The position numbers were made by a program, and so were the translations under genes. The notes beneath the pieces were generated by a model. That model saw nothing but the letters and a program-made list of their open reading frames with translations, did no database searches and was not told where the DNA came from. From an uncultured Bacilli bacterium (GTDB lineage: Bacteria > Bacillota_I > Bacilli_A > RF39 > UBA660), in assembly GCA_944332555.1 (NCBI GenBank), contig CALVKF010000013.1, forward strand, positions 1 through 32,670: DNA of 32,670 bases, written 5' to 3'. Shown here in pieces: positions 1 through 32,670 of the stretch (its first letter is position 1; every line of letters starts with the position of its first letter).

Positions 1-242
1 ATGCTAATAAAGGGTATGGATCACAATATGATTTAGATGTTGAAATAGCTCGAGAAGAAGGCGAAAAAGTTGGAAGAGCTGCTGGTCGCAAGGCTGGAAT
101 TAAAGCTGGAAGAAAAGCTGGAATCAAAGCTAATCAAATAGCAACAGCTAAAAACTTAATAAGTCTTGGAAGTAATAATGATTTTATTGCTAAAGCAACG
201 GGTTTAAAAGAAAATATTATTGAAAAGTTAAGAATAAACTAA
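1..242 (+). CDS. C-terminal part of an Rpn/PD-(D/E)XK nuclease-family protein (5' end outside window)
   Basis: The frame is open from the left edge (first whole codon at 3) to TAA at 240-242, about 79 residues. The visible part is the usual tail of Rpn-type proteins (recombination-promoting nuclease/putative transposase, PF12784-like). It has an acidic segment, a Lys/Arg/Gly-rich run with repeated AGIKAGRKAG-type units, and a terminal small helical domain ending in GLKENIIEKL. The same type of ending occurs in the complete Rpn genes at 8408 and 11991. The catalytic core lies outside the window, so activity cannot be judged. The family assignment rests only on the tail and is an inference. Confidence 0.6.
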   Translation, partial: ANKGYGSQYDLDVEIAREEGEKVGRAAGRKAGIKAGRKAGIKANQIATAKNLISLGSNNDFIAKATGLKENIIEKLRIN

Positions 243-259
243 GTTAAAGGATAATTATT

Positions 260-430
260 ATGACATTATCTAGAGAAGCAAAACAAGCATTAAAATATGT
301 CCAATCATATTTAGATAATGATGCTAATAAAGGCTATGGATCACATTGGGATTATGATGTAGAAGAAGCTCGTGAAGAAGGCGACAAAGGAGGCAATGTA
401 GTTTTTATATTCCTTTACAAAAAACACTAA
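260..430 (+). pseudogene. Truncated tandem copy of the Rpn-like tail segment (56 codons, own ATG)
   Basis: An ATG at 260, with AAAGG nine bases upstream, opens a 56-residue frame ending at 428-430. Its middle part repeats the neighbouring gene almost word for word: bases 321-385 (DANKGYGS...REEGD) match bases 1-65 with few changes. The frame then runs into unrelated codons (NVVFIFLYKKH) instead of the Lys/Arg/Gly-rich tail. It therefore looks like a partial tandem duplication that was broken. It could still be translated as a small protein. In the Rpn family, small C-terminal proteins made from an internal start can act as antitoxins, but this copy lacks the terminal helical domain, which argues for decay. 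Confidence 0.5.
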
Positions 431-442
431 ATAAGTTATAAT
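414..442 (+). promoter_or_regulatory. Sigma-A-type promoter for the gene at 463
   Basis: TTTACA at 414-419, a 17-base spacer and a perfect TATAAT at 437-442 put the transcript start near 449, just ahead of the GAGG ribosome site and ATG at 463. The -35 lies inside the end of the broken Rpn-like copy. Confidence 0.6.
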
Positions 443-462
443 TATTTTAGTGAGGTAGTATA

Positions 463-1356
463 ATGAGTAATTATTTAAAACAAATTATAGAGAATAAAAA
501 TTGGAATTTACTTAATAAATTAATCAAAAGTGGTATAGTTTTTATAGATGATGAGCTAATAGATTATATATGTAGTTTGCCGAGCAATGTTATTTATGAG
601 TGTTTAAGTGTTACTCCTAGTATTAATTGTTCAAAAATAGAAGAAAGAATACTTAAATTATCATCATCTGATATTTTATATAATTATTGTTTGAATTTTG
701 TTGGCCCTGATGAAAGATTTAAAAAAGCTTTATTAAAATACCCTGATGCATCTTTTAATTATGCTAAAAATATACTAAAACATCATGATGAAGATATTTT
801 TAATCTTATATTTAAACAAGAAAGAATTTATTCTTATCTTTCGGTATATGCCAAAGAAATTCCTGGAGCTCCGATAGAAAGACTTGGTGAAATAGTATTA
901 TCTTTAGTTAATGCTAAATTTTTAGTTGATTTTTTGAAAATAGAAATATTAAAAGATTATCCAGAATTAGTTGTTAAAATTATTAATAGATTAAAAGAAT
1001 TAAATGATTGTGAAGAAATAGAAAACTTAATCAATTATCTTGATAATAAGATATTTAATTTTACTAATACCTATTTATATAATTATTTAGATGAAATATG
1101 TAGCTTAAGTTCAGCATTTGATTTTAAAAGATTACACACTTTAATAAGTAAATTACACAGTATCCAAATTATAGACAGATTACATATTATATTAGATGAA
1201 TTAAAAATAAAAATACCTAGCATGAATGACGATGAGAAAATGGATTTGTTAATTTATTTAAGCGAAGCTCAAGATTATTATATGTTAAAAAAATATCAAA
1301 ATATGTTCCAAGAGTTATTTCAAGATAAAGGACAAAATAGAGTTAGAAATATATAA
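463..1356 (+). CDS. Unrecognised all-helical protein, 297 aa
   Basis: The ATG at 463 follows a GAGG ribosome site and its own promoter. The product has no signal peptide or membrane segment. It is made of short amphipathic helices of about 25-35 residues one after another, rich in Ile, Leu, Asn, Asp and Lys, with phrases such as LLNKLIKSG and ALLKYPDASFNYAKNIL that look like a HEAT- or ankyrin-like solenoid. I recognise no catalytic motif. It sits between Rpn-type remnants and tsaC, is transcribed on its own, and may belong to the accessory Rpn neighbourhood. A protein-binding scaffold is the most that can be inferred; the function is unknown. Confidence 0.7.
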   Translation: MSNYLKQIIENKNWNLLNKLIKSGIVFIDDELIDYICSLPSNVIYECLSVTPSINCSKIEERILKLSSSDILYNYCLNFVGPDERFKKALLKYPDASFNYAKNILKHHDEDIFNLIFKQERIYSYLSVYAKEIPGAPIERLGEIVLSLVNAKFLVDFLKIEILKDYPELVVKIINRLKELNDCEEIENLINYLDNKIFNFTNTYLYNYLDEICSLSSAFDFKRLHTLISKLHSIQIIDRLHIILDELKIKIPSMNDDEKMDLLIYLSEAQDYYMLKKYQNMFQELFQDKGQNRVRNI

Positions 1357-1405
1357 AATATTTTAGGTTTAAGACGTTTGGTAAAATTGAAAGAAAGAAG
1401 AAAAA

Positions 1406-2026
1406 ATGCAAATATTTGATTGGACTGATAAAATAAATGAAACTGAACTAAAGATTGTAACACAAGCTTTAAATGAAAATAAATTAATAGTTTTTCCCAC
1501 AGAAACCGTTTATGGGATAGCGGGGAATGCTTTGAATGTAGAAGTAATTGATAAATTATTTCAAGCTAAAAATAGAGATTATTCTAAACCTTTTAGTTTA
1601 ATGGTTAGTGATATTAATAAAATTAAAGATATTGCTTATGTAAGTGATTATGAAGAAAAAGTAATTAATAAATTTATGCCGGGGCCAATAACTTTAATTT
1701 TAAAAAAGAGAGACTGTATTAGCAATCTAGCTACAGCAAGTAGAGATACTGTTGGAGTAAGAATACCTAATCATGCAATTGCTTTAAGTATTTTAAAAAG
1801 TATAGATTATCCTCTAGCTACATCTAGTGCTAATATATCGGGTAGAGCTAATAATAGTGATATTGAAGATATTATAAATGATTTAGCAAATTATGTTGAT
1901 GTATTTATCAAAGGAAATATTAGTAATAATTTATTAGCATCAACTGTCGTAGAAATAAAAAATAATGAAATAAATATACTAAGAGAAGGAATTATAAGTG
2001 AACAAGATATAAAGAAAATATTATAA
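1406..2026 (+). CDS. tsaC: L-threonylcarbamoyladenylate synthase (TsaC/Sua5/YrdC family)
   Basis: This enzyme makes threonylcarbamoyl-AMP from threonine, bicarbonate and ATP, the first step of the t6A modification at position 37 of ANN-decoding tRNAs. The 206-residue product is a single YrdC domain without the extra Sua5 C-terminal domain. Visible family marks are FPTETVYGIAG near residue 30, the nucleotide-binding KNRDYSKPF (K-R-K/P signature), MPGPITLIL, a VGVRIPNH segment and ATSSANISG. The ATG at 1406 has only a weak purine-rich ribosome site (GAAAGAAGAA). The partners TsaB, TsaD and TsaE are not in the window. Assignment is firm on motifs and length. Confidence 0.93.
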   Translation: MQIFDWTDKINETELKIVTQALNENKLIVFPTETVYGIAGNALNVEVIDKLFQAKNRDYSKPFSLMVSDINKIKDIAYVSDYEEKVINKFMPGPITLILKKRDCISNLATASRDTVGVRIPNHAIALSILKSIDYPLATSSANISGRANNSDIEDIINDLANYVDVFIKGNISNNLLASTVVEIKNNEINILREGIISEQDIKKIL

Positions 2027-2030
2027 TTTA

Positions 2031-2057
2031 TGTCGAACGATGTCGAAGAATGTCGAA
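2031..2057 (+). promoter_or_regulatory. Three tandem Spo0A-type boxes (TGTCGAA) at exact 10-bp spacing
   Basis: TGTCGAA occurs at 2031-2037, 2041-2047 and 2051-2057, each separated by three variable bases. TGTCGAA is the established 0A-box consensus bound by the sporulation regulator Spo0A, and tandem boxes with 10-bp phasing are typical of real sites. The array ends four bases before a -35 element at 2062, the usual place for an activator. Spo0A itself is not in the window, but spoIVA is. Confidence 0.72.
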
Positions 2058-2061
2058 TCGC

Positions 2062-2089
2062 TTGCAAATTAAAAAATATAGGTTATAAT
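2062..2089 (+). promoter_or_regulatory. Strong sigma-A-type promoter for RNA-1
   Basis: TTGCAA at 2062-2067, a 16-base spacer and a perfect TATAAT at 2084-2089 predict a start near 2096, directly before GTTACCC. The three Spo0A-type boxes lie immediately upstream. Confidence 0.75.
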
Positions 2090-2095
2090 AAATAA

Positions 2096-2183
2096 CTGTT
2101 ACCCATAGTAAAATATTTTTGCATAAGTAAAACCTTCAATTGCCTAAATTTTAAAAGAATGCTATGGGTAACATTTTATTAGA
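2096..2183 (+). ncRNA. RNA-1: short structured transcript closed by an 11-bp stem
   Basis: A perfect inverted repeat, GTTACCCATAG (2098-2108) and CTATGGGTAAC (2162-2172), brackets about 53 AT-rich bases and is followed by ATTTTATTA. The predicted transcript begins within a few bases of the 5' arm. RNA-2 (17165-17275) shares the 5' TGTTACCCATA, the 3' GGGwAACAyTTTATTA and the same promoter-to-stem distance. It could be a small RNA that ends at the stem, or the structured leader of the channel gene at 2195; the U-tract is weak. I match it to no known riboswitch or RNA family. Confidence 0.45.
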
Positions 2184-2194
2184 AAGTAGGAATT

Positions 2195-3250
2195 ATGTTA
2201 AAGTTAAAAAAGATTATTAATACAGTAGTAGTATTTATTATTCTGATGTTTGTCATATGCTTTTTATTTAGCTTATACAAACTATTTGCGGGAGTTATAA
2301 CCCCTGCTGAACTAATTAGTGAAACAGGCCTTTATTTTCTTTATACCATTGGTTATGGAGCTCTAGAAGGTGATGCTGTCATTCAAAATATTCTAGCCAT
2401 GATTGGTATTATATCAGTTGCTTTAATGACGACATTCCTTACTATCAATCTTTTCTGGAGACTTGATGATGTCAAATTTAATAAAGAAATAATATGTGAT
2501 TTAAACAACATTAAAATATCATTTAAAAATAAAGGAAAAGCTATCTGCGATATGAAAGCTACTTTTGTTTTATATGATTCTAAAATTTCAATGAACATAT
2601 TAGAACCTCAAGAATACTATATGCCCATAATGCTAAAAAATTCTTTATGGAATTTAGAAGTTTCTTTAAATGAAACTTTTTGGTATAAAGCTCTTTATAG
2701 TTTACTTACATCAAATGATAAAAAATTATATTGTATTTTTTCTTTTGTAGATACCAAAAGTGGTCAAGAAAGTATCAAAGTTGAAGAAATAAAAAAGGAA
2801 AATCTAAATATAAGTTATGATGAATTAATTAAACCAGTAATTTTAAAAAGTGAGTATTTATTAAGGGTAGAAAATGGTGGTAAATTAAGTATAGATGAAA
2901 GTATTAATTATTCTTTTAAAAAGAAAGATAAAAATGATTCATTTGTAATGCTTTATTATAATTTTCATAATAATTATCTTAATTTAGAAAAATATAATAA
3001 AGATACAACTTATTTAGAACTTGATATTAATACAAGTGATAATATATTACTTAATTTTGAAATAAAACTAAATAATGGTAATAATTTATCTAAAGAATTA
3101 TTATTAAATAACAAAAAAATAAAATTAAATTTAAGTGATTATCCAGATTCTTTAGAAGAAATTACCGAAATATGTTATACAATATTTAAAAAGAATAATG
3201 AGTTAGAAGGCACTTTAAAAATAAATGATTTAAAGATTATAACTAAATAA
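2195..3250 (+). CDS. Two-TM potassium-channel-like protein with Kir-like cytoplasmic region and C-terminal CBM-like domain
   Basis: The 351-residue product begins with a membrane segment (about 9-31), a pore-loop region with the filter sequence TIGYG at 51-55, and a second membrane segment (about 63-88). This is the layout of two-TM potassium channels, and TIGYG is the filter of inward rectifiers. Residues about 100-200 form a beta-rich region ([21 protein letters not shown]) that resembles a Kir cytoplasmic domain. Residues about 222-350 look like a beta-sandwich carbohydrate-binding-type module: they have the CBM11-like pattern TYLELDI..., [15 protein letters not shown] and a closing [10 protein letters not shown]. 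The ATG has a weak GTAGG ribosome site. It lies downstream of RNA-1 and the Spo0A-type boxes. The channel part is fairly sure; the ligand domain is inference. Confidence 0.7.
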
Positions 3251-3281
3251 GAATATTAAAAAAATATTAATTAATAATATA

Positions 3282-3317
3282 AACAAGCTGGTATGCTTGT
3301 TATATTTTGCTTTTTTT
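3282..3317 (+). terminator. Probable terminator after the channel gene
   Basis: AACAAGC (3282-3288) pairs with GCTTGTT (3295-3301) around a six-base loop, and a T-run follows at 3311-3317. The 3' arm overlaps the -35 of the uvrB promoter. Confidence 0.45.
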
Positions 3318-3325
3318 GATAAAAT
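3297..3325 (+). promoter_or_regulatory. uvrB promoter
   Basis: TTGTTA at 3297-3302, a 17-base spacer and TAAAAT at 3320-3325 precede the AGGAGG ribosome site and ATG of uvrB at 3351. No LexA-type box was noticed. Confidence 0.5.
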
Positions 3326-3350
3326 AAGTAAGTCTTATAAGGAGGTATAT

Positions 3351-5294
3351 ATGTTTGAATTAGTTTCAAAATTTGAGCCAAGTGGGGATCAACCAGAAGC
3401 TATCAACGAACTTGTCGATGGTATTAATAAAGGTGTTAAAGAACAAGTATTACTTGGGGCAACAGGTACTGGTAAAACTTTTACTATTGCAAATGTTATA
3501 GCTAAAACCAATAAACCAACTCTAGTTTTAGCCCACAACAAAACTTTAGCGGGCCAACTCTATGCCGAATTAAAAGAGTTTTTTCCGAATAATCATGTTG
3601 AATATTTTGTTTCTTATTATGATTATTATCAACCAGAAGCATATGTGCCTAGTAGTGATACTTATATTGAAAAAGATGCATCTATTAATGATGAAATTGA
3701 TGAACTTCGTCATGCGGCAACATCGGCATTAATCAATTATAAAGATGTTATTGTAGTTGCTTCAGTTTCTTGTATTTATGGTATCGGAGAAAAGTCCGAA
3801 TACGAAAAAAATATGCTTATTTTAAGTGTTGGTCAAAGTATATCTCGTAATACTATTCTAAATAGATTAATTGATATGACTTATGAACGAAATGAATTAG
3901 ATTTTCACCGGGGCACATTCCGTGTTCGTGGTGGTAATATTGATATAATCCCTGTTAATGAAAAGTCACTCGGTATTAGAATTACTTTAGATGAAGATGT
4001 GGTTTCCGAAATATCACTATTTGATCCATTAACTGGAGCAATAGAAAAAAGTGTTAAAAGTATTACTATATCTCCGGCTTCGCACTTTGTTACTAGTAAA
4101 GATAAAATGGATATAGCTATATCTAGAATTGAAGCGGAACTTAAAAATAGATTAGAAGAATTAAAGAGTGAAAACAAATTAATTGAAGAACAACGACTTC
4201 GTGAGCGAACTAATTATGATATTGAAATGCTTAAAGAAACAGGTTTTTGTAATGGGGTAGAAAATTATTCAAGACATTTAGCCCTAAGAGATGCCGGAGA
4301 AACACCAAGTTGTTTGATTGATTTCTTTCCTAAAGATTTTTTGTTAGTTGTAGATGAATCTCATGTAACTTTACCACAAGTTAGAGGTATGTATAATGGA
4401 GATAGACAAAGAAAACAAACTTTAGTTGATTATGGTTTTCGTCTTCCTAGTGCCCTTGATAATAGACCCCTAACATTTGCGGAATTTGAAAGTCACATCA
4501 ACCAAGCAATTTATGTATCGGCAACCCCTGGTGATTATGAGCTTGAGAAAACTCATGGTAAATACACAGAACAAATTATTCGTCCAACAGGATTACTTGA
4601 CCCAATTATTGAGGTTAGACCGAGCGTTGGTCAAATTGATGATATCATCGGCGAAATTAGAGATAGAATAAGTAAAAACGAAAGAGTTTTAATTACAACT
4701 CTTACAATTCGTATGAGTGAAGAATTAACTAATTATTTAAAAGAATTAAATATAAAAGTTGCTTATTTACATAGTGAGATTAAAACATTAGAACGGCTTA
4801 AAATAATTCAAGATTTAAGACTCGGTACTTATGATTGTGTTGTTGGTATAAACCTACTTCGTGAAGGATTAGATATACCTGAGGTCAGTTTAATATGCAT
4901 ACTTGATGCCGATAAACAAGGGTTCTTAAGAAGTGGTAGAAGTTTAATTCAAACAATTGGTAGGTGTGCAAGAAATGAAAATGGTAAAGTAATAATGTAT
5001 GCCGATACTGTGAGTGTTGCTATGGATGAAGCAATTAAAGAGACAAAAAGAAGAAGAGAAATACAAGAGGCTTATAATAAAGAACATGGTATCACACCTA
5101 AAACAATTGTTAAAGAAATAAAAGAAATTGTAACAAATGAAGTAGTTAAGAGCGACAAGAAGAAAGTAAGTAAGAAAGAAAAAGAAAGAATGCTTGTAAC
5201 TTTAGAAGAAGAAATGAAGGAAGCCGCAAGTAAAATGGATTTTGAAAGAGCAATTGAACTTAGAAATATCATTTATGAAATGAAAGGTATTTAA
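3351..5294 (+). CDS. uvrB: UvrABC excinuclease subunit B
   Basis: UvrB is the damage-verifying helicase-like subunit of bacterial nucleotide excision repair; it is loaded by UvrA and recruits UvrC. The ATG at 3351 is chosen because AGGAGG sits eight bases upstream; a longer frame from 3297 would have no ribosome site. The 647-residue product has Walker A GATGTGKT near residue 40, the beta-hairpin region [12 protein letters not shown], the DESH Walker B box, the helicase motifs ending in [10 protein letters not shown], and a C-terminal UVR domain ([17 protein letters not shown]) that contacts UvrC. Length and motif order are normal. uvrA and uvrC are not in the window. Confidence 0.98.
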
Positions 5295-5342
5295 AAAAAC
5301 AAAAAAGTATGATACAATTTGAGAAAGTAAAGAGGTGGAATA

Positions 5343-6959
5343 TTGACAACTTATATTTTTGGACATAAAAATCCTGATACTGATAGTGTGTGCTCTAGTA
5401 TTGCCTTATCTTATTTGAAAAATGAACTCGGAGGTAAAACAGCTCCAAAAGTATTAGGTAATATTAATAATGAAACCAAATTTGTACTAGAATATTTTAA
5501 AGTACCAGTACCAAGTTATCTAAACGATGTTCGAGTTAGAATTAAAAATATTAAATATGATAAAAAAGCTTATATATTTGAAGAAGAATCGATTAATGAT
5601 GCCTTTAAAATTATGCAACATCAAGGATTAACAGCCATACCCTTAATTGATGATAAAAAGAAACTAACCGGTTATGTTACTTTAAAAGAAATAGCTAAAT
5701 ATTTAATCAATGGCAACAAAGAAATAGTTAATACTACTCTAGATAATATTATTGAAACACTTGAGGCTAAAGTAATAGTTAAATGTGATGATTTAATATC
5801 TGGTGATATCTTAATCGCCGGATTACAAAGTAAAACTTTAGAAAATGCAATTCAATTATCTTCAAAAGATATATTAATTGTTGGGGATAGATATAAAGTA
5901 CTAAATTATGCTATTGAATCTAAAGTTAAATTAATTATATTACCTCTAAATGTTAATGTTGATAAAAAAATTATTAAAAAAGCTGAAAAAAATTGTGTGA
6001 ATATTATCGCATCAGAATTTGATAGCTTTCAAATTGCTAATAAAATACTTTTAAGTAATTTTATTAAAAGTATTAATTTAAATAAAAGTCCTGTAGTTGT
6101 GAATAATGAAGATTATTATACTGATTTTAAAAACATGGCTCACAGAGTAAATCATTCTAATTATCCAGTTATTAATAATAAAGGTGAATGTTTAGGTTTA
6201 ATTAAATTAACAGGACCTAATGATTATGAAAAACAAAAAGTTATTTTAGTAGATCACAACAATTTTGCTCAATCAGTTGATGGCCTAGATGAAGCCAACA
6301 TTTTAGAAATAATTGATCATCATAATCTTGGGGCTATTAATACAACTCTTCCTATTAATTTCCGTAGTAAACCTGTAGGTTGTACCTCAACTATGATTTA
6401 TGAAATGTATAAAGAAGAACACATAACAATTCCTAAAAATATGGCAGGTTTAATGCTTTCGGCGATTCTTTCAGATACTCTTCTTTTAACTAGTCCAACG
6501 ACAACCGAAGATGATAGATTTGCAGCAGTAAAGCTTGCTAGTATTGCTAAAGTAGATATTGATTCTTATGGTGTAGAAATGCTTAAAGCCGCCAGTTCAA
6601 TTGAAGGTAAGTCTGTTGAAGAACTAATAAAAACTGATTTTAAATCATATGTTGTTGGAGATAAATTATTAGGTATTAGTCAAATTATGACCATGGATAT
6701 TGAAACAATTGAAGCTAATATGGATGAATACATTCAAAAATTAAATGAAATGGTTGAACTTAATTATTCTATTGTAACTATATTTATAACAGATATTATT
6801 AAAAATGGTTCTTACGTTTTATATAATGAAAAAGCTAGTGAAATAATTAAAGATGCCTTTGGTCTTAAAAGTATTCATCAATGTATGTTTTTACCTAAAA
6901 TAGTATCTCGTAAAAAACAAATTCAACCAAATATAATAAGTGTATTAGAAGGTGATTAG
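5343..6959 (+). CDS. ppaC: Manganese-dependent inorganic pyrophosphatase with CBS and DRTGG domains (family II)
   Basis: It hydrolyses pyrophosphate to phosphate in the cytoplasm and drives biosynthetic reactions forward. The start is TTG at 5343 with a GAGGTGG ribosome site. The 538-residue product opens with GHKNPDTDSV (metal-binding His and Asp), then carries a regulatory insert: a CBS motif (about 75-125), a DRTGG-like segment (about 145-235) and a second CBS motif (about 245-295). The catalytic part resumes with VDHNNFAQS and the DHH box IDHHNLGA. A DHHA2 domain follows, ending in SRKKQIQP. The insert is the hallmark of CBS-PPases, which are controlled by adenine nucleotides. The gene is followed without a gap by the dehydrogenase at 6960, so the two are probably one transcript. 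Confidence 0.93.
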   Translation: MTTYIFGHKNPDTDSVCSSIALSYLKNELGGKTAPKVLGNINNETKFVLEYFKVPVPSYLNDVRVRIKNIKYDKKAYIFEEESINDAFKIMQHQGLTAIPLIDDKKKLTGYVTLKEIAKYLINGNKEIVNTTLDNIIETLEAKVIVKCDDLISGDILIAGLQSKTLENAIQLSSKDILIVGDRYKVLNYAIESKVKLIILPLNVNVDKKIIKKAEKNCVNIIASEFDSFQIANKILLSNFIKSINLNKSPVVVNNEDYYTDFKNMAHRVNHSNYPVINNKGECLGLIKLTGPNDYEKQKVILVDHNNFAQSVDGLDEANILEIIDHHNLGAINTTLPINFRSKPVGCTSTMIYEMYKEEHITIPKNMAGLMLSAILSDTLLLTSPTTTEDDRFAAVKLASIAKVDIDSYGVEMLKAASSIEGKSVEELIKTDFKSYVVGDKLLGISQIMTMDIETIEANMDEYIQKLNEMVELNYSIVTIFITDIIKNGSYVLYNEKASEIIKDAFGLKSIHQCMFLPKIVSRKKQIQPNIISVLEGD

Positions 6960-7718
6960 TTGAAAGCATTAGTAACTGGAGCATCCAGTGGTATTGGAAA
7001 AGAAATTGCCTATTATTTAGCAAGTTTGGGTATTGACTTAATAATTGTTGCCAGAAATAAAGAAAATTTAGAAAAAATTAAAAAAGATGTGAATGTCAAT
7101 GTTAAAATAATAACTATGGATTTAAAAATAAAAGAAAATGTTTTTAAATTATATGATATGGTTAAAAGTGATAATATTGATATTTTGATCAATAATGCTG
7201 GTTTTGGTTTATTTGGGACATTTGATGAAACAGATTTAAATAGAGAACTTGAAATGATTGATTTAAATGTTACTACCTATCATATATTAACTAAATTATT
7301 TTTGTTTGATTTTCTAAAGAAAGATTCCGGATACATACTAAATGTCTGCTCTAGTGCTGGTTTTATGGCAGGACCTCGTCTTAGTACTTATTATGCCACT
7401 AAAAATTATATAACAAAACTTACTTTAGCTATTAATGAAGAATTAAGACAGAAAAAAAGTAATGTTAGTATCTCTGCTCTTTGTCCTGGACCAGTAAATA
7501 CTAATTTTAATAAAGTTGCTCATGGCGAATTTGCAATTAATGAGATTAGTCCTAAATATGTGGCTAGATTAGGAATAGATAAAATGTTTAAGAAGAAGAT
7601 GTTAATTGTACCAACGTTTAAAATGAAATTAACTTTATTCTTAACAAGATTTGCTCCACTCAAATTGCAACTAGCAATCACTTATCATATACAAGGCAAA
7701 AAATTAGGAAAAAAATAA
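6960..7718 (+). CDS. Short-chain dehydrogenase/reductase
   Basis: A 252-residue SDR-family oxidoreductase. Visible marks are the Rossmann nucleotide site TGASSGIGKEIA at the N-terminus, the structural NNAG near residue 80, the catalytic Ser in CSSAG and the YxxxK pair in YYATK, followed by the PGPVNT segment. The start is TTG directly after the TAG of the pyrophosphatase gene, with GAAGGTGA as ribosome site, so translation is probably coupled. The substrate cannot be told from sequence; the closest general type is the DltE/YdfG-like NADP-dependent group. A hairpin terminator follows. Confidence 0.9.
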   Translation: MKALVTGASSGIGKEIAYYLASLGIDLIIVARNKENLEKIKKDVNVNVKIITMDLKIKENVFKLYDMVKSDNIDILINNAGFGLFGTFDETDLNRELEMIDLNVTTYHILTKLFLFDFLKKDSGYILNVCSSAGFMAGPRLSTYYATKNYITKLTLAINEELRQKKSNVSISALCPGPVNTNFNKVAHGEFAINEISPKYVARLGIDKMFKKKMLIVPTFKMKLTLFLTRFAPLKLQLAITYHIQGKKLGKK

Positions 7719-7743
7719 TCAATAAACTGATTATTTTTTTCTT
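7714..7743 (+). terminator. Intrinsic terminator after the dehydrogenase
   Basis: AATAATCA (7714-7721) pairs with TGATTATT (7728-7735), followed by a run of Ts. The stem begins inside the last codons of the gene. Confidence 0.65.
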
Positions 7744-7746
7744 TAT

Positions 7747-7815
7747 CCCAAAATTAGGAAGTAAATTTCCCCAAAAATAGGAAGTGAAAAACCCCAAAAT
7801 TAGGAAACAAGTTTA
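7747..7815. repeat. Three tandem 23-bp repeats (CCCAAAAwTAGGAA...)
   Basis: Units start at 7747, 7770 and 7793, an exact 23-bp period. Each has the core CCCAAAA(T/A)TAGGAA followed by a more variable purine-rich half. The block lies between the dehydrogenase terminator and the remnant ATPase gene. It may be an array of protein-binding sites that belonged to the promoter of that gene, or a mobile-element end. There are no unique spacers, so it is not CRISPR. Confidence 0.8.
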
Positions 7816-7837
7816 TACAAATCATAATTAATAATGA

Positions 7838-8083
7838 TATTATTGGCTAAAGTGTGATAATATTTTGCATTTTGATAATAAATATGCTTTAATAGAAGTA
7901 AAATTAGGAGCTAATGAAATACCTGAAGCTAAAGAACATTTATTAAAATTAAAAAATTTAATAAAAGAAAATCAACCAAAAATGGGAGTACCACTATTTA
8001 TGATGGTAATTACAGGAACAGAAATAGCTTATAAAACTGAAAATAATATATTAGTAGTTCCTATAGGTTGTTTAAAAAATTAA
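7838..8083 (+). pseudogene. Remnant of a DUF4143-type AAA ATPase gene (C-terminal end only)
   Basis: The frame 7838-8083 has no convincing start codon or ribosome site. It aligns with the C-terminus of AAA/DUF4143 ATP-binding proteins: CDNILHFDNKYALIEVKLG, then an ANEIPEAKEHLLKLKNLI helix, MVITGTEIAY and the closing VVPIGCLKN. Family similarity begins right after the in-frame stop at 7835, and everything N-terminal, including the whole ATPase domain of a roughly 400-residue protein, is missing. A deletion therefore joined the upstream repeat block to the last 80 codons. The family assignment is from remembered consensus. Confidence 0.75.
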
Positions 8084-8407
8084 GTTTTGTACTTTAGACT
8101 ACAATAAATAATTGTATGCTACACACAACTTTTTCTTGACAAATCGTTTGGACTATGTTCTAAATGTTCGTGTTATTATAATAGTTTTTTAATCAAAAAG
8201 TTTGTAAAATTGTGTAAATACATGTAAATGTTTACACAATTTTTTGTTGCTGTTTTTTGGCGTATTTTAGCCAAAAAATAGATATAGATAAAAATTTGTT
8301 AAAAAAATTTTGCTCAAAAAAAAGAATTTTGACTACTTTTGTTGAAATTATATAGTGAAGGGGGAAATAAAACCCTTTAGTAAGTGAATGGAAAGTGAGG
8401 TGATAAA
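8084..8407. other. 324-base non-coding stretch with one promoter-like site and two strong hairpins
   Basis: I see no gene here. There is a perfect -35 TTGACA at 8136-8141 with a weak -10 (TCTAAA, 8159-8164) at 17 bases. It would drive a transcript of about 75 bases that ends at the 11-bp hairpin at 8208-8241. A second hairpin with a 9-bp stem lies at 8253-8278 (TTTTTTGGC pairing with GCCAAAAAA) and would work as a terminator on either strand. The last 60 bases lead into the Rpn gene. Confidence 0.5.
8208..8246 (+). terminator. Intrinsic terminator with perfect 11-bp stem
   Basis: AATTGTGTAAA (8208-8218) pairs perfectly with TTTACACAATT (8231-8241), followed by TTTTT. No gene ends here except the remnant at 8083, so it may end a short transcript from the TTGACA site at 8136. 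Confidence 0.65.
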
Positions 8408-9214
8408 ATGCTATATCCACTTACAAATGATTATGTTTTTAAATCCGTGTTTTCTCACAAAGAGATTCAAGAAGATTTTCTAAACTCCTTTATCGAATTT
8501 TATGATAAATTAAATATTAATGCTGATATTAAATCTATTAATGCCGAGAAGCTACTTATGGCCCCACATATATCAATTAAAGAATTTTATGGTGATTTAA
8601 TAATAGTATTAGATAATAATATTTTAGTATCTTTAGAAATGTATAATGGCTTTGAAGATAAAGATTTAAAAAAGAGTTTATGTTATATAGCTAGAATATA
8701 TGGAAATCAACTAAAGAAAGGTGAAGAATATTCTAGTGTTAAAAAAGTAATAGGAATAACTCTATTTAAAGATGAAACATATAAAATGAATAGTATGTTA
8801 GAAGATTATGAATTGGTAGATAAAGTAAATAAAATAAAAATAGAAGAAGGAGTAGAATTAATATTAGTTGATATTGACAATGAGAAAACAATCTTGTATA
8901 ATGAAGATATGAAATTTATTAAATATCTAAAAATCTTTAGGAGTGTGAATTATATGGAAATGAACAAACATAGTGGAGGTGATGAAATGTTAGAAAAGAC
9001 CATAGCATATGCTAAAGAATTTACAAGTGACCCTGATAATCAAAATTTAATAGACCACTTTGAATCAGCGGTTCGTAATGCTAAAAGAATAGCGGAAAGT
9101 AAAGGAAAAACTGAAATAGCAAAGAAAATGTTAAAAGATGGTTTATCAGTAGAAATTGTAAACAAATATACAGGACTAGATTTTGAAGAATTGGGTAATT
9201 TGGTGGTAAATTAA
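8408..9214 (+). CDS. Rpn family recombination-promoting nuclease/putative transposase
   Basis: A 268-residue PD-(D/E)XK protein of the PF12784 type. The start MLYPLTNDYVFKSVFS is the family's N-terminal signature (normally DxxFKxvF). The catalytic strand reads GDLIIVLDN...LVSLEMYNG, where many members have E-(M/V)-Q; here the Gln position is Tyr. The C-terminus carries a Lys-rich helix (ESKGKTEIAKKMLKDG) and the usual small end domain (LSVEIVNKYTGLDFEEL). Known Rpn proteins are DNA endonucleases linked to recA-independent recombination and, in some cases, to phage defence with an internally encoded inhibitor. The ATG has a GTGAGGTG ribosome site. A related gene lies at 11991 and tails at 1-430. 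Confidence 0.85.
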   Translation: MLYPLTNDYVFKSVFSHKEIQEDFLNSFIEFYDKLNINADIKSINAEKLLMAPHISIKEFYGDLIIVLDNNILVSLEMYNGFEDKDLKKSLCYIARIYGNQLKKGEEYSSVKKVIGITLFKDETYKMNSMLEDYELVDKVNKIKIEEGVELILVDIDNEKTILYNEDMKFIKYLKIFRSVNYMEMNKHSGGDEMLEKTIAYAKEFTSDPDNQNLIDHFESAVRNAKRIAESKGKTEIAKKMLKDGLSVEIVNKYTGLDFEELGNLVVN

Positions 9215-9219
9215 GAACA

Positions 9220-9257
9220 ATTAAAATAATCATGCATTTTAGCATGATTATTTTAAT
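9220..9257. terminator. Bidirectional terminator, perfect 16-bp stem
   Basis: Bases 9220-9235 pair perfectly with 9242-9257 around a six-base loop. It lies between the convergent Rpn and VanY-like genes, has T-runs on both sides and contains the TAA of the VanY-like gene. Confidence 0.85.
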
Positions 9258-10350
9258 ATTCAGTAACATATAAATCAATATATTCTTCTAATGTTAAATC
9301 TTCATCATAAATTATTTTAGCGGCTTCCATTCCTACATATCTAATATGCCAATTTTCAAATTGATAGCCTGTTATATAAGTTTTGTCTTTAGGAAATCTT
9401 ATAATAAATCCCCATCTATAAGCGTTATTACTAAGCCATTCAAAGTCACTATCATTAAGTCTTGTTGATCCACTAATATTAGTATTCTTTAAATCGATTG
9501 ATAGACCTGTTTGGTGTTCTGAGTATCCCGGACGAGCAGAGTAGGTATCAGCAGCTTCTACACCATCACTAGCTACATAATTATTATATAAAGTTCTTTG
9601 AAAAGATTCCCCTCTAAATGCGGTTGTTGGCATTAAATTTATACCAATTTCTTCTTCTGCTGCCGCTTGTAACTCTAAGAAAGGTTCTTTAATAACTTCT
9701 CGCATTGGTACATTATTACCATAAGCCCCAGGTACATATGCTAAATCATCAGGTTCATAACCACTTGGTAAATAATGATATTTATTGACGATTACAAGTA
9801 AATCATTAGGATCTTCTACTTCGGTAGTATCAGTATATACCGGTAAATCTAATTTTATATTTACAAGCGTCACAACATCTTCAAGCTCATAATCATTTTC
9901 TTCATAATATGCACTATATCTATCTATATTATCTACATTAAAGTTTTTAATATCATAGTAGTTACTTATATCAACATAATCTATACTTTTTAATTTTTCA
10001 ATATTTTTTTCGCTTAAATTAGTTATATAATTAATTTCTTTACCACTATAACCTTTTGGTAAAAATGTAGTTAAAATGCTCTCAAAATTATCACTGTCTA
10101 CATATTCTATGTCCCTATATTCATTTAAATATTCTTCATTATAAATATTGTTTAATAAAACAAATTCTAGAGTCTTAGAATATTCATCTTCAGGAATATT
10201 ATATTCATTCATAAGTTTAGATCCTTCACTTACTATTTTCTCTTCTTTAAAGTATTTATTATAAACAAAATAACCACTTATACCTATAATTATAATTATA
10301 GGTATAAGTATTTTAATACTTTTTTTTATTTTCTTTTTTCTTCTAGTCAT
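9253..10350 (-). CDS. VanY-type D-alanyl-D-alanine carboxypeptidase, membrane-anchored
   Basis: A zinc metallopeptidase of the M15B family that trims the terminal D-Ala from peptidoglycan stem peptides. The start is ATG at 10350 with AAGGTG six bases upstream; longer GTG and ATG starts overlap that ribosome site. The 365-residue product has a basic N-terminus, one membrane anchor (about 12-30), then a long acidic region (about 35-180) with repeated LPKGYS/LPSGYEP phrases. The catalytic domain follows, with zinc ligands in SARPGYSEHQTGLSIDL (His, Asp) and the ENWHIRY box (catalytic Glu, His). It is transcribed away from ffh. A role in cell-wall trimming is likely; vancomycin resistance is not implied, since no van regulators are nearby. 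Confidence 0.9.
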   Translation of the reverse strand: MTRRKKKIKKSIKILIPIIIIIGISGYFVYNKYFKEEKIVSEGSKLMNEYNIPEDEYSKTLEFVLLNNIYNEEYLNEYRDIEYVDSDNFESILTTFLPKGYSGKEINYITNLSEKNIEKLKSIDYVDISNYYDIKNFNVDNIDRYSAYYEENDYELEDVVTLVNIKLDLPVYTDTTEVEDPNDLLVIVNKYHYLPSGYEPDDLAYVPGAYGNNVPMREVIKEPFLELQAAAEEEIGINLMPTTAFRGESFQRTLYNNYVASDGVEAADTYSARPGYSEHQTGLSIDLKNTNISGSTRLNDSDFEWLSNNAYRWGFIIRFPKDKTYITGYQFENWHIRYVGMEAAKIIYDEDLTLEEYIDLYVTEY

Positions 10351-10416
10351 ATACATCACCTTAAAAATTATATCACATATTTATATATTTTAGGAAAAAA
10401 GTATTCTAAAATTATT

Positions 10417-10540
10417 ATTCGTTAGAAAAATGTGTAATTTATTATGTATTATTCGTTAGAAAAACGTGTAATTTTTTGCTAATATTCGTTAGAAAAACGT
10501 GTAGTTTTTTGCTAATATTCGTTAGAAAAACGTGTAATCT
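10417..10540. repeat. Four tandem 33/34-bp repeats with core ATTCGTTAGAAAAACGTGTA
   Basis: Cores start at 10417, 10451, 10484 and 10517, giving periods of 34, 33 and 33 bases. Each core contains the dyad CGTT-AGAAA-AACG; the first copy has one change (AATG). The linkers are AT-rich and share TTTTTTGCTA in the two middle copies. The block fills most of the space between the divergent VanY-like gene and ffh, ending three bases before the ffh -35. It may be an operator array, a bent-DNA element or a transposon end; no protein partner can be named. Confidence 0.85.
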
Positions 10541-10542
10541 TA

Positions 10543-10572
10543 TTGATTTTAGGCAGTATTTTATTATATAAT
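10543..10572 (+). promoter_or_regulatory. ffh promoter
   Basis: TTGATT at 10543-10548, an 18-base spacer and a perfect TATAAT at 10567-10572 lie directly after the 33-bp repeat block and before the AAAGGAG ribosome site of ffh. Confidence 0.65.
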
Positions 10573-10600
10573 ATTGATTATAAGTAAAGGAGAATTAATT

Positions 10601-11905
10601 ATGTTTGAATATATGGGTGATAGAATTAGTAATGCTATAAAAAATATTCGGGGCATGGGTAAAATTACTGAAGATAATATTTCTGATGCCATGCGAGAAA
10701 TTAGAATAGCCTTGTTAGAAGCTGATGTAAATTATCAAGTTGTTAAAGAATTTGTTGCAGATGTTAAAGAAAAAGCTCTAAATGCAGAAGTAGAAAAAAG
10801 TTTAAAACCTGATGAAGTTTTCTTAAAAATAGTTAAAGATGAATTAGTATCATTACTTGGTGGAGATTATGTTCCTCTTGAGGTATCAAAAAAACCAACT
10901 ATTTTAATGCTTGTTGGTCTTCAAGGAAGTGGTAAAACTACAACTGCTGGAAAGCTTGCTAATTATTTAAGGAAAAAACACAATAAAAAACCACTTTTAA
11001 TTGCAGCTGATATTTATAGACCCGCCGCAATAGAACAACTTAAAACTATTGGTAAGAGTTTAAATGTTCCCGTATTTAGTGAAGAAAAGTCTGTTGTTGA
11101 AATAGTTAATGATGGAATAAATTATGCAAAAGAAGAAAATTTAGATTATATAATCATCGATACAGCAGGAAGACTGCAAATAGATGAAGAATTAATGCAA
11201 GAATTAAAAGATATTGATGCATCTCATCATCCTCATGAAAAAATATTAGTTATTGATGGCTCAATGGGCCAAGATGCTATCAATGTTATTACTGGTTTTA
11301 ATGAATCTCTAAACTTAACTGGTTGTATTCTTACTAAACTTGATGGTAATACCAAAGGTGGGGTAGCATTATCCGTAAGACACTTAACGCATATTCCTAT
11401 TAAATTTGTTGGTAATTCCGAAAAAATGGATGGATTATCCGAGTTTTATCCAGAAAGAATGGCTGATAGAATCCTTGATATGGGAGATATTCTAGAAATA
11501 GTTTCCAAAGTAGAAGATGTTATTGATGAAGATGAGGCTAAAAGGCAAGCTATAAAAATGAAAAAAGGAACATTTGATTTAGATGACTTCTTACAAACAC
11601 TCGCTCAAATTAAAAAATTAGGACCGCTAGAAAATATTTTAAAAATGCTTCCCCAAGCTAGAAAAATGGGCCTTAATAATATTTCAATTGATCCTAAAGA
11701 ATTTGCTCATATTGAAGCTATAATACAATCAATGACTATGGAAGAGCGTAGACACCCAGAAATACTTAAAGCAACCCGTAAAATGCGAATTGCTAAAGGT
11801 AGTGGTAGAAGTGTTGAAGAAGTAAATAGATTATTAAAACAATTTGAAACTATGAAAGAAATGATGAAGAAAATAAATAATGGGAACTTAAAAATGCCTT
11901 TTTAA
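10601..11905 (+). CDS. ffh: Signal recognition particle protein Ffh
   Basis: Ffh is the SRP54-type GTPase that, with the small SRP RNA, binds signal sequences at the ribosome and delivers membrane proteins to FtsY. The start is ATG at 10601 with AAAGGAG eight bases upstream. The 434-residue product has the N domain (1-95), then the G domain with GLQGSGKTTTAGKLA, DIYRPAAIEQL, DTAGR and TKLDG, and a Met-rich M domain after about residue 310, ending in LKQFETMKEMMKK. Length is near the usual 440-450. It stands alone here, without the ylxM or rpsP-rimM-trmD genes that often accompany it. Confidence 0.98.
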   Translation: MFEYMGDRISNAIKNIRGMGKITEDNISDAMREIRIALLEADVNYQVVKEFVADVKEKALNAEVEKSLKPDEVFLKIVKDELVSLLGGDYVPLEVSKKPTILMLVGLQGSGKTTTAGKLANYLRKKHNKKPLLIAADIYRPAAIEQLKTIGKSLNVPVFSEEKSVVEIVNDGINYAKEENLDYIIIDTAGRLQIDEELMQELKDIDASHHPHEKILVIDGSMGQDAINVITGFNESLNLTGCILTKLDGNTKGGVALSVRHLTHIPIKFVGNSEKMDGLSEFYPERMADRILDMGDILEIVSKVEDVIDEDEAKRQAIKMKKGTFDLDDFLQTLAQIKKLGPLENILKMLPQARKMGLNNISIDPKEFAHIEAIIQSMTMEERRHPEILKATRKMRIAKGSGRSVEEVNRLLKQFETMKEMMKKINNGNLKMPF

Positions 11906-11920
11906 GTTCCCAATTTTTTT
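11881..11920 (+). terminator. ffh terminator
   Basis: A perfect 14-bp stem, TGGGAACTTAAAAA (11881-11894) with its complement at 11899-11912, is followed by a run of seven Ts. The stem starts inside the last codons of ffh. Confidence 0.9.
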
Positions 11921-11970
11921 AACTTTTTTATTCACAATTTTTGCTTTGTGGTGAACAGAAAAGTTAATAT

Positions 11971-12006
11971 AAAAAATAAACTCAGTGAGTTTATTCACTG
12001 AGTTTA
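11971..12006 (-). terminator. Terminator of the minus-strand Rpn gene
   Basis: TAAACTCAGTGA (11977-11988) pairs perfectly with 11995-12006, and on the minus strand the stem is followed by six Ts (11976-11971). It includes the gene's stop codon. A third imperfect inverted repeat lies between this and the ffh terminator (about 11919-11967). Confidence 0.8.
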
Positions 12007-12857
12007 TCAAGATTGTGCTCTTTAATTATGTTTTTCACTTCATCAATGCTAAGATTAACTAAAGTTGCAATAGTTTCAATTGAAATACTTTGATTAATGG
12101 CGTTTTTGATGACATTAATTGTTTTTTCATCAAATCCTTCTTCAAAACCTTTAGAATAGTTTGCTTTTCTTTCAGTATTAAGTAATTTAGCTCTGTCTTC
12201 ATCAGGATCAATCCAAAAACTTTCATTCTTCAACATAATTAATTCGAAAAACTCCTTCCTTATCTCATCATCTGGATAATATAATTCTAATTCTTCTTTA
12301 TCCAAATCAAACATGAATATATACCTATAATCATATTCGCATCTAACACCATTATAGCATTCTTTTTTTAGGTTTTCTACATTAACTTCAATTATTGCTA
12401 CATTGGAAGTAAATGTTTCTAGATTATTAGTTTGAATATAATATTCTCTTATGCCTTGATTAGTATTTATGCCATATGTGGCTCCATAATTTAAATTGAT
12501 TTGGATATATTTATTTACTAAATCATAATCATCTCCACTTTTAGTTAAATGGCTATAAAATGATGAGAAAAAGATAAGATTACGAATTCGTTTAGCATCA
12601 GTATAATCATTTAAATTTATTTCAATATTAATATAAGAGTTTTTAGTTTTAGCTATTATATCAACTGTTTTTTTCTTTTCATGAACTTTTTTAGCAGTAA
12701 GCTCACTATTTATAAACTCTACTATTTCTACTGGTTCGTTTAATATTTGAGAGATTAATGCTTCAAGTATTCTTTTACCATGAATAGGGTCTTCAACAAT
12801 AATCTTAAACATTTGATCATCTGATCCTTTAACAAATTCTTTTTCATCAACTTTCAA
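11991..12857 (-). CDS. Rpn family PD-(D/E)XK nuclease/putative transposase
   Basis: The 288-residue product belongs to the PF12784-type Rpn group but to a different branch from the gene at 8408. It has the N-terminal FVKGSDDQMFKIIVEDP segment. The catalytic strand pair is KTVDIIAKTKNSYINIEINL (D...E-x-N), a long middle region contains YYIQTNN, and the end domain is SISIETIATLVNLSIDEVKNII. The start is TTG at 12857, eight bases after a perfect AGGAGG; a GTG nine bases earlier overlaps that site. Two Spo0A-type boxes lie upstream at 12908-12924, and TATTAT at 12886-12881 is a plausible -10. Nuclease function is inferred from the family. Confidence 0.8.
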   Translation of the reverse strand: MKVDEKEFVKGSDDQMFKIIVEDPIHGKRILEALISQILNEPVEIVEFINSELTAKKVHEKKKTVDIIAKTKNSYINIEINLNDYTDAKRIRNLIFFSSFYSHLTKSGDDYDLVNKYIQINLNYGATYGINTNQGIREYYIQTNNLETFTSNVAIIEVNVENLKKECYNGVRCEYDYRYIFMFDLDKEELELYYPDDEIRKEFFELIMLKNESFWIDPDEDRAKLLNTERKANYSKGFEEGFDEKTINVIKNAINQSISIETIATLVNLSIDEVKNIIKEHNLDKLSE

Positions 12858-12907
12858 AATTTTCACCTCCTTGATTTGTTATAATAGCACACTTATTTTA
12901 AAAAAAT

Positions 12908-12924
12908 TGTCGAATAAAGTCGAA
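12908..12924. promoter_or_regulatory. Pair of Spo0A-type boxes upstream of the minus-strand Rpn gene
   Basis: TGTCGAA at 12908-12914 and AGTCGAA at 12918-12924 have the same 10-bp phasing as the triplet at 2031. They lie between the terminator of the metallopeptidase gene and the Rpn gene. Relative to the TATTAT -10 of the Rpn gene they occupy the -35 region, where no good sigma-A -35 is seen at usual spacing. That is the layout of Spo0A-activated promoters such as spoIIG. Confidence 0.5.
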
Positions 12925-12929
12925 CATAT

Positions 12930-12966
12930 TAAAAAACATGAAAAAATGCCATTTTTTCATGTTTTT
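12930..12966 (-). terminator. Terminator of the M3-like peptidase gene
   Basis: Bases 12932-12947 pair perfectly with 12951-12966 around a three-base loop. On the minus strand the stem runs into a T-rich tract. The stop codon of the gene is in the stem. Confidence 0.8.
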
Positions 12967-13919
12967 AACTGTCTTTTTAAAATGTTTTCATATTTATCTA
13001 AAGTATTATTTGGTATTATTCCTAAATTAAGTATTCTTTTATAATATTCTTCTGGTGTTAAGAATTTAGGTATCTCAATAATTTTCTTTACTAAATATAA
13101 TGATTTATCTTTATCTTGTTTATATACCATTAATAATTCTAAAGATATACTAAATGCTACAATATATGGAAAATAATTTATAGGATTTTCCATATATTGT
13201 TCAAATATATTATAATTGTTAAGTATTTTAGCTTTACTATTAATATCATTAAAATACTCACAGGAGAAGCTTATTGAATCTTTCTTAAATTCACTATGAT
13301 AAAAATATTCATTACAAATTAATTCAAAAAAGGTACTTATTATTTCTGCATAAATATAATTCTCTTGTTGGAAGCTAATATGATAGTTAATTAATGCATC
13401 AATACCATGACCTATTTCATGAACAATTATTGGTACATAATTAAAATCATTATTATTTCCATAATTACTACAATGAATTACTGCATTAAATTCATTGGAA
13501 TACTGCCAAAAAATGGAGAAAGCATCAAATGAATCTTTTTTATTTTTGTATAAAATAATTTCATTATTTTTAAGCATTCTTAAAAATAATTCATAAAACT
13601 CTTTGTTGGTGCCATTCTTATAAAAATCACAAACAAGTTCTAATAAATCTTTTTTAGATAAATATTTATAATTGCTAACATTATATTTTGCTAACTTATT
13701 CCTTTTACTTACCTCTTCAACTAATTTAAATAAATATAAATATTTTTGTAAATATAATACATTACTTTCTTCTTCTAAATAATCATCAAACCAAACTAAA
13801 TTATTATCAAAAATAATATTATAAATAAAATTAATACTTGCTCTAGCTTTAATATCATTAGGGTTATTTTTTAAAATATTACGACATTCTTTTAACTTAT
13901 CTTGAAATATATTTAACAT
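12957..13919 (-). CDS. Compact M3-like zinc metallopeptidase
   Basis: The 320-residue product has HEIGH at 167-171 and a downstream AEIISTFFE in which Glu192 lies 25 residues after the first His. This is the zinc-site arrangement of M3 oligopeptidases (thimet/PepF: HELGH ... AETASTFNE). Catalytic M3 enzymes are normally about 560-690 residues; this one keeps the zinc core with a short helical N-terminal part and a C-terminal helical part (PINYFPYIVAFSISLELL). There is no signal peptide, so it is cytoplasmic. The ATG at 13919 has a GAGGG ribosome site. A peptide-cleaving role is likely; the substrate is unknown. Confidence 0.75.
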   Translation of the reverse strand: MLNIFQDKLKECRNILKNNPNDIKARASINFIYNIIFDNNLVWFDDYLEEESNVLYLQKYLYLFKLVEEVSKRNKLAKYNVSNYKYLSKKDLLELVCDFYKNGTNKEFYELFLRMLKNNEIILYKNKKDSFDAFSIFWQYSNEFNAVIHCSNYGNNNDFNYVPIIVHEIGHGIDALINYHISFQQENYIYAEIISTFFELICNEYFYHSEFKKDSISFSCEYFNDINSKAKILNNYNIFEQYMENPINYFPYIVAFSISLELLMVYKQDKDKSLYLVKKIIEIPKFLTPEEYYKRILNLGIIPNNTLDKYENILKRQLKT

Positions 13920-14031
13920 AACTATCCCTCATTTAAGTTAATATATTAACACATTTTATTACTTTTTTAAATAAATTACTTTATTATAATTCATATTTTT
14001 GATATAATCTATTATAGAATAGGTGATAAAA

Positions 14032-15492
14032 ATGACTAAAGAAAATATTAGAAAAGTAATACTTGCTATTTTATTTGTATTAATACTTGTAGTAATAGCA
14101 CTATTTATTGGTAGATTTACATATTCATATTTAGGCCCAGCACCAACAGATGAACTTACTGGTACTGGTGAAGTAACACCAAGTGGCGATACAATTATAT
14201 TTAGTAAAGGTAATGATTTAAGTTTATCAGCATCAACTGATAACTTTCATACAGGTTCTGGTAATCTAACAGATACTACTAATCCGCAGGTTAGACTTAT
14301 TGCAAGTTCTGATACAAATAATGCTAGTACCACTTATTTTGCAGGAATAAGAATATATGAAAATACTTATAAGTATTCAACTACAAATAATACAGCAGAA
14401 TTAATACTTAGTGTCTATGATGAAAATGGAACATTACTTGAAGCTAGTAGTGATACATTATCATTTGTAACAGTAGGTGATGTAAGTGGTTTTGATATAA
14501 CAGGAAAAACAGGAGCTTTTAACATAGCAATAGATCATCTAATAAGTACTAATTCATCAACAAATGGAACAACTCACACATGGACATTTACTTTAACATT
14601 TGTAAATTTAGAAACTGATCAATCAATAAATGAAACAGCAACTCTTGATATGGAAGTAGTACTTCAAAAAGATAGGATAGAGATGCCATCCATAGAAGAA
14701 ATATGTAGTGATGAATCTAATTCTAGTTTACTAGCTTGTCATGTATTATCACAATATACAACAGATGGAGAAAATGGATTATACTATCATGATGCAGATT
14801 TAGCAAATGGTGCCGAAGATAATTCATATAGATATGCAGGAGCAAGTGAAGAAGTAAATAATTATGTATGTTTTGGATCAAATGCAAGCACATGTCCAAG
14901 TGATAACCTATATAGAATAATAGGAGTATTTGGCAATCAAGTAAAACTAATAAAAAACACAAATATAGGAAACAACTATTGGAGTGGATCAAGCACAAAC
15001 ATAAGTAATACATGGAGTAGTAGTACATTAAATACAGGGACATTAAATGGGACATACTTAAATGGATTAAGTAGTACATGGCAAAATAAGATAGCAACAA
15101 CAACATGGTATGTGGGAGGTCATTCAACAACTAGTGCAACACCAGCAACATTCCAAGATGCAGAAAGTACAGGAACAACATATAGTGCAAAAATAGGATT
15201 AATGTATGTGTCAGATTATGGATTTGCAGCAAGCCCAGATTATTGGACAACAGAGTTGTTTAATTACGAACCGTCAAAAAGTAGCAATTGGATGAATATT
15301 AATATTAACGAATGGACAATTTCCCGCGATTCGGGCAATTCGACTTATGCCTATCGAGTGAATTCCACAGGCTATGTCAGTACCTCTACCGCGGACTATT
15401 CGCGCGGCGTGCGGCCAGTCTTTTATCTAACATCTTCGATAACATATGCATCGGGAAGTGGCTTGTCCACTGACCCGATTCGTGTGAACTGA
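14032..15492 (+). CDS. Membrane-anchored surface protein with DGR-type variable C-terminal lectin-like domain
   Basis: The 486-residue product starts at ATG 14032 (AGGTG six bases upstream). It has one N-terminal membrane anchor (about 8-28), a Ser/Thr-rich beta-sandwich region (about 45-215), a linker with Cys residues, then a domain with YRYAGA, YVCFGS and YRIIGVFGNQVKLIK. It ends with EWTISRDS, AYRVNSTGYVS and GVRPVFYL (459-466). That ending matches DUF6273/C-type-lectin-like domains of gut Firmicutes, a fold used by DGR targets. From about base 15258 the codons become GC-rich, unlike the rest of the gene. Its promoter is probably the TATAAT at 14003-14008. Recombination or mutagenic homing of the end is inferred; no reverse transcriptase is in the window. 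Confidence 0.7.
   Translation: MTKENIRKVILAILFVLILVVIALFIGRFTYSYLGPAPTDELTGTGEVTPSGDTIIFSKGNDLSLSASTDNFHTGSGNLTDTTNPQVRLIASSDTNNASTTYFAGIRIYENTYKYSTTNNTAELILSVYDENGTLLEASSDTLSFVTVGDVSGFDITGKTGAFNIAIDHLISTNSSTNGTTHTWTFTLTFVNLETDQSINETATLDMEVVLQKDRIEMPSIEEICSDESNSSLLACHVLSQYTTDGENGLYYHDADLANGAEDNSYRYAGASEEVNNYVCFGSNASTCPSDNLYRIIGVFGNQVKLIKNTNIGNNYWSGSSTNISNTWSSSTLNTGTLNGTYLNGLSSTWQNKIATTTWYVGGHSTTSATPATFQDAESTGTTYSAKIGLMYVSDYGFAASPDYWTTELFNYEPSKSSNWMNININEWTISRDSGNSTYAYRVNSTGYVSTSTADYSRGVRPVFYLTSSITYASGSGLSTDPIRVN
15258..15430 (+). other. GC-rich candidate variable region of the surface protein
   Basis: Hand counts give 26/60 GC at 15301-15360 and 36/60 at 15361-15420, against 17/60 at 14821-14880 in the same gene. 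Codons in 15316-15405 that fill loop positions nearly all end in C or T (gat, ggc, aat, tat, tcc, agt, acc, tct, gac). This is the pattern left when AAY codons of a template are randomised at adenines. Most exceptions (tcg, gtg, cgg, aca) sit at framework positions. The template repeat and reverse transcriptase would be elsewhere in the genome. Confidence 0.45.
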
Positions 15493-15505
15493 AGGTAGGA
15501 CAAAT

Positions 15506-15537
15506 GCTCGTCTAGGGCCCTTGCGGTCCAGGCGAGC
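15506..15537 (+). other. GC-rich hairpin/cruciform 14 bases after the variable protein's stop
   Basis: GCTCGTCT (15506-15513) pairs with AGGCGAGC (15530-15537), with one G-T pair. GGGCC (15515-15519) pairs with GGTCC (15525-15529), around a five-base loop and with one bulged A. DGR target genes typically have a GC-rich hairpin just after the variable region that helps mutagenic homing; that role is inferred here. No T-run follows, so it is not a terminator. Confidence 0.6.
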
Positions 15538-15596
15538 GGGGTGGATTTCAGAGCAATTGGAAGATAAAAAATCCAATAATGAGAAACTGGTGGTAT

Positions 15597-15646
15597 AAAA
15601 ACGTCCGGGCAACTGCAAAGCAGATGTTCAGGGGATGGCGTTTTTT
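15597..15646 (+). terminator. Terminator-like structured element closing the GC-rich block
   Basis: AAAACGTC (15597-15604) can pair with GGCGTTTT (15637-15644, one G-T pair), enclosing CTGC-AAA-GCAG and other short pairings, and a run of six Ts follows the CG core. Between it and the hairpin at 15506 lies another small stem, ATTGGA with TCCAAT (about 15556-15577). The composition here is again far from that of the surrounding genome. Confidence 0.55.
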
Positions 15647-15681
15647 GGAGTTATCAACATAAAAATAAAATGGAGGTATAT

Positions 15682-16353
15682 ATGGATAAAATAAATAGAA
15701 TATTATGGGGATTAGTATTTATAGTACTAGGTATTATAATTGCTTTAAATGTCTTTAATATAATTGATTTTAATATATTTTTTAGAGGATGGTGGACCTT
15801 AATTATAATAGTTCCATGTTTTATAGGATTATTTGATAATACAAATGAATCTAAAATGGGTAATATTGTTGGTTTAGTAGTAGGGGTATTATTACTTCTT
15901 ATGTGTAATAATTTAATTAGATTTGATATTATAATTAAATTATTTATTCCAGCAATATTTGTAATAATTGGTCTTTATTTAATGCTTGGAAGTAGTATAA
16001 ATAGTAAAGTTAAAGAAAAGATTAATAGTACTAATAAAGATAATTTAGAAAGTATTGTAGCTACTTTTGCTGAAAAGAATGAAAAACCAAATAAATTTAA
16101 TGGAGCAAAAGTAGATGCGATATTTGGAAGTGTTTATTTAGATTTAAGTGATGCTAGTATTAAAAATGAATCAGTAATTGTTGCTAGTGCTATCTTTGGT
16201 GGTATTAATATAAAAGTACCTGAAGATGTTGAAGTTAAGATTAAATCAACTCCAATATTTGGAGGAGTAAGTAATAAAAGCAAAGGTAAAAATGAAAAAA
16301 AGATCATTTATATTGAAGCTTATGCCGTATTTGGGAGTGTAGATATAAAATGA
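15682..16353 (+). CDS. LiaF-like membrane protein (cell-wall stress response family)
   Basis: The start is ATG 15682, with GGAGG about six bases upstream; an earlier in-frame ATG at 15670 precedes that site. The 223-residue product has about four membrane segments in its first 110 residues (the LiaI/LiaF-like transmembrane region). A C-terminal short beta-strand repeat domain follows, with phrases VDAIFGSVYLDL, SAIFGGINIKVP, STPIFGGVSNK and AYAVFGSVDIK, typical of LiaF-like C-termini. LiaF proteins hold back a LiaRS-type two-component system until the envelope is stressed. No such kinase or regulator is in the window. The gene overlaps the next by four bases (ATGA), so the two are translated together. 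Confidence 0.8.
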   Translation: MDKINRILWGLVFIVLGIIIALNVFNIIDFNIFFRGWWTLIIIVPCFIGLFDNTNESKMGNIVGLVVGVLLLLMCNNLIRFDIIIKLFIPAIFVIIGLYLMLGSSINSKVKEKINSTNKDNLESIVATFAEKNEKPNKFNGAKVDAIFGSVYLDLSDASIKNESVIVASAIFGGINIKVPEDVEVKIKSTPIFGGVSNKSKGKNEKKIIYIEAYAVFGSVDIK

Positions 16354-17123
16354 GTGAAGGACAAAAATGGATTAAAATAGGAGCTATAGCTTTGGCAGTA
16401 TTTATTATTTTAATTATTATTAATGCTATATTACTTATTTTTGGTATTATCGGTGGATTTAATAGAGGTACTAAAGACTTTACTGAACGATATACTAATA
16501 TTAATAATATTGAAATTGATGTAAATGCATCAAGTATTAATATAGTTAAAGGAGATAGCTTTTTAGTTGAAGCTAAAGGTGTTTCTGATAATTTTAGAGT
16601 AATAGATAGAAGAAATACTTTAGAAATAGAAGAAGATTCATTTTGGTTTTTTAATAATAGTAGTGGAGAAATTACTATTTATGTACCAAGTGATTTAAAT
16701 GAACTTATAATTGATGGTGGTAGTGGTGAAATACTAATTGAAGATATCACCACAAATAAATTAGAACTTGATTTAGGTGTTGGTTTAATTAATATAAATA
16801 ATAGTACTTTTAATAATTCTGATATTGATGGTGGTGTTGGTGTTTTAAATGCCAATAATACAACATTTACTAATCTTTCTCTTGATTCTGGAGTAGGAGA
16901 AGTAAATATTAGTGGTAATATATATGGTAATGGTGAAATAGATGGCGGAATTGGGGAAATTAACCTTAATTTAACTAATGAATCTTTATATCGTTTTATT
17001 GTTGATAAAGGTCTTGGTGATATAAGTGTTAATGGCACTTCTATAAGTGGAACTTATGGTAATGGCGAGAATGTAATAGATATTGATAATGGTATTGGAG
17101 CAGTAAATATTACATTTGAATAA
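16350..17123 (+). CDS. Membrane-anchored DUF4097-family beta-helix (toast-rack-like) protein
   Basis: The 257-residue product has one membrane anchor (about 9-35) followed by a repetitive parallel-beta domain. It runs NINNIEIDVNASSINIVKGD, ELIIDGGSGEILIED, KLELDLGVGLININ, SDIDGGVGVLNAN, SLDSGVGEVNIS, GEIDGGIGEINLN and ends IDIDNGIGAVNI. Short strands with G-x-G-x-(I/L) turns are the DUF4097/adhesin pattern found beside Lia-type and PspC-type stress genes. The ATGA overlap with the LiaF-like gene makes a two-gene envelope module. A sensor or scaffold role on the outer face of the membrane is inference. Confidence 0.8.
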   Translation: MSEGQKWIKIGAIALAVFIILIIINAILLIFGIIGGFNRGTKDFTERYTNINNIEIDVNASSINIVKGDSFLVEAKGVSDNFRVIDRRNTLEIEEDSFWFFNNSSGEITIYVPSDLNELIIDGGSGEILIEDITTNKLELDLGVGLININNSTFNNSDIDGGVGVLNANNTTFTNLSLDSGVGEVNISGNIYGNGEIDGGIGEINLNLTNESLYRFIVDKGLGDISVNGTSISGTYGNGENVIDIDNGIGAVNITFE

Positions 17124-17129
17124 AAAATA

Positions 17130-17158
17130 TTGTAATTTATTAAAAAATTTAGTATATT
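17130..17158 (+). promoter_or_regulatory. Promoter for RNA-2
   Basis: TTGTAA at 17130-17135, a 17-base spacer and TATATT at 17153-17158 lie just after the DUF4097 gene and predict a start near 17165, a few bases before GTGTTACCC. No Spo0A-type box is seen here. Confidence 0.6.
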
Positions 17159-17164
17159 ATATAT

Positions 17165-17275
17165 GTAAGTGTTACCCATATTGGGAAACGCCTACCAGTT
17201 TATTGGTATGACGCTACTATTTGTTAGCGTCTTTATTATTGTCCTTACCAATTGGGAAACACTTTATTATTTATA
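17165..17275 (+). ncRNA. RNA-2: about 105-base structured transcript with three-way-junction layout
   Basis: A closing stem pairs GTGTTACCCA (17169-17178) with TGGGAAACAC (17253-17262, one A-A mismatch), extended by TTGG/CCAA. Inside are two adjacent hairpins: TACCA/TGGTA (17193-17197 with 17204-17208) and GACGCTA/TAGCGTC (17210-17216 with 17225-17231). It lies between convergent genes and has its own promoter, so it is not a leader of a known gene. Its ends match RNA-1 at 2096. It resembles none of the riboswitch consensus patterns I can recall. Confidence 0.5.
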
Positions 17276-17281
17276 ACAATT

Positions 17282-17659
17282 TTATTCTGGATTAGATTTA
17301 ATATTTTCTAATTCTTTTTTTATATCTTCAATAGCATTAAGTAAAAAATCAACTTCTCCTCTTTGAGTTTGATTACTTTTGCCATTTTCATTATCAGTAA
17401 ATGGTCCACCATTGCCACTTTTATGTTTCGCAGAATTAATATTTAAGTTGTTATTTTCTAATCTTGCTTCTAATAATTGTTGCTGTGCGGCATGAGTTAA
17501 AATATATTGTCCCACTAAAATTAACCAATTACCAATAGCATTTTGTTCATTAGCATTATAATTACCAATACAAGAAAAACCAACGGTTACTGCTAGCATA
17601 GAAAATAAGTGTGGATCAGCACTCGGAGGAAAATTAGTATTGTGGTAATTATAATGCAT
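17282..17659 (-). CDS. Small conserved hypothetical protein, 125 aa
   Basis: The start is ATG at 17659 after a GGGTGATC ribosome site. Residues 1-70 are hydrophobic and conserved-looking, with HLFSMLAVTVGFSCIG, then NANEQNAIGNWLILVGQYILTHAAQQQLLEAR. The second half is a polar linker and a C-terminal coiled-coil-like helix (EVDFLLNAIEDIKKELENIK). I recall similar short proteins with a 'NEQNALGNWLMLVGQ' core in gut Bacilli, but know no function. There may be one amphipathic or membrane helix near residues 18-32. It is convergent with the LiaF-like/DUF4097 pair, with RNA-2 between them. Confidence 0.75.
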   Translation of the reverse strand: MHYNYHNTNFPPSADPHLFSMLAVTVGFSCIGNYNANEQNAIGNWLILVGQYILTHAAQQQLLEARLENNNLNINSAKHKSGNGGPFTDNENGKSNQTQRGEVDFLLNAIEDIKKELENIKSNPE

Positions 17660-17703
17660 ATGATCACCCTTAATATAAGTATACTATTTTTTTCCAAAAA
17701 AAC

Positions 17704-17732
17704 TTTACAAACTCCAAAATTTATGATATTAT
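17704..17732 (+). promoter_or_regulatory. Promoter for the SleB-like hydrolase gene
   Basis: TTTACA at 17704-17709, a 17-base spacer and TATTAT at 17727-17732 precede the AGGAAAGGGA ribosome site. Confidence 0.5.
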
Positions 17733-17764
17733 AATCTCTTTTCTTGAAAGGAAAGGGATTATTT

Positions 17765-18583
17765 ATGAATGAAAATTTAAAAGTTTATTTACTTTCGGCA
17801 ATATTAGTTTTGTCGGGAATCACTCTTAAAAGATTAGAAAGTGCTGGTGTTTTTAATATTAAAAATATCGTAAAATATAATGCAGAAGAAGTGGTAGAAG
17901 ATGAAATTCGCAACAATTCTAGAGGAGATCTCTTTAGTATTAATGCTGCAGCAAATTATGAAGAGAATTTAGTAATACCTATAATTACACCAACTCCAAC
18001 ACCAATGCCAACACCGACACCAACTCCAACCTCATTAACACTAGATATGTTACCAATTGAAGAAATTTATGAGTTTGATTCCAGTATAATTGATTATTAT
18101 TATGAAAATTATGGTTATGATCAAGCTATAGAATATATAATGAATAAATATGGTTGGACATATGATGAATTTAAAACTATTTGTGCCATAGTTATTTGTG
18201 AAGCAAGTAGTGATTATATTGATGGATATTGGGTAATTAATACTATTTATAATCGAACTATCGCCAAAAACTGGGTAGCATCACATGGAACAGATATGTA
18301 TGATCAAGCTATTGCTCCTGGCCAATTCGTCGTTTATTTAGGTTCGCATTATCGTTCAGTTATTAACAATTTTGAATCTCAAATGAATGATGTAGCATTC
18401 CGTGGAATGATTGATTTTTTAATAACTGGGGAATCAGTACATGATTATTTAAGCTTTAAAGCTAATGGTTATCAAGGACTAACTAATTATGAATTAAGTT
18501 GTCCAAATGGTAATAAATACCATAATATATTAACTCCTGAAAATAGAGTAGATTTAGTTGAAGAAACATCAATGTCCAGGTAA
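17765..18583 (+). CDS. SleB/CwlJ-like cell-wall hydrolase with Pro-Thr linker, exported
   Basis: The start is ATG 17765; a TTG at 17744 lies ahead of the strong AGGAAAGGG ribosome site and is rejected. The 272-residue product has an N-terminal membrane segment (about 6-22), a short acidic stretch and a linker of about nine Pro-Thr pairs near residues 80-95. The C-terminal domain has the Hydrolase_2 (SleB/CwlJ) pattern: ICAIVICEASSDY (the Glu of GEA/CEA is the likely catalytic residue), GYWVINTIYNR and APGQFVVY. SleB-type enzymes open spore cortex peptidoglycan during germination, and non-spore relatives act on the vegetative wall. With spoIVA nearby a spore role is possible but not shown. Confidence 0.75.
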   Translation: MNENLKVYLLSAILVLSGITLKRLESAGVFNIKNIVKYNAEEVVEDEIRNNSRGDLFSINAAANYEENLVIPIITPTPTPMPTPTPTPTSLTLDMLPIEEIYEFDSSIIDYYYENYGYDQAIEYIMNKYGWTYDEFKTICAIVICEASSDYIDGYWVINTIYNRTIAKNWVASHGTDMYDQAIAPGQFVVYLGSHYRSVINNFESQMNDVAFRGMIDFLITGESVHDYLSFKANGYQGLTNYELSCPNGNKYHNILTPENRVDLVEETSMSR

Positions 18584-18622
18584 ATAATGTATATTTAACT
18601 TAATTTTGTTAATAATAACCAT

Positions 18623-19972
18623 ATGAAAACATTATGGCAAAATATAAATATGCATAAATTTAAAACTCTAGATAAGGATATGAGTTGTGATATCCTTATC
18701 ATTGGTGGAGGTATTACAGGTCTAAATACTTTATATGCTCTAAAAGATAAAGATGTAATATTAGTTGAAAAAAATACTATAGGTAGTGGTATAACTGCTA
18801 GAAGTAGTGCTAAAATAACTTTTTTGCAAGAAAATATTTATTCTAAAATAAATGATATCAATAAAGCTCAAAAATATTATGAATGCAATAAATTAGCAAT
18901 TAATACTTTAGTTCATATAATAAATAAAGAAAATATTAATTGTGATTTAGAAAAAGTAAAATCTTATTTATATACAACTAATATAAATAATATAAAAAAA
19001 GTAAAAAAAGAAAAAGAAATATTAGAATTATTTGGTGAATCACCAAATAATTCTAATATTTTACCCAATAATATGTTAGTAAATTATGCTTTTAGTGTTG
19101 ATAACACTTATGTTTTTCATCCTCTTAAATACATTAATAATTTAGCTTATAAATTAAAAGAAAAAATATATGAACATACTAACATAATAAATATAAAAGA
19201 AGAAAATGAATTATATTATTGTTATACTAACAATTTTATAATTAAAGCTAAAACCGTAATTTTAGCATGTTTTTATCCTTACTTTTTATTTCCATTTTTA
19301 ATGCCTCTAAAGGGTAATTTAGAAAAATCATATATTACTATAAAAAAGGATAAAAACAAATACTTTAGTGCTATAAATATAGATAATGAATTATTATCTA
19401 TTAGATATAATAAAGATAATTTAATTACTGTAACTAATTCCCATAATATCTGTTTTAACAAAGAAATTCATGATTACTCATGGAGTAATCATGATATTAT
19501 AACTCCGGATTATCTGCCTTACATTGGCTTTATAAAAAACAATTTAATTATTGCCACCGGCTATAACACTTGGGGAATGACTAACAGTATAACTGCTAGT
19601 TTAATAATTAAAGATATAATAAATAATAAAGAAAATAAATATATTGATTTATTTGATCCTCAAAGAAGTAAAAGTATTTTAAAATATAGTTATAATATAT
19701 TTAGTAGTATGTATAGTCTAATATATAATAAAGTTTATAAAAATAAAAAATATTATAATAATAATCCTATATTTATTAAAGATAAAGCCATATATGTTGA
19801 TAATTTAGGTAATAAACACATAGTTTATAATAAATGTCCTCATATGAAATGTACATTATTATTTAATGAATCAGAACAAACTTGGGATTGTCCTTGTCAT
19901 GGTTCAAGATTTAATTTAGATGGTAAAGTAATAATTGGTCCAGCTAATTATGATATAAGCACAAAAAAATAG
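18623..19972 (+). CDS. FAD-dependent oxidoreductase with C-terminal Rieske [2Fe-2S] domain
   Basis: The 449-residue product has the dinucleotide site CDILIIGGGITGLNTLYAL at residues 22-40 and a DAO-family body with TARSSAKITFLQE. The C-terminal Rieske motif is KCPHMKCTLLF (C-x-H) and CPCHGSRF (C-x-x-H), ending FNLDGKVIIGPA. This layout matches YhfW-type proteins of Bacillota, whose substrate is unknown. The start ATG at 18623 has no clear ribosome site. The reading frame is unusually rich in Asn, Lys and Ile, even for this genome. It is convergent with the hydrolase gene ending at 19976, with only three bases between the stops. Confidence 0.88.
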   Translation: MKTLWQNINMHKFKTLDKDMSCDILIIGGGITGLNTLYALKDKDVILVEKNTIGSGITARSSAKITFLQENIYSKINDINKAQKYYECNKLAINTLVHIINKENINCDLEKVKSYLYTTNINNIKKVKKEKEILELFGESPNNSNILPNNMLVNYAFSVDNTYVFHPLKYINNLAYKLKEKIYEHTNIINIKEENELYYCYTNNFIIKAKTVILACFYPYFLFPFLMPLKGNLEKSYITIKKDKNKYFSAINIDNELLSIRYNKDNLITVTNSHNICFNKEIHDYSWSNHDIITPDYLPYIGFIKNNLIIATGYNTWGMTNSITASLIIKDIINNKENKYIDLFDPQRSKSILKYSYNIFSSMYSLIYNKVYKNKKYYNNNPIFIKDKAIYVDNLGNKHIVYNKCPHMKCTLLFNESEQTWDCPCHGSRFNLDGKVIIGPANYDISTKK

Positions 19973-20013
19973 CATTTAGTTAAGTTCTCTAACTAAATGC
20001 ATTTCTTTTTCTT
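19972..20013 (+). terminator. Terminator of the FAD/Rieske gene, lying inside the end of the next gene
   Basis: GCATTTAGTTA (19972-19982) pairs with TAACTAAATGC (19990-20000), followed by ATTTCTTTTT. It uses coding sequence of the convergent minus-strand gene. Confidence 0.65.
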
Positions 20014-21457
20014 GCGGAAAAATCTTTTCTAGTAACTGATATTGTAATGCTAAATCTAAAGCTAGTTTAACCAATACTTCTTTTTCTTTAGTATAATCAG
20101 CACTAATTATATTTTCTGTTCCATCAGGCATAATAAATGTTTTTTTGTTATGTTCATCAACAATAATTTTATCTCGCCATTTAGGATGAATTTGATATAT
20201 ACGATTGTGTAATCTATTAGCTCCAATAAATAAAGATAATTCATTTACAGGATCAACTACCAATGTCGTGCCGGCAAAACCTGGTGACATAAAAGCTTTA
20301 CCAGAAAGTGGGGCATACACTGATAAGTATTTTGAATCTATTTGTTTTAAATAAACTAAAGAGCCAAATAGAAAATCTTCTTTTTGGAAAGTATTGATAT
20401 CATCATCTTCATAATCTTGAAAAGCTGTTGCAGTATCACTCATTGAAAAAACAGCTTCCTTACTAACAATTTCTCCCTTAATCAAACTATTAGCGAATTT
20501 AATCATATCATCTTTCGTTGAAAAAAATCCTGCATGTCCTGGAGCTATTCCTACATCATGGCCCATAGCTTTAGCTTTAGCATCATGAACTGTCCCTGGA
20601 ATATTATCATATCTTGTAAAAACACTCCCATCTTCATTTACCACACTAGAATAATTTTCATTAGCAACCCGATATAATTTTTCTTGTGGCACATTTAAAT
20701 ATGTATCACTCATACCAGCTTTACTAAATATTTCACTATTTACAAATTCCACAAATGATACTCCACTAACTCTTTCTACCACATATCTTAAAATCATTGC
20801 TCCAATATCTGTATAAGAAAAACTAGTATAAAGATTTCTTTTATGAGTACTAAATAATATTTCTTCAGCTTCTTCTTTATTTTTAGCACTATCAATTCTT
20901 ACATCAGTCCCAATATTTGTTCTAAATTTTAATAAATCATATATTGTTACATTACCTAAATTTTTAAATTCTGGTACATATTTTCTAACAGGATCAAATA
21001 AATCAACATATCCCAATTCTGCAATTTTAAGTACAGCAACTGCTGTAAATAATTTAGATGTTGATGCCAAATCAAATATAGTATCTTGTTCAATATCTAA
21101 TTCATTAGCTACAAGTATCCCATTTTCCATAACATATTCTTGTCTTTTCCCACATAAAATAGTATCTCTGGTATTATATGTTCCAAAATCAAGTATTAAC
21201 CCCGGAGTAATCTTCGTCAAATTAACAAAATTATTTATTAATTCTTTTAATCCACTTCTTTCATAAAGTAACAATCTTAAATTAGTTATACTTGCCCCCG
21301 GATTCTCTTTTATAACATTTAATACCGGTTTTAATAAATATTCATAGTCTTTTCTAGTATACAATTCTTCTAATCTCGGAGCAGTTGTTTTACTTTCATT
21401 TTTAAGTAAATTTTCTATGTATTTAATATAAACATGATGTGCTTTTCCAGCTGTCAA
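19976..21457 (-). CDS. Beta-lactamase-fold serine hydrolase (class C/penicillin-binding-protein family)
   Basis: The start is TTG at 21457, with AAGGTG six bases upstream; a GTG nine bases earlier is within that site. The 493-residue product has an N-terminal helical region of about 100 residues. A PF00144 domain follows, with the SxxK box in DLASTSKLFTAVAV (nucleophile Ser), a YTD triad in FSYTDIGAMIL in place of YxN, and a late PGFAGTTLVVDP segment where HxG/KTG usually lies. There is no evident signal peptide, which suggests a cytoplasmic esterase or peptidase rather than a true beta-lactamase. The substrate is unknown. It is divergent from the XRE regulator at 21599. Confidence 0.85.
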   Translation of the reverse strand: MTAGKAHHVYIKYIENLLKNESKTTAPRLEELYTRKDYEYLLKPVLNVIKENPGASITNLRLLLYERSGLKELINNFVNLTKITPGLILDFGTYNTRDTILCGKRQEYVMENGILVANELDIEQDTIFDLASTSKLFTAVAVLKIAELGYVDLFDPVRKYVPEFKNLGNVTIYDLLKFRTNIGTDVRIDSAKNKEEAEEILFSTHKRNLYTSFSYTDIGAMILRYVVERVSGVSFVEFVNSEIFSKAGMSDTYLNVPQEKLYRVANENYSSVVNEDGSVFTRYDNIPGTVHDAKAKAMGHDVGIAPGHAGFFSTKDDMIKFANSLIKGEIVSKEAVFSMSDTATAFQDYEDDDINTFQKEDFLFGSLVYLKQIDSKYLSVYAPLSGKAFMSPGFAGTTLVVDPVNELSLFIGANRLHNRIYQIHPKWRDKIIVDEHNKKTFIMPDGTENIISADYTKEKEVLVKLALDLALQYQLLEKIFPQEKEMHLVRELN

Positions 21458-21554
21458 AATAATCACCTTTTTCTTTAATATACTTTATTATTATAGAACA
21501 ACAAAAATACCTTGTCAATCAAAAATAAATTTGGTAAATTTTGGAAAAAAATAA

Positions 21555-21583
21555 TTCACAAATATAATTTTTTATGATAAAAT
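21555..21583 (+). promoter_or_regulatory. Promoter for the XRE regulator gene
   Basis: TTCACA at 21555-21560, a 17-base spacer and TAAAAT at 21578-21583 precede the AAGGTG ribosome site and ATG at 21599. Confidence 0.55.
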
Positions 21584-21598
21584 GTTTAAGGTGAAAAT

Positions 21599-22861
21599 AT
21601 GGAAGGAAAAAATCAGACAAATATGAAGTCTAAAATTAAAGTAAATTTAGAAGAAAAAGATGTCAATTCATTTGCTTATCAAATTAGTAAAATAAGAAAA
21701 GATAAAAATTTAACTCAAAAACAATTAGCGGAAAAGCTAGGTGTATCTGATAGAACTATATCTAAATGGGAAAAGGGTGATTCAACACCAGATGGTATAA
21801 GTATTTATAAAATTTGTAATGAATTAGGCATATCTCCTAATGCTATAGTTTTACAAAAGAAAACACCTTTAGATTACATAAGATATACCCTAAAATGTAT
21901 AAGCAAATTCTTAAAATTTATTGGTCATAATATTTTAATCATTATAGCAGTTATTGTATTCATATTATTGTTTTTATTTTTCATCAATAACTACAAAGCA
22001 GTTACTATTTATAAACTAAATTATAATAGCAGTGATAACATTACAGTTGAACGTGGTTATTTTATAAAGAGTAAAGTTAGAAGTTTATTATTAATTGATA
22101 ATATTTCAATTAACAAAATAGATTATGAAATAGATACTATTAATTTAGAATTATATACAATGGCAATTGGAGAAAAGGTGCTTATATATGAATCCAACAC
22201 TCTTGATGATATTGTTATTGATGAATTAAATGATTATCCAACAGTTTTAAAATCTGATATTATCAATTCAATGAAAAATAATCTTCATTTAGAAATAAAT
22301 GTAACTGATACCTTCGGTGAAACCCACCATTATAAAGCATTAATATTTTTAAAAGAATATTTTAGTAATGATAAAATAGCTTACCAAAATTACCCATCAG
22401 AATTAACCCAAACATCTCTACCAACATATAGCAACAAAATAATCACTGATCTAGATTATAATAATGAAACAATAGAATCTTTTGATTATAGTGAAAGTGA
22501 TAACCTAAATAATGAAATAGATATTGAAGATAAATTATCCAATATTGGTTATACTTATAATCCAGAAACCAATACTTACAATAAAACTGATGGTATAAAG
22601 AATATTGAATATAATTTAAATTATGAAACGTTATTAGTTAAATCTGAATTAGATGGATTTGATTCAATAACCTATTATTATATTTCTAAAGATAGGATTA
22701 ATTTTAAGATGAATAATAATATGGAAATTATAATTCAATTTAAATATTTAGTTGATGAAAATGAAATTATTTGTTCTATCGGTGATTGTGATAATTATAC
22801 TTCTGAAATCGATTATATTTTAAATGAATATCAAGAAATCTTAACAACTCTACAATCGTAG
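21599..22861 (+). CDS. Membrane-anchored XRE-family transcriptional regulator
   Basis: The 420-residue product has an N-terminal helix-turn-helix of the Cro/XRE type (about 24-80: ISKIRKDKNLTQKQLAEKLG, then SDRTISKWEKGDSTPD). A basic region and one strong membrane segment (about 112-132) follow, and then a roughly 280-residue extracytoplasmic domain rich in Asn, Asp, Ile and Tyr that I do not recognise. This layout suggests a one-component sensor whose outer domain detects a signal and whose HTH acts at the membrane. It is divergent from the serine hydrolase gene and upstream of a secreted protein; either could be a target. It ends inside a hairpin terminator. Confidence 0.85.
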   Translation: MEGKNQTNMKSKIKVNLEEKDVNSFAYQISKIRKDKNLTQKQLAEKLGVSDRTISKWEKGDSTPDGISIYKICNELGISPNAIVLQKKTPLDYIRYTLKCISKFLKFIGHNILIIIAVIVFILLFLFFINNYKAVTIYKLNYNSSDNITVERGYFIKSKVRSLLLIDNISINKIDYEIDTINLELYTMAIGEKVLIYESNTLDDIVIDELNDYPTVLKSDIINSMKNNLHLEINVTDTFGETHHYKALIFLKEYFSNDKIAYQNYPSELTQTSLPTYSNKIITDLDYNNETIESFDYSESDNLNNEIDIEDKLSNIGYTYNPETNTYNKTDGIKNIEYNLNYETLLVKSELDGFDSITYYYISKDRINFKMNNNMEIIIQFKYLVDENEIICSIGDCDNYTSEIDYILNEYQEILTTLQS

Positions 22862-22868
22862 AGTTGTT
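22843..22868 (+). terminator. Hairpin at the end of the XRE gene
   Basis: AACAACTCTAC (22843-22853) pairs perfectly with GTAGAGTTGTT (22858-22868). The stem contains the TAG stop; the T-run after it is weak. Confidence 0.55.
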
Positions 22869-22957
22869 ATTCTACTCATTTTCTATTGCACTTTTCAGTC
22901 CTATTTTGTTATGATGGAAAAGGATTGGAAAGGAGGTCGAAATTTTTTAAGAAAGAA

Positions 22958-23770
22958 TTGAAATTTAATATTATAAAAGTTGGATATGCTTTTATAATAT
23001 TATGTGCTTTGTGTTTTGTAAGTAGTGTTAAAGCAGAAACAACAGAAGAAGATTACAACAAATTAAGAAGCATATTTTCGGATGCTCGTATATCCTTTAT
23101 GACTGAAGAAGAAAAGGCAATATACACCGATAATGATCTTACAACAGAAGAAAAGCTTTATAAAGTAACTCAAACAACCAATGGAACATACACCTATGAA
23201 GAGTTAGACTTAAGTTTAGAAGATGATATACGGGAAAATGCCGCAATTAGTACTTATGATTCTAGTTATCAAACATCATATAAGAAAATAACATTCATTG
23301 ATGTTGATTTGGATACATATCATCAGCTTACAGTGTATACTCAATGGCTAATTAACCCGGTGACTCAATCTTTTGATGTTACAGCAATGCGTATCGCCGA
23401 TGGTTATGTCGTTGATGGTACCCAAGATGGTACACAAGTATATAAGAAAGATGGTTCATACAACATGGTAAGTTATTCACCAAACGGAACAAACATTAGA
23501 AAAGCGGACAACGGTTTTGGAATATCAATGAATTTAGTCAACGGCGGAACCGAATTTGAAACCGATATAAGTGCTAATGTAGTAGCTACATCAGAATATG
23601 CTATGGCTTATGGAACTTATCAACATGCAGTTACAGATGTTTCACTAGATGAATCACAAAGTTATTTTATATCCCATAATGGTTTTGGCGGAGTTCTTAA
23701 TTTTGCAACTGGAGTTCAAAACAAATATGATGGAATGAATGGCATATCTATATCTTTAAGTTATTCTTAA
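22958..23770 (+). CDS. Secreted protein of unknown function with signal peptide
   Basis: From TTG 22958 the 270-residue product starts with a textbook signal peptide (MKFNIIKVGYAF, a hydrophobic core, then SSVKA before ETTEEDY). A helical acidic region and a beta-rich C-terminal half (NGFGISMNLVNGG, SHNGFGGVLNFATG, GISISLSYS) follow. I do not recognise the family. The start is unclear: a perfect AGGAGG lies at 22931-22936 but no start codon stands at proper distance in frame. Two upstream TTGs (22886, 22925) are in frame but badly placed. A T6 run at 22943-22948 follows the AGGAGG, so a frame change or a decayed start codon there is possible. Confidence 0.65.
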   Translation: MKFNIIKVGYAFIILCALCFVSSVKAETTEEDYNKLRSIFSDARISFMTEEEKAIYTDNDLTTEEKLYKVTQTTNGTYTYEELDLSLEDDIRENAAISTYDSSYQTSYKKITFIDVDLDTYHQLTVYTQWLINPVTQSFDVTAMRIADGYVVDGTQDGTQVYKKDGSYNMVSYSPNGTNIRKADNGFGISMNLVNGGTEFETDISANVVATSEYAMAYGTYQHAVTDVSLDESQSYFISHNGFGGVLNFATGVQNKYDGMNGISISLSYS

Positions 23771-23909
23771 TAACTCTTCTTACAGTAACTATAATATAAT
23801 TAATATATAAGGATAATTTTAAGCTATAATGTTTCACAAAGGGTTGTATCAACTTTATAACAATAATCTAAATAAACTTATCCTGCAATCCTATTTTAGA
23901 AATATATTG

Positions 23910-23938
23910 TCATAAAGTTTGAACCAATAACATACCAT
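23910..23938 (+). promoter_or_regulatory. Sigma-E-type promoter of spoIVA
   Basis: TCATAAA at 23910-23916 and CATACCAT at 23931-23938, 14 bases apart, match the mother-cell sigma-E consensus (about KMATATT and CATACAnT) in five of seven and all but one of the fixed positions. spoIVA is a classic sigma-E gene. The predicted start is near 23945, ahead of the ATG at 23968. Confidence 0.65.
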
Positions 23939-23967
23939 TAACTAGATAAACGAAAGATGGGTGTGTT

Positions 23968-25446
23968 ATGGAAAAAGAAAAAATAATATCTTCTATAGCA
24001 AAGCGAGGTAATGGGGAGATATATCTCGGCGTTGTTGGAGCGGTTAGAACAGGAAAATCTACCTTTATCAAACGTTTCATTGAAAATTTAGTAGTTCCAA
24101 ACATAACTGATGAATATGAAAAGAAACGTTGTTTAGATGAAATTCCTCAAAGTGCTCAAGGCAAAACAATCATGACAACAGAACCAAAATTTGTTCCAAG
24201 TAATGGAGCAACTATTAAGGTGGGAGAATTTGAAACAAGTATAAAATTAGTGGATTGTGTCGGATATGTAATTCCTGATGCCAATGGTTTTGTTGATGAA
24301 GATGGAAATCCTAGGATGGTTAAAAGTCCTTGGTTCGAGGATGCAATTCCTTTTGTTGAAGCAGCCGAAATTGGAACAGAAAAAGTTATTAAAGATCATG
24401 CAACAATAGGTATAGTAGTTACAACAGATGGTTCTTTTGGTGAAATAAAGAGAAATTCTTATATTGAAGCCGAAGAAAAAGTGGTTAGTGAATTAAAAAG
24501 TATTGGTAAACCATTTATAGTTATTTTAAATTCTATACATCCAACCAATACTGAAACAAGAGAACTGGCTACATCTTTAAGTGAAGCTTATGAAGTTCCA
24601 GTAATTCCAATTAGTGCTGAACTCATGAATGAAAAAGAAATCATGGAAATTTTAAAAACAGCATTATATGAGTTTCCGGTATTAGACATTAAAGTTAGCA
24701 TTCCTGAATGGGTTCATATTTTATCAAATGATCATAAAATAAAAAAAGAATACTTGGATAAAATTAGAGAAAGTGTAATAAGTGTCGAAAAAATTAAAGA
24801 TGTCGACTATATACTAGAACATTTTAATAATTCCGAATATATTTCTAATGCATATATTAGTGAACTAGATGCATCAACAGGAACTATCACCATTAATTTA
24901 GAATCAACAGATGAACTATACAAAGAAACATTAACTTCAATTATGGGTGATACGGTTACAACAAAGGCTGGTTTATTAAAAATATTTGCATCTTACAGTG
25001 AAAACAAAGAAGAAATGGACTCACTAAAGGAAGCAATTAAAATGGCCAAAACTACGGGATATGGCATAGTGTATCCACATTTAAAAGAATTAAAACTAGA
25101 AACTCCTGAACTTGTAAAACAAGGAAGTAGATATGGAGTAAAACTAAAAGCAGTGGCATCGAGCATTCACATGATCAAAGTTGATGTTGAATCGACATTT
25201 GAACCAATTATTGGTAGTGAATTACAATCTAAAGAATTAATCAATCATTTAATGAAAGATTATGAAACGGATTCTACAAGCATTTGGAAAAGCGAAATTT
25301 TTGGTCGCAGTCTAGAGACTATTGTCCAAGAAGGAATCCAAGCTAAACTCAACATGATGCCAGAAAATACAAGGTTTAAATTAAAAGAAACAGTCTCTAA
25401 AATTGTCAATAAAGGTTCAAATACCTTAATAGCTATCGTTATTTAA
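23968..25446 (+). CDS. spoIVA: Stage IV sporulation protein A (spore coat morphogenetic ATPase)
   Basis: SpoIVA is made in the mother cell, is anchored by SpoVM to the forespore outer membrane and polymerises with ATP hydrolysis to form the coat basement layer. The product is 492 residues, the same length as the Bacillus subtilis protein. It has the Walker A box GVVGAVRTGKSTFI near residue 24, a TRAFAC-GTPase-like core (VDCVGYVIP, VTTDGSFG), a middle domain and the conserved C-terminus MPENTRFKLKETVSKIV...GSNTLIAIVI that localises it. ATG 23968 has a GGGTG ribosome site. It is a single-gene unit with its own terminator. This is firm evidence for an endospore-forming ancestry. Confidence 0.96.
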   Translation: MEKEKIISSIAKRGNGEIYLGVVGAVRTGKSTFIKRFIENLVVPNITDEYEKKRCLDEIPQSAQGKTIMTTEPKFVPSNGATIKVGEFETSIKLVDCVGYVIPDANGFVDEDGNPRMVKSPWFEDAIPFVEAAEIGTEKVIKDHATIGIVVTTDGSFGEIKRNSYIEAEEKVVSELKSIGKPFIVILNSIHPTNTETRELATSLSEAYEVPVIPISAELMNEKEIMEILKTALYEFPVLDIKVSIPEWVHILSNDHKIKKEYLDKIRESVISVEKIKDVDYILEHFNNSEYISNAYISELDASTGTITINLESTDELYKETLTSIMGDTVTTKAGLLKIFASYSENKEEMDSLKEAIKMAKTTGYGIVYPHLKELKLETPELVKQGSRYGVKLKAVASSIHMIKVDVESTFEPIIGSELQSKELINHLMKDYETDSTSIWKSEIFGRSLETIVQEGIQAKLNMMPENTRFKLKETVSKIVNKGSNTLIAIVI

Positions 25447-25459
25447 CGGTAGCTTTTTA
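25431..25459 (+). terminator. spoIVA terminator
   Basis: AGCTATCGTT (25431-25440) pairs with AACGGTAGCT (25445-25454, one G-T pair), followed by TTTTT. The stem overlaps the last codons. Confidence 0.8.
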
Positions 25460-25617
25460 TTACATTTATGTCAAGTGGTAGTAAAAAAGCAAGAAAAAAC
25501 GTGAAATTTTTATAACATTTTACAATTTTGCCTTGATTTTATCCTACTTTTTTGCTAATCTTAATATGTAAGGACAATGTGCTTTACAAAAAATGACATA
25601 TATGGGAGGTATGAAAA

Positions 25618-25890
25618 ATGTCTAAAACTGAATTAGTAGAACTAATTGCAAAAGAAGCAGGACTTACTAAAGCTGATGCCGCTCGTGCATTAGATGCTAC
25701 TTTAGCAGGAATCACTGCTGGTCTTAAAAAGGAAGGAAAAGTTTCACTAGTTGGATTTGGAACATTCTCAGCTAAAAAAAGAGCTGCTCGTGAAGGTATC
25801 AATCCATTAACTAAAGAAACAATTAAAATTCCTGCTAAGACTGTTGCATCATTTAAAGCTGGAAGCAAATTAAAAGATGCTTTAAACTAA
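25618..25890 (+). CDS. hup: HU family DNA-binding protein
   Basis: A 90-residue histone-like protein that bends and compacts DNA as a dimer. The sequence has the two N-terminal helices (MSKTELVELIAKEAGLTKAD), the beta-saddle with VSLVGFGTFSAKKRAAREG, the conserved arm (INPLTKETIKIPAK) and the closing FKAGSKLKDALN. ATG 25618 follows GGGAGG; an ATG at 25612 is out of frame. About 170 bases upstream are AT-rich without a clear promoter match. A strong terminator follows. Confidence 0.97.
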   Translation: MSKTELVELIAKEAGLTKADAARALDATLAGITAGLKKEGKVSLVGFGTFSAKKRAAREGINPLTKETIKIPAKTVASFKAGSKLKDALN

Positions 25891-25911
25891 GTAAGGAAAA
25901 GTTGTAAAATG

Positions 25912-25941
25912 AAAAAGTTGATGAAAATCGACTTTTTTCTT
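25912..25941 (+). terminator. HU gene terminator
   Basis: AAAAAGTTGAT (25912-25922) pairs with ATCGACTTTTT (one G-T pair) and continues into a T-rich run. Confidence 0.8.
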
Positions 25942-25977
25942 TTCTCAAAATGGTTTATAATATAAAAGAGGGTATAT

Positions 25978-26997
25978 ATGAAAAAGATATTATTATTTAT
26001 AATAGGCATTATATTATTATTGGTTCCTTATTTGTTTAATACATATAATATATTAAGATTAATTAGTGTTCTTTTAGGTATAATTATTATAACAATAAGT
26101 CTAATTTTTTCGGATAATAAAAATATTTATTTGATTATTATTATGCCATTATTTTTACTTTTATTAACATATTCAGCAGACATGTTTTTATATTCTAAAT
26201 TTAGTCGTTTGCCAATATATATTTATGAAATAAAGTCTAATGAACAAATAAGTACTTATAACAGTTTATTTTATCGTATATATAATTGTAATAATGAATT
26301 AACTTTAGATTATGGTTATCAAAAAAAGTATGTTTGTGACAATTCTCTTTTAGATGAAATTGATATCAATACATTTTTAATAAATCCCGAAGAAAGTTAT
26401 CAAAATAATAAAAATAAATTTATTAAAATAACTGGTAAAATTAGTAAGATTATTGGTAGAGAAAGTATAGAATTAAATTCTTATAATGCAACTACTAATT
26501 CCTTAAATGGTTATGTAACATTTAATAATGACTATAAAATTAGTGTTATATTAGATGAAGATTTAAGTATGTATCGTATATATGATTATGTTACAGTTAT
26601 TGGCCGTGTTGCTGATTATAAAGATAAAACAATTATTCTAGATGATGCTTATACTATTGCTAGTGATATTTATAATGAATTTACTTATGATATAAAGACA
26701 AATTCTAATTTAGATTTAATTAATTTAGTTAGTAATTATTATTTATATGGAATTAACACAATTAATGTAATTTATGATCCAAATACAATTTATGAGTTGA
26801 GATATTTAATAACTGATGGTAAAATAGATATAGATAATATTATTGGGGACAATGGTGGAGAAATATTAAGAGATGAGGATAATAATATTATAGCTAAAAA
26901 ATATGAACTAAATGATTTTAATGTATTGGTTTGTGAAAATGATAAAAATATTTTAGCTAATAAAAGTTTTGAATTAAATAAAGATTTATGTTATTAG
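25978..26997 (+). CDS. Membrane protein with OB-fold-like extracytoplasmic domain, first gene of the pilin-like operon
   Basis: The 339-residue product has three membrane segments in the first 70 residues. A probable OB-fold follows (about 145-215), with KFIKITGKISKIIGRESIELN, TFNNDYKISVILDED and YDYVTVIGRVADYKDKTIILDDA, like tRNA_anti-like/OB proteins. A C-terminal alpha/beta region ends in ANKSFELNKDLCY. I do not recognise an orthologue. ATG 25978 has a GAGGG ribosome site. The next gene begins nine bases after its stop, so it heads a transcript with the two pilin-like proteins. A role in their export or assembly is a guess from position only. Confidence 0.7.
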   Translation: MKKILLFIIGIILLLVPYLFNTYNILRLISVLLGIIIITISLIFSDNKNIYLIIIMPLFLLLLTYSADMFLYSKFSRLPIYIYEIKSNEQISTYNSLFYRIYNCNNELTLDYGYQKKYVCDNSLLDEIDINTFLINPEESYQNNKNKFIKITGKISKIIGRESIELNSYNATTNSLNGYVTFNNDYKISVILDEDLSMYRIYDYVTVIGRVADYKDKTIILDDAYTIASDIYNEFTYDIKTNSNLDLINLVSNYYLYGINTINVIYDPNTIYELRYLITDGKIDIDNIIGDNGGEILRDEDNNIIAKKYELNDFNVLVCENDKNILANKSFELNKDLCY

Positions 26998-27006
26998 GTG
27001 GTGTAT

Positions 27007-29391
27007 ATGAACAAAAAAGGATTTACTTTAGTTGAGTTATTAGGAGTTATAGCAATACTTGCTATAATAATTGGCATATCTTTTGCAATATTTTCAAGAG
27101 TTCGTGAAGATGTCTTAAATCAAGAACTAGAAAATACGATATCATATATTGAAGCTCAAGCGGAAAATTATGCTAACGATACAAATATCACGGTAACAAG
27201 TGTGGAAAATTTAATATTAAATGGTTATGTTGAACCAGATGATGAAACAGATATATATAATCCTGTAACTGGGGAAAGTTTAAACTGTTATTTGGTAAGA
27301 AGTACTTATGAAGAGGGGGAATTTACTTCAACTTTAGAACTAAATGAAGATAACTTTTTAGATAGAGATGAACAAAGTGGTACATGTAATCTTTATACCC
27401 CAGAAGTTCAAGTCTTTATTGGAGCTCAAGAAATAATAAATAATGCTGAAATAAATTTAGAAGGTGAGTTTGAAAAAGCAACTAATAATACTGATGAAAT
27501 AAAGTGGTATAAAAATGATGTTTATCTTGCGGCCCTTGGTGCAGATAATGCTATATTTACAAAAGATGAAGCGACATATGAATGGCGAAGCAACTATGGG
27601 GAATATTATACAACTGAAACTATAAGAACTGATGTTAATGAGGGAATGGTTGCAAATATTCCTTATACTGTAGTAATAAGATATGTCGAAGATAATACTA
27701 ATACTGAAATAAGTGCATCAGCTACTATAAATATAGATAAAGAAGCTCCAAGAATAGTTAGTGTGGAAGTACCAAACAGTACTGAATGGACTAGAAAAAA
27801 AGATGTCATAATCACAGCCACCGATGGAAACGGTTCAGGACTTAAAGGAATATATGTAGGTCCTGCTGATAGTCTTACAACTTGTACAGAAGATTTAGGA
27901 TATATAGGGGTTAAAAGTACTACTATTACTTATTCTGATATTGAAGCTAGTGGAACATATCGGGTTTGTGCTATCGATCAAGTAGGTAACGTATCAGAAA
28001 TTAGTGATGCTTTTGTTGTAGATAAAATTGATGGAGGAGTAGATAGTGTTACCCTAACAGGAACTCCAACTACTTGGACTAATGGTAATGTTACATTAAC
28101 AGGTACAGCATATGATGAATTATCTGGTATAAAAGCTTATGGTCACACTAATAGTACTTCTACCAATGAAACATTATCAAAAACTATTGATCCGCCATCA
28201 AATGAAGTGGTTAGTTTAAATAGAGAGGTAACTGCTAATGGGACATATTACTTTTGTGCTCAAGATTCCCTAGGTGATGATGAACGGACTTGTGCTAGTT
28301 ATGAAGTAACAAATATCGATAAAACAAATCCTAGTGCAACTTTAAGAATTAATACTAGTGAAAGTGATTATGTTGCTAATCAGAGCACCTATGTTCATTC
28401 TTTAGTGTTAACGGCTACAATGAATGATGTAAATGGTGGCGGAGGTATATCAGGAATTGATGCTTATCAAATAACTGATCCATCTGGAAGATCTACTGGC
28501 TGGATAGATGTTAATACGACTGGAACAACATCAATTTCTAGAACATATGATGCTAGTAGAAATGGAACATATACATTAAGGGTAAGAGATAATGCCGGAA
28601 ATATTACAACCGTAACTCAATCATTTAATGTTATAGTATCTTTAAGATCTACAAGTATAACACGAACTACCGAAGATGGAAGTACTTATAGTGGCAGTTA
28701 TAATATTTCAGGTATGAAACTGTTAAATAATGTTTCTGTAAATTCTCCTGCCCGAGTTACTAGTTCAAGAATGAGTGGAACAACTGCCTATTTCACAGTA
28801 ACTGGTGGAAATACTCTAACGGGTCAAAGGCAAGGAACCTGTACAGAAAATCCAGAAACTTATAGTGCTCATTATGATAGTTGTGCCTATTACTCTTGTG
28901 ATTATGGGGATGAAGAAATAAATGGTGTATGTGTGCCTAGAACATCTTATGATGTAAGCAGATATGATGGTGATACTTATTATTTTACTATGTATTGTGG
29001 AACTATTACTTCAAGATGTAATTGTTCAAATAATACAACAGTAGATTGTGGAAGCCCATCATTACAATGTTCTTGTCCATCTGGTTTTTACACAGGTCAA
29101 AGAGAAGGAGAGGACTGGTGGCTTGAACCATCAGAAGGTATGAACAATGGTGAGTATTGTACGGGACCTGTTGAAATAGTTCACAGAAGGTATCGTAATT
29201 GTTATGTTAATACCTATAGAGCTACTTGCGAAGGTGAATATTATTGTAGTGGAAATGATATTCAAAAGGGTCAAACTTGCTATACTTGTCGAAATGGAAG
29301 TTACCGAAATGGTATATGTAGTTATAGTTGTATGAAAAACTACAATTATTGGCAATATACAATTACATTTAGTTACTATGCCCTAATTTAA
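27007..29391 (+). CDS. Type IV pilin-like surface protein A with Ig-like repeats and Cys-rich C-terminus
   Basis: The start is ATG 27007 (AGGTGG upstream); a GTG at 26998 is within the ribosome site. The 794-residue product opens with a class III/type IV prepilin signal, MNKKG then FTLVELLGVIAILAII, to be cut after Gly5. Residues about 30-247 form a globular region almost identical to protein B at 29968. Next come Ig-like/beta-sandwich repeats (DKEAPRIVSVEVPN, ATDGNGSGLKGIYVG, VRDNAGNITTVTQS) to about residue 600. The last 175 residues hold about 18 Cys in short C-x-C/C-x3-C spacings. It is far longer than a major pilin, so a tip adhesin or minor pilin is likely. No pilus motor, platform or prepilin peptidase gene is in the window. 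Confidence 0.85.
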   Translation: MNKKGFTLVELLGVIAILAIIIGISFAIFSRVREDVLNQELENTISYIEAQAENYANDTNITVTSVENLILNGYVEPDDETDIYNPVTGESLNCYLVRSTYEEGEFTSTLELNEDNFLDRDEQSGTCNLYTPEVQVFIGAQEIINNAEINLEGEFEKATNNTDEIKWYKNDVYLAALGADNAIFTKDEATYEWRSNYGEYYTTETIRTDVNEGMVANIPYTVVIRYVEDNTNTEISASATINIDKEAPRIVSVEVPNSTEWTRKKDVIITATDGNGSGLKGIYVGPADSLTTCTEDLGYIGVKSTTITYSDIEASGTYRVCAIDQVGNVSEISDAFVVDKIDGGVDSVTLTGTPTTWTNGNVTLTGTAYDELSGIKAYGHTNSTSTNETLSKTIDPPSNEVVSLNREVTANGTYYFCAQDSLGDDERTCASYEVTNIDKTNPSATLRINTSESDYVANQSTYVHSLVLTATMNDVNGGGGISGIDAYQITDPSGRSTGWIDVNTTGTTSISRTYDASRNGTYTLRVRDNAGNITTVTQSFNVIVSLRSTSITRTTEDGSTYSGSYNISGMKLLNNVSVNSPARVTSSRMSGTTAYFTVTGGNTLTGQRQGTCTENPETYSAHYDSCAYYSCDYGDEEINGVCVPRTSYDVSRYDGDTYYFTMYCGTITSRCNCSNNTTVDCGSPSLQCSCPSGFYTGQREGEDWWLEPSEGMNNGEYCTGPVEIVHRRYRNCYVNTYRATCEGEYYCSGNDIQKGQTCYTCRNGSYRNGICSYSCMKNYNYWQYTITFSYYALI

Positions 29392-29401
29392 CGGAGGAAA
29401 T

Positions 29402-29959
29402 ATGAATAAAAAAACAATTTATATAACAATAATAGTTATTTTATTAATAATATTAGCAGTAATAATTGCTTTAATAATTCAGAAAAAAAATAGTATTGCA
29501 ACAGAAAAACCAGTATTAGTCTCTAAACAACAAATGGCGATGGAATTATTAGAAAACGACAATTTAAGATATTATTACTATTATGGCGATATCCAAACAA
29601 CAGATGCTTATATCGAAGAAAATGGTGAATATTATTATTATGTAACTGATGAAAAAATCAATAATTTAGAAATTTCTATTGATGAATTAATACAAAATAC
29701 ATATACTGAAGTATCTTCATATAGAACTACACCAGAAGATCCAGTAAATGAATATTTACAATTTGAAGATAAATTATATGTTAAAAAAATTACAAATCCT
29801 TGTCAAAGAATTTCGAATTATAACTTAAATAATTTAGCATTTGCTGAAGAAAGTGAAAACAAATCAGTTGTAATTTTTGATGATGCTTCAACTACTATAT
29901 ACTTAGAAGACGGTAAATGGAAACTAATGTCTACTATGCAATATTGTTTAGATGAGTAG
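29402..29959 (+). CDS. Small single-TM protein following pilin-like protein A
   Basis: The 185-residue product has an N-terminal membrane anchor (about 5-27) and an outside domain with Tyr-rich stretches (LRYYYYYGDI, GEYYYYVTDEK) and two Cys in the second half (NPCQRI and near the C-terminus, QYCLDE). It starts 10 bases after protein A and ends eight bases before protein B. The ATG has a GGAGG ribosome site. The layout is the same as the 177-residue protein after protein B, though similarity between them is weak. A partner or assembly factor for the pilin-like protein is inferred from position. Confidence 0.7.
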   Translation: MNKKTIYITIIVILLIILAVIIALIIQKKNSIATEKPVLVSKQQMAMELLENDNLRYYYYYGDIQTTDAYIEENGEYYYYVTDEKINNLEISIDELIQNTYTEVSSYRTTPEDPVNEYLQFEDKLYVKKITNPCQRISNYNLNNLAFAEESENKSVVIFDDASTTIYLEDGKWKLMSTMQYCLDE

Positions 29960-29967
29960 GTGATTTA

Positions 29968-32037
29968 ATGAAAAGAAGAGGATTTACTTTAGTAGAGTTA
30001 TTAGGAGTTATAGCAATTTTGGCAATTATTTTGGGAATTGGAACAGCAGTTTTTTATAGAGTAAGAGAAAATGTTTTACAAAGTCAATTAGAAAATACAA
30101 TATCTTATATTGAAGCTCAAGCTGAAAATTATGCTAATGATACTAATATAACAGTTGTAAGCGTGGAAAATTTAATATTAAATGGTTATTTAGAGCCAGA
30201 TGATGAAACAGATATATATAGTCCTGTAACTGGGGAAAGTTTAAACTGTTATTTAGTTAGAAGTACTTATGAGGATGGAGAATTTACATCAGTTTTAGAA
30301 ATAGATGCCAATAACTATTTAGATAGAGATGAACAAAGTGGCACATGTAATCTTTATACCCCAGAAGTTCAACTTTTTATTGGAGCTCAAGAAATAATAA
30401 ATGATGCACAGATAAATTTAGATGGCGAATTTGAAAAAGTAACTAATAATACTGATGAAATAAAGTGGTATAAAAATGATGTTTATCTAGCAGCCCTTGG
30501 GGCAGATAATGCTCTATTTAAAAAAGATGAAGCGACATATGAATGGCGAAGCAACTATGGGGAATATTATACAACTGAAACTATAAGAACTACTGTTAAT
30601 GAGGGCATGATTGCAAATATTCCTTATACTGTAGTAATAAGATATGTCGAAGATAATACTAATACTGAAATAAGTGCTTCAGCTACTATAAATATAGATA
30701 AAGAAGCTCCAGAAATAATTAATATAAATATTCCCAACATGGAAGACTGGTCAAAGGAAAAAACTGGTACTATTGAAGCAAACGATGGCTATGGTTCAGG
30801 AGTTTATGGAATAAATTTATTTAGAAATGCATCTTTAACTGAATGTCCAACAGATAAAGAGCAATATATTGTAGCCGAACAAAATTCCATACCTGTTACA
30901 ATTACCCAAAGTGGTACATATCAAGTATGTACTATTGATAATGCTGGAAATCCATCAGAAATATCTGATGATACAACATTTACGATAGATACAATTGATA
31001 ATGGTATAGATGGTGATGTAACAATAACTGCTACACCTACAACACCAACAAGAGAAGTAACACTAACAGGAACAGGAAGTGATTCAGGATCTGGAATTGT
31101 AGGCTATCAATTTACTACTCAAAATAAACCAACGACTGGTTGGAATAAAATAGATAATACCGAAAGTATTACAATTGATCATATCGACCCAATAATTCAA
31201 AATGATGAATATTATTTCTGTGTAATTGATGATTTAGGTTATTCTGAATGTGCTAGTGTTAACGTTACAAACATTGACCGTGAAGGACCGGTTTATCAAA
31301 GTGGAGGCCGTGTTAGTTTAGGGTCATTTACGCAAGCTACATTTACTGATAAAAATCCGCCAGTTACAGTTACTTATTTAGTAAAAACAAATAGCAGTAC
31401 TCCAGCAGCTTCAAGTATTACATCGACAAGTAGAACTTTTTCAACAACTTGTGGCCAAACTTATTATGTTTTTGCTAAAGCTGTAGATTCTTTAGGTAAC
31501 TATACTATAAGACAATTAGGTTCTGTATCTTCAGAAGCTTGTTGTGATGAAGGAACATATAGATATTCATCTTGTTCTAGTCGGGGTTATGAAATACATT
31601 CTCGGTATAATGAATGTACCGGCAGAACTGAAACCATAACCACCACTAATACATGTAGATCAAATTCAGTTTGTGATTATAGCTGGGGACCATGTGAACC
31701 AAATAATAGAAAGTACCGTTATTGTTATTATTATATTGGTGGAAGATACTATGAATACGAAGAAAGTACATATTGTTATTATGGTGGCGGAAGTACCGGT
31801 GGAGGTTCAACTGGTGGAGGTTCAACTGGGGGGAATAATGATGACGATGATGAACCATACAAATATTGGTGTGAAGACATTGGATCAAATTCAAATAGTT
31901 GTTCATCAATAGGAAAAGGACAAGGCCAATGTAACCCTACTTCTGAATCAAGCAGTGCATGTGCTGGATATACTTATTGTTGCTGTTGTTGTGCTAAAGG
32001 AGATGAATGGGATGGAAGAGGTAATTGCTATAGGTAA
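29968..32037 (+). CDS. Type IV pilin-like surface protein B with Gly-Ser-Thr linker and Cys-rich C-terminus
   Basis: The 689-residue product begins MKRRG-FTLVELLGVIAILAII (prepilin signal). Residues 1 to about 247 are nearly identical to protein A, including long identical DNA runs around 30500-30690. After DKEAP the two differ: B has its own Ig-like repeats (NDGYGSGVYGINLF, TGSDSGSGIVGYQF, AVDSLGNYTIRQLG) to about residue 515. A Cys-rich part follows, then a linker of three GGGST units with an acidic DDDDE, and a last Cys-rich segment with five Cys in a row (about 671-675). Start ATG 29968 follows GTAGGTG. A duplicated adhesin or minor pilin with a replaced tip is the best reading. Confidence 0.85.
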   Translation: MKRRGFTLVELLGVIAILAIILGIGTAVFYRVRENVLQSQLENTISYIEAQAENYANDTNITVVSVENLILNGYLEPDDETDIYSPVTGESLNCYLVRSTYEDGEFTSVLEIDANNYLDRDEQSGTCNLYTPEVQLFIGAQEIINDAQINLDGEFEKVTNNTDEIKWYKNDVYLAALGADNALFKKDEATYEWRSNYGEYYTTETIRTTVNEGMIANIPYTVVIRYVEDNTNTEISASATINIDKEAPEIININIPNMEDWSKEKTGTIEANDGYGSGVYGINLFRNASLTECPTDKEQYIVAEQNSIPVTITQSGTYQVCTIDNAGNPSEISDDTTFTIDTIDNGIDGDVTITATPTTPTREVTLTGTGSDSGSGIVGYQFTTQNKPTTGWNKIDNTESITIDHIDPIIQNDEYYFCVIDDLGYSECASVNVTNIDREGPVYQSGGRVSLGSFTQATFTDKNPPVTVTYLVKTNSSTPAASSITSTSRTFSTTCGQTYYVFAKAVDSLGNYTIRQLGSVSSEACCDEGTYRYSSCSSRGYEIHSRYNECTGRTETITTTNTCRSNSVCDYSWGPCEPNNRKYRYCYYYIGGRYYEYEESTYCYYGGGSTGGGSTGGGSTGGNNDDDDEPYKYWCEDIGSNSNSCSSIGKGQGQCNPTSESSSACAGYTYCCCCCAKGDEWDGRGNCYR
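31783..31827 (+). repeat. Three 15-bp tandem repeats encoding GGGST units
   Basis: Units at 31783, 31798 and 31813; the last two are identical (ggtggaggttcaact) and the first uses other codons (ggtggcggaagtacc). They encode a flexible GGGST x3 linker in protein B. Copy number could change by slippage without a frame shift. Confidence 0.85.
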
Positions 32038-32545
32038 ATATAAAAATGTAATAATCATAATATTAGCGGTAATTTTGGGTATAGGATTAGGTTTTATAAT
32101 TTACAATTTAACTAATAAAAATAATGTTCCAGAAGAAAAATCATTTGAAGATAATCTAAACGAACTTATAACTTTAGTTAATGATATAAATAAAATTTAT
32201 GAAAGTACTAATTATTCAACGACTGAAACTTATACAACTGCTAATGAATTTACATGTCAAAGATATATTGGCGATGATTTAAATTATTATCTCGACTTAT
32301 TAAATAAAGCCTATATTAATCCCTTTATTGAAGATGGCTATTTCCAATTGACGGAACAAAATGATAATGATGAAGTAACTAATAATTTATATGTATGCAA
32401 ACCACAAACTTGTGAAGTAGCTTCAATTTCTGAATATACAATTATTGAAGATGAAGGAAAGACTATTATTAATTTTGATGGGCTTGATGCTAATTTGGAT
32501 ACAAACACCAACAAATTTTCTTATCCGATAGTTTTATGTAAATAA
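32012..32545 (+). CDS. Small single-TM protein overlapping the end of pilin-like protein B
   Basis: The start is ATG 32012, nine bases after AAGGAG (31997-32002), inside the last 26 bases of the protein B gene. This implies translational coupling; earlier in-frame starts (31955, 32003) lack a spaced ribosome site. The 177-residue product has a membrane anchor (about 12-33), an outer helical part (FEDNLNELITLVNDINKIYES) and a C-terminal beta-rich part with four Cys (FTCQRY, YVCKPQTCEV, VLCK at the end). Family unknown. As with the gene at 29402, it follows a pilin-like protein directly. Confidence 0.7.
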   Translation: MEEVIAIGKYKNVIIIILAVILGIGLGFIIYNLTNKNNVPEEKSFEDNLNELITLVNDINKIYESTNYSTTETYTTANEFTCQRYIGDDLNYYLDLLNKAYINPFIEDGYFQLTEQNDNDEVTNNLYVCKPQTCEVASISEYTIIEDEGKTIINFDGLDANLDTNTNKFSYPIVLCK

Positions 32546-32580
32546 ACTATTCACTAAAATGGTGAGTAGTTTTTCTTTTG
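32546..32580 (+). terminator. Terminator of the pilin-like operon
   Basis: ACTATTCAC (32546-32554) pairs with GTGAGTAGT (32562-32570, one G-T pair), followed by TTTTTCTTTT. The remaining 90 bases of the window hold no recognisable feature. Confidence 0.85.
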
Positions 32581-32670
32581 GTTTCGTATTAAAATTGGTG
32601 AAGTGAAAAAGTAAATTCCAGTTTTAAAAACTGAAAAAATTTGTAAGAGAAAGTTCCAGAAAATGGGACT

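Follow-up and report, generated by a model that had tools for sequence, protein, structure and literature searches.

Remote targets of diversity-generating retroelements (DGRs) are already known from Treponema denticola, where a single core has as many as seven target genes at a distance from the reverse transcriptase (RT) (PMC4891356), and from Thiohalocapsa PB-PSB1, which carries several DGR loci, some without RT or template repeat (TR), that are apparently diversified in trans (PMC10907252). Targets with a DUF6273 domain are known as well, from Faecalibacterium prophages, where the variable repeat (VR) lies at the C-terminus of that domain (PMC11792537). The 32,670-nucleotide stretch of DNA analyzed here ("the window") comes from an uncultured gut Bacilli genome (G000; 1.33 Mb, 64 contigs, about 94% complete). 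We argue that this 1.3 Mb genome holds a natural multi-target DGR, presumably acting in trans, and that template-bearing orphan targets and the exchange of cassettes between species are part of it; it is a compact system for asking how remote targets are recognized.

The window's system resembles the DGR of Bordetella phage BPP-1 (mtd, avd, TR, brt) in its adenine-specific transfer from TR to VR and GC-rich 3' homing region, as well as in the hairpin after the VR, the Avd-type accessory, and a target that is here predicted to be C-type-lectin-like (see also PMC3240598). In contrast to BPP-1, it is chromosomal and not phage-borne, its target is remote, it has an extra MutS-I-like protein and an intron in the RT, and about 80 bases separate the end of the VR from the hairpin. 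With T. denticola it shares remote surface-protein targets and adenine-biased VR differences (PMC4891356); the accessory there is HRDC, whereas here we find an Avd-like protein and MSL, a MutS_I-domain protein, together with an orphan target that has its own TR. It is like Thiohalocapsa in having multiple loci, some without RT or TR (PMC10907252), but that organism has other targets, a 7.95 Mb genome, and transposon-driven duplication, compared to DUF6273-like targets in 1.3 Mb here. The Faecalibacterium DGRs share the position of the VR (PMC11792537), although they diversify phage proteins and not a bacterial chromosomal gene family. Two features of our system are unusual: a group II intron interrupts the YMDD box of the RT, and in many cassettes the hairpin is followed by a terminal DnaA-box-like TTATCMACA.

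The gene of interest is a single open frame, running from 14023 or 14032 to 15492 (489 aa from the GTG at 14023, with an ATG at 14032), and its C-terminus, RGVRPVFYL..DPIRVN, contains the GVRPVFYL that a sequence-only reading had placed at the end of a loop region. GC content is 31.4% in the gene body (14032-15257), 45.1% at 15258-15492, and 55.4% in the VR core; it is 47.0% after the stop (15493-15660) and 24.1% in the next gene downstream. Over 235-nt intervals the local maximum is 53.6% (start 15309), and elsewhere in the 32.7 kb no interval exceeds 42.6%. The rise within one ORF described in that reading is real and local. A variable region is likewise present, but its limits are 15318 to about 15425, and it does not begin at 15258, as the proposed extent of 15258-15430 had it. 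Part of the GC step (43.6% in the TR vs. 55.4% in the VR) is explained by the scarcity of template adenines in framework codons together with A-to-N changes that raise GC. Because the hairpin is GC-rich and C or G is used where T would do, the data also suggest that the cassette derives from a GC-richer background.

Table 1. Features of the target locus in the window.
Feature	Position	Strand	Basis
Target gene, N-terminally membrane-anchored surface protein	14023-15492	+	ORF; hydrophobic N-terminus (sequence reading); C-terminal PF19789 DUF6273 match
DUF6273 / C-type-lectin-like C-terminal domain carrying the VR	14710-15489	+	27-member alignment; AlphaFold2 model
VR core	15318-15418	+	16 mismatches to TR G000:C15:5632-5739, 14 at template adenines
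IMH-like 3' end of VR	15406-15426	+	GGCGTGCGGCCAG common to TR; then TCTTTTAT in VR vs. ACCTTTAC in TR
3' hairpin GCTCGTCTAGGGCCCTTGCGGTCCAGGCGAGC downstream of VR	15506-15537	+	DNA fold z=-2.35; identical in own contigs C13, C58, C15
Spacer, similar to the VR-TR spacer of G013:C3	15544-15650	+	Sequence reading; weak second hairpin about 15600-15642
DnaA-box-like TTATCAACA	15651-15659	+	BLAST breakpoints; motif enrichment after GC-rich VRs

We conclude that this GC-rich stretch very probably belongs to a remote target of a chromosomal DGR and comprises its VR, with the 3' homing region, and its hairpin, because its TR/VR pair is adenine-specific, an RT and an Avd-like gene are present in the genome, and complete cassettes occur in congeners. 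Searching the window's own genome with 15258-15660 returned paralogs on contigs C58 (88%) and C15 (73%), plus a separate copy at C15:5632-5739 (L010:5632-5739) that lies outside any gene and reads AAT, AAC, or GAC at the positions that vary in the coding copies. This copy is the TR used in our comparisons; it is an orphan, since the cis TR expected next to the RT most likely lies in an assembly gap. Aligned with this orphan TR over 101 bases, the window VR shows 16 mismatches, of which 14 are at the 33 adenines of the TR (p=1.2e-6). The sister VR on C58 has 19 mismatches, 18 at adenines (p=4.4e-10). The template reads AAT/AAC/GAC where the window has the variable codons GAT, GGC, ACT, TAT, AGT, ACC, TCT, GAC, TAT, and CGC; the loop codons thus do look as if AAY codons had been randomized at their adenines, as had been proposed from the window. 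The codons TCG, GCC, GTG, TCC, GGC, CGG, and CCA are mostly the same in template and VR, in agreement with the claim that framework codons are constant in type. The same reading had expected a template with mismatches only at adenines; the template exists, but two of the 16 mismatches, TTT to TAT and GTG to GCG, are both at a template T. The difference between VR and TR at the IMH-like end (Table 1) is also seen in loci of two congeners, G013 and G001.

The clearest comparison is between the window and C58. Their 3' flanks, including the hairpin, are identical at 125 of 125 bases, and their VRs differ at 27 of 101 positions, with 24 of these 27 differences at template adenines (p=7.5e-13). Because an identical flank lies beside VR differences so concentrated at adenines, the pattern is, on the evidence of this alignment, the mark of mutagenic retrohoming after recent copying. 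An even spread of differences over all bases, which the earlier reading had named as the pattern that speaks against a DGR, is contradicted by this recently copied sister VR.

Complete cassettes are found in related genomes. In G013 and G001, the gene order is target, hairpin, TR, MSL (whose MutS_I match is above the Pfam cut-off), Avd, and RT, and the share of TR/VR mismatches at adenines is 22/22 in G013:C8, 16/18 in G013:C3, and 16/19 in G001:C1; an orphan pair, G013:C16, has 15 of 16 at template adenines. Among 35 related RT loci from Bacilli, about half have adenine-specific TR/VR pairs nearby. The G013:C3 cassette is flanked by genes that match C58 on the upstream side of the target and C1 on the downstream side of the RT, so a gap in the assembly, between C58 and C1, most likely interrupts the RT-linked DGR of the window's genome and would contain the cis TR. 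The spacers of C58 and C15 are identical at 96 of 97 bases, which suggests that the missing cis TR resembles the TR on C15.

Contig C1 carries the machinery: an RT (RVT_1 match) preceded by an Avd-like gene and, at the contig end, the 3' end of a MutS-I-like ORF, the position occupied by the above-cut-off MutS_I-domain protein upstream in congeners. The RT has the DGR-type motif GLPIGNVSSQ. The Avd-like gene (114 aa) matches NF033474 with E 1.4e-8, which is below the model cut-off, and a profile of the Avd alignment searched against the PDB matched no Avd structure. The best PDB match of an uninterrupted RT homolog, from G013:C8, is 8ub7 (E 1.5e-21), well above group II maturases; we take 8ub7 to be the BPP-1 DGR reverse transcriptase. 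From its motif, gene neighbors, and similarity, the C1 RT probably belongs to the DGR clade. A DGR-type RT, adjoining an Avd-like gene, is thus present in the genome, where the sequence-only reading had proposed to look for one. With the VR, the IMH-like end, and the hairpin in the window, the RT on C1, and the TR on C15, the locus has the layout of a DGR target remote from its RT that was predicted. A scan of viral contigs returned no relative of the DGR RT at the sensitivity of the scan, and phage records contained only distant relatives (<60% identity); these results do not support a recent origin from a prophage. The relatives of the RT are MAGs labeled uncultured Bacilli and similar. A second RT on C1 (L028:5407-6384) is retron-like, with a YSDD motif and without the SQ motif; no TR/VR link was seen for it, and it is apparently unrelated to the DGR.

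In the mechanism that we propose, the RT-Avd complex from C1 would reverse-transcribe TR-containing RNA, inserting bases at random opposite adenines. The resulting cDNA would replace the VR at 15318-15418 by retrohoming, for which the GC-rich 3' end of the VR and the hairpin beyond it would be used. The outcome would be new residues at the codons with an AAY template, which lie on what is predicted to be the ligand face of a C-type-lectin-like cell-surface domain.

The RT itself is split by a 1.9 kb group II intron (L027:10375-8479 on G000:C1, minus strand; Rfam RF02005 and RF00029; limits from sequence reading), which interrupts the codon for the second Asp of YMDD behind its first base. The window gene could be a former DGR target whose VR is now frozen, either through this split RT or through lost homing; this would be a sub-case of the DGR target reading and not exclusive of it. 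The intron within the catalytic box, the two non-adenine mismatches, and several paralogs in the same genome that look like frozen, AT-drifted VRs all fit such a history. We nevertheless consider it unlikely, although worth keeping in mind: joining the exons across the predicted splice junction gives YMDDFIILDS with the RT frame intact, the intron retains an open frame for its own protein, and the RT of G013:C3 (L059) is interrupted at the same position. Moreover, the window has the same 3' flank and hairpin, base for base, as C58, which most likely holds the copy linked to the RT, and no AT drift is seen in them. Returning to the reading of the locus as a DGR target, the intron presumably splices, the DGR is probably active at present, and its RT would then act in trans on the window VR today.

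The 3' cassette, consisting of the lectin end, VR, hairpin, and spacer, moves as a block between loci. At the orthologous locus in the sister species G013 and G002, the downstream gene is kept at 93-94% identity and the N-terminal half of the target at 80%, while the 3' half, from about 14955 to 15648-15651 (BLAST breakpoints), has either been replaced or diverged strongly and carries a different type of VR and a different hairpin; at this locus, G001 and G017 have an AT-rich VR and no hairpin. The earlier reading had allowed that the GC-rich end might be a recombined cassette, and a cassette brought in from a GC-richer source or a paralog, without hypermutation, fits both this exchange beside a conserved downstream gene and the contrast between GC-rich and AT-rich VR genes within one genome. 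This idea survives insofar as the 3' cassettes do differ between sister species, but the adenine-specific differences are left unexplained: recombination alone would not make 24 of the 27 differences in the VR coincide with template adenines next to a flank of 125 identical bases, and as the sole explanation it is contradicted by the adenine-specific TR/VR relation. We therefore regard it as highly improbable. Ordinary diversifying selection at the lectin loop, or phase variation by gene conversion among paralogs, is less credible still, since despite about two dozen paralogs in the genome and visible cassette exchange, there is a non-coding copy that serves as template and reads AAY at the variable codons, and the mismatches in G013:C8 are without exception at template adenines.

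Exchange appears to reach the templates of the DGR as well. The target and TR on C15 have no RT nearby, their neighbors being ruvA and an Obg-type GTPase gene, and the same arrangement of orphan target plus TR is found in G013:C16 (L063). Over 150 bases, the orphan TR of G013:C16 has the same sequence as the RT-linked TR on G013:C52, and it accounts for the VR on C15 of the window's genome (18 of 22 mismatches at adenines) more fully than the TR on C15 itself. From these matches, templates seem, like targets, to be exchanged or homogenized between loci. In L034 (G017:C34) and L053 (G001:C42), a truncated template repeat comes after the target, and another hairpin and TTATCAACA form the end.

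The GC-rich hairpin noted after the stop is present and conserved. It occurs in two main forms, the second in relatives, whose upper stems differ yet still pair; an Rfam search of 14900-15900 returned no known RNA. The weak second hairpin listed in Table 1 does not hold up as a structure, with a fold of 15600-15660 no better than shuffles. Homology to the sister-species loci restarts at 15648/15651, at the DnaA-box-like motif, and many target cassettes continue past the hairpin into TTATCAACA or TTATCCACA, in a single orientation. After GC-rich VRs, TTATC[AC]ACA is found in 12 of 40 cassette families compared to 0.18 expected from mononucleotide shuffles, a count inflated by shared ancestry; on the reverse strand after the GC-rich VRs of these 40 families it was not found, and neither 9-mer occurs downstream of 13 AT-rich VR genes. 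This one-sided enrichment (with 0/13 after AT-rich VRs) argues against chance or coding bias. Both 9-mers cluster upstream of dnaA, between it and rnpA, in the window's genome, with seven in about 0.6 kb vs. 0.12 per kb in the background set, and a dnaA origin-region cluster of the two lies at L151:2418-2622. The pattern CGGAGG..AGTTATCMACA has 15 matches in 288 genomes, in 5 congeners, nearly all directly 3' of such VR genes.

In a reconstituted DGR, retrohoming is reported to be linked to the direction of replication (PMC12875486), and the hairpin with its DnaA-box-like motif is a concrete candidate for that link. We tentatively suggest that the TTATCMACA after the hairpin ties retrohoming either to replication or to the opening of strands by DnaA, a speculative role for the box in homing that we think doubtful on balance; none of the papers searched connects DGRs with DnaA in this way. 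The hairpin-box unit may also mark the end of the exchangeable target cassette, letting one RT serve many loci.

The C-terminal domain matches PF19789 (DUF6273) with E 4e-4 and 20.7 bits, below the gathering score of 23.5, yet the BFVD structural neighbors of its model are named DUF6273; the target is therefore related to DUF6273 rather than a formal member. The AlphaFold2 model (pLDDT 84.8, pTM 0.88) is closest to 9qa6 (Z 16.0), the N-terminal region of the Thomasclavelia ramosa IgA peptidase. Further matches, at Z of about 4-7, which may reflect a common arrangement, are to C-type-lectin and formylglycine-enzyme-like folds and include the Lcl C-terminal domain, PvdO, EgtB, and animal CTLDs; Mtd and TvpA are absent among the matches listed, which does not exclude them. 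A profile search of the genome returned about two dozen full-length paralogs, with GC at the VR position of 0.44-0.58 in about ten and 0.23-0.37 in the rest. Three copies can be related directly, and adenine-specifically, to a template from the genus, and roughly ten have a GC-rich tail; the AT-rich paralog VRs are probably frozen and drifted.

A second DGR lineage, with EWTITP-type VRs, is seen in L102 (contig CALVIU010000032.1), where MSL, Avd, RT, and TR lie between two targets. Further EWTITP-type VRs, with hairpin and box, are found elsewhere in that species, and others lie on contigs C7, C11, and C20 of the window's genome, in which a search for a template of this "ITP" lineage returned only two coding VRs on C7 at meaningful E-values. 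Within the window itself, 26998-29391 and 29968-32037 encode paralogous long proteins in near tandem, with a prepilin-like N-terminus and divergent cysteine-rich C-termini.
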